Shown: positions 1 to 64,000 of the stretch, piece by piece
How positions within the stretch are numbered: position 1 is the stretch's first letter
Layout of the letters: each line of letters begins with the position of its first letter
Assembly (NCBI RefSeq): GCF_016793705.1
Contig: NZ_JAEULO010000052.1
Coordinates: 1-64,000 of the forward strand
DNA length: 64,000 nucleotides
Direction: 5' to 3'
From: Tabrizicola sp.
GTDB lineage: Bacteria > Pseudomonadota > Alphaproteobacteria > Rhodobacterales > Rhodobacteraceae
Made by a program: the position numbers and the translations under genes
Notes under the pieces: model-generated
Seen by the model: the letters and a program-made list of their open reading frames with translations, nothing else
What the model was told of the DNA's origin: nothing
The model's database searches: none

Positions 1-545
1 CTTTTCAGGCCCTTGTTGAGTAGGGTAGGGCGCAGCGACTTTGTGATCCAGCCGTGCAGTTCTGCTTCGTCCAGCACCCTGTTGAGTGCTGCGTTGTGGT
101 TGTTGATGCCGCTTTGTGAAAAAGGCTTCCTGTTCTGCTCAGTTCGCCAAGCATCAAACGCTTGCAGCCCTGCCAGGTCGATCTTCACTATATCTATTGT
201 GCCAAAATAGGGGATCAGCCAGCGGCGAAGCGCGGAAATGTAGTCCTTGTATGCTTGCTTCCCGCCACCAGCGTTCAACTCTTGCTGCATGCGCTTGATG
301 GCGTGATCAGCGACATGCTTGAACTTGCGGGTTTGGGCGGGAAGCTTGTTTTTGATGCGGGCTTCGGTCTCATAGTAGAGCGCTAGCGCGCGTTCTTTCG
401 CCTCCGCCAAATCATCTGTCTTCGTGCTCTTCACGACGCGCTTGCCGTTGTCCAGTGTCAGCCGCGCGTACCAGTTTTCACTTCCGCTCCGCTTATCCAG
501 CCTAAGCTTCCTGTGCACATCTACTGTTTTGATGCCGTAGCTCAT
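1..545 (-). CDS. Phage-type tyrosine integrase, N-terminal part (runs off the left edge)
   Basis: Reading the minus strand from the ATG at 543-545 gives an open frame of 181 codons that stays open to the window edge. It begins MSYGIKTVDVHRKLRLDK and continues with an AP2-like/arm-binding segment (residues 20-60) and a SAM-like core-binding segment (about residues 75-180, with RRWLIPYFG and FDAWRTEQNRK). This matches the N-terminal half of phage and island integrases; the catalytic half with Arg, His and Tyr would lie outside the window. Codon use is less GC-biased than in the genes to the right, fitting acquired DNA. It lies about 160 bp from the 3' end of a tRNA-Cys gene, the usual position of an integrase in an element inserted into a tRNA. 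The family call is good; the substrate site is inference. Confidence 0.8.
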   Translation of the reverse strand, partial: MSYGIKTVDVHRKLRLDKRSGSENWYARLTLDNGKRVVKSTKTDDLAEAKERALALYYETEARIKNKLPAQTRKFKHVADHAIKRMQQELNAGGGKQAYKDYISALRRWLIPYFGTIDIVKIDLAGLQAFDAWRTEQNRKPFSQSGINNHNAALNRVLDEAELHGWITKSLRPTLLNKGLK

Positions 546-627
546 TGCTGCCAGTGCCGCTAAGTGTCTGTTCGATAACACTGTATGGCAAGTTGACGCA
601 GAATCAGAGCAAAAACTATGCGCGGAC

Positions 628-647
628 TGTGCACGAGATGTGCACGA
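628..647. repeat. 9-bp direct repeat upstream of the integrase
   Basis: TGTGCACGA occurs at 628-636 and again at 639-647, one helical turn apart (11 bp). Each copy contains the palindrome GTGCAC. The position between the integrase start and the tRNA-Cys gene suits an integrase arm site, an excisionase site or a repressor operator. Which of these applies cannot be read from the sequence. Confidence 0.4.
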
Positions 648-708
648 ATGCGCTGGTGCTACATCGTGTAGATTTTTCTGAGATTTCCGGGAAAAACAAC
701 AAGATGTA

Positions 709-782
709 TGGAGGCGGGTACCGGAATCGAACCGGTCTACACGGATTTGCAATCCGCTGCGTAACCTCTCCGCCAACCCGCC
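709..782 (-). tRNA. tRNA-Cys (anticodon GCA)
   Basis: The minus strand folds as a 74-nt tRNA: 5' acceptor strand GGCGGGT pairs with ACCCGCC, followed by discriminator U (typical of tRNA-Cys) and an encoded CCA at 709-711. The anticodon GCA is complementary to 748-750, and the T arm GGTTCGATTCC is intact. The 3' half faces the integrase gene, so the 3' end of this tRNA is the likely attachment core. Confidence 0.95.
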
Positions 783-946
783 GCGAAGGTGAGGGGGAGA
801 TAGCGGATGCGCGCCGCGGCTGCAAGGGGGTCCTCATGATCGCTCCGGTCTCAGGCTGGCTATAGCGGAGGCTTCGGTCTGGTCCTAAGCGGGGCAGGCA
901 CGATCCCCGATACTGCCGCGCGAAAACGCATTCGAAAGGACTGGCC

Positions 947-2326
947 ATGGAAGGCTTTGCAGGCATGAACGACATCGGCGCCGTGGTCGAGGCCGACCGC
1001 GCCCATGTCTGGCACCATCTGTCGCAGCACAAACCCTATGAGACCACCGACCCCCGCGTCATCGTCGAAGGCAAGGGAATGCGGGTCTGGGATGCCAAGG
1101 GCAAGGAGTTCATCGACGCCGTCTCTGGCGGGGTCTGGACGGTAAACGTGGGCTATGGGCGGGAAAGCATCGCCAATGCCGTGCGCGACCAGCTGATCAA
1201 GTTGAACTATTTCGCGGGCTCCGCCGGGTCGATCCCCGGCGCGCTGTTCTCCAAGCGGCTGACCGAGAAGATGCCGGGCCTGACCCGGGTCTACTATTCC
1301 AACTCCGGCTCGGAAGCGAACGAGAAGGTCTACAAGATGGTGCGCCAGATCGCGCACCGGCACCACGGCGGCAAGAAGTGGAAGATCCTGTACCGTGACC
1401 GCGACTACCATGGCACCACGATCGCCGCCCTTGCCAGCGCCGGGCAGGACCAGCGCGCCATGCAATACGGTCCGTTCCCCGATGGCTTCGTCCGGGTGCC
1501 GCATTGCCTGGAATACCGCAAGCAATGGGACGTGGAGAACTATGGCGAACGCGCGGCCGATGCGATCGAGGAAGTGATCCTGCGCGAAGGCCCCGATACC
1601 GTGGGCTGCCTGATCCTGGAGCCGGTGACGGCGGGCGGCGGCGTGATCACCCCGCCGACCGGCTATTGGGAGCGGGTGCAGGAAATCTGCAAGAAATACA
1701 ACATCCTGCTGGCGATTGACGAGGTCGTCTGCGGCGTCGGACGCACCGGCACCTGGTTCGGCTACCAGCATTACGGGATCAAGCCCGACTTCGTGACCAT
1801 GGCCAAGGGCGTCGCCTCGGGTTATGCGGCGATCAGCTGCACCGTGACGACGGAAGCCGTCTTCGAGATGTTCAAGGACGACCCGAACGATCCGCTGAGC
1901 TACTTCCGCGACATCTCCACCTTCGGCGGCTGCACCTCCGGCCCCGCCGCCGCGCTGGAGAACATGCGGATCATCGAGGACGAGGGACTTCTGGCCAACA
2001 CGCTGGCGATGGGCGACCGCTGCCTTCAGAACCTCCAGGCGCTGATGGAGAAGCACAAGGTCATCGGCGACGTGCGCGGCAAGGGGTTGTTCCTGGGGGC
2101 CGAACTGGTCTCGGACCGCGCGACCAAGGAGCCGATGGAAGAGAAGAAGGTCGCCGCCGTGGTCGCCGACTGCAACGCGCAAGGTGTGATCATCGGCATG
2201 ACCAACCGCTCGATCCCGGGGCTGAACAACACGCTCTGCCTGTCTCCGGCGCTGATCGCGACGAAGGACGACATCGACGAGATCACCACGGCGATTGATG
2301 GCGCGTTGGGACGGGTGTTCGGGTAA
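947..2326 (+). CDS. tpa: Taurine:pyruvate aminotransferase
   Basis: Class III PLP-dependent transaminase of 459 aa. It transfers the amino group of taurine to pyruvate, giving sulfoacetaldehyde and alanine, the first step of taurine dissimilation in the cytoplasm. Visible marks are the phosphate-binding NSGSEAN (residues 119-125), the cofactor Asp in IDEVVCGVGRTG (Asp258) and the Schiff-base Lys287 in TMAKGVASGYAA. Start 947 is preceded by AAAGGA; an in-frame ATG at 965 (MNDIG) is an alternative. Among similar omega-transaminases the Tpa assignment rests largely on the neighbours tauR and xsc, which complete the pathway. It is separated from xsc by tauR and an inverted SMR gene, so it may have its own promoter. 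Confidence 0.9.
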   Translation: MEGFAGMNDIGAVVEADRAHVWHHLSQHKPYETTDPRVIVEGKGMRVWDAKGKEFIDAVSGGVWTVNVGYGRESIANAVRDQLIKLNYFAGSAGSIPGALFSKRLTEKMPGLTRVYYSNSGSEANEKVYKMVRQIAHRHHGGKKWKILYRDRDYHGTTIAALASAGQDQRAMQYGPFPDGFVRVPHCLEYRKQWDVENYGERAADAIEEVILREGPDTVGCLILEPVTAGGGVITPPTGYWERVQEICKKYNILLAIDEVVCGVGRTGTWFGYQHYGIKPDFVTMAKGVASGYAAISCTVTTEAVFEMFKDDPNDPLSYFRDISTFGGCTSGPAAALENMRIIEDEGLLANTLAMGDRCLQNLQALMEKHKVIGDVRGKGLFLGAELVSDRATKEPMEEKKVAAVVADCNAQGVIIGMTNRSIPGLNNTLCLSPALIATKDDIDEITTAIDGALGRVFG

Positions 2327-2336
2327 CATCCTGTAG

Positions 2337-2355
2337 GGTGGGCAATCTGCCCACC
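2337..2355. repeat. REP-like inverted repeat
   Basis: GGTGGGCA, loop ATC, TGCCCACC forms an 8-bp stem just after tpa, preceded by GTAG. A GTAGGGTGGGCA palindrome of this type is, from memory, a common dispersed intergenic repeat in Proteobacteria. It lies between two convergent genes (tpa and the SMR gene). No T tract follows on either strand, so it is not a typical intrinsic terminator. Confidence 0.5.
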
Positions 2356-2434
2356 ACCCCGTGCCGCAAAGGCGGACAGATTGGATCCTGAAGCTGACGC
2401 CCGGCTTTCCGGCGCTTCGCGCCGCCGGGCGGTG

Positions 2435-2770
2435 TCAATGGGTGAGTGACTTCGAGAACAGGTTCACCACCAGCACGCCCGCGATGATCAGTCCCAGGCC
2501 GATCAGCGCGGGCGTGTCCAGCGTCTGGCGATACCAGATCCAGGCGACCGAACTGATCAGCACGATCCCCATCCCCGACCAGATCGCATAGACCACCCCG
2601 GTCGGCATCACCCGCAGGGGGAAGGACAGAAGCCAGAAGGCGATCACATAGCCCGCGACGGTGATCACGCTGGGCCAGAGTTTCGTGAAACTCGCCGACC
2701 GCGACAGGGCGGTGGTGGCGACCACCTCGGCCAGGATGGCAAGGGCAAGTATGGCGTAGGTCCTGATCAC
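2435..2770 (-). CDS. Small multidrug resistance (SMR/EmrE-type) efflux protein
   Basis: 111-aa membrane protein with four predicted helices, the normal SMR size. The first helix carries the family's essential acidic residue in LAILAEVVATTAL (Glu15), and the YAIWSGMGIVL segment in helix 3 is a hallmark of the family. SMR proteins work as dimers and exchange protons for cationic drugs or guanidinium-type compounds; the substrate is not predictable here. The start is taken as the GTG at 2768-2770 (VIRTYAILAL) because this gives the usual N-terminus; the longer upstream frame is Pro/Gly-rich and not family-like. The gene is inverted inside the taurine cluster, between tpa and tauR. Confidence 0.85.
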   Translation of the reverse strand: MIRTYAILALAILAEVVATTALSRSASFTKLWPSVITVAGYVIAFWLLSFPLRVMPTGVVYAIWSGMGIVLISSVAWIWYRQTLDTPALIGLGLIIAGVLVVNLFSKSLTH

Positions 2771-2993
2771 GGGGTCTGCGGCTCCAGCCTGGTCGCCCGC
2801 CGGGGGCGGGCAGGTCAACCTAGCAGCCCCACCGCAGCTCCAGGCGGCCGTTCGCGGCAGGCTTTTGGCCGATTGCGTCATGGCCTCGCCCGCCTCCGCT
2901 TGACCAGAGACCCGGCGCGAGGCCGGGGTGAGGACTGGCTTGACTTCCACCCGCCGACGACCCCCTCATCTGGACTCATCGTGTGAGGTCCAC

Positions 2994-4448
2994 ATGGCCG
3001 CCATCCCCGTCGAAGCCTTTTACCTTGCCCCCGGCGCCGCCGGGTCGCTGCAACAGCAGATTCGCGCGATGGTCACGCAGGGCATCCTCTCTGGCCGCTT
3101 CCGGCCCGGCAGCCGGATTCCCTCGTCCCGTGGGCTGGCCGAGCATCTCGGCGTCAGCCGGATCACCGTGACGCTGGCCTATGCCGATCTCGTCTCCTCG
3201 GATTACCTCACCTCTGCCGGGCGGTCGGGCTATTTCGTCTCGGACACCGCACCGCTTGCCCCGGAATTTCCCCAGGCCGAACCCCGCGCGGAGGCCGTGG
3301 ATTTCAAGGGCCTGACCGGCGGTCGCTTCAGCCTGACCCCCAAGGTCGACCGCCCCGAGGACTGGGATCGCTACCCGTTTCCCTTCATCTATGGTCAGGC
3401 CGATCCCACGCTCTTCGACCACCAGAACTGGCGGCAATGCGCGTTGCGGGCTTTGGGAAAGCGTGACTTCGCGGCGCTGACCAGCGATTACTACGAACGC
3501 GACGACCCCCTGCTGGTTCAGGAACTGCTGCGCACCATCCTGCCGCGCCGGGGCATCGCCGCGCGGGAGGATGAGGTGCTGCTGACCCTTGGGGCGCAGA
3601 ACGCGCTCTGGGTCGCGGCGACGGCGCTTCTGGGGCCGGGGCGGCGGGCGGCGGTGGAAAATCCCGGCTACCCCGCCTGGCGCGCCATCGTCGCGGCGAC
3701 GGGCGCGACGGCGGTGCCGGTCGACGTGGATGCCTTGGGCCTTCCGGTGCAAGGCCTTGAGGCGGATGTGGTTTTCACCACCCCCTCGCACCAGTGCCCG
3801 ACCAACGCCACCATGCCGGTCGAGCGGCGCGTGGCGCTGCTGGAGGCGGCGGAGCGGCAGGGCTTCGTGATTGTCGAGGACGACTACGAATTCGAGATGT
3901 CCTTCCTGAAGCCCGTTGCACCCGCCCTGAAATCCCTGGACCGGGGGGGGCGGGTGATCTACGCCGGGTCGTTCTCGAAATCAGTCTTCCCCGGGCTGCG
4001 GCTTGGCTATCTGGTCGGCCCGCCCGGCTTCATCGCCGAGGCGCGGGCGCTGCGCGGCCTGATGCTGAAGCACCCGCCCGGCCATATCCAGCGGACGATG
4101 GCCTATTTCCTGGGCCTCGGCCATTACGACGCGCTGGTGAACCGGATGAAGAACGCCTATCGCCGCCGCCGCCAGGTGATGGCCGAGGCGCTGGCGACGG
4201 AAGGGCTGGAGATCGCGGGGCAGGGCGGCTTCGGCGGGTCGAGCTTCTGGATGCGCGCGCCGGAGGGTGTGGACACCGAGGCACTGGCGCTAGGGTTGCG
4301 GGAAGAGGGGGTGCTGATCGAGCCGGGCCGGGCGTTCTTCGCCGGAGATGGGCAGCGGAACTATTTCCGGCTGGCCTATTCCTCCATCGCTTTGCCCCGG
4401 ATCGCCGAGGGCGTGGCGCGGATCGCCAGGGCCTTGGCGCGTCGGTGA
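2994..4448 (+). CDS. tauR: TauR-type MocR/GntR transcriptional regulator
   Basis: 484-aa fusion of an N-terminal GntR winged helix (about residues 18-84, with SSRGLAEHLGVSRITVTLAY) and a class I aminotransferase-like domain with the PLP-binding Lys329 in SFSKSVFPGLRLGYLVGP. This is the MocR architecture. TauR members activate taurine genes when taurine reacts with PLP. The position between tpa and xsc supports the specific name. The start at 2994 (MAAIPVEAF) is chosen because the domain begins at once; an in-frame ATG at 2928 would add 22 unlikely residues. It is transcribed in the same direction as tpa and xsc, away from the SMR gene. Confidence 0.85.
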   Translation: MAAIPVEAFYLAPGAAGSLQQQIRAMVTQGILSGRFRPGSRIPSSRGLAEHLGVSRITVTLAYADLVSSDYLTSAGRSGYFVSDTAPLAPEFPQAEPRAEAVDFKGLTGGRFSLTPKVDRPEDWDRYPFPFIYGQADPTLFDHQNWRQCALRALGKRDFAALTSDYYERDDPLLVQELLRTILPRRGIAAREDEVLLTLGAQNALWVAATALLGPGRRAAVENPGYPAWRAIVAATGATAVPVDVDALGLPVQGLEADVVFTTPSHQCPTNATMPVERRVALLEAAERQGFVIVEDDYEFEMSFLKPVAPALKSLDRGGRVIYAGSFSKSVFPGLRLGYLVGPPGFIAEARALRGLMLKHPPGHIQRTMAYFLGLGHYDALVNRMKNAYRRRRQVMAEALATEGLEIAGQGGFGGSSFWMRAPEGVDTEALALGLREEGVLIEPGRAFFAGDGQRNYFRLAYSSIALPRIAEGVARIARALARR

Positions 4449-4614
4449 AATCGTCGCGCCTTGCAGGGCTGCCGACGAGGAGGCGACGTCGAACGAGGAG
4501 GGGTCAGGTGGACTTAGCGGGACGGAAGAACTGGCCCTAAGGCGGGGTCGGGCAGGGCAGTAGGGTGCCGGTCAAAGGCCTTCGGGGCCGCCTGAGGCAT
4601 ATGGGAGAACCACG

Positions 4615-6387
4615 ATGAAGATGACGACCGAGGAAGCCTTCGTTAAGGTCCTGCAACTGCATGGCATCGAACATGCCTTCGGCATCATCGGCTCGGCTTT
4701 CATGCCGATCTCCGACCTCTTCCCAAGGGCGGGCATCACCTTCTGGGACTGCGCCCACGAAGGCTCGGGCGGGATGATGGCCGACGGGTTCACCCGCGCC
4801 TCGGGCAAGATGAGCATGATGATCGCCCAGAACGGTCCGGGGATCACCAATTTCGTGACGGCGGTGAAGACCGCCTACTGGAACCACACGCCGCTTCTTC
4901 TGGTGACGCCGCAGGCCGCGAACAAGACCATCGGAATGGGCGGATTCCAGGAAGTCGAGCAGATGGCGCTCTTCAAGGACATGGTCTGCTACCAGGAGGA
5001 GGTGCGCGATCCCTCGCGCGTGGCCGAGGTGCTGAACCGCGTGATCCTGCAGGCCCGGCGCCAGTCGGCCCCGGCGCAGATCAACATGCCGCGGGACTAT
5101 TTCACGCAAGTCATCGACGTGGCGATGCCCGCCGTGGTGGAATTCGAGCGCCCCTCGGGCGGCGAAGATGCCCTGGCGCAGGCGGCGCAGTTGCTGTCCA
5201 GCGCGAAATTCCCGGTGATCCTGAACGGCGCGGGCGTGGTGATCGGGGGCGCGATCCCTGCCTCGATGGCGCTGGCCGAACGCCTCAGCGCGCCGGTCTG
5301 CGTCGGCTACCAGCACAATGACGCCTTCCCCGGCTCGCATCCGCTGTTTGCCGGGCCGCTCGGCTACAACGGTTCGAAGGCGGGGATGGAACTGATACGA
5401 GAGGCCGATGTGGTGCTGGCGTTGGGGACGCGGCTCAACCCGTTCTCGACCCTGCCGGGCTATGGGCTGGACTACTGGCCGAAGGACGCGAAGATCATCC
5501 AGGTCGACATCAACCCCAACCGGATCGGCCTGACCAAGCCGGTGACGGTGGGGATCGTCGGCGACGCGAGGAAGGTGGCCGAGGGGATTCTGTCGCGGCT
5601 GTCGAAGACCGCAGGCGATGCCGGGCGCGCCGAGCGCAAGGCGCTGATCGCGCAGAAGAAATCGGCCTGGGCGCAGGCCCTCTCCGGCATGGACCACGAA
5701 CAGGACGATCCCGGCACGACCTGGAACGAACGCGCCCGCAAAGCCAAGCCGGAGTGGATGAGCCCGAGAATGGCCTGGCGCGCGATCCAGTCGGCGCTCC
5801 CGAAAGAGGCGATCATCTCCTCCGACATCGGCAACAACTGCGCCATCGGCAACGCCTATCCGTCGTTCGAGGCGGGCCGTAAATACCTTGCACCCGGCCT
5901 CTTCGGCCCCTGCGGCTATGGGCTGCCCTCGATCATCGGGGCCAAGATCGGCTGCCCGGACACGCCGGTGGTGGGCTTCGCGGGCGACGGCGCCTTCGGC
6001 ATCGCGGTGACGGAGCTGACCGCCATCGGCCGCAAGGAATGGCCTGCGATCACGATGGTCGTCTTCCGCAACTACCAGTGGGGGGCGGAGAAGCGGAACT
6101 CGACGCTCTGGTATGACGACAATTTCGTCGGAACCGAACTCGACACCGATGTGTCCTACGCCGGGATCGCCAGGGCCTGCGGCTTGCAGGGCGTGCAGGC
6201 GCGGACGATGGAGGAGCTGACGGCGGCCCTGCGCAGGGCGATCGACGACCAGATGGCGGGCAAGACCACGCTGATCGAGGCGCTGATCAACCAGGAACTG
6301 GGCGAACCCTTCCGCCGCGACGCGATGAAGAAGCCGGTCGAGGTGGCGGGGATTTCCAAGGCCGACATGCGGCCGCAGGTCGTCTGA
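4615..6387 (+). CDS. xsc: Sulfoacetaldehyde acetyltransferase
   Basis: Thiamine-diphosphate enzyme, 590 aa, normal for Xsc. It cleaves sulfoacetaldehyde with phosphate into sulfite and acetyl phosphate. Domain order is N-terminal PYR domain with the catalytic Glu49 (CAHEGSGGMMADGFTRASG), central domain, and C-terminal PP domain with the ThDP/Mg motif that starts at GDGAFG and ends with FRNYQW. The start ATG follows GGGAGAA at a good distance. It heads a run of six genes with overlapping ends (xsc, TSUP permease, ackA, soeA, soeB, soeC), indicating one transcript and coupled translation. Its distinction from acetolactate synthase rests on the N-terminal motif and context and is strong. Confidence 0.95.
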   Translation: MKMTTEEAFVKVLQLHGIEHAFGIIGSAFMPISDLFPRAGITFWDCAHEGSGGMMADGFTRASGKMSMMIAQNGPGITNFVTAVKTAYWNHTPLLLVTPQAANKTIGMGGFQEVEQMALFKDMVCYQEEVRDPSRVAEVLNRVILQARRQSAPAQINMPRDYFTQVIDVAMPAVVEFERPSGGEDALAQAAQLLSSAKFPVILNGAGVVIGGAIPASMALAERLSAPVCVGYQHNDAFPGSHPLFAGPLGYNGSKAGMELIREADVVLALGTRLNPFSTLPGYGLDYWPKDAKIIQVDINPNRIGLTKPVTVGIVGDARKVAEGILSRLSKTAGDAGRAERKALIAQKKSAWAQALSGMDHEQDDPGTTWNERARKAKPEWMSPRMAWRAIQSALPKEAIISSDIGNNCAIGNAYPSFEAGRKYLAPGLFGPCGYGLPSIIGAKIGCPDTPVVGFAGDGAFGIAVTELTAIGRKEWPAITMVVFRNYQWGAEKRNSTLWYDDNFVGTELDTDVSYAGIARACGLQGVQARTMEELTAALRRAIDDQMAGKTTLIEALINQELGEPFRRDAMKKPVEVAGISKADMRPQVV

Positions 6388-7130
6388 TGCCCTATGACCT
6401 TGGCCCCGGCGCGCTGGCCTGGCTGGCAGTGGCCTGCCTGGTGGCAGGCTTCGTCCGGGGCTATTCCGGGTTCGGATTCTCGGCGCTGTTGATCGCCGCT
6501 TCCAGTCTTGTCACCAATCCGCTGAATTTTGTTGCGGTTGTTGTCATTTTGGAAACGGTGATGTCCTTGCAGGCGGCCAAGGGTGCGGGGCCGCATGTGG
6601 ACTGGAAGCGGGTTCTCTGGCTTCTCGGCGGCGCAGCCATTGGCCTGCCGCTGGGTCTGTGGATCCTGACCGGGGTCAGCGAGGATGCGGCGCGGGCGGT
6701 GATTTCGGCCTATGTGCTGATCATGTGTGTCGTCCTCCTGATCGGCTGGCGTCTGCCCGCCGAAGTGCGGGGCGGCCCGCCGAACGGTGTGGCCGGGGTA
6801 ATCTCCGGCCTTGCCAATGCGCCGGGGATGGGTGGGCTGCCGCTTGCGGCCTTCTTCGCGGCGCAGCCAATGCCCGCAGCGGTGTTCCGCGCCACGCTGA
6901 TCGCCTATTTCCCGCTGCTCGATCTGTATTCGGCGCCGCTGTACTGGCTGGCGGGGCTGGTCACATGGGACACGCTCTGGGCCGCACTGCTGGCGCTGCC
7001 GGTCACGCTTTTTGCTAACTGGCTGGGCGGGCGGCATTTCTTTGGCACCGATCCACAGGATTTCCGCCGCTTCGCCATCATCCTTCTGGCCGGGCTGGCG
7101 GCACTGGGTCTGGGCAAGGCGCTCATCTGA
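6387..7130 (+). CDS. TSUP (TauE/SafE) family membrane permease
   Basis: 247-aa protein with about eight hydrophobic helices and the family-like N-terminal stretch LVAGFVRGYSGFGFSALLIAAS. A second related segment occurs near the middle (VAGVISGLANAPGMGGLPLAAFFAA), as expected for the internal repeat of TSUP carriers. Members near xsc are proposed to move sulfite, sulfate or sulfoacetate across the membrane. The start codon overlaps the xsc stop (TGATG at 6385-6389) and its own stop overlaps ackA the same way. Export of sulfite or sulfate is the most likely role, but direction and substrate are inference from context. Confidence 0.8.
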   Translation: MPYDLGPGALAWLAVACLVAGFVRGYSGFGFSALLIAASSLVTNPLNFVAVVVILETVMSLQAAKGAGPHVDWKRVLWLLGGAAIGLPLGLWILTGVSEDAARAVISAYVLIMCVVLLIGWRLPAEVRGGPPNGVAGVISGLANAPGMGGLPLAAFFAAQPMPAAVFRATLIAYFPLLDLYSAPLYWLAGLVTWDTLWAALLALPVTLFANWLGGRHFFGTDPQDFRRFAIILLAGLAALGLGKALI

Positions 7131-8206
7131 TGTGGCTGATCGTGAACGCCGGTTCGTCTTCGTTGAAGCTGAAGGTCTTCGACGGTGAACGGGAGGTCGC
7201 GAAAGCCTTCGTCGCCGAGATCGGGCCGGACGGGCACCGCGCGGCGATGCGCGACGGGCTGGCGCAGGCGGGCGTCCCCTTGCACCGCCTGACCGCGGCC
7301 GCGCATCGGGTGGTGCATGGCGGAGCAAGCCTGACCGCCACCTGCCGGGTGACGCCCGAGGTCCTGCACCAGATCGAGGCCTGCGTCCCGCTGGCGCCGC
7401 TGCACAATCCGGGAAATCTCGTGGGTATCCAGTCGGTTGCAGAACTGGCGCCCGACCTTCCGCAATATGCGTCGTTCGATACGGCGTTTCACGCAACCAA
7501 CCCCGAGGTCGCCACGACCTATGCACTGCCCCTCGCGGAGCGCGCCCTCGGTCTCCGCCGCTACGGCTTTCACGGCATCAGTTTCGCAGCGCTCGTGCGG
7601 ATATTGCGCCAACGCGGCCCGCTTCCCGAACGGCTCTTGGCCTGTCATCTGGGCAATGGCTGCTCGCTGGCGGCGATTGTGAACGGGCGTTCGGTTGCGA
7701 CCACGATGGGCTATTCGCCGCTGGACGGTCTCACGATGGGCACCCGGACCGGCGCCATCGACGGCAATGCGGTGCTGCGGCTGGCCGCGCTGCATGGGGT
7801 GGAGGCGGCGGGGCGCATCCTGAACCGGCAGAGCGGCTTGCTCGGCCTCGGCGGGGCCAGTGACATGCGTGCGTTGCATGCGGCGGGGACCCCGGAGGCG
7901 CGCTTCGCGCTGGACCATTTCGCCTATTGGGCTCTGCGCCATGCCGGGTCGATGGTGGCCGCGATGGGGGGACTTGATGCGGTGGTCTTCACTGGCGGCA
8001 TCGGCGAGAACGACCCCTGGATGCGGAAGGAAATCCTGTCGGGCCTTGGCTATCTGGGAGTATCTCCCGACCTTTCCGCCAATGCCCGGAACGAAACCGT
8101 GCTGCACTCCCCGACATCCCGTGTCGTTATCCTTGTTGTGCCCGCCGACGAGGAACGCCAGATTGCGCTGGAGGCGCAGGGCCTGATGGCCGGGGAGGAC
8201 GCGTGA
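7130..8206 (+). CDS. ackA: Acetate kinase
   Basis: ASKHA-fold kinase converting acetyl phosphate plus ADP to acetate plus ATP. The N-terminal NAGSSSLKLK, the substrate-site segment AAHRVVHGG, FDTAFH, RRYGFHG, the HLGNGCSLAA phosphate motif and FTGGIGEND are all present. At 358 aa it is shorter than the usual 390-400 aa, but no motif is missing, so it looks like a compact member rather than a fragment. In this operon it consumes the acetyl phosphate made by Xsc, so carbon leaves as acetate with ATP gain instead of going through Pta to acetyl-CoA. It overlaps the permease gene before it (TGATG) and soeA after it (GTGA). Confidence 0.92.
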   Translation: MWLIVNAGSSSLKLKVFDGEREVAKAFVAEIGPDGHRAAMRDGLAQAGVPLHRLTAAAHRVVHGGASLTATCRVTPEVLHQIEACVPLAPLHNPGNLVGIQSVAELAPDLPQYASFDTAFHATNPEVATTYALPLAERALGLRRYGFHGISFAALVRILRQRGPLPERLLACHLGNGCSLAAIVNGRSVATTMGYSPLDGLTMGTRTGAIDGNAVLRLAALHGVEAAGRILNRQSGLLGLGGASDMRALHAAGTPEARFALDHFAYWALRHAGSMVAAMGGLDAVVFTGGIGENDPWMRKEILSGLGYLGVSPDLSANARNETVLHSPTSRVVILVVPADEERQIALEAQGLMAGEDA

Positions 8207-11052
8207 ACCAGCCGAGGGTGGAGACACAGCGGGAAGTCTCGGACGAGGTCCGGCAGACCACCTGCTATATGTGCGCCTGCCGCTGCGGGATCAACGTGCA
8301 TCTGAAGTCGGGCAAGGTGGCCTATATCGAGGGCAACCGGGACCACCCGATCAACAAGGGCGTCCTTTGCGCCAAGGGGGCGTCTGGGATCATGCAGGTG
8401 ACGGCGCCCAGCCGGTTGAAGGCACCGTTGCGGCGGGTCGGCCCGCGCGGCTCGGGCGCCTTCGAGGAGATTTCCTGGGAGGAGGCTTTGTCCACGGCGG
8501 TTTCCTGGATGAAGCCCCTGCGCGAGACGGCACCGGAGAGGCTTGCTTTCTTCACCGGGCGCGACCAGAGCCAGAGCCTCACCGGCTGGTGGGCGCAGAA
8601 CTTCGGCACGCCGAACTATGCCGCGCATGGCGGGTTCTGTTCGGTCAACATGGCGGCGGGCGGCATCTACACCATTGGTGGGGCCTTCTGGGAATTCGGC
8701 CAGCCCGACTGGGAGCGGACGAAGCTCTTCGTCATGTTCGGCGTGGCCGAGGACCATGACTCGAACCCGATCAAGATCGGTATCGGCAAGCTGAAAGCGC
8801 GGGGCGCGCGGGTGATCAGCGTCAACCCGGTCAGGACCGGCTATTCGGCGGTGGCCGACGACTGGATCGGGATCACGCCGGGGACGGATGGTTTGCTGAT
8901 CCTGTCGCTGATCCATTGCCTGCTGGAAGCCGGGAAGATCGACCTCGACTACCTCGCGCAATGGACGAACGCACCGCTTCTCCTCAACGAAGCCGAAGGG
9001 CCGGAGAAGGGTCTTTTCGTCCGCAACGCCGAAAGCCAGCCCTTCGTGATCGACCGCCGCACCGGCCACCCGGCGCCCTGGGACGGCAAGGGGGTGGAAC
9101 CGGACCTCGGGGCGGAATGGCAGGGACACAGGACGGTGTTCCGCCACATGGTCGAGGAATATCTGAAGCCGGACTACGCGCCGGAAGCGGTGGCGGTGCG
9201 CTGCGGGGTGACGGCGGAGCGCATCCGGCAACTGGCGGCGGAACTGGCGCAGGTGGCCTTCGATCAAGCGATCTCGCTGCCGCGCCCCTGGGTGGATTTC
9301 CGGGGCAACGAGCATGCCGACATGCCAGGCCGCCCCGTCTCTTTCCACGCAATGCGGGGCATCTCGGCCCATTCCAACGGCTTCCAGACCGCCCGCGCTC
9401 TGCATCTGCTGCAGATCCTGCTCGGGTCACTGGAAACCCCCGGCGGCTACCGGCTGAAACCGCCCTACCCGAAGCCCATCGAGGCGCATCCGACCCCCCA
9501 TTTCGTCACCACCCCCGGCAAGCCCCTGACCGGCCCGCATCTGGGCTACGTCCGCTCGCCCGATGACCTGTGCCTTCTGCCCGACGGCAGCCCAGCGCGG
9601 ATCGACAAGGGGTTCAGCTGGGAAAACCCCTTCTCGGCCCATGGGTTGATGCACATGGTGATCCCGAACGCCCATGCCGGGGACCCCTACAAGATCGACA
9701 CGCTCTTCCTTTACATGGCCAATATGTCGTGGAACTCCTCGATGAATTCCGCCCGCGTGATGGAGATGCTGACCGAGAGGGGCGCGGACGGGGAGTATCT
9801 GATCCCCCGGATCATCTATTCCGATGCCTATGCCAGCGAGATGGTGGCCTATGCCGACCTGATCCTGCCCGACACCACCTATCTCGAACGGCACGACTGC
9901 ATCTCCCTCCTCGACCGCCCGATCTCCGAGCCCGACGCGGCGGGGGATGCGATCCGCTGGCCGGTGCTGGAGCCTGACCGCGAGGTGCGCTGCTTCCAGT
10001 CGGTGCTCCTCGACCTCGGCGCGCGCCTGGGCCTGCCGGGCATGGTGGCGGAGGATGGCAGCCCGAAATACCGGGACTACGCGGACTATATCGTCAACCA
10101 CCAGCGCCGGCCGGGCGTCGGCCCGCTGATGGGCTTCCGGGGCAATGGCGAGGCGACGGGGCGGGGCGCGCCGAACCCCGACCAGATGCAGCGCTACATC
10201 GAGAACGGCGCCTTCTGCCAGGCGCATGTGCCGGAGGACGCCGCCTTCTACAAATCCTGGAACGCCGCCTATCAGGACTGGGCGGTGAAACTGGGCCTTT
10301 ACGAAACGCCGCAGCCTTATCTTTTCAACATCTGGTCCGAACCGATGCGCCGCTTCCAACTGGCCGCCGAAGGCTTCGGCCCGCGCCAGCCGCCCGACCA
10401 CCTGCGCGACCGGCTTCGCCAGGCGATGCACCCGCTGCCGGTCTGGTATGCCCCCTACGGCGACGAGGATGCCGCCTTTGGCTATCCGGTCCATGCGCTG
10501 ACCCAGCGCCCGATGGACATGTATCACTCCTGGGGCAGCCAGAACGCCTGGCTCCGGCAGATCAAGGGGCGGAACTATCTTTATCTGCCGTCGAGTATCT
10601 GGGAGGCGCAAGGGTTCCAGCCCGGCGACTGGGCAAGGGTGTCCTCGCGGGCCGGGACCATAGTGGTGCCGGTGGCGCATATGGCCGCACTGAACGAGAA
10701 CACCGTCTGGACCTGGAACGCCATCGGCAAGCGCAAGGGGGCCTGGGCGCTGGATGCGGATGCACCCGAGGCGACGACGGGGTTCCTCCTGAACCACCTG
10801 ATCTCGGAGCTGCTGCCGGAGAAGGGCGTGCGGCTCTCGAACTCCGATCCTGTGACCGGGCAGGCCGCCTGGTTCGACCAGCGGGTGCGGGTGGAGCGAG
10901 TGGTGGCGGCCGATCATCCGAGGGGGACGGCAGAGCCCGGCTTCCCTGAACTCTCCGACCCGCCACGCGCCGGTGGGGGCCGCCAAAATTCTTCGAAGAA
11001 TTTTGCCAAGAGTTTTCGAAAACTCTTGGGCATGGCGGAGGCGGAGCGATGA
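8203..11052 (+). CDS. soeA: Sulfite dehydrogenase, molybdopterin subunit (SoeA type)
   Basis: 949-aa member of the bis-MGD molybdoenzyme family (DMSO reductase superfamily). The N-terminal [4Fe-4S] site is visible as CYMCACRCG (spacing C-x2-C-x3-C) with a fourth Cys in GVLCAKG. A Cys in HGGFCSVNM (about residues 144-152) is a candidate Mo ligand. No Tat or Sec signal precedes the iron-sulfur site, so the enzyme faces the cytoplasm, as known for SoeABC and unlike periplasmic SorAB. It oxidises sulfite released by Xsc. GTG start overlaps the ackA stop. Odd point: codons for about the last 20 residues (NSSKNFAKSFRKLLG) lie in two AT-rich palindromes. Polysulfide or DMSO reductase is the alternative family name; context favours SoeA. 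Confidence 0.85.
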   Translation: MNQPRVETQREVSDEVRQTTCYMCACRCGINVHLKSGKVAYIEGNRDHPINKGVLCAKGASGIMQVTAPSRLKAPLRRVGPRGSGAFEEISWEEALSTAVSWMKPLRETAPERLAFFTGRDQSQSLTGWWAQNFGTPNYAAHGGFCSVNMAAGGIYTIGGAFWEFGQPDWERTKLFVMFGVAEDHDSNPIKIGIGKLKARGARVISVNPVRTGYSAVADDWIGITPGTDGLLILSLIHCLLEAGKIDLDYLAQWTNAPLLLNEAEGPEKGLFVRNAESQPFVIDRRTGHPAPWDGKGVEPDLGAEWQGHRTVFRHMVEEYLKPDYAPEAVAVRCGVTAERIRQLAAELAQVAFDQAISLPRPWVDFRGNEHADMPGRPVSFHAMRGISAHSNGFQTARALHLLQILLGSLETPGGYRLKPPYPKPIEAHPTPHFVTTPGKPLTGPHLGYVRSPDDLCLLPDGSPARIDKGFSWENPFSAHGLMHMVIPNAHAGDPYKIDTLFLYMANMSWNSSMNSARVMEMLTERGADGEYLIPRIIYSDAYASEMVAYADLILPDTTYLERHDCISLLDRPISEPDAAGDAIRWPVLEPDREVRCFQSVLLDLGARLGLPGMVAEDGSPKYRDYADYIVNHQRRPGVGPLMGFRGNGEATGRGAPNPDQMQRYIENGAFCQAHVPEDAAFYKSWNAAYQDWAVKLGLYETPQPYLFNIWSEPMRRFQLAAEGFGPRQPPDHLRDRLRQAMHPLPVWYAPYGDEDAAFGYPVHALTQRPMDMYHSWGSQNAWLRQIKGRNYLYLPSSIWEAQGFQPGDWARVSSRAGTIVVPVAHMAALNENTVWTWNAIGKRKGAWALDADAPEATTGFLLNHLISELLPEKGVRLSNSDPVTGQAAWFDQRVRVERVVAADHPRGTAEPGFPELSDPPRAGGGRQNSSKNFAKSFRKLLGMAEAER
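10984..11029. repeat. Two adjacent perfect AT-rich palindromes inside the 3' end of soeA
   Basis: Positions 10984-11005 form a perfect 22-bp palindrome (arm CAAAATTCTTC) and 11006-11029 a perfect 24-bp palindrome (arm CCAAGAGTTTTC), with no gap. Both are far richer in AT than the flanking coding sequence. They are read in frame as part of soeA, just before soeB. A pair with the same layout occurs at 47531-47578. Confidence 0.85.
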
Positions 11053-11777
11053 CTGCCCTGCCACAAGCCACCGAAAAGCGCCTCGGGCTGGTGATCGACC
11101 TCGACACCTGCGTCGGCTGCCAGGCCTGCGTCACCGCCTGCAAGGGCTGGAACGATGGGGGCATCGGCCTTTCCGACCAGGACCCCTATGGCGCCTCCCC
11201 CTCCGGCACCTTCCTCAACCGGGTGCATTCCTACCAGGTTGCCGTCCCCGACGGCCCGGCGCAGGTGGTGACCTTCCCGCGCTCCTGCCTGCATTGCGAC
11301 AACGCACCTTGCGTCACCGTCTGCCCGACCGGGGCCAGCTACAAGCGGGCCGAGGACGGGATCGTGCTGGTCAACGAGGATGCCTGCATCGGCTGCGGGC
11401 TTTGCGCCTGGGCCTGCCCCTATGGCGCGCGCGAGATGGACGCGGCGCAGGGGGTGATGAAGAAATGCACGCTCTGCGTCGACCGCATCTACAACGAGAC
11501 GTTGCCGGAGGTGGACCGCGAACCCGCCTGCGTGCGGACCTGCCCGACCAACGCCCGGCACTTCGGGGACTTCGCCGACCCCGAGAGCCACGTTTCGAAA
11601 CTCGTGGCCGAGCGCGGAGGCTATGACCTGATGCCGGGGATGGGGACGCAGCCCACCAACAAATACCTGCCGCCCCGCGCGAAGGGGCCGGGGGCGGCAA
11701 GCCCGTTGGCGCCGCTCCTCGACGTCAAGGCGACCGGCATCGCCGGGTGGCTCGACCGGATGCTGGGGAAGATCTGA
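11049..11777 (+). CDS. soeB: Sulfite dehydrogenase, four-cluster ferredoxin subunit (SoeB type)
   Basis: 242-aa electron-transfer subunit with four Cys groups typical of DmsB/PsrB/SoeB: CVGCQACVTAC, CLHCDNAPCVTVCP, CIGCGLCAWACP and KKCTLC followed by CVRTCP. Together they bind four [4Fe-4S] clusters and pass electrons from the molybdenum subunit to the membrane anchor. No signal peptide is seen, matching a cytoplasmic location. The ATG at 11049 overlaps the soeA stop (ATGA) and the stop overlaps soeC (TGATG), so the three subunits are translationally coupled. Confidence 0.9.
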   Translation: MTALPQATEKRLGLVIDLDTCVGCQACVTACKGWNDGGIGLSDQDPYGASPSGTFLNRVHSYQVAVPDGPAQVVTFPRSCLHCDNAPCVTVCPTGASYKRAEDGIVLVNEDACIGCGLCAWACPYGAREMDAAQGVMKKCTLCVDRIYNETLPEVDREPACVRTCPTNARHFGDFADPESHVSKLVAERGGYDLMPGMGTQPTNKYLPPRAKGPGAASPLAPLLDVKATGIAGWLDRMLGKI

Positions 11778-12649
11778 TGCATCCCGCAGCTTCGGTCATC
11801 CTGTTTTCCACGCTTTCGGGGCTGGGGTTCGGCTTCCTCGCCTTCCTTGGCTGGGGCGCTCTCGCACCCTCGGGCTGGGCGGCCTTCTTTCTCTGGGCGC
11901 TGGGTTACGGGCTGGCGGTGACAGGACTCCTGGCCTCGACCTTCCACCTCGGCAACCCGCGCAATGCGTTGAAAGCCTTCACCCAATGGCGCACCAGCTG
12001 GCTGTCGCGCGAAGCCTGGGCCTCTGTCGTGACACTGGTCCTTCTGGCCCCGGTGGCGCTGTCCGGCATCTTCGGGCTGGGCCTGCCGCGGCTTGTCGGG
12101 CAGGTGGGTGGCGCGCTGGCGCTGGGCACGGTCTTCACCACGGCGATGATCTATACCCAGATCAAGGCCGTCCCGCGCTGGCACCATTGGCTGACGCCGG
12201 TGATGTTCCTGAGTTTTGCCGTGGCGGGGGGGGCGACGCTTTCGGGCCGTCTCTGGGCGCCGCTCGCGCTGCTGTCGGTAGGGGCGGTGCTTCTGGCGGT
12301 GTGGCGGGTGGGCGACGGGGCCTTTGTCCGGGCGGGGCAGACACTGGGGACGGCGACGGGGCTGGACCGGCTGGGCCTGCCCTCGGTCCTCGACCCGGCG
12401 CATACGGCGGGGAACTACCTGAAGCGCGAGATGATCTTCGTGGTGGGGCGGAAACATGCAGCCAAGCTTCGGAAGCTTGCGCTGCTGCTGGCCTCCGCGC
12501 TTCCGGCGCTGATCCTGCTCCTGCCGCTGGGGGTCTGGGGTATTGCGCTGGCGGCCGCCCTGCATCTGGCGGGGGCACTGGCCGCGCGCTGGCTCTTCTT
12601 CGCGGAAGCCGAGCATGTCGTAGGGCTTTACTACGGCGCGCGGGGGTGA
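11777..12649 (+). CDS. soeC: Sulfite dehydrogenase, membrane anchor (SoeC, DmsC-like)
   Basis: 290-aa integral membrane protein with about eight hydrophobic helices, resembling the DmsC/NrfD group that anchors molybdoenzymes and reduces the quinone pool. Recognisable pieces are the N-terminal HPAASVILFSTLSGLGFG, STFHLGNPRNALKAF and WRTSWLSREAW, all common in DmsC-type anchors. The start ATG at 11777 overlaps the soeB stop; an in-frame start 30 bp upstream would lie inside soeB and is less likely. It ends the xsc-soeC operon; the next gene begins 12 bp later and has an unrelated job. Confidence 0.88.
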   Translation: MHPAASVILFSTLSGLGFGFLAFLGWGALAPSGWAAFFLWALGYGLAVTGLLASTFHLGNPRNALKAFTQWRTSWLSREAWASVVTLVLLAPVALSGIFGLGLPRLVGQVGGALALGTVFTTAMIYTQIKAVPRWHHWLTPVMFLSFAVAGGATLSGRLWAPLALLSVGAVLLAVWRVGDGAFVRAGQTLGTATGLDRLGLPSVLDPAHTAGNYLKREMIFVVGRKHAAKLRKLALLLASALPALILLLPLGVWGIALAAALHLAGALAARWLFFAEAEHVVGLYYGARG

Positions 12650-12661
12650 TCCTTTGGCGCC

Positions 12662-14014
12662 ATGAGCGCCTTCAAGACCTATGACATCCGCGGTCGCCTC
12701 GGGACGGAGCTGACCGAAACCATCGCCCATCGGATTGCCCGGGCCTTTGCCACCGTGACGGGCGCCGAAGCGGTGGTGCTGGCGCGGGATTGCCGCGAAA
12801 GCTCTCCCGCTTTGGCCGATGCCGTAGCGGCGGGGCTGGTCGCATCGGGGGTGCGGGTGCTGGATCTCGGCATGGCTGGGACCGAGGAAATGTATTTCGC
12901 CACCGCCCATCTGGGGGCAGGCGGAGGGATCTGCGTCACCGCCTCGCACAATCCCCGCGAATACAACGGGATGAAGCTGGTGGGCCGGGCCGCGGTGCCC
13001 TTGCCGGATGCGGATTTCGCCCGGATCAGGGCGCTGACCGAGGGCGGAGGCGAGTTCGACGCGGCTACGGGCGGCGCGCGCGAGGATCGGTCGTCGGTCC
13101 GCGCGGACTATGTTGCGCATGTGGCCGCGCTGGTGGGGCAGGGGATCGGGCCCCTGCGGCTGGTGGTGAACGCCGGAAACGGCGCCGCGGGGCCGACGCT
13201 GGATGCGCTGGCCGAGGGGCTCGCACGGCGCGGGGCGCGGCTCGATCTTGTGCGGATGCATCATGACCCCGACGGCAGCTTCCCGAACGGCATCCCGAAC
13301 CCGCTTCTGCCCGAGAACCGCCCGGTGACGGCGGCGGCGGTCAGGGCGGCGGGGGCGGATTTCGGGGTGGCCTTCGACGGCGATTTCGACCGCTGCTTCC
13401 TCTTCGACGGCGAGGGCGGCTTCGTCGACGGCGAGCATGTGGTGGCGCTTCTGGCTGCGGCCCATCTGGCGCAGGAGAAGGGCGCGACGATCATCCATGA
13501 TCCGCGGGTGATCTGGGCGGTGCAGGACGCCGTCCAGCGCGGCCGGGGCCGGTCGGTGCTGGCGCCGACGGGGCATGTGTTCCTCAAGGCCGCGATGCGC
13601 CGCGAGGGCGCGGTCTATGGCGGCGAGATGAGCGCACACCACTATTTCCGCGGTTTCATGGCCTGCGATTCCGGCATGATCCCCTGGCTGATGGTGGCCC
13701 GTCTCGCGTCGCAGTCGGGGCAGAGCCTGACTGATATGGTCGGGGCGATGCGTCGGGATTTTCCGTCCTCGGGCGAGATCAACTTCCGGGTGACGGATCT
13801 GCCTGCGGTGGTGAAGCGGGTGGAAGCCGCGCTGGCGCCCCTCGCGCGGTTCAGCGACCGGACCGATGGCCTCAGCCTTGATTTCGGCGACTGGCGGCTG
13901 AACCTGCGCGCCTCGAACACCGAGCCGCTTTTGCGACTGAACGTCGAGGCGCGGGGCGACGCCGACCTGGTGGCGAGTGGCGTGGCCCAGGTGACCGGGT
14001 TGATCGAGGGCTGA
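12662..14014 (+). CDS. Phosphomannomutase/phosphoglucomutase
   Basis: 450-aa alpha-D-phosphohexomutase. The phosphoserine loop TASHNPREYNG (Ser near residue 99), the Mg-binding DGDFDRCFLFDGEG (near residues 239-252), the sugar-binding GGEMSAHHYFR and the phosphate-binding RASNTEPLLRLNVEA are in family order. It interconverts the 1- and 6-phosphates of mannose or glucose for exopolysaccharide and lipopolysaccharide precursors. Whether mannose or glucose is preferred cannot be told; the GEMSAHHYFR loop suits the dual-specific PMM/PGM group. It follows soeC by only 12 bp and may share its transcript, although the functions are unrelated. Confidence 0.9.
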   Translation: MSAFKTYDIRGRLGTELTETIAHRIARAFATVTGAEAVVLARDCRESSPALADAVAAGLVASGVRVLDLGMAGTEEMYFATAHLGAGGGICVTASHNPREYNGMKLVGRAAVPLPDADFARIRALTEGGGEFDAATGGAREDRSSVRADYVAHVAALVGQGIGPLRLVVNAGNGAAGPTLDALAEGLARRGARLDLVRMHHDPDGSFPNGIPNPLLPENRPVTAAAVRAAGADFGVAFDGDFDRCFLFDGEGGFVDGEHVVALLAAAHLAQEKGATIIHDPRVIWAVQDAVQRGRGRSVLAPTGHVFLKAAMRREGAVYGGEMSAHHYFRGFMACDSGMIPWLMVARLASQSGQSLTDMVGAMRRDFPSSGEINFRVTDLPAVVKRVEAALAPLARFSDRTDGLSLDFGDWRLNLRASNTEPLLRLNVEARGDADLVASGVAQVTGLIEG

Positions 14015-14020
14015 CGCCGG

Positions 14021-14197
14021 TCAGGCCGGGACGGCGACCGCAGGCTTGCGCAGGATCGGCCAGCCGCGCCGGAAGACCGGGATCGCCGGCATGTCGTCGG
14101 CGAGCCGCTGGAGGCGGGTTTCGCGCTGCTGCAAGCGAGCGATCTCGGCCCGGAGGTCGGCAAGTTCGTCGGCTAGGGAAAGGCGGGAAGCGTCCAT
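14021..14197 (-). CDS. 58-aa coiled-coil ORF with a strong ribosome binding site
   Basis: The minus strand carries a 58-codon frame that begins MDASRLSLADELADLRAE. It is preceded by CAAAGGAGGACCAG, a near-perfect Shine-Dalgarno, which is the main evidence that it is translated. Residues 8-34 show heptad-like Leu/Ala spacing and look like a coiled coil; the rest (VFRRGWPILRKPAV) is basic. The stop lies 7 bp from the phosphomannomutase stop on the other strand. I do not recognise the family and infer no function. Confidence 0.6.
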   Translation of the reverse strand: MDASRLSLADELADLRAEIARLQQRETRLQRLADDMPAIPVFRRGWPILRKPAVAVPA

Positions 14198-14348
14198 CTG
14201 GTCCTCCTTTGTTCTATGCGGTCAGCATCGACCCGATTTCTGAAGACTTGATGAAGAGTCAGACCGAAGTCAGATTGTTTCCGGCGCGGCGGCTTGTCTG
14301 ACGCGGCGACCAGGAGCAATCTTGCCGCAAGAAACTGGACGTTTGCAC

Positions 14349-15314
14349 ATGTGGGATTTCAGCATTGCCAAGGCCTTGGGCCTTTTGATCCGGACTGCTC
14401 CGTTCCTGATCTTCCGGGCGCTCGTGTATTTCGGGATCGCCGTCGCGATGGTCGTTGTCACCGGGGCGGGGGCCGGAACCGGCTATGGCATCGGGCTGTT
14501 CGGGGATGAGGAGTTTCGGGCGACGAGCACGATGTGGGGCGGGATCGCCGGGTTTGGGCTGACGGCCGGGGTAATCTTCTTCCTGCGCGACTATCTTCTA
14601 TACATGGTCAAGGCCGGGCAGATTGCCGTGATGGTGGAATATCTGGACGGCAGGCCGCTGCCCTATGGCCACGGCCAGATCGCCTATGCCCGCACCGTGG
14701 TGACAGAACGCTTCGGCCAGGCCTCGGCGCTTTTCGCGCTGGATCGGCTGGTGCGCGGGGTGATTTCGCTGATCACCGGGCTGGTCGAAGGGGTGATGCT
14801 GATCCTGCCGATCCCCGGGCTCAACCAGATCATCGGGGCGGTGCGGGCCTATCTGAAGATCGCGGTCGGGCTGGTTGACGAGGTGATCCTGGCCCATGCG
14901 ATCCGTACCCGGTCCGAGAACGCCTGGGAGGCGGCGCATGACGGGCTGGTGCTCTATGCGCAGAACGGGCGGGCCATGCTGGTGAATGCTGCCTGGCTCA
15001 CGCTGATCGCCTGGGCGCTGGCGGCGGTGGTCTTCCTGCTGATGCTGGCCCCCGCGGCGGGCCTGGTCTGGCTTCTGCCGGGCGAGGCTTCCGGCGGGAC
15101 CTTCATCTTCGCGCTGATTTTCGCCTGGGCGGTGAAGGCCGCCGTGATCGAGCCCTTCGCGCTGGCCTGCATGTTGCAGGTCTTCTTCAACGTGACCGAG
15201 GGGCAGGAACCGCAGCCGGAATGGCGTGGGCGGCTGACCCAGGTCTCGGACAAGTTCCGCCAGTTGGGCGAACGCGCGGTGGGCTGGAAACCCGACGCGC
15301 CGGATGCGGGTTGA
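14349..15314 (+). CDS. Multi-pass membrane protein of unknown function
   Basis: 321-aa integral membrane protein. Hydrophobic helices are visible near residues 10-40, 55-85, 130-160, 215-245 and 255-280. The C-terminal tail (after VTEGQEPQPEW) is hydrophilic and likely cytoplasmic. The start is placed at ATG 14349 (MWDFSIAKALG), which I expect from homologues; an upstream in-frame TTG at 14322 has a better Shine-Dalgarno (AGGAG, 5 nt away) and would add nine residues. It stands alone between the 58-aa ORF and pcm. I do not recognise a family with known function. Confidence 0.75.
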   Translation: MWDFSIAKALGLLIRTAPFLIFRALVYFGIAVAMVVVTGAGAGTGYGIGLFGDEEFRATSTMWGGIAGFGLTAGVIFFLRDYLLYMVKAGQIAVMVEYLDGRPLPYGHGQIAYARTVVTERFGQASALFALDRLVRGVISLITGLVEGVMLILPIPGLNQIIGAVRAYLKIAVGLVDEVILAHAIRTRSENAWEAAHDGLVLYAQNGRAMLVNAAWLTLIAWALAAVVFLLMLAPAAGLVWLLPGEASGGTFIFALIFAWAVKAAVIEPFALACMLQVFFNVTEGQEPQPEWRGRLTQVSDKFRQLGERAVGWKPDAPDAG

Positions 15315-15426
15315 ACCGGCGGAACGGGCGCAGCCAAAGGTATGAAAATAAACCGAAGGCCGGTTGCGGGACCCAGGGTTCTGTGGCAAGACTCCGGCTG
15401 ATGCCAATCAGACCGATGAGTTCAGA

Positions 15427-16080
15427 ATGAGCGAATTCGCCACCCGCCGCGTGATGATGGTGGATACTCAGGTCCGCCCCTCGGATGTGACCAAGTTTCC
15501 GATCATCGACGCCATGCTCACCGTCCCGCGCGAGACTTTCGTGCCCGACGACAAGCGCGAGGCGGCCTATGTCGGCGAGAACCTGGCGCTGGCGCCGGGC
15601 CGCGTGGTGCTGGAGGCTCGGACGCTGGCCAAGCTTCTGGACGCGCTGGACGTGCAGCCGGGCGAGCTGGTGCTGGATGTGGGCTGTGGCCTTGGATATT
15701 CCGCCGCCGTCATCGCGCGGCTCGCTGAGACGGTGGTCGCGGTCGAGGAGGACGAGAGGCTGGCGGCAGACGCGCAGCGCATCCTGTCGGAAGAGGGTGT
15801 GGACAACGCCGTCGTCGTGACGGGCAGCCTGGCCGAGGGGTCGGCCAAATGCGCGCCCTATGACGTGATCACGCTGGAAGGCGGGGTCGAGGTGATGCCC
15901 GAGCCTTTGCTGACGCAGCTGAAGGACGGCGGACGGATCGGCGCGATCTTCATGGATGGCGCGGTCGGCACCGCGAAGATCGGCTACAAGATCGACGGCA
16001 GGATGACCTGGCGCCCGGTGTTCAACGCGACCGCGCCTGTGTTGCCCGGCTTCCGCAAGGCGCAGGGCTTCACGCTGTAG
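15427..16080 (+). CDS. pcm: Protein-L-isoaspartate O-methyltransferase family
   Basis: 217-aa SAM-dependent methyltransferase. Motif I is clear in LVLDVGCGLGYSAAVIARLA, and the N-terminal TQVRPSDVTK plus the VPRETFVPDD segment are typical of the alphaproteobacterial Pcm group. The enzyme methylates isoaspartyl residues in damaged proteins so they can return to aspartate. The start at 15427 (MSEFATRRVMM) is preferred over an upstream ATG at 15364. In many alphaproteobacteria pcm lies directly before tolC and a PopZ gene, as here, which supports both this call and that of the PopZ-like gene. Confidence 0.88.
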   Translation: MSEFATRRVMMVDTQVRPSDVTKFPIIDAMLTVPRETFVPDDKREAAYVGENLALAPGRVVLEARTLAKLLDALDVQPGELVLDVGCGLGYSAAVIARLAETVVAVEEDERLAADAQRILSEEGVDNAVVVTGSLAEGSAKCAPYDVITLEGGVEVMPEPLLTQLKDGGRIGAIFMDGAVGTAKIGYKIDGRMTWRPVFNATAPVLPGFRKAQGFTL

Positions 16081-16173
16081 GACCTGTTCCGGGGGCTCGC
16101 GCTTGGGCACGACCGTGCGACGCGCGCGCCCCGGACCACAAGAAATGCCCGCGACAGGTGACGGCGGGCCCTG

Positions 16174-17562
16174 ATGAGGCGGTGCAAGATGCGAGTTTGG
16201 CTGAAATCGGCGGTGGTTGCGGTGTTCGCGCTCGCGGTTGCGCCGGGCGTAAGGGCGGAAACCCTCGCCGATGCGCTGGTTGCGGCCTACAAGAACTCGA
16301 ACCTTCTGGATCAGAACCGGGCGGTGCTGCGGGCAGCGGACGAGGATGTGGCGATTGCCGTTTCGGCCCTGCGTCCGGTGATCGCCTATACCGCGCAGGC
16401 CGGCTGGTCGCGGGCCGAGGTGAACAGCGGTCTGGCCACCACGGTGGTCGAGGGGTTGTCGGCCTCGCTCAGCCTGTCGGCTGAACTGGTGCTGATTGAT
16501 TTCGGTCGCCGAAAGCTGGGAATCGAGATCGCCAAGGAAAGCGTGCTGGCCACCCGGCAAGCGCTGATCCAGGTGGAACAGAACGTGCTTCTCGCCACGG
16601 TGCAGGCCTATGTCGATGTGCGGCTGGCACTGGACGTGGTGGCGCTTCGGGAAAGCAACCTGCGGCTGATCACTCAGGAACTGCGCGCGGCGCAGGATCG
16701 CTTCGACGTGGGCGAGATCACCCGCACCGACGTGTCCATCGCCGAGGCGCGGCTCGCTGCCTCGCGGGCGGCGCTGGCGGCGGCCCAGGGCCAGCTGATG
16801 ATCGCGCGCGAGGCCTACAAGGCCGCGACGGGCGCCTATCCGGGCAAGCTCGCCCCTCCGCCGAGGGCCCCGGCCCTGCCGCGGACGATGGAAGAGGCGC
16901 AAGGCGTGGCGCGGGGAACCCATCCCCTCATCCGCCAGGCGCAGCACCAGGTGACGGTGGCGGACCTGCAAGTCGAGCTGGCGAAGGCCAACCGGGCGCC
17001 GACCGTCGGTGCCGGGGTCACGCTGCGCACTGATGACGAGGGTCTGGAGTCGCAAAGCCTGGGCCTGACGATGAATCAGACGCTCTATGCCGGTGGTCGG
17101 CTCTCGGCGCTGCAACGCAAGGCGCTGGCGGGAAAGGATGCCGCACGGGCGGCGCTGGCGCAGACGGCGGTGGGCGTGATCCAGAACGTCGGCATCGCCT
17201 GGGCGAACCTGGCGGTGGCATCGGCCTCGATCGAGGCCTCCGACCTGCAAATCCGCGCGGCGCAGGCGGCTTTTGACGGTGTGCGCGAAGAGGCGGCGGC
17301 GGGCACTCGCACGACGCTGGACGTTCTGGACGCCGAGCAGGAATTGCTGGACGCCCGCAATGCGCGACTGGAGGCCGAGGCGCAACGCTATGTCGCGGTC
17401 TATCAGGTGCTGGCGACCATGGGCCTGCTGACCGTCGAGCATCTGCAACTGGGCATCCCGACCTATGACCCGGAAGCCTATTACGGGGCGGTCGAAAAGG
17501 CGCCGAGCCACAGCGCGCAGGGCAAGAAGCTGGACCGGATTCTGGAGAAGATCGGCAACTGA
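16174..17562 (+). CDS. tolC: TolC family outer membrane efflux/secretion channel
   Basis: 462 aa with a Sec signal peptide (hydrophobic core VVAVFALAVAPGVRA, cleavage near residue 28 before ETLADAL). Two long helical repeats follow, each ending in the beta-barrel type segment expected for TolC; the family features LADALVAAYKNS, RFDVGEITRTDVSIAEARL and TRTTLDVLDAEQELLDAR are present. Three copies form an outer membrane duct used by type I secretion and RND pumps. The start at 16174 is taken; ATG 16189 (MRVWLKSAV) with GAGG upstream is an equally good alternative. The gene sits between pcm and the PopZ-like gene. Confidence 0.93.
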   Translation: MRRCKMRVWLKSAVVAVFALAVAPGVRAETLADALVAAYKNSNLLDQNRAVLRAADEDVAIAVSALRPVIAYTAQAGWSRAEVNSGLATTVVEGLSASLSLSAELVLIDFGRRKLGIEIAKESVLATRQALIQVEQNVLLATVQAYVDVRLALDVVALRESNLRLITQELRAAQDRFDVGEITRTDVSIAEARLAASRAALAAAQGQLMIAREAYKAATGAYPGKLAPPPRAPALPRTMEEAQGVARGTHPLIRQAQHQVTVADLQVELAKANRAPTVGAGVTLRTDDEGLESQSLGLTMNQTLYAGGRLSALQRKALAGKDAARAALAQTAVGVIQNVGIAWANLAVASASIEASDLQIRAAQAAFDGVREEAAAGTRTTLDVLDAEQELLDARNARLEAEAQRYVAVYQVLATMGLLTVEHLQLGIPTYDPEAYYGAVEKAPSHSAQGKKLDRILEKIGN

Positions 17563-17662
17563 TCTGATCCATGCATTCGCATTCCGTGATTTCTGTTGCT
17601 ATGCATTGGCTTGGCGCAGTAAGTTGAAGCCTTGAAGATGCGCAGGCGAGCGGAATTCCCTC

Positions 17663-18625
17663 ATGGTGGGCCCCTTGAGTTCTGACGAGATCGAGGACGT
17701 GGTTTCCTCGGTTCGGCGGCTCGTCTCGAATGAGCAGAGTTCGCGCCGGACTACCCGCGACCTGGCGGCGGACCGTCTGCTGCTGACACCGTCCCTGCGC
17801 GTGGTCTCCGAGATCGCCACGCTTTCCACGCTGATCCTGGATGCGCCGGTGCCAGAGGAGGTGTTCCCCCCGGAACCGGTCGTGGAACCGGCCCCCGAAG
17901 CGGCTGCGGCGCCTTCGCCTTTGGCCGAGGAGATCGCCCCCGCCGCCACGGAGGAGCCTGCGGTCGAGCTGATCGTGGCCGATTGGGAAGACGAGATCTG
18001 GGCCGCGCCGGAAGCGGTATCGCTCGGCGAAGCCGCCCTTGGCGCGGAGGAGGCGGAGGTGCTGTTGCCACCGTCCGAGGATCACCCGGTCGCGCCTCCG
18101 GCGGAGCAGGCACCGGAGGCTGCGGCCGAAGCCGATCGGGAAGCCGAGGCTGAAAGCTGGGCGCAGGTCGACGGGGAATGGGTCGAGGACGAGCCGGTCC
18201 CCTTCATCCCGCTGCGGCGCCGGGCCGAGCATCTGGCGGCGCGCCTCGCCGCCGGGGTGGCGCTCGACCCGGAGGAGGCAGAGGACGCCGACCTCGACGA
18301 GCCCCCGGTCCAGCCGCTGCGTGAGGTGGCTGCGGAGCTGCTGGAAGACGATCCGCTGGCCGCCGATCTTGACGGCGACGCGCCGGTGGCGCGGGGGATC
18401 GACGATGGCGAAGCGTCCGGCCCGGCGCAGCGGATGCCGACCGAAATCCTCGATGCCGACGGCACGCCGCTGGCGGTGCTGGACGAGGCGGCGCTGCAAG
18501 AGATCGTCCGCCAGATGATCCGGGAAGAGCTGCAGGGGGCGCTTGGCGAACGGATCACCCGCAACGTGCGCAAGCTGGTCCGGGCCGAGATCAACCGGGC
18601 GCTGGTCGCGCGCGACCTCGACTGA
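17663..18625 (+). CDS. PopZ-like polar organising protein (DUF2497 type)
   Basis: 320-aa soluble protein with three parts: an N-terminal amphipathic helix (LSSDEIEDVVSSVRRLVSNE), a long Pro/Glu/Ala-rich acidic linker (about residues 50-260), and a C-terminal helical block (ALQEIVRQMIREELQGALGERITRNVRKLVRAEINRAL). That plan matches PopZ, which assembles a matrix at the cell pole and anchors ParB-bound origins. The order pcm-tolC-popZ is common in alphaproteobacteria, where valS often follows; valS is not here. Sequence similarity by eye is limited to the two ends, so the name is probable, not certain. Confidence 0.65.
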   Translation: MVGPLSSDEIEDVVSSVRRLVSNEQSSRRTTRDLAADRLLLTPSLRVVSEIATLSTLILDAPVPEEVFPPEPVVEPAPEAAAAPSPLAEEIAPAATEEPAVELIVADWEDEIWAAPEAVSLGEAALGAEEAEVLLPPSEDHPVAPPAEQAPEAAAEADREAEAESWAQVDGEWVEDEPVPFIPLRRRAEHLAARLAAGVALDPEEAEDADLDEPPVQPLREVAAELLEDDPLAADLDGDAPVARGIDDGEASGPAQRMPTEILDADGTPLAVLDEAALQEIVRQMIREELQGALGERITRNVRKLVRAEINRALVARDLD

Positions 18626-18644
18626 TCCTGTCCTCATGCAAATG

Positions 18645-18666
18645 AAAACGCGCCCCGTGGGGCGCG
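18645..18666 (-). terminator. Intrinsic terminator of the 108-aa gene
   Basis: On the minus strand CGCGCCCC and GGGGCGCG form an 8-bp GC stem followed by TTTTC. It lies 26 bp beyond the stop of the 108-aa gene (18692-19018) and also sits between two convergent genes. On the plus strand no T run follows. Confidence 0.7.
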
Positions 18667-18691
18667 CCATCGGCTTGACCGTTGCCGCGGT

Positions 18692-19018
18692 TCAGGCGGC
18701 TTCGGCCTGTTCCAGCTCCAGCGCGTGACGGCGTTCGGATTCCTCGCGCGACAGCGCAACCGAGGTGCGGACGCCCTTGGCGACGAATTCCATCAGCCCC
18801 TTGACCACGCGCTCGTTCGGGTCGATCCCGGCGCAGGACAGGACTTCGCGCCCGTCGCGCGACCGCGCCCAGCGGGCGATCTGGTCGGGACCGTTGCCAT
18901 ATTTCTTGTCGTCGGCAATGGCATCATCCAAAGCCGCAAGCACGACGGCCGCGAACAGCTTGCGCGCGCGCTGGCCCTGCTCGAAGTTGAAGGCGGTGCT
19001 GTCGATGGTATCGAGCAT
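18692..19018 (-). CDS. Small conserved Rhodobacterales-type protein (possibly DUF6280)
   Basis: 108-aa soluble protein, mostly helical, beginning MLDTIDSTAFNFEQGQRARKLF and ending in an Ala/Glu-rich helix. From memory it resembles a small family found across Rhodobacterales (I believe DUF6280), with no known role. The start is supported by AAGGAAA upstream. A terminator-like hairpin follows it. It is convergent with the PopZ-like gene and has a 235-bp upstream gap to ygfZ, where its promoter should lie. No catalytic motif is visible. Confidence 0.7.
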   Translation of the reverse strand: MLDTIDSTAFNFEQGQRARKLFAAVVLAALDDAIADDKKYGNGPDQIARWARSRDGREVLSCAGIDPNERVVKGLMEFVAKGVRTSVALSREESERRHALELEQAEAA

Positions 19019-19253
19019 CGGCTTTTCCTTTTTTCTTGCTCTTGTAATTCCTCAGCGTCCGAGGGTTGTAACGATTTGATCACGATTCGGGGGCTACCCG
19101 TTTGGAATGACTGCTATGCGCCGACTGCATGGCTTGCGTGTCATCTGTCATCATCTAGTCGGTCCAACCCCGGACCAGTCCCGATATTTAGGGGGCCGGG
19201 GGCTAATTTCAACGTCTGGTTAGGATATTCTTGCCGTGGCGGACGCAGGCCGG

Positions 19254-20006
19254 TCAATCCACCCAAAGACGGGCTTGACTTGCCTGCAGGATGCCCTGAG
19301 CGCGGTCGTGGCGCAGGTGGGCGATCGCGAATCCGCCGCTCCGGGTGAAAAGCGTGCCGACCGGTTTGCCCGCAGAGTCGGTGATCGCGGTGCCGACCGG
19401 AGCCGCGCCCTCGATCCTGACCCGGACCAGACCCTTCCGCAGCTCGGTCTTGTGCTTCATCCGCGCGGTGACTTCCTGCCCGACATAGCAGCCCTTGCGG
19501 AAGTCGACGCCATGCAGCCGCTCGAACCCGGCTTCCAGGATATAGGTGTCGTCCGGAACCAGTTCGATCCCGCTTTCCGGGATCAGATGCTCCACCCGGA
19601 TCGCATCCCAGTCGACCTCGGGCACCGCCAGCGGCGCGGGCGCATAAAGCCGCCAGCCAAGTGCCGGATCGCGCGGGTCGGGCAGGGCACCCTCGGGCAT
19701 CGCGCCAAGGCCCCGCGTCAGGGTCAGCCCGGACGGCGCGATCCGCACATCCGCCCGCAGCCGATACATCGTCAGCCGCCGCAGCGTATCGGCGGCCAGC
19801 GGCGTGGCGATGTCGATCAGAAGCTCACCCCCGGCCCGGCGCACTACGAAGAAATCCGCCAGATACTTCCCCTGCGGCGCAAGCAGCGCAGCCCAGACGA
19901 TCCCCGGCTCGGCTTCAAGCGGGCGCAGGTCGTTGCTGACAAGGCCTTGCAGGAAGCCAAGGGCGTCCTTGCCGGTCAGGCTCCAGATCATGCGGTCGTC
20001 GGTCAT
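19254..20006 (-). CDS. ygfZ: YgfZ/CAF17-type folate-binding Fe-S assembly protein
   Basis: 250-aa member of the YgfZ/GcvT-like family. The diagnostic motif K-G-C-Y-x-G-Q-E is present as FRKGCYVGQEVTARM near residues 173-187, with the conserved Cys. The N-terminal part (LTGKDALGFLQGLVSNDL) is also typical. The family binds tetrahydrofolate and helps build or repair certain [4Fe-4S] enzymes. It is followed in the opposite direction of the chromosome by an ABC exporter gene on the same strand; the two are separated by about 40 bp, with the exporter upstream, so they may be cotranscribed. Confidence 0.9.
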   Translation of the reverse strand: MTDDRMIWSLTGKDALGFLQGLVSNDLRPLEAEPGIVWAALLAPQGKYLADFFVVRRAGGELLIDIATPLAADTLRRLTMYRLRADVRIAPSGLTLTRGLGAMPEGALPDPRDPALGWRLYAPAPLAVPEVDWDAIRVEHLIPESGIELVPDDTYILEAGFERLHGVDFRKGCYVGQEVTARMKHKTELRKGLVRVRIEGAAPVGTAITDSAGKPVGTLFTRSGGFAIAHLRHDRAQGILQASQARLWVD

Positions 20007-20045
20007 GGGCGGAACTCTAGGGCCAGGGGCGTGCGGGCGGAAGCC

Positions 20046-21815
20046 TCAGTCACGCAGTTGTGCCTCTTGCAGCTGCGCGTAAAGCCCCTTGCGCGCCATC
20101 AGGCTGTCATGGGTGCCTTCCTCGACCAGGCGGCCATGATCCAGCACGATGATCTTGTCCGCCCCCTTCACCGTCGAAAGCCGGTGCGCGATGACCAGGG
20201 TGGTGCGGCCCGACCGGGCGCGGGCGAGGGCGGCCGAGACGGCGGCCTCGGTCCGGGTGTCCAGCGCCGAGGTCGCCTCGTCCAACAGAAGTACCGGCGC
20301 CTCGGCCAGCAGCGCCCGGGCGATGGCCACCCGCTGCCGCTGCCCGCCCGACAGTGCCGACCCGCGAGCGCCCACCGGGGTGTCGAGACCAAGCGGCAGC
20401 GCGGCGGTGAAGGCCGTGACTTCGGCGTCGGCCAGCACCTGCGCCAGCCGGGCGGGATCGCGGTCGTTGCGGCCGAGCAGCAGGTTCTCGCGCAGCGTCT
20501 CGTCGAAGAGCGCCGCATCCTGGCTGACCGAGGCGAGCAGCGCGCGCTGGTCGGCCAGGCTCAACTCCTGCACATCGACCCCACCGATCAGGATGCGGCC
20601 CGCCTGCGGCTCGATCAGCGCGGCGATCAGTTGGAAGACGGTCGACTTGCCCGCGCCGGAGCTGCCAACCAGCGCCGTGACCTTGCCCGCCTCGGCTGTG
20701 AAGCTCAGGTTTTCCAGCACCGGGCGGTCGGGATAGGCGAAGCTGACGCTCTCGAAGCGGATCTCCGGCGCGCCCGGAGCAGGGCGGGCCCGGCTTTCCA
20801 CCGGGCGCTGCCCCGAGGGCCGGGTGTCGAGCAGCGTGAAGATGCGCTCCAGGCTCGCTTCCGCCACCTGCCACTGGCCCGCCAGGTCGCTCAGCCGCCG
20901 GATCGGCTGGAAGGTCAGCGCCATCGCGGTGAAGAAGGACATGAACTCGCCCGTCGTGCGCTCGCCCGCCACCACCTCGCGCCCGCCCAGCATGAGGACG
21001 GCGAAGAAGCCCAGCCCGGTGATGACGTCGACCAGCGCGGGCATCGCCGCCCGGCCAAGCGCGGTCTTCACCTCGGCGCGCAGGATGGTGTTCACGATCC
21101 GCTGGAAACGCGATGTCTGGTAGTCCTCCATCCGGTTCAGCTTGACCGCCTGGATGCCGTGGAAGATCTCGTCCAGCCGCGTCGCGCGCAGGCCGGACTG
21201 TTCACGCGTCAGCATGGCCTTGCGCCGCAGATAGCGCCGCAGCACCAGCGCGGGCAGCAGGAGGAGCGGCGCGCCAACCAGCGCGGCGGCGGTCCAGACC
21301 GGGTCGATGCTCAGCGCGACGACGAAGAGGCCGACCAGCGAGACGAGGTCGCGTCCGATCCCGCCGATCACCAGCGTCGAGGCACCCTGTGCGGCGATGG
21401 TATCGCCCTGCACCCGCTCGATCAGCTTGCCGGGAGAATTCTCGACGAAGAAGCCCGCGTCAAGCGTCAGAAGATGCCGCACCAGGTCAACCTGCATGGT
21501 CCCGGCGGCGTGCTGGTTGACCCAGCCCAGAAGCCAGCGCCCGATGATCGAGGTGACGGCGCGGACGATGAACAGCGCCAGGATCGCCGCGCCGACCCAG
21601 GCCAGCGCGTGACTGCCGCCCTTGGCGAAGACCAGGTCGAACAGCGGCTCCAGCATGTAGGACAAGAGGCCGAGGGTCGAGCCCTCGATCATCATCACCA
21701 GGAAGGCGATCAGCATGACCGGCAGGTAGGGCCGGAGATAGCTGCGCCAGAAGCGGCCGAACAGCACGCGGGAGGTATAGGCGCGGGCAGGGGGCAAGGG
21801 GCGGGCCTTCGTCAT
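20046..21815 (-). CDS. ABC exporter, fused membrane and ATPase domains (MsbA-like)
   Basis: 589-aa half-transporter. Residues 1-320 hold six transmembrane helices; the C-terminal ATPase has Walker A VGSSGAGKST, the signature LSGGQRQRVAIARAL, Walker B PVLLLDEATSALD and the switch His in VIAHRLSTV. It acts as a homodimer. Lipid A/phospholipid flipping (MsbA) or drug export are the common roles in this group; sequence alone does not choose between them. It starts divergently from the class V aminotransferase gene, with about 105 bp between the starts, and precedes ygfZ. Confidence 0.88.
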   Translation of the reverse strand: MTKARPLPPARAYTSRVLFGRFWRSYLRPYLPVMLIAFLVMMIEGSTLGLLSYMLEPLFDLVFAKGGSHALAWVGAAILALFIVRAVTSIIGRWLLGWVNQHAAGTMQVDLVRHLLTLDAGFFVENSPGKLIERVQGDTIAAQGASTLVIGGIGRDLVSLVGLFVVALSIDPVWTAAALVGAPLLLLPALVLRRYLRRKAMLTREQSGLRATRLDEIFHGIQAVKLNRMEDYQTSRFQRIVNTILRAEVKTALGRAAMPALVDVITGLGFFAVLMLGGREVVAGERTTGEFMSFFTAMALTFQPIRRLSDLAGQWQVAEASLERIFTLLDTRPSGQRPVESRARPAPGAPEIRFESVSFAYPDRPVLENLSFTAEAGKVTALVGSSGAGKSTVFQLIAALIEPQAGRILIGGVDVQELSLADQRALLASVSQDAALFDETLRENLLLGRNDRDPARLAQVLADAEVTAFTAALPLGLDTPVGARGSALSGGQRQRVAIARALLAEAPVLLLDEATSALDTRTEAAVSAALARARSGRTTLVIAHRLSTVKGADKIIVLDHGRLVEEGTHDSLMARKGLYAQLQEAQLRD

Positions 21816-21920
21816 GGTCCCTTCGGGGTTTAGCGGGAAAGCCGGGCTGCCTCAAGCCGGGCCGCATTGACGCTGGCTTCGGGCCAGCCTAGCCATTGGG
21901 GGCAAGCGAAGGAGAGACGC

Positions 21921-23138
21921 ATGAGCCTTGCCAACGGCCGTCCCTATCTGGCCATCCCCGGTCCCTCGGTGATCCCCGACCGCGTACTGCGTGCGATGCA
22001 TCGGGGTTCGCCCAACATCTACGAGGGGCCGCTGATCGAGATGGTGGCGAGCCTCTTCCCCGACCTGCGCGCCGTGGCGGGGACCACCGGCCATGTGGCG
22101 ATCTACATCGGCAACGGCCATGCGGGTTGGGAGGCGGCGAACGCCAACCTTTTCCGCAAGGGCGAGAAGGCGCTGGTGCTGGCGGTGGGGCAGTTCGGCC
22201 TTTCTTGGGCCAACTCGGCCCGCGCGATGGGGATCGAGGTCGAGGTGCTGGACTTCGGCAAATCCTCGCCCGCCGACATGGGCCGGGTCGAGGCCGCGCT
22301 CAGGGCCGATCCCGGGCACCGGATAAAGGCGGTGCTGACGACCCATGTCGATACCGCCTCGACGATCAAGACCGACATCCCGGCCCTGCGCGCGGCCATC
22401 GACGCGGCGGGCCATCCGGCGCTGCTGGCGGTGGATTGCATCGCCTCGCTCGGTTGCGACGAGTTCCGCATGGACGACTGGGGCGTCGACGTGATGGTGG
22501 GGGCCTGCCAGAAGGGCTTGATGACGCCCCCCGGCATGTCCTTCATCTGGTTCTCCGAGGAAGCGCGGCTGCGCTGCGGCCAATCCGACCTTGCGACCCC
22601 CTACTGGGCCTGGGGTCCCCGCGCCGAACCGGAGGAGTTCTACCAGATCTGGGACGGCACCGCGCCCACCAGCCATCTCTACGGGCTGCGCGAGGCGCTG
22701 GACATGATCCGCGAGGAAGGCCTGCCGCAGGTCTGGCAGCGCCACCACACGCTGGCAAGCGCGGTTTGGGCCGCCTTCGACGCCTGGTCCACGGGCAACC
22801 CCGCGATCGGGATGAACGTGGCCGACCCCACCCATCGCGGCTGGTCCGTCACCGCCGTCCGCTTCGGCGCGCCCCATGCCACGCGCCTGCGCGAATGGTG
22901 CGAAACGAAGGCGGGTGTCACCCTCGGCATCGGCCTCGGTATGGCGCCCTCGACCGACCCGGCCTACCACGGTTTCCTGCGCGTCGCGCATATGGGCCAT
23001 GTCAACGCCCACATGACGCTGGGCGCGCTGGCGGTGATGGAGGCCGGGATGTCTGCGCTCGACATCCCGCATGGGGCAGGCGCGCTGGCCGCAGCGGCGC
23101 AGGTGGTGGCCGAGGCCACGCGCCACGCCGGACCCTAG
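21921..23138 (+). CDS. Class V aminotransferase (serine/alanine-glyoxylate type)
   Basis: 405-aa PLP enzyme of fold type I. The N-terminal IPGPSVIPDRVLRAM, the phosphate-binding region near GNGHAGWEAA, and the Schiff-base Lys in ACQKGLMTPPG (about residue 201) place it with serine-glyoxylate and alanine-glyoxylate aminotransferases. These make glycine from glyoxylate in photorespiration-like or C1 pathways. The start at 21921 follows GAAGGAGAGACGC; an upstream in-frame ATG at 21867 is less likely. The stop overlaps the end of the convergent EamA gene by 4 bp. The donor amino acid cannot be set without comparison. Confidence 0.8.
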   Translation: MSLANGRPYLAIPGPSVIPDRVLRAMHRGSPNIYEGPLIEMVASLFPDLRAVAGTTGHVAIYIGNGHAGWEAANANLFRKGEKALVLAVGQFGLSWANSARAMGIEVEVLDFGKSSPADMGRVEAALRADPGHRIKAVLTTHVDTASTIKTDIPALRAAIDAAGHPALLAVDCIASLGCDEFRMDDWGVDVMVGACQKGLMTPPGMSFIWFSEEARLRCGQSDLATPYWAWGPRAEPEEFYQIWDGTAPTSHLYGLREALDMIREEGLPQVWQRHHTLASAVWAAFDAWSTGNPAIGMNVADPTHRGWSVTAVRFGAPHATRLREWCETKAGVTLGIGLGMAPSTDPAYHGFLRVAHMGHVNAHMTLGALAVMEAGMSALDIPHGAGALAAAAQVVAEATRHAGP

Positions 23139-24010
23139 ACCTTCGTCCGCCGCTCGCGCACCGAGATGTAGATTGCCGAGGCGATGAGGATTGCCACCCC
23201 CAGCAAGGTCCAGCGGTCCGGCAGGTCGCCGAAGAACCACCAGCCGACAAGGGTGGCCATGATGATCTCGGTGAAGGCGAGCGGAGCGAGAAGCGAGGCC
23301 TCGCCGTGTTCGTAGGCTTTGGTGATCAGCACATGGCCAAGCGTTGCAATGATACCTAGCCCGGCCAGCATCAGCCATTGCAGAGGGTCGGGAGCCTGCC
23401 AGACGAAGGGCAGGCCAAGCGTCATCAGCGCTGCCCCGATGGCCGAGGTCTGGAAAGTCAGCACCATGGCGTCGGCGGCCCCCGCGATATGGCGCGTCAT
23501 CACGAAATAGGACCCGAGCGACACTCCGGCGCCAAGGGCGTAGAGCGTGCCGGGATTGATCGCGACCATGCCGGGGCGGATGATGATCAGCGTGCCGACG
23601 AAGCCCACCGCGACCGCCGCCCAGCGACGCGGTCCGACCCGCTCGCCCAGCAACAGGGCCGACAGCACCACGATCACCAGCGGGTTGACGAAGAAGATCG
23701 CCAGCGCATCCGCGATCGGCAGGTGCTTCAGGGCATTGAAGAACAGGAAGGTCGCGCCGAACAGCAGTGCCGCGCGCGCCAGATGGTGCAGGGGGCGCTG
23801 CGGGTGGAAGGCTCGCCGCCCCTCGGCGCCAAGCGCGAAGGGAAGGGTCATCATCCCGCCGAACAGCGCACGGGCCCAGACCACGATCAGGATCGGCATT
23901 CCGGCCTGCCCCAGTTTCTTGGCGATCACGTCGATCAACGGCAGAATCGCCATCGCCGCGAGCATGAGGCCGACACCGGCCAACGGGCGGGGTGATCTGC
24001 GGTGGGGCAT
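23135..24010 (-). CDS. EamA/DMT family permease
   Basis: 291-aa protein with ten predicted helices and two EamA repeats, opening GVGLMLAAMAILPLIDVIAKKL and including the repeat-2 stretch LALLGIIATLGHVLITKAYEHGEASLLAPL-like region (here split around residues 210-245). DMT carriers of this type export amino acids or other small metabolites. Nothing in the context fixes the substrate. Its stop overlaps the stop of the class V aminotransferase on the other strand. It starts 156 bp from the end of the DUF305 gene on the same strand. Confidence 0.85.
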   Translation of the reverse strand: MPHRRSPRPLAGVGLMLAAMAILPLIDVIAKKLGQAGMPILIVVWARALFGGMMTLPFALGAEGRRAFHPQRPLHHLARAALLFGATFLFFNALKHLPIADALAIFFVNPLVIVVLSALLLGERVGPRRWAAVAVGFVGTLIIIRPGMVAINPGTLYALGAGVSLGSYFVMTRHIAGAADAMVLTFQTSAIGAALMTLGLPFVWQAPDPLQWLMLAGLGIIATLGHVLITKAYEHGEASLLAPLAFTEIIMATLVGWWFFGDLPDRWTLLGVAILIASAIYISVRERRTKV

Positions 24011-24166
24011 GGTCCGATCCTGATTCCGACCCGCAGGCTAGGCGGACAGGCCGGGCACTGACCGCCCGAATGCGACAGAAGGATGGCATTGCGGGCACGG
24101 ACGGGAGCTGACCCGCCCGCACCTCGGGGCGATTGCGAGGACGATCTGCGCCGCCGAAGGTAAGCG

Positions 24167-24520
24167 TCAGCCGCCGTTCTTCGCCAGCCAGTCCTGCATC
24201 CACTTGATCTCGGCTTCCTGCGCGGCGATGACGGCCTCGGCCAGTTTCCGGACCTCCGGGTCCTTGCCATGCTCCAGCACGATCTTCGCCATCTCGACCG
24301 CGCCCTGATGGTGCGGGATCATGCCCCGGATGAAATCGACATCGGCGTCGCCGGTGTATTCCATCATCATGTTCTCGTGCATCCGGTCGTTGGCTTCCAT
24401 GAAGGCCATCGAGGCCGGGCCCATGTCGCCCATCATATGGCCCGAATGGTCGGTCGCTTCCTGCGAAAAGGCGGGCAGGGCGCTGACCAGCGTCACGGCC
24501 AGGGTCAGGTGTTTCAGCAT
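24167..24520 (-). CDS. DUF305 exported protein (CopM-like)
   Basis: 117-aa secreted protein with a Sec signal peptide (LTLAVTLVSALPAFS, cut near residue 20). The mature part is rich in Met and His (DHSGHMMGDMGP, MHENMMMEY) and has the DUF305 hallmark DFIRGMIPHHQGAVEMAK near residues 62-79. This ferritin-like helical family binds copper or silver in the periplasm in known cases. RBS AAAGGAGAA precedes the ATG. A MerR-type dyad in the promoter region (24559-24576) suggests metal induction. Metal identity is inferred from family and Met richness. Confidence 0.88.
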   Translation of the reverse strand: MLKHLTLAVTLVSALPAFSQEATDHSGHMMGDMGPASMAFMEANDRMHENMMMEYTGDADVDFIRGMIPHHQGAVEMAKIVLEHGKDPEVRKLAEAVIAAQEAEIKWMQDWLAKNGG

Positions 24521-24558
24521 CTTGGTTCTCCTTTCTGTGTACGCGCCCTTACTGCCGA

Positions 24559-24576
24559 CCTTCCACCGTGGGAAGG
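24559..24576 (-). promoter_or_regulatory. Possible CueR/MerR-type operator for the DUF305 gene
   Basis: CCTTCC and GGAAGG are inverted around a 6-bp centre, about 39 bp upstream of the DUF305 start. Known CueR sites have the same CCTTCC/GGAAGG arms within a long promoter spacer. A -10-like CAGTAA (minus strand, 24549-24554) lies 19 bp from a poor -35. Similar in type, but centre length differs by one from the copA site I remember, so treat as a candidate. Confidence 0.4.
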
Positions 24577-24738
24577 AAACTCATTTCCGCGTGAGCGAAT
24601 GTCGTGCAACCCGCCCATTGTCCCGCAGTTGTGCACGACGGAAGCCGACCTGTGCAGAACTTGCACGTGTCAAGGCCTTTTCCGGGTCACATTCGGGGCG
24701 TATGGTCGCAACTGAGTGACAGCAGGGGTGCGGTCAAG

Positions 24739-25527
24739 GTGGTCAAGTGCAAGCGGCCGGTCGTCGGCATCATCGGCAACAGCTATCTGATGAACAACAG
24801 TTATCCCGCCCACTCCAGCGGGACGATGAACACCGCCGCGGTGGCCGAGGTCGCCGGTGCGGTGCCGCTGATCATCCCCTCCGACCCGCGCTACGTCGGG
24901 GTCGAGGAGCTTCTGGACCTCTGCGACGGGTTCCTGCTGACCGGCGGCCGCCCCAACGTCCACCCCAGCGAATACGGCGAGGAGGAGACCCCCGCCCATG
25001 GCGCCTTCGACCGCAGCCGCGATGCGATCACCCTGCCGCTGATCCGCGCCTGCGTCGACCGAGGGCAGCCCTTCCTCGGCATCTGCCGCGGCTTCCAGGA
25101 GGTCAACGTGGCCCTTGGTGGAACGCTCCACCCGGAAATCCGCGACCTGCCGGGGCGGATGAACCACCGGATGCCGCCTGACGGCACGCTGGAGGAATGC
25201 TTCGCGCTGCGCCACACCGTCAGCTTCACCGAGGGCGGGGTCTTCCACCGGCTGATGGGTGCGCGCGAGGTGATGACCAACACGCTGCACGGCCAGGGCA
25301 TCGCAAGGGCGGGCTGCCGGGTCGTCATCGACGGGCTTGCTCCGGACGGCACACCGGAAGCGATCTACGTCAAGGACGCGCCGGGCTTCACGCTTTCGGT
25401 CCAGTGGCACCCGGAATGGAACGCGGGCAGCGATCCCGTGTCGCGCCCGCTGTTCCAGGCCTTCGGCACGGCAGTCGCGGAATGGGCTGCGGGTGCGCGC
25501 CCGACGGCGATGGCGCGGTCGGCTTGA
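24739..25527 (+). CDS. Class I glutamine amidotransferase-like hydrolase (peptidase C26, PuuD type)
   Basis: 262-aa protein. The nucleophile elbow FLGICRGFQEVNVALGG gives the catalytic Cys, and VQWHPEWN the His-Glu pair. These and RHTVSFTEGG match gamma-glutamyl-gamma-aminobutyrate hydrolases such as PuuD, which free GABA or other amines from gamma-glutamyl conjugates in the cytoplasm. The GTG at 24739 (VVKCKRPVVGIIGN) with AGGGG upstream is chosen; the longer frame to 24604 has no family-like sequence. No other putrescine genes are near, so the physiological substrate is open. It converges on the CBS gene with 3 bp between stops. Confidence 0.82.
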   Translation: MVKCKRPVVGIIGNSYLMNNSYPAHSSGTMNTAAVAEVAGAVPLIIPSDPRYVGVEELLDLCDGFLLTGGRPNVHPSEYGEEETPAHGAFDRSRDAITLPLIRACVDRGQPFLGICRGFQEVNVALGGTLHPEIRDLPGRMNHRMPPDGTLEECFALRHTVSFTEGGVFHRLMGAREVMTNTLHGQGIARAGCRVVIDGLAPDGTPEAIYVKDAPGFTLSVQWHPEWNAGSDPVSRPLFQAFGTAVAEWAAGARPTAMARSA

Positions 25528-25530
25528 AGG

Positions 25531-26406
25531 TCAGAGCGGCCGCAGCTTCAGCCGGGTGATCCGGTTCTCGCGCTTGCCCAGCACCTCGAAGCGGAAGCCG
25601 TGGAAGCTGAACACCTGGCCCTCGTTCGGGATCATCTGCGCCTCGTGGATCACCAGGCCCGCTACGGTGTTCGCCTCGTCGTCCGGCAGGTGCCAGTCCA
25701 TCGCCCGGTTCAGGTCGCGGATCGTCATCGCTCCGTCGATCAGCCAGGCGCCGTCCTCCAGCCCGGTCAGCCCCGCGTCCTTCTTCACCACGTCGAATTC
25801 GTCGGTGATGTCGCCGACGATCTCTTCCAGGATGTCCTCCAGCGTGATCAGCCCCTGCAACGCGCCATATTCGTCAACCACCAGCGCGAAATGGGTGCGC
25901 CGCGCCAGGAACTCGCGCATCTGTTCGTCCAGCGGCGTCGTCTCGGGGATGAAATAGGGTTTCATCGCCACTTTGACGATATCCAGTGCCTCGATCCCCG
26001 CCACGTCCACGCCCCTGACCAGCCGGTCGACCTCGCGCAGGAGGTCCTTGGCATGGACCACACCCAGGATCGTATCGTCGCTGTCGCGGAAAATCGGCAG
26101 CCGGGTGTAGGGCGAGGCGAGGACCCGGCTGATGATCTCGCCAGGGCTCAGGTCGGCGTCGATCATCTCGATCTGGCGGCGGTGGCGCATGATCTCGTCC
26201 ACCGTGCGGTGGCCGAGGTCCAGCGCACCCAGCAGCCGGTCGCGGGCGTCCTTCTCCATCGCGCCGCCGGAATGGCCGATGGCGATGGCCCCGGCGATAT
26301 CGTCGCGCAATGCCTCCATCGCGCTTTCATGACTCTCGCGGCGGAAGACGCGAAGCACCCGGCGGAACAGGCCGGGGGCGGCGGGAAAGGCGGGATCGGT
26401 TGCCAT
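25531..26406 (-). CDS. CBS-domain protein of the CorC/TlyC hemolysin-like family
   Basis: 291-aa cytoplasmic protein. Residues about 65-200 hold a CBS pair, with RTVDEIMRHRRQIEMIDAD and VVDEYGALQGLITLEDILEEIVGDI, followed by a C-terminal transporter-associated (CorC_HlyC) domain ending VLGKRENRITRLKLRPL. Despite the hemolysin label, the family is linked to Mg/Co efflux and membrane regulation. It has no membrane segment of its own here, like CorC/YbeX. It is downstream of xerD by 4 bp, so it is probably cotranscribed with it. Confidence 0.85.
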   Translation of the reverse strand: MATDPAFPAAPGLFRRVLRVFRRESHESAMEALRDDIAGAIAIGHSGGAMEKDARDRLLGALDLGHRTVDEIMRHRRQIEMIDADLSPGEIISRVLASPYTRLPIFRDSDDTILGVVHAKDLLREVDRLVRGVDVAGIEALDIVKVAMKPYFIPETTPLDEQMREFLARRTHFALVVDEYGALQGLITLEDILEEIVGDITDEFDVVKKDAGLTGLEDGAWLIDGAMTIRDLNRAMDWHLPDDEANTVAGLVIHEAQMIPNEGQVFSFHGFRFEVLGKRENRITRLKLRPL

Positions 26407-26410
26407 GGAC

Positions 26411-27349
26411 TCAGCCCTTCCGCGCCAGCGGATGCCGGGTCAGAACCAGCTCCTTCAGGTGGTCGTCCAGGACATGGGTGTAGATCTCGGTCGTCGCCAG
26501 GTCGGCATGGCCGAGCAGCGTCTGGATCACCCGCAGGTCCGCCCCATGCGCCAGAAGATGCGTGGCAAAGGCATGCCGCAGGACATGCGGCGTCACGCGC
26601 GCAGGCGAAATCCCCGCCAGCACCGCCACGTCCTTGACGAGCGTGTGGAAATACTGCCGGGTCAGATGCCCGTCGCGCCCATCACCCGGAAACAGATGGC
26701 GCGAGGCCGTTCGGCCCGCCTTCCGCCCCGCTTCCTCCTCGGCATCGCGATGGGCCAGCCAATCCGACACGGCAAGGCGGGCGGGGGTAGAGAGCGGCAC
26801 CATCCGTTCCTTGGCTCCCTTGCCCTTGACCAGGATCATCCGCGGATCGCCCCGGACGGCGGCGACCGGCAGGCCCACCAGCTCAGTGACCCGAAGTCCC
26901 GTGGCATAGAGAAGCTCGAACAGCGCCGTATCCCGCAGCCGGTCCGCCGGATTGCGCGCGCGGGTCCGGGCGGCCTCCATCAGCCGGGTGACTTCGTCCT
27001 CGCTCAGCGTCTTCGGCAGGCTTTTCGTCCGCCCCGGCCCGGTCAGCCGCAGGGCAGGGTTGTCCGCGCGCCAGCCTTCCTCGAAGGCGAAGCGGTAAAG
27101 CTGGCGGATCGAGGACAGCCGCCGCGCCCGCGTCGCCTTCGAAAACCCCTGCGCGTCGCAATGGACCAGATAGTCCTCCACCGCCTCGCGCCCCGCATCC
27201 ACGAACCCCAGCCCCCGCCGGGCCAGCCAATCCGCGAAGTCCAAGAGGTCGCGGCCATAGGCCAGCTGCGTGTTCCGCGCCGCGCCCAGTTCCGCCGCCC
27301 GCGCGTCGAGGAAGGTCGAAATCCACCGGCTCGCCTCGGCCTCCGCCAT
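26411..27349 (-). CDS. xerD: Site-specific tyrosine recombinase XerD
   Basis: 312 aa, the normal XerC/D size. Core-binding domain residues 1-95, catalytic domain after it. Catalytic residues are visible: Arg in LYATGLRVTELVGLP, Lys in LVKGKGAKERMVPL, His-x-x-Arg in TPHVLRHAFATHLLAHGAD, His in TLLGHADL and Tyr in TTEIYTHV. It resolves chromosome dimers at dif together with XerC and FtsK. XerD rather than XerC is favoured by the overall pattern, but this is not proven. The upstream gene is the 522-aa exported protein, 4 bp away. Confidence 0.9.
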   Translation of the reverse strand: MAEAEASRWISTFLDARAAELGAARNTQLAYGRDLLDFADWLARRGLGFVDAGREAVEDYLVHCDAQGFSKATRARRLSSIRQLYRFAFEEGWRADNPALRLTGPGRTKSLPKTLSEDEVTRLMEAARTRARNPADRLRDTALFELLYATGLRVTELVGLPVAAVRGDPRMILVKGKGAKERMVPLSTPARLAVSDWLAHRDAEEEAGRKAGRTASRHLFPGDGRDGHLTRQYFHTLVKDVAVLAGISPARVTPHVLRHAFATHLLAHGADLRVIQTLLGHADLATTEIYTHVLDDHLKELVLTRHPLARKG

Positions 27350-27353
27350 GGCG

Positions 27354-28922
27354 CTAACCCCGCCGTTCCAGGATCATCAGCTCCAGCGCCGTGCGCCGCG
27401 CCACGCTTTCCAGCCCGACCAGCCGCAGCAGCGACAAGCCCTCGGTCACTCCGCGCAGGTCGCCCTGCACGCCGCGCCCGATGTTGTCGATGGCCACGAT
27501 GATCGCCTCGCCCCGGCGGTTGCCGTCCAGCAAAGCCTTCGCCTCGGTCGAAGGCTCCGGCTCTCGGAAGGCCGAGGCGATCGCCCGGCCCAGGCTGTCG
27601 GGCGGGAGCACCAGGCTCGGGTCCCCCGCCGCCAGCGCCAGCAGGAAGGCCTCTTCGGCCGTGGCGGGCTTCCGCCGCCTGGCGACGGTCTCTGCATAGG
27701 GCGACAAGAGCCCCACCTTCAGCGCGATATCCGCGGGCTCGCCGGTCAGTGCCAACTCCTGCAACGGCTTGCCGAAGAGCGTGGCGAAGGGCACTTCCAG
27801 CTCCGCCTCCTGCATCCTCGCCCAGGCCTCGGGCAAGGTCGCCGCCACCCGTGCCGCATCGCCCGACGAGATCGCCGCCTCGAAGTCCTGGAAGGCCGCC
27901 ACCCGGTCCCAGACCCCGCCCGAGGCCGCCGGGTCGCGCTCGGTGTAAAGTCCCAGGATCACGTTCGGCGGGATCGTTCCCGCCCGTGTCAGCCGCTCCG
28001 CCGCCTCGACCTGCGCCTTCCACCCGGCGCGGGGGCTGAGTTCGGCGTAGGAGAAGGCGATGGGCAGCCCCTCGGTCGGCAGCGGCTCGCCGATGGCGGC
28101 ATACATCATCCAGTCCAGCGGTGTCACCGGAACCGGCGCCTTCGGCACCGGATCGCCTTCATAGAGATCGGGGTCGAGGAAGCGCGACAAAAGCGCCTCC
28201 TGGTCCGCCGTGATCTGGTTCAACGCCTTCGAGGTGCGGATCGTCAGCGCCGCCGTATCCCAGTCGCCCGACCGCGCCAGGCAGAAGATTCGCGCGGGCA
28301 GGGTGGGGGCCAGATGCGGCTCGTCCGCCATGAACTGGCAGGCGCGATCCTCGGCCCCGGTCAGAAGCGCCACGTCGAAGGCCCGGCGGAACAGCTCGGG
28401 CGAGGGCGTCCCGGCGGCCTGGATCAGCGCCGCCGCCTGTTCCAGCGCGCCAAGCGCCAGAAGCTTGTCGATCCGCACCTGCAACAACTCGCCCTTGCCG
28501 CCCGCGTCGACCGGGGCATCCACCTCGGCCAGCAGCAGCGTCAGGAACAGCTGGCGCAAGGCGGGCAGGTCGTCGTCGGGATGCGTGACCAGCCGCTCCG
28601 CGATCTCATGCGTCAGCCCCGCGCCCCAGAGGTCATGCGGGAGGCCGGATACCTTCGGCGCGATCAGCCCCACTCCGTCCGGCGACGGCCCATCCAGCGC
28701 CGAGGTCGTCACCGTCGCAGGCAACGCGCCCCCGGCCTTTGTCACCGGCGGCTCGTCGATGACCGGGTCAACCCCCGGCGATGCCGCCCCTGCCGGGGTC
28801 GCCACCGATTGCGACAGCCAGTCGATCGCCGACAGCGGGCCGCCGTTGCCGTCTGCCTCTTGCGCCGACAATGGGCCGGCAAGGACCAGAACCGAAAGGA
28901 ACCCGACCGTACTAGTCCGCAT
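27354..28922 (-). CDS. Exported protein of unknown function, 522 aa
   Basis: The protein starts with a signal peptide (MRTSTVGFLSVLVLAGPLSAQ) and is otherwise a long Ala/Leu-rich helical protein, suggestive of alpha-solenoid or degenerate TPR-like repeats, with no catalytic motif I can see. Its start overlaps the end of the 44-aa membrane protein gene by 11 bp, and its stop is 4 bp from xerD, so the order 44-aa protein, this protein, xerD, CBS protein looks like one operon. I do not recognise the family; a periplasmic scaffold role would be guesswork. Confidence 0.75.
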   Translation of the reverse strand: MRTSTVGFLSVLVLAGPLSAQEADGNGGPLSAIDWLSQSVATPAGAASPGVDPVIDEPPVTKAGGALPATVTTSALDGPSPDGVGLIAPKVSGLPHDLWGAGLTHEIAERLVTHPDDDLPALRQLFLTLLLAEVDAPVDAGGKGELLQVRIDKLLALGALEQAAALIQAAGTPSPELFRRAFDVALLTGAEDRACQFMADEPHLAPTLPARIFCLARSGDWDTAALTIRTSKALNQITADQEALLSRFLDPDLYEGDPVPKAPVPVTPLDWMMYAAIGEPLPTEGLPIAFSYAELSPRAGWKAQVEAAERLTRAGTIPPNVILGLYTERDPAASGGVWDRVAAFQDFEAAISSGDAARVAATLPEAWARMQEAELEVPFATLFGKPLQELALTGEPADIALKVGLLSPYAETVARRRKPATAEEAFLLALAAGDPSLVLPPDSLGRAIASAFREPEPSTEAKALLDGNRRGEAIIVAIDNIGRGVQGDLRGVTEGLSLLRLVGLESVARRTALELMILERRG

Positions 28923-29046
28923 TCAACACCACAGGCTTTTTCACTTCACTCTGCTGCGGCCCCAGATCGCCCAGATAGGCAAAGACCGTCAGGCCGATGA
29001 AGCCCAAAATCACCAGCACCACCAAAGCCTTGATGATCCGACCCAT
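28912..29046 (-). CDS. 44-aa single-pass membrane protein
   Basis: A 44-codon frame on the minus strand starts MGRIIKALVVLVILGFIG. It has one strong hydrophobic helix (residues 5-25) and a charged tail (QQSEVKKPVVLNAD). GAGGAAGGG upstream is a good ribosome binding site, and the frame overlaps the start of the 522-aa gene by 11 bp, suggesting translational coupling. Its size would escape most gene finders. Function unknown; it may partner the exported protein that follows. Confidence 0.7.
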   Translation of the reverse strand: MGRIIKALVVLVILGFIGLTVFAYLGDLGPQQSEVKKPVVLNAD

Positions 29047-29240
29047 CCGAATGCCCTTCCTCGGTCCTGTCCCGCCCGGCTTGACCCGGGCGTCTTTCTT
29101 GCCGCGCCTGCCCGCCCGTCGGGGCGGCCACCGCAGGTTCCGTTGCGAATGTATATAGCATTCGGGGAAAGTTCACGCCATTGAGAGGGAAGGAATTCCC
29201 TTCGGCAAACACTTGCCCGAAGGTCACGAAACGGAGAGCG

Positions 29241-29780
29241 ATGTCCAGACTGGCGAAGACGGTCGTCCTCGTGGGGATGATGGGGGCGGGCAAGACCGCC
29301 GTCGGGACCGCCCTTGCCCGCCAGCTGGGGGTGGAGTTCAAGGATTCCGACGAAGAGATCGTCCGCGCCGCCGACCGCACCATCGCCGAAATCTTCGAGC
29401 GCGACGGCGAGCCCTTCTTCCGCGCCCGGGAAAGTGAAGTGATCGGTCGCCTCTTGCGCGGAACGCCCTGCGTGCTCTCCACCGGCGGCGGGGCTTTCCT
29501 GTCCGAAGCGAACCGCAAGCTGATCCATGATGTCGGCGTCTCGGTCTGGCTCAAGGCGGATCTCGAGCTTCTCTGGCAGCGCGTCCGTCACAAGACCACC
29601 CGGCCCCTGTTGCGCACCCCGAACCCGCGCGAGACCCTGCGCGAGCTTTACGAGCGCCGCCAGCCGTTCTATGCGCAGGCCGACATCACGGTGGAAAGCG
29701 CCGCCGAACGCTCGGTCGACGAGATGGCCAGTCGGGTGATCGAGGCGCTGCATGGGCGGCCGGACGTGCTGGAGGTCTGA
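29241..29780 (+). CDS. aroK: Shikimate kinase
   Basis: 179-aa P-loop kinase phosphorylating shikimate at O3 in the common aromatic pathway. Walker A is GMMGAGKTAVG; the shikimate-binding DSDEEI and the adenine/substrate loop STGGGAFL are present, and RPLLRTPNPRETL carries the lid Arg. The start at 29241 (MSRLAKTVVLVG) is preferred over 29181 because the P-loop then sits at the usual distance. aroB starts 3 bp after its stop, the common aroK-aroB arrangement. It diverges from the 44-aa gene. Confidence 0.95.
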   Translation: MSRLAKTVVLVGMMGAGKTAVGTALARQLGVEFKDSDEEIVRAADRTIAEIFERDGEPFFRARESEVIGRLLRGTPCVLSTGGGAFLSEANRKLIHDVGVSVWLKADLELLWQRVRHKTTRPLLRTPNPRETLRELYERRQPFYAQADITVESAAERSVDEMASRVIEALHGRPDVLEV

Positions 29781-29782
29781 TC

Positions 29783-30889
29783 TTGAACAGGGTTGCGGTT
29801 GATCTGGGCGAACGCTCCTACGAGGTGCGGATCGGCCCCGGCCTTCTGGCGCGGGCGGGGGCCGAGATCGTGCCGCTCGTCCGCCGGAAGCGCGTGGCGG
29901 TGGTGACGGACGAAACCGTGGCCGCGCGGCATCTTGCGGGCCTGACCGCGGCGCTGGAGGCGGAGGGGATCACCTCCACCGCGCTGGCGCTTCCGGCGGG
30001 CGAGGGGACGAAGAATTGGGACAACCTCGCCCGCTGCACCGAATGGCTTCTGGAGCAAAAGGTCGAGCGCAAGGATGTTGTCCTCGCGCTCGGCGGCGGG
30101 GTGATCGGCGACCTGGTGGGCTTTTCCGCCGCCATCCTGCGCCGGGGCGTCCGTTTCGTGCAACTGCCGACGACGCTCCTCGCGCAGGTCGACAGCTCGG
30201 TCGGCGGCAAGACCGGGATCAACACCGCCCAGGGCAAGAACCTTGTCGGCGCCTTCCACCAGCCCAGCCTGGTGCTGGCCGATATCGACGTGCTCTCCAC
30301 GCTCCCCGACCGCGATTTCCTGTCGGGCTATGGCGAGGTGGTGAAATACGGGCTTCTCGGCGACGCCGACTTCTTCGACTGGCTGGAACGCGAAGGCCCG
30401 TCGATCCGGGCGGGCGATCCGGCGGCGCGGCTGCGGGCCGTGACCCGATCGGTCGAGATGAAGGCTGGGATTGTCTCCCGCGACGAGACCGAGGAAGGCG
30501 AGCGTGCGCTTCTGAACCTGGGCCACACCTTCTGCCATGCCCTTGAAAAAGCCACCGGCTATTCCGACCGCCTGCTGCACGGCGAAGGCGTCGCCATCGG
30601 CTGCGCGCTGGCCTTCGAGCTGTCCGCGCGCCTGGGCCTGTGCAGTCAGGAAGACCCCAGCCGCGTCTGCGCGCATCTGGCGGCGATGGGGATGAAGGTC
30701 GATATCCGCGACATCCCGGGCGACCTGCCGGGACCGGAGGCCCTCATCGCGCTGATGGGGCAGGACAAGAAGGTGGTGGACGGCAAGCTCCGCTTCATCC
30801 TCGCCCGTGGCATCGGGCAGGCCTTCGTCGCCGAGGATGTTCCGGGCGATACCGTCCGCGCCGTGCTGGACGACGCGCTGCGGGCCTAG
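29783..30889 (+). CDS. aroB: 3-dehydroquinate synthase
   Basis: 368-aa NAD- and metal-dependent enzyme turning DAHP into 3-dehydroquinate. Family marks are the NAD-binding GGGVIGDLVGF, LPTTLLAQVDSSVGGKTGIN, GYGEVVKYG, the metal-binding Glu/His residues in LNLGHTFCHALEK and HGEGVAIG. Length is normal. It follows aroK at 3 bp, so the two are coexpressed; its stop overlaps the end of the lipoprotein gene on the other strand by 4 bp. Confidence 0.96.
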   Translation: MNRVAVDLGERSYEVRIGPGLLARAGAEIVPLVRRKRVAVVTDETVAARHLAGLTAALEAEGITSTALALPAGEGTKNWDNLARCTEWLLEQKVERKDVVLALGGGVIGDLVGFSAAILRRGVRFVQLPTTLLAQVDSSVGGKTGINTAQGKNLVGAFHQPSLVLADIDVLSTLPDRDFLSGYGEVVKYGLLGDADFFDWLEREGPSIRAGDPAARLRAVTRSVEMKAGIVSRDETEEGERALLNLGHTFCHALEKATGYSDRLLHGEGVAIGCALAFELSARLGLCSQEDPSRVCAHLAAMGMKVDIRDIPGDLPGPEALIALMGQDKKVVDGKLRFILARGIGQAFVAEDVPGDTVRAVLDDALRA

Positions 30890-31377
30890 AACAACAGCTT
30901 GTAGACGTTGCCGTTGGTATCCGACGCCTGTCCCGTCCCGCTGGCCGTGCCCGACCCGATGACGAAGGTGCCCTGCACCCGCGTCCCGTCGGCGCAGACC
31001 GCATAGATCTCGCCGTTGTTCACGCCCGCGACCGTCTCGGTCTCCTTGCCGACCTCGCCGCCGGTCTTCCGCCAGGTCAGCGCCAGCCCCTTGGTGTTCG
31101 ACACCGTGCGCGGCGTCAGCGAGGACCAGGTGCCGGTACATTTGCCGCGTTCGGGCAGGCGGAAGGTCAGATCGCCCGACGTGCCGGTGGTGTTCTGCGC
31201 CGTCGCCTGGATGACCAGCGTCGGGTCCTTGTCGGCGATCGGTCCTTGCAGCGGGTAAAGCTGCATCGGGCTCGTGCCGCTGGCGCAGGCGGCCAGCGTC
31301 AGCATGGCGGCCAGCGCGGCGCAGCGGATGCCTCTGGAACCCGGGATCGGCATGGCAAGGGGCGCATCAGCGGTCAT
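30886..31377 (-). CDS. Small lipoprotein of unknown function
   Basis: 163 aa from ATG 31377 (MTADAPLAMPIPG), with a lipobox LTLAACAS and the lipidated Cys about 30 residues in; an internal start at 31353 (MPIPGSRG) would give a more standard signal peptide. The mature part is Thr/Gly-rich and beta-like, with a Cys pair (KCTG and AVCADG) that may form a disulfide. It lies 180 bp downstream of the heme peroxidase on the same strand, so it could be in the same transcript or separate. No family recognised. Confidence 0.7.
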   Translation of the reverse strand: MTADAPLAMPIPGSRGIRCAALAAMLTLAACASGTSPMQLYPLQGPIADKDPTLVIQATAQNTTGTSGDLTFRLPERGKCTGTWSSLTPRTVSNTKGLALTWRKTGGEVGKETETVAGVNNGEIYAVCADGTRVQGTFVIGSGTASGTGQASDTNGNVYKLLF

Positions 31378-31557
31378 GGCAGGTCTTCTTTGCTGGAACA
31401 AAGGAACGAAAGGCGGCGGGCTCTCGTCTGCGAAACGGCACCCTTCGCATCGCGGGCGTCTATGAATCGAATCCGCCCGCCTGTCCAGAGGGCGCGGGCC
31501 AGGCGACGGAAAGCCCCACCCCGATCCCCGCCCGGCGTGGCGGCTTTGCGCCGGGTC

Positions 31558-33231
31558 TCAGCCAGGACCGTCAGCGCCGCGAACCGCGAACAGCAACAGC
31601 TTGCGCAGCGTGGTCAACCCCGCGCCCTCCGAGCCCCCCAGCATGCTGTCGCGCGGATGCCAGCGGCGGCCGTCGCGGTTCAGCAGTGAGTCCGGGTTCA
31701 GCCGGATCAGGCCGGTGATGGTGTCGGCGATGATATGGCTCGCCGTGGCACCGACGCGCTCGCCGTTCTCGCGCAGGCGCGATTCACACAGGAAATACAG
31801 CCAGGCCGGGGTCTCGCGCAGGAATCCCAGCGCGGCGGCGGTCTCGCGCAGGCCGGGCTCCCCCGCGCCCGGAGGCCCGTCCTCCGGCAGCGCCGCGCGC
31901 AGTTCCTCCTCGGTCAGCGGCGTGACGCCATATTCGACGGCAAGCCGCTGGCCCAGCGGGATCCGGCGGTGGAACCCGCGCATCAGGTTGCGGAACAGGA
32001 TCGAGCCGTGAACCGCCACATCAGAGGAGCCCACCAGGTTCAGCATGTCGCGGGCGAAGGTCAGGTCGATCCGCTCGGCGCTGCCGAAGGGGCGCGGCGT
32101 GCCGCCGGGTCTCGGCGGCAAAAGCCGGGTCATCCGCGCCCAGTCGATCACCCAGTGATCCGGCAGCGCCAGCGTCGCCGTCACGTCGCTTTGCATGTTG
32201 TTGCGGCTGGTGAAGGCGAACAGATCCTCCAGCGTCGCGCCTTCGTCGGATATCCGCCCGTTCAGCCCGAAATTCGCGTTGAAATCATACGCCGAGCCCA
32301 CCATCGAATGCCCGAAGCGGAAGGCTGCGGTGGTGAATTCCAGCGGCACGCGACCGGCCTCGGCCAGCCGCACCGGCCGCCGCGCCAGCGACCCCGACAG
32401 GACCGAGGGCGACAGGAGCCGGGGCAGGTAGTCGTGCAGGATCAGCCAGTGGTAATGCCGGGTCACCAGGCCGCGCGCCTCGGCGAAGCAGCGGGCGGGG
32501 TCGGGGACCTGCGGCTCCAGCGCGGCCACCGCCTTGTTGTGCAGAAGCATCAGCGCCAGATGCAGCTGGCTGAGGATCAGGTTCTCGTCGTTGCGGCGGT
32601 CGGCGATCAGCGCCTTGCGCCCCGCGCGCGGCAGGTCCGGCGCGCCGGTGGCATGAACCACCCGGCCCGGATCGATGAGCAGATCGGTAAAGACCTGCTC
32701 CGCCTCGCGCCGGGTCTGCCCCAGGCGGAACCGCTTGCCGTCCGCTTCGTAAAGCGCGCGTACTTCGGGATCGGCGCTGTCCGGCCCCTCGCCGTAAAGG
32801 CTCGCCAGCGTCAGCGGGGCCTCGTGTTCGTTGGCAAGGTTTTCCAGGATGATCTCCGGCGCCGCGCGGCGATTGCGGTCCAGCCCCGGCGGGTCGGCGG
32901 TGCCGATGACGCCCGCCACCGGCGTCCAGCCCGCCTGCGTCACCACGTCGCCGCTCGGGGCCGAGATGTCGTGGTTCATGAACTGGCCGAAATAGGTATA
33001 GGCGGCGGGAAGCCGCATTTGCAGCACCGGCATCCGGCTCAGCGGCACGCGCGAGGCCAGCTCGAAGGCGCGCAGCCGGTCGCAGGTCTGCCGCGGTGTG
33101 GTGCCCGTCACGCAGCCGGCCAGCAGATCCTCGGCCAGATGCGGAAAGAGATAGCAGTAGCGCGACCGCGCCAGCGGCACCGCCCGGGTTGCGATCCCGT
33201 CAATCAGGTCATGCGCGCTGGTGATCGGCAT
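31558..33231 (-). CDS. Animal-type heme peroxidase family protein
   Basis: 557 aa starting MPITSAHDLIDG, 20 bp after the YcaO stop. Signature elements of the animal heme peroxidase superfamily are readable: distal His87 in FGQFMNHDIS, Arg213 and Glu216 in ADRRNDEN matching the catalytic Arg-x-x-Glu of myeloperoxidase, LALMLLHNKAV, and proximal His308 in AAFRFGHSMV. The Asp that esterifies heme in myeloperoxidase is Asn86 here. No signal peptide is seen, so it is probably cytoplasmic, unlike mammalian members. The coupling with YcaO suggests it oxidises a modified peptide or protein, which is inference. A longer upstream frame overlapping ycaO is a shadow. Confidence 0.85.
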   Translation of the reverse strand: MPITSAHDLIDGIATRAVPLARSRYCYLFPHLAEDLLAGCVTGTTPRQTCDRLRAFELASRVPLSRMPVLQMRLPAAYTYFGQFMNHDISAPSGDVVTQAGWTPVAGVIGTADPPGLDRNRRAAPEIILENLANEHEAPLTLASLYGEGPDSADPEVRALYEADGKRFRLGQTRREAEQVFTDLLIDPGRVVHATGAPDLPRAGRKALIADRRNDENLILSQLHLALMLLHNKAVAALEPQVPDPARCFAEARGLVTRHYHWLILHDYLPRLLSPSVLSGSLARRPVRLAEAGRVPLEFTTAAFRFGHSMVGSAYDFNANFGLNGRISDEGATLEDLFAFTSRNNMQSDVTATLALPDHWVIDWARMTRLLPPRPGGTPRPFGSAERIDLTFARDMLNLVGSSDVAVHGSILFRNLMRGFHRRIPLGQRLAVEYGVTPLTEEELRAALPEDGPPGAGEPGLRETAAALGFLRETPAWLYFLCESRLRENGERVGATASHIIADTITGLIRLNPDSLLNRDGRRWHPRDSMLGGSEGAGLTTLRKLLLFAVRGADGPG

Positions 33232-33251
33232 CCTTGCTCCTTCGACCTGGG

Positions 33252-34316
33252 TCAGTAGGGCTCGGGCAGGGTCGGCCCTCGCGCATCCGGGCAGAGCCGG
33301 GCAAAGCGCGGCGTCGCGATCCGTCCCCGCATCGCGCAAAGCCCTGGAACCAGGACGCGCACGCAGGGCAGGGGATCCTGCGGCAGGGTCAGGTTCACCG
33401 CAAGCGCGCGATGGCCAAGAGTCTCCAGCCGGGCGAGTGTCGCACCCAAGGCAATAGGCGCTGCCGCTTCCCGCGCCAGGGTCGATGCCCGGAACTGCGG
33501 CTGGTCGCGCTGCGAGCCGTAGCGGATCCAGGCCTGCACCTCCGGATCCCCCGCCTCGCGCGCAAGCCCCATGCCGACCTCGGTCTGCACCATCTCGGTC
33601 ACGGCGGCCAGCGCCGCATCGGCGATCAGGGGCCTGGCCGCCGTTCCGGTCGCGATGGCCCGTCCCTCGGCATCCGCCGAAACCGCCACCACCACGGGCA
33701 GGCCGATGTCCGAAGTCAGGTCCAAAAGCTCCGTCCGTCGCGCCCGCTGGTGCAGCCACCAGTAAAGTCGGGGCTGCTGCGGGTCGATCACCTCCAGCGG
33801 CAGGGCGGCGGCGGGCTGCTGCCCGTGCCACCACAGCGCCACGGCATCGCGCTCGATGCATTCCCACAGCGCTGCCGCCAGCGCGCTGTCCCGGTCGCGG
33901 CCCACCGCGCAGCCGGTAGAATTCGCCTCCTCCCGCAAGGGCTCCTCCAGCACGGCGGCGCAGTCCAGATAGACCTCCTGCGCCAGCACCGGCACCTGCG
34001 CCCCGCTGACCAGGTCGGTCGCCTGCACCACCGCCAGCCCGTCGCGCCGGGACAGGCCCGCCAGTTCGTCGAGATGCCGCACTGCCAGGCTCGCCCGCAG
34101 TTCCAGCGCCTCGGCCCCCGCCGACAGCATCGCCTGTTGCGTTGTCATGCCCCGGCCCGCCGGCAGCCTTGGCTTCAACCCGGTCACCCCCTCGCCCGTC
34201 GGCAGGGCGACCGCCAGGAACAGCGGCGCCTCCGGCGCATTCAGCGGCATCAGCTGGAAGTCACGCTCCAGCGCCTCGCAAAGCCGCGCAATCATGTCGG
34301 CGGGGGTCGGTTTCAT
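33252..34316 (-). CDS. YcaO-domain protein (peptide backbone-modifying ATPase family)
   Basis: 354 aa. YcaO features are visible in order: SAGAEALELR (Glu69, Glu72), NSTGCAVG (132-139), ALWECIERDAVALWW (Glu152, Glu155, Arg156) and the Mg/ATP Glu241 and Gln244 in AAVTEMVQTE, then VRVLVPGLCAMRG and a Pro-rich end LPEPY. YcaO enzymes use ATP to activate backbone amides, making azolines, thioamides or amidines in RiPPs and in a few proteins. The LVPGL segment and Pro-rich tail resemble azoline-forming members. No E1-like, TfuA or dehydrogenase partner is nearby; the next gene in the operon is a heme peroxidase. Start ATG 34316 is chosen over an upstream one at 34379. Confidence 0.88.
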   Translation of the reverse strand: MKPTPADMIARLCEALERDFQLMPLNAPEAPLFLAVALPTGEGVTGLKPRLPAGRGMTTQQAMLSAGAEALELRASLAVRHLDELAGLSRRDGLAVVQATDLVSGAQVPVLAQEVYLDCAAVLEEPLREEANSTGCAVGRDRDSALAAALWECIERDAVALWWHGQQPAAALPLEVIDPQQPRLYWWLHQRARRTELLDLTSDIGLPVVVAVSADAEGRAIATGTAARPLIADAALAAVTEMVQTEVGMGLAREAGDPEVQAWIRYGSQRDQPQFRASTLAREAAAPIALGATLARLETLGHRALAVNLTLPQDPLPCVRVLVPGLCAMRGRIATPRFARLCPDARGPTLPEPY

Positions 34317-34461
34317 GCTTGCATTGGAGGGCCGTTGCCGGAAACGATCAAGCCCGGAGTCGATGCGGCGCCAGGGCATTTCACGCTGCCATCACGGGCC
34401 CGCCGAACAGTCGGTCACGGATGTGCGACCGAAGGCGACACGACAGGAAAGAGAGGGCGGA

Positions 34462-34842
34462 ATGGTAGGATTCTTCAAACTGAAAAGCGATGCATTGGCC
34501 GATCAGGTCGCGACGGGCGAGGCGATCATGCGCGTCTCGAAATCGGCCTTCAAGGATACGGCCACCTCCGAGTGGAAGAAGTTCAACGACGACACCCGCG
34601 GCTGGCTGCACGCCAACGGCTACCGCTACGACGGCCCCGGCGCCGGTCCGAACGGCGAGATTCCGGATTCGGTCGAGATCGTGCCGGTCTACGACACGCC
34701 CAACCGGATGCATGTCCGGGTGCCGTGGTCGGGCCTTCTGAAGACCCCGCCGCAGGTCGAGGATGAACCAAGCTATGGCGGGTCGCAGAACGTGCGCTTC
34801 AAGGTGCTGCTCGCCCGCTATTTCATGCGCCACTGCCGCTGA
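34462..34842 (+). CDS. 126-aa protein divergent from the YcaO gene, unknown
   Basis: Soluble 126-aa protein starting MVGFFKLKSDALADQVATGE, with GAGAGGGCGGA upstream. The first 55 residues look helical (possible leader or docking region); the middle is GPGAGPNGEIPDS, then a beta-rich part, ending YFMRHCR with the only Cys at residue 125. An in-frame ATG at 34363 could add 33 residues. It is read away from ycaO with 145 bp between starts. I do not recognise the family. Being a substrate of the YcaO/peroxidase pair is possible but unsupported beyond position; it is long for a RiPP precursor. Confidence 0.75.
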   Translation: MVGFFKLKSDALADQVATGEAIMRVSKSAFKDTATSEWKKFNDDTRGWLHANGYRYDGPGAGPNGEIPDSVEIVPVYDTPNRMHVRVPWSGLLKTPPQVEDEPSYGGSQNVRFKVLLARYFMRHCR

Positions 34843-34853
34843 AGGCCCCGCGC

Positions 34854-36872
34854 TCAGGCGTGTTCCGCGGCCATGTCGCGGGCCAGCCGGAGGCCCTTCT
34901 GCAGGGAAAGCCGGCCCTCGGGCCAGCAGATCGGCAGGCTTTCGACGACCCAACTCTCCAGCGCCTCCTCGTCGGGGGTGTCGGGTCCGTCCCACATCTG
35001 GCTCGCGATGCGGCGGAAGGTGCGGTAGGCCGCACCGGCCTCTTCCGCCCGCCCCAGATGTGCGAAGGAGGCGACCGCCCAGACGCCAAGGTCGGGGAAA
35101 CCGTCCGGGCATTTCTCGACGGTGGCGATGGTCGTGGCATGGTCGCCCGCCATGAAGTGAATGCCGGCCAGATAGGCCGTGTAATACTCGGGATAGATCG
35201 GGTTCAGCTTCACCGCCTGCATCGCCAGGTCCTTCGCCTCGGCGGCATGGCCGAGGAACCCCAGCCCGCTTGCCGCCGCGATCAGGGTTTCTGCATCATG
35301 CGGGTTCATGTCCACCGCCAGCCGGAAATGCGAATTGGCCCGTTCCGGCGACCGGGCGATGGCCCAGTTCCACGCCATGCTGATGTGGCAGCGCGGGTCG
35401 TAGGGGTCAAGCGCGATGGCCTCGCGCGCGTGCTTGAAGGCCTTGGCGCAGTCGGCCTTGCGGTTGGCATAACCGGGGCGGACCATGCTGCGCGTGCTCA
35501 GCACCTGCGCCAGGCTCGCATGGCTGCCCGCCAGGCCGGGGTCCAGGTCGATCGCCTTCAGGAACATCGCTTCCGCTTCCGCGTCCGCTTCCGCCGACCA
35601 CAGCCGCGACAGCTGGTGCCCCTTCAGCCACAGGTCATAGGCCACCGGATTGCCCGGTGTCGAACGGGCATGGCGCAGCAGGGTGATGTGGTTCACCTGT
35701 GACGCCAGGTTCGCCGCCACCGCCCCCGCGACCGATGAACTGATCTCCTGCAACTCGTGTTCCGCCACCGGGAACAGGTGCGACCAGACCTCGCTGCCGT
35801 CGCGGCAGTCGATCAGCGTGACGAACAGCTTCCCGGTCCCCGTGCGCCAGTCCAGCACGCAGTCCACCGCGAAATCGGCGTCGATGGCCGCGCCCACGGC
35901 GGTGAAGTCGACGGCGGCGGCCGAGTCGAAGCCGCTCGACGGCCAGGGGATCACGATCCAGCAGCGGAATTTCGACAGGCAGGATTTGGCAAGGAAGGCA
36001 AAGCCTTCGCCCAGATAGTCCTTGCTGGCATCGGTGTGCCGGGTCAGCGGCGGCCGGATGGTGATCCGCGGCGGGCCGCTGCGGGTCAGGGGCGCACGGC
36101 TCGCCTGCACCGGCGCCACCCCGCGCGGCAGGGACACCTCGCCGCTCTTGATCGCGACCAGAAGCTCCTGCGACGCCTCGCTCGGCTCGCTGTCCAGCTC
36201 CTCGGCAAGGGCCTGTTCCAGCAGCCCGAACTGCCGCAGCGCCGCCGACTGGTCGCCCCGCAGCGCGTGGAAGCGCATGATGAACTGATGTGCCAATTCG
36301 TGCGAGGGCTCGATCCGCACCAGCTCCTCGGCGACGCGGGTGTCGGTCAAGGCATTGGCAGCGATCAGTCTTTCCAGCTGGTCAGTCAAGGCCGTGGTCA
36401 GAACCGAGCGCAACTGCGACCGTTCGATCTGCAACCAGGCCTCGAAGACCGGGGCCGCGGGCTGGGCCGGGCCGAACAGCTCGCCCAGCCACAGCGCCGC
36501 AGCGGACAGAAGCGCGTTCTGGTCATGCGTACTGGTGGCGATCAGCTCGCGGAACCGCCGCACGTCCAGATCGAAGGCTGCGCCCTTCAGACCGACCGAG
36601 AAGCGGTCAGCCTCGACCACATCCTCGTCCTCCGGCCCCAGCACCTCGCGCAATTCGCGCAGCGCCTGCCGCAGGCTCGACCGCGCCAGCGCCTCGGGGG
36701 CGGGGTCCCAGAGAAGCGAGGCCAGCTGTTCGCGGTTCATCCGGCAGCCGGGGCTGAGGAGCAGAAGCCCCAGCAGACAGCGCGTCTTGCGGGTCTTGAA
36801 CACGACCTCCTCGCCCGATGCGATGCGGGCGACCCGGCAAGAGCCCAGGAGATCGACGTGAAACCGGAACAT
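34854..36872 (-). CDS. SARP-like (BTAD) transcriptional regulator with C-terminal TPR region
   Basis: 672 aa. Residues 1-100 form an OmpR-type winged helix with the SARP opening (FRFHVDLLGSCRVAR, TRKTRCLLGLLLLSP, REQLASLLWD, SSLRQALRELREVLG). The bacterial transcriptional activation domain follows (about 110-245, LRGDQSAALRQFGLLEQAL). After a linker comes a middle alpha/beta domain (about 290-400) and TPR-like repeats (about 410-620). There is no membrane helix. Such proteins resemble AfsR/CadC-like regulators; in this context it may control the ycaO or transporter genes. It converges on the 126-aa gene, 11 bp between stops. Confidence 0.8.
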   Translation of the reverse strand: MFRFHVDLLGSCRVARIASGEEVVFKTRKTRCLLGLLLLSPGCRMNREQLASLLWDPAPEALARSSLRQALRELREVLGPEDEDVVEADRFSVGLKGAAFDLDVRRFRELIATSTHDQNALLSAAALWLGELFGPAQPAAPVFEAWLQIERSQLRSVLTTALTDQLERLIAANALTDTRVAEELVRIEPSHELAHQFIMRFHALRGDQSAALRQFGLLEQALAEELDSEPSEASQELLVAIKSGEVSLPRGVAPVQASRAPLTRSGPPRITIRPPLTRHTDASKDYLGEGFAFLAKSCLSKFRCWIVIPWPSSGFDSAAAVDFTAVGAAIDADFAVDCVLDWRTGTGKLFVTLIDCRDGSEVWSHLFPVAEHELQEISSSVAGAVAANLASQVNHITLLRHARSTPGNPVAYDLWLKGHQLSRLWSAEADAEAEAMFLKAIDLDPGLAGSHASLAQVLSTRSMVRPGYANRKADCAKAFKHAREAIALDPYDPRCHISMAWNWAIARSPERANSHFRLAVDMNPHDAETLIAAASGLGFLGHAAEAKDLAMQAVKLNPIYPEYYTAYLAGIHFMAGDHATTIATVEKCPDGFPDLGVWAVASFAHLGRAEEAGAAYRTFRRIASQMWDGPDTPDEEALESWVVESLPICWPEGRLSLQKGLRLARDMAAEHA

Positions 36873-36988
36873 GCGGGAGGTCCCCCAAAACCTCAGGGAT
36901 CAACGTTGCACGAGCGTCGGGGGCTTTCAACAGGCGAGCGGCAAGATGTCCAGCATATTCCTGCGGTTGTGGCCTTCCGGCTGGACGG

Positions 36989-37822
36989 TCAGGGCGCGAA
37001 GAAGGGTTTGGCCTTCATCGTCTCGGGCACCGGAACTCCCATGCGGGTCAGGATCGACGGCGCCAGCGCCAGTTGATCAAGCACTTCATCTTCGCTCGGC
37101 AAGATACTGTTTCCGAAGTAGTAAAACGCAAAGTCCCGCTGGTCTTCGCCTGTCCCGCCATGATGCCCGCGGGCGTCCTGGCCATGGTCGGCGGTGACGA
37201 TCACCTCATAGCCGTTCTGGCGCCAGCGGTGGATGAACGGCGCCAGGATCGCGTCCAGATGGAAGCAGGCGTGATCCATTTCCTCGCAGTCGTGGAAGAA
37301 GCGGTGGCCCATGCTGTCCAGCGTGCAGGTGTGCAGGATGCCGTAGTCTACCCCCTTGATTTCGCACAACCTTGTGAGCGTGCCGAACAGGTCGTAGTCC
37401 GAGGGCGTCATCTGGTTGGCATGGCCGTAGCCGTGCATGGTGTGGAACCTTCCATGGGTGATCGGCCCCTCCGGCTCGTCATATTCGATGTCGCGCACCA
37501 CGTCGAAGGGCGCGCGGTTGAAGAACTCGGACCAGTAGCTGTGCGTCACAGCGCCGGTCTTCTTGCCCGCCCTGGTCAACTCGCTGAAAACATCCGGGAA
37601 ATCAAGGCGATGGATGCCGGCGTTGTCCCAGATTCCGTGCTTCTGCGGCGGGACCCCGGTATGGATCGAGGCATAGCACGAGGCCGAAGTCGAGGGCAGC
37701 ACCGCCCGCATCCGACGAACCTGCGCCTCGCCCTGTTCGACCCAGCCTTCCAGGTTGCCGAACAGCCGCCGCCAGTTCCGGTAAGGCACCCCGTCCAGGA
37801 TGATGAGAAGCAGTTTCTTCAT
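36989..37822 (-). CDS. Alkaline phosphatase superfamily hydrolase (nucleotide pyrophosphatase/phosphodiesterase-like)
   Basis: 277 aa without signal peptide. The superfamily metal and nucleophile positions can be followed: Asp10 in IILDGVPY, nucleophile Thr45 (or Ser44) in LPSTSAS, Asp169 and His173 in LDSMGH, Asp212-His213 in TADHGQ and His220/His221. It is shorter than most NPP or phosphonoacetate hydrolases, lacking a large cap. It lies 87 bp downstream of the fused ABC ATPase gene and upstream of the SARP-like gene, so it may act on a compound imported by the transporter. The substrate is not predictable. Confidence 0.82.
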   Translation of the reverse strand: MKKLLLIILDGVPYRNWRRLFGNLEGWVEQGEAQVRRMRAVLPSTSASCYASIHTGVPPQKHGIWDNAGIHRLDFPDVFSELTRAGKKTGAVTHSYWSEFFNRAPFDVVRDIEYDEPEGPITHGRFHTMHGYGHANQMTPSDYDLFGTLTRLCEIKGVDYGILHTCTLDSMGHRFFHDCEEMDHACFHLDAILAPFIHRWRQNGYEVIVTADHGQDARGHHGGTGEDQRDFAFYYFGNSILPSEDEVLDQLALAPSILTRMGVPVPETMKAKPFFAP

Positions 37823-37909
37823 TCGGGCAAAGCCTCCTAGGTCGCGCCTTCGGCTTCTCGTCGGAGACCACCCCGGCGAGGAGGAACGAAGTCTCCGACA
37901 AGCTGCAGT

Positions 37910-39544
37910 TCAATTCCCCGCGCTTTCCATCTTGCGGTGCGCGATCACCTGCTCCAGCCAGCCCAGCTCCATCTCCGGCACCGAGGAAAGCAGAAGATCG
38001 GTGTAATCGTCGAACGGCGGGGTCAGCACGTCGGACTTCTGGCCGTACCGGACGACCGCGCCCTTGAACATCACCGCGATCTTGTCGGCGATGGCCTTCA
38101 CTGTCGCAAGGTCATGCGTGATGAAGAGGTAAGCCACCCCCGCCTCGGCCTGCAATGTCAGCAGAAGCTTCAGGATGCCGTCCGCCACCAGCGGATCCAG
38201 CGCCGAAGTGACCTCGTCGCAGATGATCAGCTTCGGGTTCGCCGCCAGCGCCCGGGCGATGCAGACGCGCTGCTTCTGGCCACCCGACAATTCGGCCGGG
38301 TAGCGCGCCGCGAACCCTTTGCCCATCTCGATCTGGTCCAGAAGCTCCTGCACCCGCTTGTCCCGCTCCGCCCCCTTGAGGCCGAAGTAGAACTCCAGCG
38401 GCCGCCCGATGATCGTCCCCACGGTCTGCCGCGGGTTCATCGCGGTGTCGGCCATCTGGTAGATCATCTGGATTTCGCGCAGGTCGTCCTTCGTCCGCCC
38501 CGCAAGATCGGCAGAGAGCTGGCGCCCGGCAAAGGTGATCCGGCCCTGCAAGGGCGGCAGAAGCCCGGTGATCGCCCGGGCCAGCGTCGACTTGCCCGAG
38601 CCGCTTTCGCCCACCACCGCCAGCGTCTGCCCGGCGGGCAGGTCGACCGTGACGTTCTTCAGCACGTCGAAATTGGTGCCCCGATAGCGCGCGGTGATGT
38701 TCTGCACCTGAAGAACCGGCGGGGCAGGGGCTTTCTCGGTATGCTCCAGGCCCCGGACTGAAACCAGCGCCTTGGTATAGTCCTGTGTCGGCGCATGGAT
38801 GACTTGCCCGGTCTCGCCCAGTTCCACCATCCTTCCGTGGCGCAGCACCATGATCTCGTCGGCCACCTGCGCCACCACGGCGAGGTCGTGGGTGATGTAG
38901 AGTGCTGCGACATGGGTGTCCCGGATCGCCTCCTTGATCGCGGCCAGCACGTCGATCTGGGTCGTCACATCCAGCGCGGTCGTCGGTTCGTCGAAGATCA
39001 CCAGGTCGGGCTTCGGGCACAAGGCCATCGCCGTCATGCAGCGCTGCAACTGCCCACCCGAGACCTGGTGTGGATAGCGATTGCCGATCGTGTCGGGGTT
39101 CGGCAGCCCCAGTTTCTTGAACAGCCCCCGCGCCCGCGCTTCCGCCTCGGCCTTGGTCATCAGCCCATGCGAGAGCGAGGTCTCGATCACCTGTTCCATG
39201 ATCTGCTTTGCCGGGTTGAAGCTGGCCGCCGCCGATTGCGAAACGTAAGTGACTTCGCGTCCCCTGAGCGCGCGCAGGGCCTTCGCATCGGCCAGCCGGA
39301 TTTCCCGTCCGTTCAGGTGGATCGTTCCCGCCGTCAGCCGCACCCCGCCGCGCCCGTAGGACATGGCGGACAGCCCGATGGTCGACTTGCCCGCCCCGGA
39401 TTCGCCGATCAGGCCCATCACGCGGCCCCGCTCCAGCGTCAGGTCCACCCCATGCACCAGCGTCACGTTCTTCGGCGGTTCCCCTGGCGGGTAAGAGGTG
39501 GCCTCGATCACCAGGCCCTTGATCTGGAGGAGAGGATCAGCCAC
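37910..39544 (-). CDS. Peptide/nickel-type ABC importer, fused dual ATPase (DppD-DppF)
   Basis: 544 aa with two ATPase domains in one chain. Domain 1 has Walker A GESGAGKST and signature VSGGQLQRC; domain 2 has GESGSGKST and LSGGQKQRVCIARAL. Each Walker B is followed by the expected Glu (VIFDEPTTALD; IICDEVTSALD). Fused forms of this kind power Dpp/Opp-type importers with DppB/DppC permeases. Its start overlaps the permease gene by 8 bp. The DppD-like C-terminal Fe-S Cys motif is not evident at the junction. Confidence 0.92.
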   Translation of the reverse strand: MADPLLQIKGLVIEATSYPPGEPPKNVTLVHGVDLTLERGRVMGLIGESGAGKSTIGLSAMSYGRGGVRLTAGTIHLNGREIRLADAKALRALRGREVTYVSQSAAASFNPAKQIMEQVIETSLSHGLMTKAEAEARARGLFKKLGLPNPDTIGNRYPHQVSGGQLQRCMTAMALCPKPDLVIFDEPTTALDVTTQIDVLAAIKEAIRDTHVAALYITHDLAVVAQVADEIMVLRHGRMVELGETGQVIHAPTQDYTKALVSVRGLEHTEKAPAPPVLQVQNITARYRGTNFDVLKNVTVDLPAGQTLAVVGESGSGKSTLARAITGLLPPLQGRITFAGRQLSADLAGRTKDDLREIQMIYQMADTAMNPRQTVGTIIGRPLEFYFGLKGAERDKRVQELLDQIEMGKGFAARYPAELSGGQKQRVCIARALAANPKLIICDEVTSALDPLVADGILKLLLTLQAEAGVAYLFITHDLATVKAIADKIAVMFKGAVVRYGQKSDVLTPPFDDYTDLLLSSVPEMELGWLEQVIAHRKMESAGN

Positions 39545-40352
39545 CGCGGCCTCCTTTCAGGCTGGAGGTGCGGGTGAGGATCCAGTCCGCCACCAGGTTC
39601 ACGCTGATTGCCAGTGCCGCGATGGCGGCAGCGGGCAGAAGCGCGGCGGACTTGCCGTAGATCAGCCCGTCCTTGTTCTCCTTCACCATGCCGCCCCAAT
39701 CCGCCAGGGGCGGCTGCACGCCAAGGCCCAGGAACGAGAGTGTCGAGATGAAGAGCACCGCGAAGATGAAGCGCAACCCGAACTCCGCCACCAGCGGCGA
39801 CAGCGCATTGGGCAGGATTTCGCGGAAGATGATCCAGCCGCCCTTCTCGCCGCGCAGCTTCGCCGCCTCGACATAGTCCATCACCGCGATGTCGACCGCG
39901 ACCGCGCGGCTCAACCGGAAGACGCGGGTGCTGTCCAGCACGCCCATCACCAGGATCAGCACGGTCAGGTTCAGCGGCAGCACCGACAGCATCACCAGCG
40001 CCACGATCAGCGAGGGAACCGCCATCACCAGATCGACAAGCCGCGACAGAAGCTGGTCGATCCAGCCGCCCTTGACGGCGGCCAGGAACCCCAGGAAGGC
40101 CCCCAGCGAGAAGGACAGGACCGAGGAGGCGAGCGCCACGAAGATGGTGATCTGCGCACCATAGATCAGGCGCGACAGGATATCCCGACCGATGGTGTCG
40201 GTGCCCAGCCAATGCTCCGAGGAAATGCCCTCCCACTGGCCTCCGCTGCTGTCGCTGATGGGCCAGGGCGCAATCCAGTGCGCGAAGACGGCGATGAAGA
40301 GGAAGGTCCCGGTCAGGACGAGGCCGATGAGGGCTGAAAGCGGAATCCTCAT
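39537..40352 (-). CDS. ABC importer permease, DppC type
   Basis: 271 aa with about six membrane helices. The N-terminal helix plus SSEHWLGTDTIGRDILSRLIYGAQ is the DppC/OppC hallmark, and AAKLRGEKGGWIIFREILPNAL is the EAA-type coupling loop to the ATPase. Its start overlaps the DppB stop (4 bp) and its end overlaps the ATPase gene, so the order is permease B, permease C, ATPase in one transcript. Confidence 0.92.
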   Translation of the reverse strand: MRIPLSALIGLVLTGTFLFIAVFAHWIAPWPISDSSGGQWEGISSEHWLGTDTIGRDILSRLIYGAQITIFVALASSVLSFSLGAFLGFLAAVKGGWIDQLLSRLVDLVMAVPSLIVALVMLSVLPLNLTVLILVMGVLDSTRVFRLSRAVAVDIAVMDYVEAAKLRGEKGGWIIFREILPNALSPLVAEFGLRFIFAVLFISTLSFLGLGVQPPLADWGGMVKENKDGLIYGKSAALLPAAAIAALAISVNLVADWILTRTSSLKGGRGG

Positions 40353-41305
40353 TTCGGATGCCTCAGTCTTGGGTTGGCCAGGATGCCGATGACATCGGCC
40401 AGCATGTTCAGGAAGATGTAGACGGCGGCGAAGACCAGACCCACGGCCTGCACCACCGGCAGGTCACGCTTCGTCACATGGTCGACGAGATACTGGCCAA
40501 GCGCGTTGTAGCCGAAGACCACTTCGACCACGACGACGCCGACGACCAGATAGGCGAGGTTCAGCATGACCACGCTGACCACCGGGGCGATGGCGTTCGG
40601 GAAGGCATGCTTCCAGATGATCGTCATCGGCGACAGGCCCTTCAGCTCCGCCGTCTCGATATAGGCCGATTGCATGACGTTCAGGATCGCCGCGCGGGTC
40701 ATCCGCATCATGTGCGCAAGGACGACGAGAACCAGCACGATGACTGGCAGGGCTACGGCATGAAGCTTTGCCCAGAAAGTCATCCCCGGGAAGACCATGG
40801 CGACGGGCTGGAAGATCGGGATAAGCTGGGTCAGCAGGTAGATCACGAAATAGGCCGCGACGAATTCCGGCAGGCTGATCGTGGTCAGCGTGATGCCCGA
40901 GATCAGCTTGTCCGGCCAGCGCCCGGCATAGCGCGCGGCGATCAGGCCCAGAAGGATCGCGAGTGGCACGGCGATGACTGCGGCGCAACCGGCCAGGAAC
41001 AGCGTGTTGCCCAGCCGCTGCCCGATGGACTGCGCGATGTCGGCCCCGTTGGTCAGAGAGGTGCCCAGATCGCCGGTCAGCACGCCGCCGAGCCATTGGA
41101 AATAGCGGGTCAGGGGCGGCTGGTTCAGCCCCATCTTCTCGCGCAGGTTGGCCAGCGCCTCGGGTGTGGCCTGCTGGCCGAGGATCGCCTGCGCGGTATC
41201 GCCCGGCAGCGCTTCGACGCCCAGGAAGATCACCGCCGAGACGGCGAGGAGCAAGAGGAGGCCCAGCGCAATGCGCTGGACCAGAAGTCTGACGATCGGA
41301 TGCAC
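40349..41305 (-). CDS. ABC importer permease, DppB type
   Basis: 318 aa, six helices. The N-terminus RIALGLLLLLAVSAVIFLGVEALPGD is the usual DppB opening; the coupling loop reads TAELKGLSPMTIIWKHAFPNAI. It pairs with the DppC-type permease. It starts 10 bp after the stop of the binding-protein gene. Confidence 0.92.
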   Translation of the reverse strand: MHPIVRLLVQRIALGLLLLLAVSAVIFLGVEALPGDTAQAILGQQATPEALANLREKMGLNQPPLTRYFQWLGGVLTGDLGTSLTNGADIAQSIGQRLGNTLFLAGCAAVIAVPLAILLGLIAARYAGRWPDKLISGITLTTISLPEFVAAYFVIYLLTQLIPIFQPVAMVFPGMTFWAKLHAVALPVIVLVLVVLAHMMRMTRAAILNVMQSAYIETAELKGLSPMTIIWKHAFPNAIAPVVSVVMLNLAYLVVGVVVVEVVFGYNALGQYLVDHVTKRDLPVVQAVGLVFAAVYIFLNMLADVIGILANPRLRHPK

Positions 41306-41315
41306 CGGCCCTGCC

Positions 41316-42911
41316 TCAGGCCAGCCAGCACTTGACCTGGGCGCGCCCGTTCATCAACTCGCCGTTGGGATCGTCGACCCAGCCCTGAATCTGGTCACTG
41401 ACGCCCGAGACGAAGTCGTTGAACATCGGCAGGATCAGGCCACCCTCGTCGCGCAGGATATGCGCCATCTCGCTGTATTCCGCCTTTCGCTTGACCTCGT
41501 CCAACTCGCCCCTTGCGGCGATCAGAAGCTCGTCGAAACGGGCGTTCTTGAACTTGGTGTCGTTCCAGTCGGCGGTGGACAGATAGGCGGTCGAATACAT
41601 CTGGTCCTGCACCGGGCGACCGCCCCAGTAGCTGGCGCAGAACGGCTCGACGTTCCAGACATTCGACCAGTAGCCGTCATCGGGTTCCAGCTTGACTTGC
41701 AGCGGGATGCCCGCCGCCTGCGCCGAGGCCGCGAACAGGTTGGCCGCATCCACCGCGCCCGGGAAGGCGCCTGGCGCGCTGCGCAAAATGATCGGGCTGC
41801 CATCATGGCCGGTCTTGTCGTAGTATTCCTTGGCCTTGGCGGCATCGTATTCCCGCTGCTCGATGCTGTCGTCGAACAGCGGATAGGCGGCGTTGATCGG
41901 GAAGTCGTTGCCCTTGCTGCCGAGGCCTCCCAGGATCTTGTCGACCATTTCCTGCCGATTGATGGCGTATTTCAACGCCATGCGCATGTCGTTGTTGTCG
42001 AAGGGCGCCTTGTCGCAATGCATGATGAAGACATAATGCCCGCGGCCCGCGACATATTTGATCGACACGCCCGCGACGCCCTTCAGCAGTTCCACGATCT
42101 TCGGATCGACCCGGTTGATCATGTGGACCTGGCCCGACTGCAACGCCGCAGTCCGTGCGGTGTTGTCGTTGATGACCAGGAACTCGACCTCGTCGGCATG
42201 GCCGATGGCGCTGTCGAAGTAGTTGGCATGCTTGGTGAAGGTGTAGCGCACGCCCGGTTCGTTCGCCGTGACTTTGTAAGGTCCGGCGCCGTTGCCCGCC
42301 GCAGGCGCATCCGTGCCGCCGCCGGGCTGGATGATCAGGTGATAGTCGCCCATCAGATACGGCAGGTCGGCGTTGCCCGAGGCGAGCTTCAGCGTGACCA
42401 TGTCGCCTTCGGCCTTCATGTCGGCGATGCCCTGAACGATGCCAAGCGCACCCGACTGGGCCTTTTCGTCGGTATGGCGCTTCAGCGTCGCCACCACGTC
42501 ATCGGCAGTGACGGTACCGCCATTGTGGTACTCCACCCCGGCGCGGATCTTGAACTTCCATTCGGTCGCGTCCGGCGAGGAGGAGATTTCCTCGGCGATG
42601 CGGTGATCCAGCGTTCCGTCAGGGTTCACGTCCACCAGCATCTCACCCCAGGTCATGTTGACCTGGAAGGGAACTTCCGAGGCTGCGAGCGCAGGATCGA
42701 GGCTGTCGGTCGATTGCCCGCCCGCAAGCCCGGCGCTGATCTTCCCGCCCTTTTTCGCCTCTTGCGCAAGGGCTGCCTTGCCGTAGAGCGCCGAGGCGAG
42801 TCCCGCCGACACGCCGAGCGCCGTCGTGCGGCCGACGAATTCGCGCCGGGTCATCCGGCCAGTGCGCGCCTGCGCCACCATCCAGTCAAGCTGGTTGTGC
42901 TTGTCGGTCAT
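41316..42911 (-). CDS. Periplasmic substrate-binding protein (SBP family 5), Tat-exported
   Basis: 531 aa. The N-terminus carries a twin-arginine signal (MTRREFVGRTTALGV) with cleavage likely after ALAQ near residue 50. The mature protein fits DppA/OppA-type family 5, with SLDPALAASEVPFQVNMTWGEML and FKIRAGVEYHNGGTVTADDVVATLKR. Tat export suggests folding before secretion. Family members bind peptides but also opines, nickel and glycosides, so peptide is only the default. The start at 42911 follows GGAGACGAAA; a longer frame to 42995 is not signal-like. It leads the importer genes and has a candidate promoter just upstream. Confidence 0.9.
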   Translation of the reverse strand: MTDKHNQLDWMVAQARTGRMTRREFVGRTTALGVSAGLASALYGKAALAQEAKKGGKISAGLAGGQSTDSLDPALAASEVPFQVNMTWGEMLVDVNPDGTLDHRIAEEISSSPDATEWKFKIRAGVEYHNGGTVTADDVVATLKRHTDEKAQSGALGIVQGIADMKAEGDMVTLKLASGNADLPYLMGDYHLIIQPGGGTDAPAAGNGAGPYKVTANEPGVRYTFTKHANYFDSAIGHADEVEFLVINDNTARTAALQSGQVHMINRVDPKIVELLKGVAGVSIKYVAGRGHYVFIMHCDKAPFDNNDMRMALKYAINRQEMVDKILGGLGSKGNDFPINAAYPLFDDSIEQREYDAAKAKEYYDKTGHDGSPIILRSAPGAFPGAVDAANLFAASAQAAGIPLQVKLEPDDGYWSNVWNVEPFCASYWGGRPVQDQMYSTAYLSTADWNDTKFKNARFDELLIAARGELDEVKRKAEYSEMAHILRDEGGLILPMFNDFVSGVSDQIQGWVDDPNGELMNGRAQVKCWLA

Positions 42912-42966
42912 TTTCGTCTCCCTATGTGGTCCCCGTCTCGGGGATTCTTTTGTTGACTTGGGAATC

Positions 42967-42995
42967 AATAAACCGCGAACCCCGTCTTCGGACAA
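42967..42995 (-). promoter_or_regulatory. Candidate sigma-70 promoter for the ABC importer operon
   Basis: On the minus strand TTGTCC (42990-42995) and TTTATT (42967-42972) are separated by 17 bp, about 55 bp ahead of the binding-protein start. It suggests the importer is transcribed separately from the hydrolase gene upstream. Confidence 0.4.
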
Positions 42996-43013
42996 ACGTT
43001 TTTTCGCGGGCCG

Positions 43014-45005
43014 TCACACAAACTTGCGGTCCACCTCCTCGTCCCAGTCCCGCCGGAAGACCACCCGATCGCCCTCCCAGGCCGTCAATGTGGCCTGCAT
43101 CCGCAGATGCGTGGCGCTGGCCGTCATCACCGTCTCGGTCTGCGTCTTCACCCCCCAGTCGCCGCGTGACAGGCGCTGCTCCCAGGTGATCGCCGCCCGG
43201 GCAGAAAGGGGATCGGCCCCCACCTCCCAGCGCTCGACCGTCTTCTCGCCGGTCACCAGCCCATGCGTCAGGTTCTCGCTCTCGCCCAGGTCGTCCTCGA
43301 CCACCAGCGCATGCCGCCCCGCGATCAGGTCGCTCTCGATCCGCCGACTCGACCGCCCGGCGCGCAGCATCCGGTGTTTCCAGGGGGTGGCGGTCTCGGC
43401 CGGCGGCGGGGTCCATTCCGCCACGCCCGTGCCCCGATGCACCGGCAGGTCCAGGCTTCCCTGCGTGATTTCCAGCGTCGCGGCTTCGGGGCTGGACCAG
43501 ACGAAGGGCCAGTAGGTGGTGGACAGGGCCAGCCGCAGCCTGTGCCCTGCCGCCACGCGATATCCCATCTGGTCCAGCGTCAGGGTGATGTCCTCCGGGA
43601 CGCCGGGCAGCATCCGTTCCGGGTTCTCCCGGCTCTGCCGGTGGCAGAGGTTCAGGATGCCATGCGCAATGCGGGTGGACGACCCGTCGGGCGCCACATC
43701 GCAGAGCCGCGCCACGAGGAAGGCCAGTGGCTTGTCCGAGGCCAGCCGCAGAGAAAGCGTCGCTGCCCCCAGCAGCTCCAGCGGGCTGTCAAGGCGGGCT
43801 CCGTCGAAACAGACCGACAGCGCATCATCCCCCCGCTGGTCGCCCGCCATCTCGGCGTTCAGGCCCATCGGAAAGAACTCGCCCGCGGTCATGCCCAGGT
43901 GCTGCGGCGTCGAGACGCTGGCCGAAAGCGGCCCCGCCACCCCGAGCCCCGCATCCGACAGCATCAGCACCCGGCGGCTGACCCTCGGCGTCGGCCATTC
44001 GGCTTCGGCAATCCAGTGCCCTTCGCGATGCTCGGCGCTGGGGTTCGGCGGCGCGGAATGCAGCATCCAGGCCCGCAGGGCCGGATCATTCTCCGCCCCG
44101 TTCTCGATGCCTTTCAGCCAGCGGTCCCACCAGCGGATCGCCAGTTGCAGGAAACCGATCTTCGGCCCCGGAACCGCGGTATGCGGGTACTGGTGTACCC
44201 AGGGGCCGATGATCCCCTTCACCGGCCCCCGTGCATTCTCCATCAGCGCCGCGACGGTGTTCATGTAGTTGTCGTTCCAGCCGCCGATGGACAGGATCGG
44301 AACCGTCATCCGGTCCCAGTCCTCGCAGATCGAGCCGTGTTTCCAATAGGCGTCCCGCGTCTGGTGGTTGGCCCAGCCGGGCGCATGGAATGGCTCCGCC
44401 TCCAGCCGCTTGAGCCAGGTTTCCCGCCAGCCGTTGTGCAAAAGCGGGTCGCCGGGTCGCGAGGAATAGCTCAGCATGACCGAACCCCAGCCAAAATTCT
44501 CGCCCAAGAGCGCGCCGCCCTTGAAATGGATGTCGTCGGCAAAGCGGTCGGTGGTCGAATAGACCGATATCACCGCCTTCAAGGCAGGCGGTTGCAGGAA
44601 GGCCGTCTGCAGGCAGTTGAACCCGCCCCAGCTTTTCCCCATCATCCCCACGGTGCCGCTGCACCACGGTTGCTTGGCCAGCCAGGCAATCACGTCGCAG
44701 GCGTCCTGCAATTCCTGGGCCGAGTATTCGTCGGTCATCAGCCCGTCGCTGTCGCCGTTCCCCCGGATGTCGACCCGGACGCAGGCGTAGCCGTGCCCGG
44801 CGACATAGGGATGCATCAGCTCGTCGCGGGGCAGGGTGCCATCCCGTTTGCGATAGGGGATGTATTCCAGCACGGCGGGGACAGGGCGCGTCCCGGCATC
44901 GGCGGGCATCCAGACCCGGGCCGACAGCCTTGTGCCATCGGGCATCGGGATGCCCATGTCCTCGATCTCGGTGATCGCTTCGGGAAATTCGGTACGGACC
45001 GTCAC
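43014..45005 (-). CDS. CocE/NonD family serine hydrolase (X-Pro dipeptidyl-peptidase S15-like)
   Basis: 663 aa. The alpha/beta-hydrolase part has the nucleophile motif G-x-S-x-G-G in MMGKSWGGFN, the oxyanion region DIRGNGDSDG, and a C-terminal jelly-roll PepX_C domain (about residues 370-560). Members split acyl esters or X-Pro peptides and amides. No signal peptide, so cytoplasmic. GTG start at 45003-45005 with GAGAGGTGG upstream. The gene is 102 bp upstream of the peptide-type importer; a role in processing the imported compound is a reasonable inference. Confidence 0.85.
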   Translation of the reverse strand: MTVRTEFPEAITEIEDMGIPMPDGTRLSARVWMPADAGTRPVPAVLEYIPYRKRDGTLPRDELMHPYVAGHGYACVRVDIRGNGDSDGLMTDEYSAQELQDACDVIAWLAKQPWCSGTVGMMGKSWGGFNCLQTAFLQPPALKAVISVYSTTDRFADDIHFKGGALLGENFGWGSVMLSYSSRPGDPLLHNGWRETWLKRLEAEPFHAPGWANHQTRDAYWKHGSICEDWDRMTVPILSIGGWNDNYMNTVAALMENARGPVKGIIGPWVHQYPHTAVPGPKIGFLQLAIRWWDRWLKGIENGAENDPALRAWMLHSAPPNPSAEHREGHWIAEAEWPTPRVSRRVLMLSDAGLGVAGPLSASVSTPQHLGMTAGEFFPMGLNAEMAGDQRGDDALSVCFDGARLDSPLELLGAATLSLRLASDKPLAFLVARLCDVAPDGSSTRIAHGILNLCHRQSRENPERMLPGVPEDITLTLDQMGYRVAAGHRLRLALSTTYWPFVWSSPEAATLEITQGSLDLPVHRGTGVAEWTPPPAETATPWKHRMLRAGRSSRRIESDLIAGRHALVVEDDLGESENLTHGLVTGEKTVERWEVGADPLSARAAITWEQRLSRGDWGVKTQTETVMTASATHLRMQATLTAWEGDRVVFRRDWDEEVDRKFV

Positions 45006-45332
45006 GCGCCACCTCTCCGATTCTCTGCCCCATCGGATATTATCCGTCCGTACAATTCAAGCGATTTAACACGCTGCTCCGGCCTCGGCAGCCACGCGCC
45101 CTATCCGCACTCAACAAGTGAAAGCCGGTTTGAGGGGCCGCAGGACAATCTGGATGAAGGCCTTAAGAAACCCCTAACGCCCACGGACAAGCTTATGACT
45201 TCAAATGGAATCTGGAAAATGTCCACCGTGGACACCTCCGCCTGTTCGCCCCCGCACAGGTATCGCGCGGACGGAATGGGGTGAAAGTCCGGCCTCCGGG
45301 GTCTACCTTCCCTTCAAAGGAGGACCCAGCCC
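45006..45332. other. Intergenic region between divergent hydrolase and pirin genes
   Basis: 327 bp with no gene I can support. It contains a 13-bp dyad CGGATA-T-TATCCG (45034-45046) close to the hydrolase start, a possible operator, and the left copy of the 76-nt inverted motif (45161-45236). Confidence 0.6.
45161..45236 (+). repeat. 76-nt motif, left copy
   Basis: Conserved blocks CCTTAA, AACGCCCACGGACAA and GTGGACACC are spaced exactly as in the reverse-complement copy at 46434-46509 (6-9-15-37-9 nt). The CCACGGACA part can pair with TGTCC and GTGG across a 3-nt bulge. Its function is unknown. Confidence 0.75.
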
Positions 45333-46268
45333 ATGTGGAACCCGCTTCTCGACCCCTCGATCCCCCTCGGCGACGCCGTGGACTCGATCGAGACCGTCAT
45401 CGTCCCCCGCGCCCGCGACCTCGGCGGCTTCGAGGTCCGCCGCGCCCTTCCCTCGGCCCAGCGGCAGATGGTGGGCCCCTTCATCTTCTTCGACCAGATG
45501 GGCCCTGCCGAATTCCTGACCGGCCAGGGCATCGACGTCCGCCCCCATCCCCATATCGGCCTCGGGACCGTCACCTACCTCATGAGGGGCCGCCTCCACC
45601 ACCGCGACAGCCTCGGCACCGACGCCTGGATCGAACCCGGCGCGGTCAACTGGATGCTGGCGGGGCAGGGGATCACCCATTCCGAACGGACCGACGGCGA
45701 GGCCCGCACCGCCCCGCTGTCGATGTTCGGATTGCAGACCTGGCTCGCCCTGCCAAAGGACCGGGAGGAGGATGCGGCGGGCTTCACCCATCTCGGTCGC
45801 GAGGAACTCCCGGAACTGGAGGGCGAGGGGAAGGAAGTCCGCCTGATCCTGGGGTCGGCCTGGGGCGAGAGGGTGGGGCTGGAAATGCCCTCCGAGGTCT
45901 TCTACGCCGACGCGGTCCTGCAACCCGGCGCGGCGATCCCGCTGCCGGACGACCACGAGGATCGCGGGGTCTACATCCTGACCGGCGAGGTTTCGGTTGG
46001 CGGGCAGGTCTTCGAGGCCGGGCGGATGCTGGTGTTCCGGCCGGGCGACCGGGTCTCGGTGAAGGCCGGGGCGCAGGGGGCACGGGTGATGCTGCTCGGC
46101 GGCGCGACGATGGACGGGCCGCGCTTCATCTGGTGGAACTTCGTCGCCTCCTCGCGCGAGAAGATCGAGGCCGCGAAAGAGGCCTGGCGGGCGGGCGACT
46201 GGCAGCACGGCCGCTTCAAGCTGCCGCCGGACGACGATGCCGAGTTCATCCCGGCCCCCGAGCATTGA
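45333..46268 (+). CDS. Pirin family protein
   Basis: 311-aa bicupin. The first cupin carries the pirin metal motif HPHIGLGTVTYL with later GAVNWMLAGQGITHSE, giving the three His and one Glu ligands. Bacterial pirins bind iron and act as quercetinases or as regulators; the activity is not predictable. CAAAGGAGGACCC upstream is a strong ribosome binding site. It lies between the two copies of the 76-nt inverted motif and is followed by tRNA-Asp. Confidence 0.9.
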   Translation: MWNPLLDPSIPLGDAVDSIETVIVPRARDLGGFEVRRALPSAQRQMVGPFIFFDQMGPAEFLTGQGIDVRPHPHIGLGTVTYLMRGRLHHRDSLGTDAWIEPGAVNWMLAGQGITHSERTDGEARTAPLSMFGLQTWLALPKDREEDAAGFTHLGREELPELEGEGKEVRLILGSAWGERVGLEMPSEVFYADAVLQPGAAIPLPDDHEDRGVYILTGEVSVGGQVFEAGRMLVFRPGDRVSVKAGAQGARVMLLGGATMDGPRFIWWNFVASSREKIEAAKEAWRAGDWQHGRFKLPPDDDAEFIPAPEH

Positions 46269-46287
46269 AAAACCCGCGCGCTCCCCA

Positions 46288-46316
46288 TTGACGCCCCCCG
46301 GCAGACCGTCTATCCC
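46288..46316 (+). promoter_or_regulatory. Promoter of the first tRNA-Asp gene
   Basis: TTGACG (46288-46293), 17-bp spacer, TATCCC (46311-46316), ending 11 bp ahead of the tRNA. The same layout precedes the second copy. Confidence 0.6.
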
Positions 46317-46327
46317 GCCCTCCACGC

Positions 46328-46404
46328 GCGGTGGTAGCTCAGTTGGTTAGAGTACCGGCCTGTCACGCCGGGGGTCGCGGGTTCGAGCCCCGTCCACCGC
46401 GCCA
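46328..46404 (+). tRNA. tRNA-Asp (anticodon GTC), copy 1
   Basis: 77 nt with acceptor pair GCGGTGG/CCACCGC, discriminator G, encoded CCA, anticodon GTC at 46362-46364 and an intact T arm. Identical to the copy 359 bp downstream. Confidence 0.97.
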
Positions 46405-46433
46405 GCTTTCCCTTCCTTCTTAGTGACCGCAAG

Positions 46434-46509
46434 GGTGTCCACGCAGGACAGCCTCTCGAGGTGAAATAAAATCAACGGGTTGTCCGTGGGCGTTCAGGAA
46501 ACGTTAAGG
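46434..46509 (-). repeat. 76-nt motif, right copy (inverted)
   Basis: Reverse complement of the motif at 45161-45236 with the same block order and spacing. Blocks CCTTAA, AACGCCCACGGACAA and GTGGACACC are identical; the sequence between them differs about half the time. Confidence 0.75.
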
Positions 46510-46645
46510 CCGATTGACCGATCCGGCCTGCCTTCTTCCTGACCGCCTCCCATCCCAGCCCTCCTCATGGAGGGGGAGGGAGGCGCTTGTTGCCGACCTT
46601 TGTCCGGAGCTTGCAGGTGAGGCGTGAGGCCGTCGCGTTTCCCGC

Positions 46646-46674
46646 TTGACGCCTTCCGGACAACCCCTTATCTG
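46646..46674 (+). promoter_or_regulatory. Promoter of the second tRNA-Asp gene
   Basis: TTGACG (46646-46651), 17-bp spacer, TATCTG (46669-46674), in the same position relative to the tRNA as for copy 1. Confidence 0.6.
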
Positions 46675-46686
46675 CCCCTTCAGCGC

Positions 46687-46763
46687 GCGGTGGTAGCTCA
46701 GTTGGTTAGAGTACCGGCCTGTCACGCCGGGGGTCGCGGGTTCGAGCCCCGTCCACCGCGCCA
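46687..46763 (+). tRNA. tRNA-Asp (anticodon GTC), copy 2
   Basis: 77 nt, identical to copy 1, anticodon at 46721-46723, CCA encoded. Each copy has its own promoter-like sequence. Confidence 0.97.
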
Positions 46764-47214
46764 GCTTCCCCCCATGTTTCCCACGCAGGATTCGGCCAGG
46801 ATCGAACCGGTCGAGGAACGGGTTTTCGGTCGTCTCCGCCATGGCGCCCGGATGCTCTGGCGCCGCTGTGAGCGACCTCGCGGGCCGATCGCCGACAGGT
46901 GATTTTTTCCGGCGGAGTCCGGTCGGGGGGCCATGGGCGCAAGGACCGGATGGTTTCGGCAAGCTGCGGAAAGGACAAGGCTTTCCTCCTTGTGGGGGAT
47001 CGGCAGGAAACGGCCTGTGCCGCGTCGCAGCACAGAGGCTCACGCCACGGAACCTTGCGGTGAGGCCCCCTATCGCAGGCCCCGGGGCGGGAGTAGCGTC
47101 CTGCCATCCCGGCCAGAGCCTGCCGGATGGGCAACCATCGACGCGACAGGCCCGGCGCGCCGGGAGGTGACTGGAACGGAAGGGAAATCCCGTTCCTGAA
47201 ACAGGAGACGCATC
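46764..47214. other. Intergenic stretch without a supported gene
   Basis: 451 bp between tRNA-Asp copy 2 and the DUF1344 gene. Open frames here have no family resemblance and no good ribosome binding site. I see no RNA gene or strong hairpin; the promoter of the DUF1344 gene should lie near the right end. Confidence 0.5.
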
Positions 47215-47472
47215 ATGCGTTCGAACATTCTGTCCCTGGCCCTGATCGCCTCGCTTGGCCTTGGCACTGCCGTGCTGGCCGCTTCGACCGACACCTCGGG
47301 CGTGATCAAGTCGATCGACACCAAGGCGATGACGGTGGTGCTGGAGGACGGCACGACCTATCACCTGCCTGCGGGCTATGACGTGAAGCCGTTCAAGGTC
47401 GGCGAGAAGGTGGTGGTGAGCTGGGAGATGAAGGGCACGCTGAAGGAAGCGACGGCGCTGAAGGCGGGCTGA
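47215..47472 (+). CDS. DUF1344 exported small protein
   Basis: 85 aa with a signal peptide (ILSLALIASLGLGTAVLA). The mature 60 residues (SGVIKSIDTKAMTVVLEDGTTY, ending near KEATALKAG) match the DUF1344 family of small OB-like periplasmic proteins, with no known function. RBS AGGAGACGC is good and a clear terminator follows, so it is a monocistronic unit. Confidence 0.85.
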   Translation: MRSNILSLALIASLGLGTAVLAASTDTSGVIKSIDTKAMTVVLEDGTTYHLPAGYDVKPFKVGEKVVVSWEMKGTLKEATALKAG

Positions 47473-47492
47473 CCACCTCGGCATGAGAGGAG

Positions 47493-47518
47493 ACGGGGGC
47501 CTTCGGGTCCCCGTTTTT
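47493..47518 (+). terminator. Intrinsic terminator after DUF1344 gene
   Basis: ACGGGGGCC, UUCG tetraloop, GGTCCCCGT then a T run. A textbook rho-independent terminator 20 bp after the stop. Confidence 0.92.
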
Positions 47519-47530
47519 CATCTGAGGGAA

Positions 47531-47578
47531 AAAATCCTTAAGTAAGGATTTTGACAAATTTCTTGCTCAAGAAATTTG
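47531..47578. repeat. Two adjacent AT-rich palindromes
   Basis: 47531-47552 has 10-bp arms AAAATCCTTA/TAAGGATTTT around AG; 47555-47578 has 11-bp arms CAAATTTCTTG/CAAGAAATTTG around CT. The 22 + 24 bp layout copies the pair in the soeA end (10984-11029), although the arm sequences differ. Confidence 0.85.
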
Positions 47579-47600
47579 GGTCCCGGTTGCGGCGGTGCGC

Positions 47601-48044
47601 CTAGAGGGTCATGCGGTAGCGGATGTGGCCGTCGTTCTCGCAGTACTGGTCATAGAGCCTGCGGGCGGTCTGGTTCTCGATCTCGGTCAGCCAGTAGAGC
47701 CTGCGCCAGCCTCGCGCCCGACCGATGGCGATCAGGTCCTCGATCAGCGCGCGGCCCAGGCCCTTGCCCCGCGCCGCTTCCGCAACGAAGAGGTCCTCAA
47801 GATAGCCGTCATCGCCCAGCACCCAGGTCGAGGGGTGGTGCTGGTGGATGGCGAAGCCCTGCGGCACCCCGTCCTGCAGCGCCAGCCGGGCGGTCAGGGC
47901 ATTGCCGGGGTCCATCAGACGCGCCCAGGTGAAGGTGGTGACCCCGGGCGGCAGGGTCAGGCCGTAGCCGTCAAGGAACCCCTGCCAGAGACGCCGGAAA
48001 TCCGTTTCGTCCTCGGGCTTTGCGTCGCGAAGCTGAAGCATCAC
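47601..48044 (-). CDS. GNAT family N-acetyltransferase
   Basis: 147 aa. The acetyl-CoA loop is VAEAARGKGLGRALIEDLIAIG (motif Q/R-x-x-G-x-G/A) and the C-terminal part ends TARRLYDQYCENDGHIRYRM. The substrate is unknown. Its start overlaps the stop of the M20 peptidase by 4 bp, so both are on one transcript. Confidence 0.88.
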   Translation of the reverse strand: MMLQLRDAKPEDETDFRRLWQGFLDGYGLTLPPGVTTFTWARLMDPGNALTARLALQDGVPQGFAIHQHHPSTWVLGDDGYLEDLFVAEAARGKGLGRALIEDLIAIGRARGWRRLYWLTEIENQTARRLYDQYCENDGHIRYRMTL

Positions 48045-49414
48045 GCGATGCGGGCGAGGATGCGGGCCCAGCTCCGGATGCCCTTGTGGAAGGACTCCAG
48101 GTCGTATTTCTCGTTCGGGGAATGGATCTGGTCGTCATCGCGGCCGAAGCCGATCAGCATCGCGTCCATGCCGAGGATGGTCTTGAAATAGCCCGCGACC
48201 GGGATCGACCCGCCGGAGCCCACGAAGGCGGCGGGGCGGCCCCATTCCTCGGTCAGCGCGGCGCGGGCGGATTCGAAGGCCGGGTCGGCGATTTCCATCA
48301 CCGAGGCCGGGGCCCCGTCGCTGCCGCCTTCCCAGACGATCTCGCAATCGGCAGGCATCTGCGCCTCGGCCCATTTCTTGAACGAGGCGATGATCTTCTC
48401 CGGGTCCTGGCGCGAGACGAGGCGGAAAGAGACCTTGGCATGGGCCTCGGACGGCAGCACGGTCTTGAACCCGGCGCCGGTGTAGCCGCCCCACATGCCG
48501 TTGACCTCCGCCGTCGGGCGCGACCAGATCTTTTCCAGCGGCGTGCGGTCCTGTTCCCCGGCGGGGACGGAGAGGCCCACGTCGCCGAGATAGGCGGCGT
48601 GGTCGAAGGCCAGCGTCTGCCATTGCTGGCGCAGTGTATCGGGAAGCTCGTCGACATCGTCGTAGAAGCCGGGCACCTGCACCCGGCCCTGGGCGTCGTG
48701 CAGGCCAGCCAGAAGCCGCGCCATCAGGTGCAGCGGGTTCTGCGCCAGCCCGCCATACATGCCGGAATGGAGGTCACGGCTGGCGGCGCGGATGGTGAAT
48801 TCGGCTTTCGCCAGCCCGCGCAGCATGGTGGTGATGGCGGGGGTGGCTTCCTCGAACAGCCCGGTGTCGCAGATCAGTGCGAGGTCGCAGCTGAGTTCCT
48901 CACGGTTCTGCTCCAGGAAGGGGACAAGCGAGGGAGAGCCCGATTCCTCCTCGCCCTCCAGGAAGATCGTCAGCTTGCCGGGAAGGGCGCCGTGCACATG
49001 CTTCCAGGCGCGGCAGGCCTCGATGAAGGTCATCAGCTGACCCTTGTCGTCCGAGGACCCGCGGGCGCGGATGACCTTGCCTTTCGGAGTGTCCTGCAAC
49101 TCGGGGTCGAAGGGCGGGCGGTCCCAAAGTTCCAGCGGGTCAACGGGTTGCACGTCGTAATGGCCATAGAATAGGATATGGCGCTTGCCGGTCCCGCCAT
49201 GCGCCACGACCATCGGATGACCGGGGGTCGCTGCCGCACGGGCCTCGAAGCCGAGGCTGGCGAGGTCGGCGGCCAGCAGGTCGGCGGTGCGGGCGCAATC
49301 TGCCTTGTAGGCGGGATCGGTGGAGATCGAGGGGATGCGCAGCAGCGCCATCAGCCGGTCGAGCGACTGCGGCAGGGTTTCGTCGATGCGGTGAAGGACG
49401 GCGTCGAGGGTCAT
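48041..49414 (-). CDS. M20 family metallodipeptidase
   Basis: 457-aa zinc peptidase. Zinc-site elements GHYDVQPVDP, GSSDDKGQ and the catalytic EGEEESGSPSL are in order, with the lid domain between about 200 and 330. Such enzymes split dipeptides or beta-Ala/gamma-Glu conjugates in the cytoplasm. Cotranscribed with the GNAT gene downstream; divergent from hemA. Confidence 0.9.
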   Translation of the reverse strand: MTLDAVLHRIDETLPQSLDRLMALLRIPSISTDPAYKADCARTADLLAADLASLGFEARAAATPGHPMVVAHGGTGKRHILFYGHYDVQPVDPLELWDRPPFDPELQDTPKGKVIRARGSSDDKGQLMTFIEACRAWKHVHGALPGKLTIFLEGEEESGSPSLVPFLEQNREELSCDLALICDTGLFEEATPAITTMLRGLAKAEFTIRAASRDLHSGMYGGLAQNPLHLMARLLAGLHDAQGRVQVPGFYDDVDELPDTLRQQWQTLAFDHAAYLGDVGLSVPAGEQDRTPLEKIWSRPTAEVNGMWGGYTGAGFKTVLPSEAHAKVSFRLVSRQDPEKIIASFKKWAEAQMPADCEIVWEGGSDGAPASVMEIADPAFESARAALTEEWGRPAAFVGSGGSIPVAGYFKTILGMDAMLIGFGRDDDQIHSPNEKYDLESFHKGIRSWARILARIA

Positions 49415-49494
49415 GGCTCTCTCCGGGATGTGATCGGGCCGGAGCCTAGCAGGCGGGTTGGGGCTGTCCAGAGCGGGCAGGCTGCGCTATTGGC

Positions 49495-49515
49495 AATCTG
49501 GAACGGTTCCAGATT
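49495..49515. promoter_or_regulatory. 21-bp palindrome upstream of hemA
   Basis: AATCTGGAAC and GTTCCAGATT are perfect inverted arms around one G, 108 bp ahead of hemA and 80 bp ahead of the M20 gene. It has the shape of a dimeric regulator site. I cannot name the regulator; iron or heme control of hemA would be consistent. Confidence 0.6.
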
Positions 49516-49622
49516 CGCGTGGGGCGACAATTCGTCCTGTTGGTTCTGCGGGCTGGTTGACCGAAATCAAGGCACCACTGCTGCGCATCGCCGATGATGC
49601 CGCAAAAGGGACCGAGGAAGCC

Positions 49623-50852
49623 ATGGACTACAACAGCGCGCTTGATGCCAGCCTGCAACGCCTGCACGACGAGGGGCGCTACCGCACCTTCATCGACATC
49701 GCGCGGGAGCAGGGCCAGTTCCCCCATGCGGTGTGGACGAAGCCGGACGGCACGCAGAAGGACATCACCGTCTGGTGCGGCAACGACTATCTGGGCATGG
49801 GCCAGCACCCCGAGGTCCTGGCGGCGATGCACGCGGCGCTGGACGCGACCGGGGCGGGCTCCGGGGGCACGCGGAACATCAGCGGCACGACCGTCTGGCA
49901 CAAGCGGCTGGAGGCGGAACTGGCCGACCTGCATCGGAAGGAAGCCGCGCTGGTCTTCACCTCGGCCTACATCGCCAATGATGCGACGCTGTCGACGCTG
50001 CGGCTCCTGTTCCCCGGGCTGATCATCTATTCCGACGCGCTGAACCATGCGAGCATGATCGAGGGCGTGCGGCGCGGGGGCGGCGAGAAGCGCATCTTCC
50101 GGCACAACGATGTGGCGCATCTGCGCGAGCTGCTGGCCAAGGATGATCCGGCGGCGCCGAAGCTGATCGCCTTCGAATCGATCTATTCGATGGACGGCGA
50201 TTTCGGCCCGATCAAGGAAATCTGTGATCTCGCGCAGGAATTCAACGCGCTGACCTATCTGGACGAGGTCCATGCGGTCGGCATGTACGGCCCCCGCGGC
50301 GCGGGCGTGGCGGAACGCGACGGGCAGATGCACCGCGTCGACATCATCAACGGCACGCTCGCCAAGGCCTATGGCGTCTTCGGCGGCTATATCGCGGCGT
50401 CAGTGCGGATGGTGGATGCCGTGCGCTCCTATGCGCCGGGGTTCATCTTCACGACCAGCCTGCCGCCCGCGGTCGCGGCGGGGGCGGCGGCTTCGGTCCG
50501 CTTCCTGAAGGGAGAGGGCGGCCTGCGGCTGCGTGAGCGGCACCAGACCCAGGCCCGCATCCTGAAGATGCGTCTGAAGGCGCTTGGAATGCCCATCATC
50601 GACCACGGGTCGCATATCGTGCCGGTCCATGTCGGCAACCCGGTGCATTGCAAGATGCTGTCCGACATGCTTCTGGAAAACCACGGCATCTATGTCCAGC
50701 CGATCAACTTCCCGACCGTCCCGCGCGGAACCGAGCGGCTGCGCTTCACTCCGTCTCCGGTGCATGGGACCGGCGAGATCGAGACGCTGGTCCGCGCGAT
50801 GGACGAACTCTGGGCACATTGTGCGCTGAATCGCGCCGAACAGGTCGCCTGA
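49623..50852 (+). CDS. hemA: 5-aminolevulinate synthase
   Basis: 409 aa, normal length. It joins glycine and succinyl-CoA to 5-aminolevulinate, the first step of tetrapyrrole synthesis in alphaproteobacteria. Marks are [12 protein letters not shown], the Gly-rich [14 protein letters not shown], the cofactor Asp in [15 protein letters not shown] and Schiff-base Lys in [14 protein letters not shown]. Start [14 protein letters not shown] matches the family. A long palindrome lies upstream. Transcribed divergently from the M20 gene. Confidence 0.96.
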
Positions 50853-50970
50853 GGGCGCTGGTCTGTGGAAAAGCCCTTGTCCTGTGCTAGGGTTTCGCCA
50901 ATAGAACGCATGTGAGTCGCTGGGGAAGGCGACCACGCTTGAGTGGTGCACCGAAGGGGACAGGGCGCGG

Positions 50971-52200
50971 ATGATCGGTTGGAGGTCGAAACCTTCGACA
51001 ACCGAAGAGGACAAGCCAAAGGGCTTTGACGACTTCGAGTTGCGGCTCGGTGATCTCATGCGCGGCGAAAGGGCCACGCTTGGGAAGTCGCTGCTGGACG
51101 TTCAGCGCGAGCTGAAGATCAAGGCCACCTATATCGCCGCCATCGAGAACGCCGACCTTTCGGCCTTCGAGACCCCCGGTTTCGTCGCGGGCTATGTCCG
51201 CTCCTACGCCCGCTATCTGGCGATGGACCCGGAATGGGCCTTCGAACGCTTCTGCGCCGAGGCCGGGTATCAGGTCTCGCACGGGCTTTCTGCCGCTGCC
51301 TCGCCGCAGCAGATCGTCAAGGTGCGGGCGCGCACCGATTTCTCTGATCCGCTGGGCGATCCCAATGCCAGCTTCATCCCGCGCGGCGAGGCGATCCTGT
51401 CCCGGGTGGAACCCGGCGCGCTCGGCTCCATCGCCGTGCTGGTCGCGCTGATCGGCGCCATCGGCTACGGCGGCTGGTCGGTATTGCAGGAAGTGCAGCG
51501 CGTGCAGCTGGCGCCGGTCGACGAGGCACCGACCGTGGTGGCCGAGATCGACCCGCTGGCCAATGCCGGGGCGACGGCGCCGAACGTTGTGGCAGCGCGT
51601 CCCGCCGAACCCGCTGCCGAGGCGGTTGCCAGTGCCGAAGGCACCGGGACCGATGACGTGCTGGATCGTCTGTATCGCCCGCAGGCGCTGGATGTTCCGG
51701 TCCTGACCTCTCGCGACGGGCCGATTGCCGCGATCAACCCGCGCGACACCGGCGTGTTGTCGCAGGTGGCCGAGGCCGACTCGGTCGATGCCGCGCTTGA
51801 TCAGGCGGTCGAGGGCGAGGTTCAGGTCATCGCCGATGCCAAGGACGGCGTCGAGGTCCTGGCGGTGCGCCCGTCCTGGGTGCGGGTCAATGCCGCCGAT
51901 GGAACCGTGCTGTTCGAGAAGATCCTCGATGCAGGTGAACGCTATGCGGTGCCGCCCCTGGAAACGGCCGCAGTGTTCCGGACCGGCAACTCCGGCTCGA
52001 TCTATTTCGTCGTCGACGGGGTGGCCTACGGACCTGCCGCGCCGGGGGCGCAGATCGCCAAGGACATTCCGCTGTCACCCGAAGCGCTGACACAGAGCTT
52101 TGCGCAGGCCGACCTGACCAAGGATCAGGACCTGGCGAATTTCGCTACGGCGGATGCCTCGGACGTGGTGGCTGCACCTGCGCCGGAAGCGTCGGAGTAA
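50971..52200 (+). CDS. RodZ-like helix-turn-helix membrane protein
   Basis: 409 aa. Residues about 20-110 form an HTH_25/Xre-like domain (LGKSLLDVQRELKIKATYIAAIENADLSAFET...), with the RodZ-type GYVRSYARYLAMDP. A single membrane helix (GSIAVLVALIGAIGYGGWSVLQ, about 150-170) precedes a Pro/Ala-rich linker and a C-terminal DUF4115-like beta domain (VRPSWVRVNAADGTVLFEKIL). RodZ links MreB to the elongasome; alphaproteobacterial versions before ispG are common. The gene is followed by ispG. Confidence 0.85.
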   Translation: MIGWRSKPSTTEEDKPKGFDDFELRLGDLMRGERATLGKSLLDVQRELKIKATYIAAIENADLSAFETPGFVAGYVRSYARYLAMDPEWAFERFCAEAGYQVSHGLSAAASPQQIVKVRARTDFSDPLGDPNASFIPRGEAILSRVEPGALGSIAVLVALIGAIGYGGWSVLQEVQRVQLAPVDEAPTVVAEIDPLANAGATAPNVVAARPAEPAAEAVASAEGTGTDDVLDRLYRPQALDVPVLTSRDGPIAAINPRDTGVLSQVAEADSVDAALDQAVEGEVQVIADAKDGVEVLAVRPSWVRVNAADGTVLFEKILDAGERYAVPPLETAAVFRTGNSGSIYFVVDGVAYGPAAPGAQIAKDIPLSPEALTQSFAQADLTKDQDLANFATADASDVVAAPAPEASE

Positions 52201-52211
52201 GTTCCGGCCCA

Positions 52212-52240
52212 TTGTCCGCGTGAGGCTTGCGGCCTATGTT
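52212..52240 (+). promoter_or_regulatory. Candidate promoter of ispG
   Basis: TTGTCC (52212-52217), 17-bp spacer, TATGTT (52235-52240), 28 bp ahead of the ispG start. Confidence 0.5.
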
Positions 52241-52267
52241 CTGGCGGCAAGCAACGGAGCCTGACCG

Positions 52268-53392
52268 ATGACCCACAACCCCGTCCGCCCCTGGCGCGAC
52301 ATACAGCGGCGCGCCTCGCGGCAGATCCGCGTGGGCAAGGTGCTGGTCGGGGGCGATGCGCCGATTTCGGTGCAGACCATGACCAACACCATCACCTCGG
52401 ACGTGGCGGCGACCATCGACCAGGTGCAGCGTTGCGCGGTGGCGGGGGCGGATATCGTGCGGGTCTCGACGCCGGATCAGGCGAGCACGCGGGCGCTGAA
52501 AGAGATCGTGGCGGAAAGTCCGGTGCCGATCGTCGCGGACATCCATTTCCACTACAAGCGCGCGATCGAGGCGGCCGAGGCGGGCGCGGCCTGCCTGCGG
52601 ATCAACCCCGGCAACATCGGCGATGCGAAACGTGTGGCCGAGGTGGTGAAGGCCGCAAAGGACCACGGCTGTTCGATCCGCATCGGGGTGAATGCGGGGT
52701 CGCTGGAAAAGCACCTGCTGGAGAAATACGGCGAGCCGTGCCCCGAGGCGATGGTGGAATCCGGCCTCGACCACATCCGGCTGTTGCAGGACAACGATTT
52801 CCACGAGTTCAAGATTTCGGTGAAGGCCTCGGACGTGTTCCTGGCCGCCGCCGCCTATCAGCAACTGGCTGATGCCACCGACGCGCCGATCCATCTTGGG
52901 ATCACCGAAGCGGGGGGGCTTGTCTCCGGCACGGTGAAGTCGGCCATAGGGCTTGGGAACCTCCTGTGGATGGGGATCGGCGATACCATTCGCGTCAGCC
53001 TGTCCGCCGACCCGGTGGAAGAGGTGAAGGTCGGCTATGAGATCCTGAAATCCTTGGGCCTGCGCCATCGGGGGGTGACGATCATCTCTTGCCCCTCCTG
53101 CGCGCGGCAGGGGTTCGACGTGATCAAGACTGTCGCGGCGCTGGAAGAGCGGCTGGCCCATGTGACGACCTCGATGAGCCTCAGCATCATCGGCTGCGTG
53201 GTGAACGGCCCGGGCGAGGCGCTGATGACCGACATCGGCTTTACCGGCGGCGGGGCGGGCAAGGGGATGGTCTATCTTGCGGGCAAGCAGGACCATACGC
53301 TGTCGAACGAGGCGATGATCGACCATATCGTCGGGCTGGTGGAAGTGAAGGCCGCCCAGATCGAGGCGGCGGAAAAGCTTGCGGCAGAGTGA
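52268..53392 (+). CDS. ispG: 4-hydroxy-3-methylbut-2-enyl diphosphate synthase
   Basis: 374 aa [4Fe-4S] enzyme of the MEP isoprenoid pathway. The N-terminal [12 protein letters not shown], the GENAGSLEK-like [10 protein letters not shown], and the cluster Cys residues in [10 protein letters not shown] and [11 protein letters not shown] are in place. Length is normal. Its stop abuts the stop of the convergent LysR gene directly. Confidence 0.95.
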
Positions 53393-54283
53393 TCAATCCC
53401 CGCCCATCTCCCGCGCCAGGTGGTCGATGAAGGCGCGCAGCCGCGCGGTTACAGACTGGGCGGAGGGATAGACGAAATAGATCGCCTTCCGCGGGGTGGA
53501 CCAGTCCGGCAGCACACGGACAAGGCGGCCTTCGGCGATTTCCGGGCGGGCGATCATGCCGGGCAGGGCGGCGATGCCGGCCCCGGCGACCAGGGCGTCG
53601 CGGACGGCAAGATGCGAGCCGAGGCGCAGCGGCGGGGCGTAGGGCAGGATGATTTCCTCGTCGCCCTTTTGCAGCGGCAGGCCGCCCGACCAGGCGGTGG
53701 CCAGGCCGACCAGCGGGAAGCGGGTCAGGTCCTGCGGCTGGTGCAGGCTGTCGAGACCGGGAAGCCGCGGCGAGGCGACCAGCATGGCCTGGCCGTGCAG
53801 CAGGCGGCGGGCGACCTGGGTGCTGTCCTCCAGCGGACCGAAGCGGATGCAGCCGTCGAAGCCTTCCTCCAGCAGGTCGGGGGTGCGGTCGAGGAAGTGG
53901 ATTTCCAGCGTGACTTCGGGGTGAAGGACGCGGAAGCTGGCGGCGATGGGGCCGATCAGCAGGTTGCCGATCACCTGCGGCACCGCCAGCCGCAGGTGCC
54001 CCCGCGGCGTGCCGCCGGATTCGCCAAGCGCGCGGCGGATATCCTCGGCCTCGCCCAGCAGGCGGTCGGCGCGGGCGGCAAGGACCTCGCCCTCCTGCGT
54101 GGGGCGCAGCATGCGGGTGGAGCGTTCGATCAGCCGGACGCCGAGGTGGTTTTCCAGATCGGCCACGCGCTTCGACAGGGTGGATTTCGGAACCCGCAGG
54201 GCCAGCGCGGCGGCCGAGAACGAGCCCTCGCGCAACACGGTGCGGAAGCCGCGGAGGGCGGAGAGGTCAAGCTCATTGTCCAT
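53393..54283 (-). CDS. LysR family transcriptional regulator
   Basis: 296 aa. The N-terminal HTH is LSALRGFRTVLREGSFSAAALALRVPKSTLSKRVADLENHLG, residues 6-48 (shown in part only as motif), followed by the LysR linker RSTRMLRPTQEG and an effector domain. It diverges from the MFS gene; LysR proteins usually control such a neighbour. The start at 54283 (MDNELDLSAL) overlaps one of two repeated 17-bp sites, which suggests autoregulation. A longer frame to 54460 is not real. Confidence 0.88.
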   Translation of the reverse strand: MDNELDLSALRGFRTVLREGSFSAAALALRVPKSTLSKRVADLENHLGVRLIERSTRMLRPTQEGEVLAARADRLLGEAEDIRRALGESGGTPRGHLRLAVPQVIGNLLIGPIAASFRVLHPEVTLEIHFLDRTPDLLEEGFDGCIRFGPLEDSTQVARRLLHGQAMLVASPRLPGLDSLHQPQDLTRFPLVGLATAWSGGLPLQKGDEEIILPYAPPLRLGSHLAVRDALVAGAGIAALPGMIARPEIAEGRLVRVLPDWSTPRKAIYFVYPSAQSVTARLRAFIDHLAREMGGD

Positions 54284-54332
54284 GATATTGGACGCACCTT
54301 GCAGAAATGGCAATCTTGTCCATGATGGTGGA
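54276..54332. repeat. Duplicated 17-bp site in the LysR-MFS intergenic region
   Basis: TTGTCCATGATATTGGA (54276-54292) and TTGTCCATGATGGTGGA (54316-54332) match at 15 of 17 positions and are 40 bp apart, close to four helical turns. One covers the LysR start codon. They are good candidates for the LysR binding sites. Confidence 0.65.
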
Positions 54333-54371
54333 TTTTGCGATCTTGCACAAGGCAGGATCGAAGGATTGCAG

Positions 54372-55580
54372 ATGGAACAGGGATCGGACGCACCGCCAGG
54401 CCGGGCGGTGACTTTGGCGGTGCTGGGGCTGGCCTCGATGACGATCATGGCGAATGCCACGGTCGCATCCTCGCTGCCAGGCCTGCGCGAGCACTATGCG
54501 GATATGCCGCATATCGACACGCTGGCCGGGCTGATCGTCACGCTGCCCTCGCTCGCGATCGTCCTTTCGGCGGGGCTGATGGGCGTGCTGATCGACCGCT
54601 GGGACCGGCAGAAGCTCTTGCTCTTGACGGCGGCGCTTTATGCCGTCGGCGGGACCTCGGGGCTTTGGGCCGACAGCCTGTGGGGGATGTTGGCCGGGCG
54701 GCTGGCGCTTGGCTTGGGCGTCGCGGGGACGATGAACCTGGGGATGACCTGGGCCAGCGACCTGTGGCAAGGCCCGGCGCGGGCGCGGTTCCTGGGGATG
54801 CAGGGCGCGGCGATTTCGGCAGCCGGGATCGTGTTCATGCTTCTGGGCGGGGCGCTGGCGAGCTATCACTGGCGCGGGGCCTTTGCCGTCTATGCGCTGA
54901 TCCTGCCCATTGCCACGCTGGCCCTGCTGGTGCTTGGCCCGCACGCCCGGCGGATCGCAGCGGAACGCGACCGGCCCAGGCCTGTGCGCTCGACCGCCGA
55001 CCGCTTTCCCTGGGCGGCCTATGCCTTCATCGCCCCGCTGGCCTTCGTATTCCAGGCGGCCTTCTACGTCACGCCCACGCGCCTGCCGTTCCACCTTGAG
55101 GCGCTGGGGGTCACAAGTCCCCTGGTCGTGGGGGCGCTGATGGCGGCGCTCGTCACCGTCTCGGCCCCGGTGGCGCTGATGTACGGCCGCATCCGGGCGC
55201 GGCTCAGCGCGATGACGATCTTCGGCCTGTCCTTCGTGCTGATCGGGCTGGGCTTTCTGGCCCATGCCACGGCGTCGGACTGGCATGGCGTGCTGGCTGG
55301 ATCGCTGATTGCGGGGCTGGGAATGGGCATCTCGATGCCCAACTACACGACATGGTTCATGGAGCGGGTGCCGGCAAGCATGCGGGGGCGGGCGTCGGGG
55401 CTTCTGACGACGGCCTTTTTCCTGGGGCAGTTCGCATCGCCTTTGGTCTCGGCGCCGCTGGTGGCCTGGTTCGGGCTCGCGGGGACCTTCGCGGTGGTCG
55501 GCATGGGGTTGGGGACGTTGGGCGTCGGGCTTTGGATCGCCAATGCCCTGCGGCCCGACCCCACCGCGGTCGAGGCCTGA
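54372..55580 (+). CDS. Major facilitator superfamily transporter
   Basis: 402 aa, about 12 helices. The A motif LMGVLIDRWDRQKLLLL lies between helices 2 and 3, and a second half repeat starts after about residue 205. Likely a drug or metabolite exporter under the divergent LysR regulator. Substrate unknown. Start at 54372 (MEQGSDAPPGRAV); upstream in-frame extension overlaps LysR and is not real. A terminator follows the stop. Confidence 0.87.
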   Translation: MEQGSDAPPGRAVTLAVLGLASMTIMANATVASSLPGLREHYADMPHIDTLAGLIVTLPSLAIVLSAGLMGVLIDRWDRQKLLLLTAALYAVGGTSGLWADSLWGMLAGRLALGLGVAGTMNLGMTWASDLWQGPARARFLGMQGAAISAAGIVFMLLGGALASYHWRGAFAVYALILPIATLALLVLGPHARRIAAERDRPRPVRSTADRFPWAAYAFIAPLAFVFQAAFYVTPTRLPFHLEALGVTSPLVVGALMAALVTVSAPVALMYGRIRARLSAMTIFGLSFVLIGLGFLAHATASDWHGVLAGSLIAGLGMGISMPNYTTWFMERVPASMRGRASGLLTTAFFLGQFASPLVSAPLVAWFGLAGTFAVVGMGLGTLGVGLWIANALRPDPTAVEA

Positions 55581-55586
55581 TGCAAG

Positions 55587-55618
55587 GGGGCGGCCACAAG
55601 GGCCGCCCCTCTTCTCTT
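55587..55618 (+). terminator. Intrinsic terminator between MFS and DsbA-like genes
   Basis: GGGGCGGCC, ACAAG, GGCCGCCCC, then TCTTCTCTT. Sits between convergent genes; the T-rich side serves the MFS gene. Confidence 0.85.
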
Positions 55619-55631
55619 CAGGAGCAATAGC

Positions 55632-56402
55632 TCAGCCGTCGGTCCGTGCGTCCTTGACGAAGTCCCGCATCGTCTCCAGGGGCGCATAGCCGCGCAGCAC
55701 GGTGTCCTTCAGCACGAAGGCCGGGGTGCCGGTGATCTCCATCTTCTCGGCCAGCGCGTAGTTTTCCGCGATCACCGCCTGCACTTCCGGCGCGCCCATC
55801 CGGTCGAGGATCGGCTGCGGGTCAAGGCCCAGATCGGTCGCCACCCGCGACAGTGTCTCGGGCGTGGGTTCGCCGCGCAGCGTCATCAGCGCGTCATGCG
55901 CGCGGCCATAGGCCTCGTCGCCATGCAGCTGGCGCAGCGCGATGGCGAACTGGGCCGAAAGCATCGAGGCCTCGCCCAGGATGGGGAATTCCTTGACCAC
56001 GAAGCGGATGTTGCCATCGGTGGTGATCAGCTGGTCGACCTCGGAATAGGCCTTGCGGCAATAGCCGCAGCGATAGTCCATGAACTCGACCAGGGTGATG
56101 TCGCCGTCCGGGTTGCCGCCGACCCAGTCGTTCGGGCTGTTGAAGATCGTGTCGGAATGCGTGGACACCGTCTGCACGTCCCGGGCCAGGGCCGCCGCCT
56201 CCTCGCGTTGCTGGAGCACGTCCATCGCCTCGATCAACACTTCGGGATGCTCCAGGAGATAGGCACGCACCTCGTCGCGGAAGGCCAGTCGTTCCTCGGC
56301 CGTCATGGCGCTTTCGGCGGTGGCTCCGGTCTGGGGCAGCTCTTCGGCAAAGGCGGGCAGGCTGGCAAGGCCGGCGATCAGGCCGAGGGCAAGGCGGGTC
56401 AT
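55632..56402 (-). CDS. DsbA family periplasmic thiol oxidoreductase
   Basis: 256 aa with a signal peptide (ALGLIAGLASLPAFAEE). After a helical N-terminal region comes a thioredoxin fold with CGYC (in MDYRCGYCRKAYSE) and cis-Pro in ITGTPAFVL. The spacing resembles DsbA-like proteins of the ScsC/BdbD group that form or isomerise disulfides. The long frame extending to 56975 is overlapped antisense to amiC and is not real. Convergent with the MFS gene. Confidence 0.87.
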   Translation of the reverse strand: MTRLALGLIAGLASLPAFAEELPQTGATAESAMTAEERLAFRDEVRAYLLEHPEVLIEAMDVLQQREEAAALARDVQTVSTHSDTIFNSPNDWVGGNPDGDITLVEFMDYRCGYCRKAYSEVDQLITTDGNIRFVVKEFPILGEASMLSAQFAIALRQLHGDEAYGRAHDALMTLRGEPTPETLSRVATDLGLDPQPILDRMGAPEVQAVIAENYALAEKMEITGTPAFVLKDTVLRGYAPLETMRDFVKDARTDG

Positions 56403-56605
56403 GCGGTCTCCATTCGCGGCCGCGTGGCCTGCGGCGGCGGGCAGGATAGGGGCGGGGTGCGGGCAAGACAAGCCGCTCGCCGTTTCGTGATGCGGACGGG
56501 GTCGAAGTCTCGTCGAGCGACTTCGTCTTCTTCTCGCGGCTGCGAGGAGCGATGAGCGACCTTGCAGGAATTTACAATGCGGGGACAAGCAGGGATAAGG
56601 CGACG

Positions 56606-57802
56606 ATGATCCTGCTGCGCCCGTTCCTCCTGCTTCTGCTTCTTGTCCTGCCGGTCGCGGCCGAGGACCTGTCGGCCCTGGCCAAGGTGAATCCGCTGCG
56701 GTCCGGGATCGTGGCCACGGGCGACGGCGGGCTGGAGCTGAAAGTGGCGCTGAGCCAGCCGGTGCCCTGGCGGTTGCGGCTGATGGACAACCCGCCGCGG
56801 CTGGTGATCGACGCGCGCGAGATCGACTGGCGCGGGGTCGAGGCGCTGGCGGTGGTGCGGCCCGGCGTCTCGCTCCGGGCCGGGGCCTTCCGGCCGGGCT
56901 GGTCACGGCTGGTGCTTGAACTCGCGGGGCCGCTGAAGGTCGTGAGGGCCGAGATGGTGACGGGCGAGGAGCCACGGATCGACCTGGCGCTGGTGCCCAC
57001 CGATCCCGCCAGCTTCGCGCTTGAGACCGCGCGGCCGGACCTGCCGGACTGGGCCCTGCCCGAGGCGACCGATCTGGTGCCCCCGCTGCCCGCAGGCGGC
57101 GGGCCGCTGGTTGTGGTGCTCGATCCCGGCCATGGCGGGATCGATCCGGGGGCCGAGCGCGAGGATCACAGCGAGGCCGCCCTGATGCTGACCTTCGCGC
57201 GCGAGCTGAAGGAGGCCTTGGTCCGCGACGGGCGCTTCCGTGTCGTGCTGACGCGCGAGGAGGATGTCTTCGTGCCCCTGGAAACCCGCACCTCCATCGC
57301 GCGCGAGGCGGGGGCGGATGTGTTCCTGTCGCTCCACGCCGATGCCCTGGCCGAGGGCGATGCGCAGGGGGCGACCGTCTATACGCTGGCGGAGGACGCC
57401 TCGGACGAGGCCTCGGCGGCGCTGGCGGAACGGCATGACCGCGACGACCTTCTTGCGGGCGTCGACCTCAGCGATCAGGACGACGTGGTGGCCGAGGTGC
57501 TGATGGACATGGCCCGGACCGAGACCCAGCCCCGTGCCGAGCGGCTGGCCGATGCCATCGTGGCTGCGGTCAAGGGGGTGGAGATCAGGATGCACCGCCA
57601 CCCGCACCAGTCAGGGGGATTTTCGGTGCTGAAGTCCCCTGACATTCCCTCTGTGCTTCTGGAAGTGGGGTTCCTGTCCTCGGACCGGGACTACCGGCGG
57701 CTGGCCGACCCGGCCTGGCGGGCCAGGCTGGCCGGGGCACTGGTTCAGGCGCTGGGGACCTGGGCGGGGGAAGACGCGTCCCTGCGTGCGGCAGCGCCCT
57801 GA
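56606..57802 (+). CDS. amiC: N-acetylmuramoyl-L-alanine amidase (AmiC type)
   Basis: 398 aa. Signal peptide (LLRPFLLLLLLVLPVAAEDL), then an AMIN domain (about 40-145, PWRLRLMDNPPRLVIDARE) and an amidase_3 domain with zinc residues in LDPGHGGIDPGAE, SLHADA and the catalytic Glu in LLEVGFLS. It cuts the amide between MurNAc and peptide and helps daughter cells separate. The start at 56606 gives a proper signal peptide; ATG at 56552 is the alternative. Adjacent mrcA downstream fits a cell-wall cluster. Confidence 0.92.
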   Translation: MILLRPFLLLLLLVLPVAAEDLSALAKVNPLRSGIVATGDGGLELKVALSQPVPWRLRLMDNPPRLVIDAREIDWRGVEALAVVRPGVSLRAGAFRPGWSRLVLELAGPLKVVRAEMVTGEEPRIDLALVPTDPASFALETARPDLPDWALPEATDLVPPLPAGGGPLVVVLDPGHGGIDPGAEREDHSEAALMLTFARELKEALVRDGRFRVVLTREEDVFVPLETRTSIAREAGADVFLSLHADALAEGDAQGATVYTLAEDASDEASAALAERHDRDDLLAGVDLSDQDDVVAEVLMDMARTETQPRAERLADAIVAAVKGVEIRMHRHPHQSGGFSVLKSPDIPSVLLEVGFLSSDRDYRRLADPAWRARLAGALVQALGTWAGEDASLRAAAP

Positions 57803-57860
57803 CACCCGCGAAAGCCTGCCTGAACAGGAATTCGTGAAGGCCGAAGCCGGGGCCAAGGTT

Positions 57861-57887
57861 TTGACGCGGGGCCGCGTCTGGTATACT
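57861..57887 (+). promoter_or_regulatory. Candidate promoter of mrcA
   Basis: TTGACG (57861-57866) and TATACT (57882-57887) with a short 15-bp spacer, 30 bp before the GTG start. Confidence 0.45.
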
Positions 57888-57916
57888 GCGGGGGCGCAAG
57901 CGAAAAGGGGCTGCGG

Positions 57917-60475
57917 GTGCTGAGGTTTGTCGGAAACGTTCTCGGGGGCCTCTTCTCGGCGGTGACGCTGGGGCTGATCTTCGCCGCCCTGACGCTGGGC
58001 GGCATCTTCTACATGTATTCCCGCGACCTGCCCAGCCACGAGAACCTGGCGCAATACACGCCCGCCACGATCAGCCGGATCTACTCCGGCGAGGGGCGGA
58101 TCATCGACGAATTCGCCCAGGAGCGGCGGCTTTTCGTCGCGTCGGAGGACATTCCCGACCTGGTGAAGCAGGCCTTCATCAGCGCCGAGGACAAGAACTT
58201 CTACCACCACCACGGCTATGACACCCGCGGCATGGTCGCCGCCCTGATCGAGGCGGTGAAGTCGCGCGGCGAAAGCATGCGGGGGGCCTCGACCATCACC
58301 CAGCAGGTGATGAAGAACTTCCTTCTGGACGGCAGCCGGTCGGTCGAGCGGAAGATCAAGGAGATCATCCTGGCCACCCGGCTGGAACAGACGCTGTCCA
58401 AGGACAAGATCCTGGAACTGTATCTGAACGAGATTTTCCTGGGCAAGAATTCCTACGGCGTGGCGGCGGCGGCGCAGACCTATTTCAACAAGCCGCTCAC
58501 CGACCTTGCCCCGCACGAGGCGGCGATGCTGGCGGCGATGCCGCAGGCGCCGGGCAAGTATGATCCGGTGACGAACAAGGAACGGGTGACCGAGCGGCGG
58601 AACTACGTGCTGCGCGAGATGTGGCAGAACGGCTATATCGACGAGGCGACCTATCTGTCGGAGAAGGAGATGCCGCTGCGCTCGGTGCAGAACGGCGATT
58701 TCGAGGCCTTCCGCGACGCGCTGCCGCCCCGCGACTATTTCACCGACGAGATTCGCCGCCAGCTCTCCGGTGTCTTCGGCGAGGAGGAATTCTTCTCGGG
58801 CGGCTTGACCATCCGCGCCACGGTGGACCCCGACCTGCAGAAGGCCGCCGCCGAGGCGCTGCGCAAGGGGCTGGAGCAATATGACCGCAACGCGGGCGTC
58901 TGGCGCGGCACCGGCAAGGTGCTTCCGGCCGAGGTCCTTGCCTCGGAAGAGGGCTGGCGCGCGGCGCTGGCCAAGGTCGAGGTGCCGCGGGACGTGCCCA
59001 GCTGGTTTCCGGCGGTGGTGCTGGACGTGGGCGAGAAGGATGCCCGCATCGGCATCGAAGGGGTGATGGACGACGAGGACGGCCATTTCATCCCGGCCGA
59101 AGACGTCACCTGGGCAAGGAAGCGCCAGGCGGACGGGACACTGGCCAAGAAGGCCAAGGTGGCCGGCGACCTCGTCTCGGTCGGCGATGTGGTGCTGGTC
59201 CGCGCCGTCACGAACGATGACGGCACCTTCAAGCGCTGGTCGCTGCGCCAGGTGCCGGAAGTGCAGGGCGCCTTCATGGCGATGGACGTGAACACCGGTC
59301 GGGTCCTCGCGATGCAGGGCGGGTTCAGCTACCAGGATTCGGTCTTCAACCGCACCACCCAGGCCACCCGCCAGCCGGGGTCGAGCTTCAAGCCCTTCGT
59401 CTATGCTGCCGCGCTGGACAGCGGGTTTACCCCCGCCACCATCGTCGTCGACGCGCCGATCGAGATCGAGACCCCCCAGGGCCTCTGGACGCCGAAGAAT
59501 GCCTCGAACCGGTTCTACGGGCCGACGCCCTTGCGCACCGGGATCGAGCAGTCGCGCAACCTGATGACCGTGCGGATCGCGCAGGAAATCGGGATGCAGA
59601 CCGTCGCGGGCTATGCCGAACGCTTCGGGGTTTATGACCGGATGGGCCCGTTCCTGGCCAATGCGCTTGGTGCGCAGGAGACCACTTTGTTCAAGATGGT
59701 CGCGGCCTATGCCATGTTCGCCAACGGCGGCGAGCGGGTGGAGCCCACGCTGGTCGACCGGGTGCAGGACCGCTTCGGCAAGACCATCTACCGGCATGAC
59801 CAGCGTGTCTGCGAGGATTGCGCCCAGCCCGAGCTTGCGCCGGGCGAGGGGGTGCGGATCGACTCCAACCGCGAGCGCGTCATGAACGCGATCACCGCCT
59901 ACCAGCTGACCAGCATGATGGAAGGCGTGGTCAAGCGCGGCTCGGCAAGCCGGTTGCGCCTGCCGGTGCCGATCGCGGGCAAGACCGGGACGACGAACGA
60001 CGCCAAGGACGTCTGGTTCATCGGCTATTCCTCCAACATCGTGGCGGGCTGCTACATCGGCTACGACCAGCCGAAGACCTTGGGCGAAAGTGCCTTCGGC
60101 GGCACCCTTTGCGTTCCGGTCTTCCAGGACTTCATGGAGGATGCGATCAAGAAATACGGCGGGGGCGCGTTCAAGGTTCCCCCCGGCGGCTATTTCCGCA
60201 AGATCGACCGCTTCACCGGCCAGCCGCTGCCCGATGATGCCTCGGGTGACAATGTGATCGCCGAGTACTTCCGCGAGGGCGAGGATGCGCTGATCGGCCT
60301 CGGTCTGGTGGTCGACGGTGGCTTCGCGATGGGCGAGAACCTGCCGCTCTTCGCCTATGGCGAGGGCGAGGGCGACGTGGACCAGGGCAAGACCGTCACC
60401 AACTCGGAAGGCGAGCGGGTGATCGTGCCGAAGAAGGCCGACTTCGGCACGGTGTCGTCGGGCGGGCTGTATTAG
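57917..60475 (+). CDS. mrcA: Penicillin-binding protein 1A (bifunctional)
   Basis: 852 aa. N-terminal membrane anchor (residues 5-35), transglycosylase domain with SAEDKNFYHHHG and RGASTITQQVMKNFLL, an OB-like insert, and a transpeptidase with SSFK (QPGSSFKPF), the SxN-like motif and KTGTTNDAKD. It polymerises and crosslinks peptidoglycan in the periplasm. GTG start at 57917. Length is typical of alphaproteobacterial PBP1a. Confidence 0.95.
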   Translation: MLRFVGNVLGGLFSAVTLGLIFAALTLGGIFYMYSRDLPSHENLAQYTPATISRIYSGEGRIIDEFAQERRLFVASEDIPDLVKQAFISAEDKNFYHHHGYDTRGMVAALIEAVKSRGESMRGASTITQQVMKNFLLDGSRSVERKIKEIILATRLEQTLSKDKILELYLNEIFLGKNSYGVAAAAQTYFNKPLTDLAPHEAAMLAAMPQAPGKYDPVTNKERVTERRNYVLREMWQNGYIDEATYLSEKEMPLRSVQNGDFEAFRDALPPRDYFTDEIRRQLSGVFGEEEFFSGGLTIRATVDPDLQKAAAEALRKGLEQYDRNAGVWRGTGKVLPAEVLASEEGWRAALAKVEVPRDVPSWFPAVVLDVGEKDARIGIEGVMDDEDGHFIPAEDVTWARKRQADGTLAKKAKVAGDLVSVGDVVLVRAVTNDDGTFKRWSLRQVPEVQGAFMAMDVNTGRVLAMQGGFSYQDSVFNRTTQATRQPGSSFKPFVYAAALDSGFTPATIVVDAPIEIETPQGLWTPKNASNRFYGPTPLRTGIEQSRNLMTVRIAQEIGMQTVAGYAERFGVYDRMGPFLANALGAQETTLFKMVAAYAMFANGGERVEPTLVDRVQDRFGKTIYRHDQRVCEDCAQPELAPGEGVRIDSNRERVMNAITAYQLTSMMEGVVKRGSASRLRLPVPIAGKTGTTNDAKDVWFIGYSSNIVAGCYIGYDQPKTLGESAFGGTLCVPVFQDFMEDAIKKYGGGAFKVPPGGYFRKIDRFTGQPLPDDASGDNVIAEYFREGEDALIGLGLVVDGGFAMGENLPLFAYGEGEGDVDQGKTVTNSEGERVIVPKKADFGTVSSGGLY

Positions 60476-60533
60476 GGTCAGTCTTGAATTGTCCGGTGAT
60501 TTGCCGTACATTTCCCGGCGCAGGAGAGACACC

Positions 60534-60815
60534 ATGACCCAGACCACCCGCTCCGAACGGATCGAAGCCCGCACCACGCCCGACACACTGGCCATCGTCC
60601 GACGCGCGGCTGAAATCCAGGGCCGTTCGATCAGCGAGTTCGTCGTATCGGCGGCAGAAGAGGCGGCGCGCAAGGCTCTGGAAGAGGTCCATGTTCTGCA
60701 TCTGTCTGCCGCAGACCAGCGGCTGTTTGTCGAATTGCTGCTGAACCCGCCGCCTCCCAACGAGGCCATGCTGCGCGCATTTGAGCATCATCGCCGCCTG
60801 ATCGGTCCGGTTTGA
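60534..60815 (+). CDS. DUF1778 antitoxin (TacA-like)
   Basis: 93 aa. A ribbon-helix-helix N-terminus (TRSERIEARTTPDTLAIVRRAAEIQG) is followed by a C-terminal arm containing LLLNPPPPNEAM, the tail that binds GNAT toxins. RBS CAGGAGAGACACC. Its stop overlaps the TTG start of the GNAT gene (TTGA), the standard antitoxin-toxin arrangement. Antitoxins of this type repress their own operon. Confidence 0.88.
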   Translation: MTQTTRSERIEARTTPDTLAIVRRAAEIQGRSISEFVVSAAEEAARKALEEVHVLHLSAADQRLFVELLLNPPPPNEAMLRAFEHHRRLIGPV

Positions 60816-61312
60816 CCGCCGACCCCTTCCTTATCCTGCCGCTCGACGGACGGGCGCGGGGCGGGTTCGACTGTACCAGCGATCCGCTTACCCGCTATTT
60901 CCACACCCAGGTCACGCAGGACATCCGGCGGCGGATCGCGGCCTGCTTCATTGCAGTGCATCAGGCCTCAGGTGCCATTGCCGGATTCTATACCCTGTCG
61001 GCGACAGACATCCCGCTGACCGATGTTCCCGCCGATCTGACCCGGCGACTGCCGCGCTATCCAACGCTTCCAGCAGCAAGACTGGGGCGGCTGGCCGTGG
61101 ATCGCCGCTTCACCGGGCAAAAGCTCGGCGCGGCGCTTCTCGCCAATGCGGTTGTGCGCGCGGCAGTCAGCGAGGTGGCGGTCTTTGCGATGATCGTCGA
61201 TGCCAAGGATACCGCAGCCGAGGCATTCTATCGCCGTCACGGATTTGTGGCCTACGGCTCGGCACCGCACCGGTTGATCGCCCCGCTTTCGGCGCTGTTG
61301 CCGCCCGGCTAA
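60812..61312 (+). CDS. GNAT toxin (TacT-like)
   Basis: 166 aa acetyltransferase. The acetyl-CoA motif is LGRLAVDRRFTGQKLGAALLANAV, with CTSDPLTRYFHTQ at the N-terminus and a C-terminal EAFYRRHGFVAYGSAPHRL that contains the catalytic Tyr typical of TacT/AtaT. The toxin acetylates the amino group of charged tRNAs and halts translation. TTG start overlapping the antitoxin stop lowers toxin yield relative to antitoxin. Confidence 0.87.
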   Translation: MTADPFLILPLDGRARGGFDCTSDPLTRYFHTQVTQDIRRRIAACFIAVHQASGAIAGFYTLSATDIPLTDVPADLTRRLPRYPTLPAARLGRLAVDRRFTGQKLGAALLANAVVRAAVSEVAVFAMIVDAKDTAAEAFYRRHGFVAYGSAPHRLIAPLSALLPPG

Positions 61313-61386
61313 GAACCGCCCCGCACCCTTGCCCGTGCGCGGCCTTCGCTTTATGACCGCGCCCGAGAACCCATCAGGACCGACCC

Positions 61387-62514
61387 ATGCGCGCCGAAAC
61401 CCAAGGCAATGTCGATGCCATCGAAAAGACCCTGAAGCTTCTGGCGCAGCGGATGGATTGGGAGACCGCGCCGCACCGGCTGGAAGAATTCGATGCGATG
61501 ATCGAATCCCCGGACCTGTGGAACGATCCGGCCAAGGCGCAGAAGCTGATGCGCGACCGCCAGTCGCTGATGGATGCGGTAGCGGGCTACAAGCTCCTGT
61601 CGGGGGGCCTGAAGGACAACGTCGAGCTGATCGAGCTGGGCGAGATGGAAGGCGATGCCGAGATCGTCTCCGAGGCCGAGAAGGCGCTCGCCGACCTGGT
61701 CAAGGTCGCCGAGGAGAAGGAACTCGAGGCACTGCTCGACGGCGAGGCCGATGGCAACGACACCTTCCTGGAGATCAACGCAGGCGCGGGCGGCACGGAA
61801 AGCTGCGACTGGGCCTCGATGCTGGCGCGGATGTATGTCCGCTGGGCCGAAAAGCGCGGCTTCACGGTCGAATTGCAGTCGGAAAGCGAAGGCGACGGCG
61901 CGGGGATCAAGTCGGCGTCGTACAAGATCAGCGGCAAGAACGCCTATGGCTGGCTGAAGACAGAGGCCGGGGTGCACCGTCTTGTCCGCATCTCGCCCTA
62001 TGACAGCGCGGCGCGGCGGCATACCAGCTTCTGCTCGGTCTGGGTCTATCCGGTCGTTGACGACAACATCGAGATCGAGGTGCAGGACAAGGACATCCGC
62101 ATCGACACCTTCCGGTCCTCGGGCGCGGGCGGCCAGCACGTCAACAAGACCGACTCCGCCGTGCGGATCACCCACTTCCCCTCCGGGATCGTGGTCACGT
62201 CCAGCTTGAAATCGCAGCACCAGAACCGCGACATCGCGATGAAGGCGCTGAAGTCGCGGCTCTACCAGCAGGAACTGGACAAGCGGAACGCCGCGATCAA
62301 CGAGGCGCATGAGAACAAGGGCGATGCGGGCTGGGGCAACCAGATCCGCTCCTATGTCCTGCAGCCCTACCAGATGGTGAAGGACCTGCGGACGGGGCAC
62401 GAGACAAGTGACACGCAGGGCACGCTGGACGGCGATCTCGACGGGTTCATGTCGGCGACGCTGGCCTTGAACGCCAGCGGCAAGAAGCGCGGCGAGATCG
62501 CGGACGTCGACTGA
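61387..62514 (+). CDS. prfB: Peptide chain release factor 2
   Basis: 375 aa. The peptidyl-tRNA hydrolysis motif GGQ is in SSGAGGQHVNKTDSAVRIT. The stop-codon reading tripeptide is Ser-Pro-Tyr (VRISPYDSAARRHTSF) instead of the Ser-Pro-Phe of E. coli RF2. The reading frame is continuous, with no programmed frameshift near codon 25. It releases peptides at UGA and UAA. Confidence 0.96.
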   Translation: MRAETQGNVDAIEKTLKLLAQRMDWETAPHRLEEFDAMIESPDLWNDPAKAQKLMRDRQSLMDAVAGYKLLSGGLKDNVELIELGEMEGDAEIVSEAEKALADLVKVAEEKELEALLDGEADGNDTFLEINAGAGGTESCDWASMLARMYVRWAEKRGFTVELQSESEGDGAGIKSASYKISGKNAYGWLKTEAGVHRLVRISPYDSAARRHTSFCSVWVYPVVDDNIEIEVQDKDIRIDTFRSSGAGGQHVNKTDSAVRITHFPSGIVVTSSLKSQHQNRDIAMKALKSRLYQQELDKRNAAINEAHENKGDAGWGNQIRSYVLQPYQMVKDLRTGHETSDTQGTLDGDLDGFMSATLALNASGKKRGEIADVD

Positions 62515-62520
62515 CCTCGT

Positions 62521-62546
62521 CGAAGGGCGTTCTGGACAGCCCTTCG
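62521..62546 (+). terminator. Hairpin after prfB
   Basis: CGAAGGGC and GCCCTTCG form an 8-bp stem with a 10-nt loop just after the prfB stop. No T tract follows, so it may be a weak or factor-dependent terminator or an mRNA end stabiliser. Confidence 0.5.
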
Positions 62547-62584
62547 TCCACAAGTATGCTTGGGGGCAACATTGGACCCTCCAT

Positions 62585-63622
62585 ATGCGCTGCTTCCTGT
62601 TTCTCCTCTTCGCCTGCGCTGCCCCCGCCACCGCGCAGGAGGTTCTGGTCGACACCTGCGCCGTGGATGCGGCGATTGCCTGCCCGGTCGAGGTCGTTCT
62701 CTCCGGGCTTGGAATGATCGACGGCGATCCGGTCGTTACCGGGCCAGACCGCCTGACCTTCGTTGCACTTGATCGGGACAAAACCGAGCAGGCTTTCGCA
62801 GTGGATGTCTCGCTGACCGACGGTCGCGTCCTGAGTAAGATTCCGCTGGGTCAGGCTCGGGAAAATACCATGTCTTTCTACTGGCTGGTTGCCCAAAGGG
62901 CGCAGGGATTCCTGGTGTTCGTCCTGGAAAATGAGCGTGATCGCGTCCTAGTCTTCTATGACGCGAACGGTGTTCCCCAATCAAGAATGCCTGAAATCCG
63001 ACCGAAGGGCTGGCCCTACGAGCTGACGATGGCCAGCGCGCTCATGCTGCTTGGCTATCAGAATATCCTGAAGTTCGACGGCGAGGCGCTGCAGGGCCGT
63101 GTTGGTCGCTTTGATCTGCGGCTGACCGCCTCTGACAGCAGGCTGGAGGTCGTCGAACAAGGTGCAATCGATGACGGACAGACCTTCGAGGATTACCTGA
63201 GCGGACGCCTGGCACCGCAGATCGCAGAAGTGGGTGCTGAAACCGTGCATGTCGAAGGTCAGTTGTCGGTTGTCACGACCCGTGAGTCACGGAAGTCTCC
63301 CTCACGCCTTTTCCTGCGGAGGGAAGACGGGAGCGAAGTTGCCATCGAACAGACGACAGAGCTGGATCCGAAGAACCGTCCCAACTACTTCATGGCCAGA
63401 CTTTCCCCGGACGGTCGATATGTTGCGGTGGGGCGGTACGTCAAGAAGAATGGCGGTCTGTTCATTCTGGATACGACCACTGGTGAAGCCCTGTTTCGGG
63501 CACGTGTCCGATCGTGCTGGTCATCAGGCCTGCGCTGGCTTCCGGAGGGGCGGCTTGCCCTACTATGCTTTATCCGTGACGGCATCCATGTCGTCGTCTT
63601 CGACCCCCATCTGCCGCGCTAG
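62585..63622 (+). CDS. Exported protein of unknown function, 345 aa
   Basis: Begins with a signal peptide (CFLFLLFACAAPATAQE), then a beta-rich body with repeated VxxxDxxxG stretches, e.g. FLVFVLENERDRVLVFYDANG, LSPDGRYVAVGRYVKKNGGLFILDT and a Trp-rich end, compatible with a beta-propeller. A Cys pair CAVDAAIACP sits just after the signal. Base composition is less GC-rich and third positions less biased than its neighbours, suggesting recent acquisition or weak expression. No family recognised. Confidence 0.7.
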   Translation: MRCFLFLLFACAAPATAQEVLVDTCAVDAAIACPVEVVLSGLGMIDGDPVVTGPDRLTFVALDRDKTEQAFAVDVSLTDGRVLSKIPLGQARENTMSFYWLVAQRAQGFLVFVLENERDRVLVFYDANGVPQSRMPEIRPKGWPYELTMASALMLLGYQNILKFDGEALQGRVGRFDLRLTASDSRLEVVEQGAIDDGQTFEDYLSGRLAPQIAEVGAETVHVEGQLSVVTTRESRKSPSRLFLRREDGSEVAIEQTTELDPKNRPNYFMARLSPDGRYVAVGRYVKKNGGLFILDTTTGEALFRARVRSCWSSGLRWLPEGRLALLCFIRDGIHVVVFDPHLPR

Positions 63623-63670
63623 CCTGCAAAACCCTTGCCTGACGCTTATCGTCCCGCTTAACAATCAGGC

Positions 63671-64000
63671 ATGACCGTCACCCATCCGCCCGCCGCGCCC
63701 GAGATCAATGAGGTCGATGCCTCGGACCTGCGGGCAAGCCTGGCGCTCGGCTGGCAGGATTTCCGCCGCGCGCCGCTGCTCGGCCTCGCATTCTCGGCGG
63801 TCTATGTGCTGGGCGGCTGGCTGATCGCCTGGGCGATGATGGCCAAGGGCCAGGTCTGGTGGACGCTGCCCGCCAGCGCCGGGTTTCCGATCCTCGGCCC
63901 CTTCATCGCCTGCGGCTTCTACGAGATTTCCCGGCGGCTGGAGGCGGGGGAACCGCTGGTCGCCCGCGAGGTCTTTGGGGTGATCTTCCGCCAGAAGGAC
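63671..64000 (+). CDS. DUF2189 membrane protein (N-terminal part, runs off the right edge)
   Basis: The ATG at 63671 (MTVTHPPAAPEINEVDASD) opens 110 codons to the window edge. The sequence LRASLALGWQDFRRAPLLGLAFSAVYVLGGWL and GFPILGPFIACGFYEISRRLEAGE is typical of DUF2189 integral membrane proteins found with cytochrome oxidase or nitrogen-oxide genes in Rhodobacterales. Function unknown. The remainder is outside the window. Confidence 0.82.
   Translation, partial: MTVTHPPAAPEINEVDASDLRASLALGWQDFRRAPLLGLAFSAVYVLGGWLIAWAMMAKGQVWWTLPASAGFPILGPFIACGFYEISRRLEAGEPLVAREVFGVIFRQKD

Follow-up and report, generated by a model that had tools for sequence, protein, structure and literature searches.

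The locus and its genes

The window, a 64,000-nucleotide stretch of a contig from Tabrizicola sp., carries four neighboring genes. An animal-type heme peroxidase of 557 aa is encoded on the minus strand at 31558..33231 (Pfam PF03098, E 4.7e-12, 45.7 bits against a cut-off of 25). After a gap of 20 bp, a stand-alone YcaO protein of 354 aa is encoded on the same strand at 33252..34316 (Pfam PF02624, E 1.7e-36, 126.6 bits against a cut-off of 25.7). A gene for a 126-aa protein, the candidate substrate, lies on the plus strand at 34462..34842; its first base is 145 bp upstream of that of YcaO, taken at 34316. The only cysteine of this small protein is the second-last residue, Cys125, in a tail reading ARYFMRHCR. 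Its codon at 34834..34836 on the plus strand, placed from the sequence and the tail table, marks the predicted modification site. These ORFs, the spacing of the two minus-strand genes, and the MRHCR end had been described in a first-pass annotation and were found as it placed them. That annotation did not include the fourth gene, which is part of the unit and encodes a 672-aa regulator at 34854..36872 on the minus strand. The regulator has a winged-helix/BTAD region and TPR repeats (Pfam BTAD 2e-12, TPR_17 1.1e-05), and its Trans_reg_C match of 6.4e-05 falls under the cut-off of that Pfam model.

Searches of the genome matched one YcaO and one animal-type peroxidase. The 126-aa protein gave seven more weak matches in the genome (E 8e-4 to 0.009), which were judged to be chance, and a plasmid search with it returned no match. 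The flanking phosphodiesterase gene is missing, along with the cassette, from two members of the genus, which therefore offered no comparable empty site.

Recurrence of the cassette

The four genes occur together in loci L021, L022, L024, and L025, and in L020 as far as the contig end; chance adjacency is therefore untenable. The 126-aa protein is 78-98% identical across these five relatives. In four of them identity lies at 67-72% for YcaO and at 62-77% for the peroxidase, and YcaO identity to L020 is 76%. For L021, identity is 97.6% for the small protein, 93.6% for the regulator, 70.9% for YcaO, and 76.7% for the peroxidase.

On a larger scale, YcaO and the peroxidase were found together in 35 loci that span Rhodobacterales, Mesorhizobium, and other Alphaproteobacteria, with plasmids of Paracoccus denitrificans and Phaeobacter inhibens among them (the near-duplicate plasmid records H51 and H54 stand outside this set). 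A small protein is present in each of the 35, with sequences that differ greatly and lengths of 123-251 aa across cassettes, and a regulator homologue is present in 34, none having been found in L070. In the order sample of 64 YcaO places, of which 34 were inspected and the other 30 judged from the peroxidase matches listed, a peroxidase lies within about 5 kb of YcaO in at least 15. Surroundings were covered for 34/64 YcaO places at the level of order, 20/53 of class, and 9/36 of phylum. The adjacency is thus not rare in other genomes, rarity having been set beforehand as the outcome that would count against a functional pairing, and the first-pass proposal of the peroxidase as the oxidative partner of YcaO gains support from the 35 shared loci.

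A single genome lineage alone could not exclude coincidence, that is, an unrelated island with a fortuitous tail pattern. However, the 35 loci rule out chance adjacency, and their spread over several families, rearranged gene order, and conserved tails leave the coincidence reading with next to no probability. The four parts almost certainly work as one system.

Eleven relatives have YcaO, the regulator, and the small protein with no peroxidase in the stretch, as judged by tblastn with all linked peroxidases. No convincing small protein was found in other peroxidase-less loci (for example L079, L088-L090, L103, and L105), a search that took in part of the loci with other kinds of YcaO. A separate observation concerns L097, a relative of L098 and L099, which has YcaO, no match to the peroxidase or regulator, and an apparent relic of the small gene; it was not counted as linked. 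In P. denitrificans, a nitroreductase and a second YcaO adjoin the cassette. No description of such a cassette was found in the open-access literature.

The small protein and its tail

Cysteine is the second-last residue in 32 of the 35 small proteins of linked loci, which corresponds to 22 of 25 sequence-distinct groups. For comparison, the other genes predicted mechanically in the surroundings of the YcaO loci were counted: once 13 cassette small proteins had been set aside, 10 of 479 encode a second-last cysteine. The first-pass annotation had named the 126-aa protein as one possible substrate, and the shared tail strengthens that proposal: the small protein is very probably the substrate, and the near-terminal cysteine is likely to be the modified residue. 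In the relatives without a peroxidase, the cysteine is instead third-last in 8 of 11 (Fisher p 5e-6 for the contrast with linked loci). The two features are not locked together, because the cysteine is still second-last in the peroxidase-less L033, L063, and L102, and among linked loci it is third-last in L077 and at positions -1 and -4 in L075 and L076. The residue before the cysteine is mostly bulky in the 32 second-last tails (R 8, M 8, H 6, K 3), and it is Gly or Ser in the third-last tails that lack a peroxidase.

A second tail residue bears on what the peroxidase does. One alternative is that YcaO alters the backbone at the cysteine and that the peroxidase performs a reaction other than ring oxidation, such as a Tyr-Cys or other radical crosslink, oxidation of Tyr or sulfur, or cleavage or decarboxylation of the tail. 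Peroxidases readily generate tyrosyl radicals, and a Tyr five residues before the cysteine (position -7) is found in 25 of the 32 second-last tails (Phe in 2, Ile in 4, Leu in 1), where it may be the target. The seven Tyr-less second-last tails (L026-L030, L041, L096) form exactly one peroxidase clade with support 100/96, and the eight third-last tails of peroxidase-less cassettes, as read by eye, have no Tyr at that distance. However, that one clade retains both the peroxidase and the cysteine in the absence of Tyr, and the L096 tail lacks aromatic residues over its last nine positions. Tyr is therefore not the target throughout, and a Tyr-Cys crosslink as the product in all cassettes is ruled out. 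Furthermore, the peroxidase-less L033 and L063 carry the Tyr. A reaction of this kind remains on the unlikely side, with enough weight to be taken seriously. Cys is common to the tails, and Tyr is frequent overall and missing in one peroxidase clade; either of the first-pass options, azole formation or oxidation of Cys/Tyr, may therefore hold.

The peroxidase active site

Residues Q83, H87, R213, R305, and H308 are invariant in 35/35 linked peroxidases. Three of the four catalytic residues assigned in the first-pass annotation (H87, R213, and H308) are among them; the fourth, E216, did not hold up as a fixed residue, since this position is Glu in 9/35 and Asp in 19/35. In animal-type peroxidases a distal Asp normally ester-links the heme, and the myeloperoxidase-like covalent subgroup has both this Asp and a Glu. 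The window peroxidase has Asn86 in place of the distal Asp and keeps Glu216; in other words, it does not have the Asp-Glu pair of that subgroup. The distal Asp is absent in 34/34 linked peroxidases, counted as one per locus, and present in 28/28 unlinked bacterial peroxidases examined, all of which keep the distal Glu as well (Fisher p 6e-18 with a duplicate removed). The 28 comparators represent 27 distinct proteins, as L072 and L160 carry the same peroxidase. L020 stands outside the peroxidase counts because its contig breaks off some 55 codons after the start of the gene, and a second peroxidase in L101, reported apart from the one-per-locus count, keeps the Asp. The cassette peroxidase probably holds its heme without an ester link at the distal Asp position. 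The best solved relative by sequence is peroxinectin A (1.7e-06), and no viral relatives of the peroxidase were found.

The YcaO protein

The YcaO domain lies above its cut-off and carries the ATP/Mg acidic residues that define the superfamily. Compared with 19 relatives, the motif residues listed in the first-pass annotation proved to be invariant (E69, E72, E152) or nearly so (E155, E241), as is R156; the listed Q244 is present but not conserved. No known-family name could be given because NCBIfam returned sub-threshold YcaO models only. The best was the SagD family at 102.5 bits against a cut-off of 219.25, so NCBIfam does not make the protein an orthologue of any named RiPP or ribosomal modifier. 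A single clade of peroxidase-linked YcaOs was not recovered in the YcaO tree, which is star-like, with 14 of its 60 forks open. The tree does not include L078, which lies at a contig end, and it gives L074 a 3.9 branch that very likely reflects a wrong frame, as a 416-aa ORF was seen at 590-1840.

Most azoline-forming YcaOs need an E1-like partner, and a proline-rich (PxPxP-like) C-terminus is a criterion for an azoline-forming TOMM YcaO. The C-terminus reads LPEP(Y/F) in the window and its close relatives, with different ends elsewhere, and the 354-aa size gives no sign of a fused leader-binding domain. As the first-pass annotation had noted, the usual helpers are missing: the neighbors scanned around the cassette, a set that covers part of the ORFs and leaves out, for example, the permease ORFs at 39537-41305, include no E1-like/Ocin-ThiF protein, TfuA, flavin SagB-type dehydrogenase, or radical-SAM protein. 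They include no leader-binding protein or fusion either. This bears on the idea that the product of YcaO is a thioamide or amidine close to the C-terminus, with the cysteine serving for recognition or metal binding. YcaOs can form amidines, as in bottromycin (PMC5103208), and form thioamides together with TfuA (PMC8120280). TfuA is absent from the scanned neighbors, however, the residue shared by the tails is Cys, and the need for a peroxidase is left unexplained, which makes this idea improbable.

Proposed mechanism

The best explanation of the four-gene cassette is a RiPP-type system for protein modification, to which we assign a probability of roughly 0.55 in the following form. The substrate would be the small protein, in which a long and probably folded leader precedes a minimal core at the extreme C-terminus. 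The backbone amide preceding Cys125 would be activated by YcaO at the expense of ATP, and the thiol would close on it to give a thiazoline. The peroxidase would then remove two electrons from the thiazoline ring to yield a thiazole (net -20 Da), and would thereby fill the role of SagB-type flavin dehydrogenases elsewhere. The BTAD/TPR regulator would control the cassette and may sense the product. A thiazoline followed by a thiazole in particular is a tentative assignment at somewhat under even odds, lowered, as was the overall estimate, because the upstream Tyr is so regular. Also weighing against this explanation are the missing E1-like partner, the mostly bulky residue before the cysteine, the loose coupling of peroxidase and cysteine position, the lack of an annotated protease or exporter, and the failure of the linked YcaOs to form a single clade.

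What is the purpose of the modification? One possibility is that the modified protein, rather than being the precursor of a released peptide, stays intact in the cell as a signal or sensor whose modified tail is bound by the TPR/BTAD regulator. The chemistry would be that of the best explanation and only the purpose another, so the odds of the two overlap. The cassettes contain no annotated protease or exporter, close relatives show their highest conservation in the small protein and the regulator, and one regulator of a peroxidase-less cassette has a TPR-S sensor domain while others have cyclase domains. However, proteases and exporters may be encoded elsewhere in the genome, the conservation may have other causes, and tail binding is putative. 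A signaling role is thus possible, with the odds leaning against it. The full combination, a new class of RiPP or protein modification in which an animal-type peroxidase without a covalently attached heme replaces the flavin azoline dehydrogenase, a lone YcaO acts on the second-last cysteine of an intact intracellular protein, and a TPR regulator reads the tail, is less probable still and appears quite unlikely.

Significance

The recurring cassette points to a previously unnoticed chemical modification of protein tails. If the proposal is true, animal-type heme peroxidases would become a further class of oxidative enzyme in YcaO-dependent peptide modification, and these bacterial peroxidases would have a concrete candidate substrate. 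The missing distal Asp provides a signature for recognizing specialized peroxidases in genomes, and the near-terminal Cys rule picks out candidate substrates despite little overall shared sequence. The proposal is directly testable because culturable bacteria carry the cassette (Paracoccus denitrificans, Phaeobacter inhibens, and Mesorhizobium huakuii). A minimal core after a long leader could also serve as a system for tagging protein C-termini.

Comparison with known systems

The cassette shares YcaO and a long leader with TOMM/azoline RiPPs that have NHLP or NHLP-Burk leaders. Unlike the NHLP TOMMs, the window shows no E1-like or leader-binding fusion, SagB, Gly-Gly site before the core, or kinase/cyclase fusion, and it has instead a heme peroxidase and a BTAD/TPR regulator. 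TOMMs commonly have Gly-Cys, whereas the residue before the cassette cysteine is mostly bulky. In a reading of the window protein, the sole GG (SYGGSQNVRF) leads into the conserved tail and is not preceded by a leader motif. Against the NHLP model TIGR03793, the window protein had no match at E<=1, its L022 homologue none at E<=10, and the L081 small protein a weak one (0.065). Remote profile similarity to NHLP was 81% for small-protein group B, 51% for D, and 90% for B+D; for group E it was 91% with NHLP-Burk-type rows added and 37.5% without them. The window group reached 1.8%, with a score that exceeds 40/40 column shuffles; the scores of subsets B1 and A2 were each reached by 1/40 shuffles. 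Some subgroups of the small proteins thus resemble NHLP leaders in sequence, and the window protein does so weakly. A plain NHLP identity of the window protein is unproven, as TIGR03793 gave no match and the remote profile comparison no significance. For NHLP-Burk (TIGR03795), hhalign against three such sequences gave 0.1-0.9% in all groups, and homology of the BTAD regulator to the NHLP-Burk kinase/cyclase fusion of L108 was rejected for want of a BLAST match at 1e-3. A point of likeness is that one member of each NHLP-Burk pair has a C-terminal Cys (PMC2887384).

Distal Gln/His, Arg, and the proximal His are common to the cassette peroxidases, myeloperoxidase, peroxinectin A, and the bacterial family. 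The linked peroxidases differ from the animal-type family in that the distal Asp is replaced and the Glu is often Asp. Trifolitoxin is an alphaproteobacterial RiPP with a core Arg-Gln-Gly-Cys near the C-terminus, with different helpers and a short exported peptide.

The chemistry proposed here has a precedent in bottromycin, where PMC5103208 implies that a YcaO without a cyclodehydratase partner forms the thiazoline and describes oxidation of that thiazoline by a heme P450 in a cluster without a flavin dehydrogenase. Both systems have a lone YcaO, a heme enzyme as oxidant, and no flavin dehydrogenase. Bottromycin involves a P450 and decarboxylation, whereas the cassette has an animal-type peroxidase and a C-terminal core in a protein-sized substrate; no P450 lies among the scanned neighbors, and the single residue after the cysteine means that there is no follower peptide. 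Thiazole formation outside the usual YcaO scheme is also described for the RiPP clusters Tha/The (PMC13083261). There, a flavin GMC oxidase acts without YcaO, whereas the cassette pairs a heme peroxidase with YcaO.

Gene organization and conservation of the cassette

The cassette in the window consists of four genes. An animal-type heme peroxidase of 557 aa (31558-33231, minus strand) lies 20 bp downstream of a YcaO gene (33252-34316, minus strand), followed by a 126-aa protein (34462-34842, plus strand) and a BTAD/TPR regulator of 672 aa (34854-36872, minus strand). The 3.8-Mb draft genome gave one match to YcaO and one to the animal-type peroxidase. The scanned neighbours in the window are housekeeping and transport genes (shikimate kinase, dehydroquinate synthase, an XerD-like recombinase, a CorC-like protein, an oligopeptide ABC transporter, and an S15 peptidase). 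The window also contains a pair of tRNA-Asp genes ~360 bp apart (46328-46404 and 46687-46763) that score equally in Rfam.

All four genes occurred together in four close relatives (L021, L022, L024, and L025), and a fifth locus, L020, kept the unit as far as its contig extends. The named close relatives of the window YcaO were two Tabrizicola MAGs and one Rhodobacteraceae MAG. Identity to L021 was 97.6% for the 126-aa protein, 93.6% for the regulator, 76.7% for the peroxidase, and 70.9% for YcaO, with silent changes in each of the four genes. By rough estimates, dN/dS of the small protein was 0.02 against L021 and 0.16-0.33 against the other three relatives, and that of the enzymes was 0.28-0.45, which is only somewhat higher. 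In other words, very strong constraint on the small protein was seen in one comparison only.

The pairing of YcaO with a heme peroxidase, which the first-pass annotation had singled out as unusual, recurs: the two were found together at 35 linked loci in varying gene order, so that adjacency is not rare among homologues. The proposal that the 126-aa protein belongs with them also held up, because a small protein (123-251 aa, some start codons being guessed) was located near these genes in all 35. Three linked loci came from a scan of genome contigs, and seven were on named plasmids of Rhodobacteraceae QY30, Paracoccus aminovorans, P. denitrificans HAMBI_2443, Paracoccus SMMA_5_TC, Phaeobacter inhibens P78, Mesorhizobium huakuii, and Paroceanicella profunda. 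The YcaO tree includes one probably mis-framed row. Among 292 sampled genomes from the order, YcaO was present in 55 (64 places) and an animal-type peroxidase in 98. At 15 or more of these 64 places, the peroxidase lay within ~5 kb of YcaO (34 inspected, the other 30 judged from the peroxidase matches listed), against a rough chance estimate of 0.2. Two more, partly overlapping samples were drawn from the class (385 genomes) and the phylum (388 genomes). With five candidates scored per genome, these gave profile matches in 48 and 23 genomes, and a peroxidase was present at 5 of 20 and 5 of 9 inspected places, respectively.

A regulator homologue was found in 34 of the 35 linked loci (not in L070), and some of these regulators also have a cyclase domain of class III. 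In one peroxidase-less cassette (L061:10281-11957), the regulator contains a TPR-S sensor domain (E 6e-07). Directly adjoining the P. denitrificans HAMBI_2443 cassette on its plasmid (L069:12071-14165) are another full-length YcaO and a SagB-like protein of the nitroreductase family. A seemingly decaying relative (L097:6982-9692) has kept YcaO; its peroxidase and regulator were not found, and its small protein is apparently a relic.

Active site of the linked peroxidases

The catalytic residues assigned in the first-pass annotation stood in part. His87, Arg213, and His308, together with Gln83 and Arg305, were invariant in 35/35 linked peroxidases, but the position of Glu216 is Glu in only 9/35 of them (Asp in 19/35). 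The window enzyme retains this partner Glu, as do 28/28 unlinked bacterial peroxidases.

In the myeloperoxidase family, an Asp just before the distal His forms an ester link with heme. This residue was Asp in all 28 unlinked enzymes (27 distinct; 8 from plasmids and 20 from the order sample), and in none of 34 linked enzymes, one per locus (Gly 12, Ala 11, Asn 6, Phe 2, Thr 2, Ser 1). A peroxidase without the heme ester would be expected to oxidise less strongly than myeloperoxidase and to leave halides unoxidised. Asp-bearing enzymes surround both the window clade and L075/L076 in the peroxidase tree; parsimony needs three changes of the distal Asp, of which supported branches force only one. 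Asp may have been lost repeatedly in connection with YcaO linkage.

A second peroxidase at one locus (L101:10332-11828) has retained the Asp of the heme ester and clusters with the unlinked peroxidases. Elsewhere in the order, genomes contain very long reading frames (~2,100-3,400 aa) in which the animal-type peroxidase is matched several times (for example, G125:C1:883457-889651), and an unlinked heme peroxidase on a Spirosoma plasmid lies one gene from a ThiF-family adenylyltransferase (L144:4761-8160).

The small protein and its C-terminal tail

The small proteins of different groups could scarcely be aligned (ten rows outside the window group were 12-21% identical to the window protein), yet they share a Cys near the C-terminus. 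The Cys was second-last in 32/35 linked proteins and in 22/25 sequence-distinct groups; it was third-last in L077, and L075 and L076 have it at -1 and -4. Among other predicted genes around a set of YcaO loci, a second-last Cys occurred in 10/479. Cys made up 0.4% of the remaining residues of the linked proteins, and 20/35 had no second Cys.

Eleven relatives carry YcaO, regulator, and small protein without a peroxidase, as judged by tblastn of the stretch around each locus. Their Cys was third-last in eight (L055, L057, L058, L059, L060, L061, L062, and L081) and second-last in three (L033, L063, and L102). For L055, L058, and L081, only 6-9 kb of sequence was covered, so the lack of a peroxidase there carries less weight. 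A Fisher test of third-last Cys against peroxidase gave 5e-6, which is a guide rather than a probability because the loci are related. L033 and L063 have a second Cys at -5. Their two-Cys tails (CAQCT at L033:12370-12912 and CSQCA at L063:6503-7063), each by a short YcaO with no peroxidase found, may represent a further tail class.

Is the small protein a nitrile-hydratase-like leader (NHLP)? The profile comparisons were mixed. Group B (Mesorhizobium-like) matched NHLP at 81%, group D (third-last Cys) at 51%, and the two combined at 90%. Group E (L075/L076) reached 91% with three NHLP-Burk-type rows added and 37.5% without them; those three sequences taken alone were matched by no small-protein group. 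The window group reached only 1.8%, with a score above all 40 column shuffles and a sensible register (IPDSVEI...MHVRVP against IPDSMSI...VHLALP). One of 40 shuffles reached the score for subset B1 alone, and likewise for group A2. No NCBIfam or Pfam family matched the 126-aa protein at E<=1, and PHROGs gave only one unconvincing match (0.0097). Given the mixed profile results and the lack of an NCBIfam or Pfam family, NHLP membership is not claimed; the small protein appears to behave like a leader-borne substrate.

Proposed chemistry and comparison with known systems

What would the two enzymes do to such a substrate? YcaO proteins carry out ATP-dependent activation of backbone amides. Because Cys is the tail residue common to all groups, the simplest product would be a thiazoline at Xaa124-Cys125, formed when YcaO activates this amide with ATP. 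The heme peroxidase, in place of a flavin dehydrogenase, would then oxidise the thiazoline to a thiazole. A serious rival is that the peroxidase acts on Tyr by a radical reaction or forms a Tyr-Cys link. The residue at -7, five before the second-last Cys, keeps this reaction in play, being Tyr in 25 of the 32 second-last tails (Ile 4, Phe 2, Leu 1); the seven tails without Tyr correspond to one supported peroxidase clade (support 100/96). The thiazoline-to-thiazole route remains the leading proposal, since no flavin dehydrogenase was present among the genes scanned at the cassette, a heme peroxidase was, and P450 and GMC oxidases provide precedents. An intracellular-signal role for the small protein is plausible, because no protease or exporter was annotated with the cassette and the small protein and regulator are conserved jointly.

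No description of a YcaO and heme peroxidase pairing was found in the open-access literature, nor any account of YcaO for Rhodobacteraceae. Among the matches listed there was likewise no YcaO for Phaeobacter, Paracoccus, or Roseobacter, no animal heme peroxidase in a RiPP or gene cluster, no relevant account of azoline with peroxidase, and no YcaO with a C-terminal or penultimate cysteine or BTAD description matching the cassette. The word peroxidase is absent from the main text of a TOMM survey (PMC4603692). There are parallels in the choice of oxidase. Thiazoles of another RiPP are made by a GMC oxidase (PMC13083261), and a like substitution is described in bottromycin, with a heme P450 as the oxidase (PMC5103208). 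The bottromycin oxidase is a P450, whereas the candidate oxidase of the cassette is an animal-type heme peroxidase.
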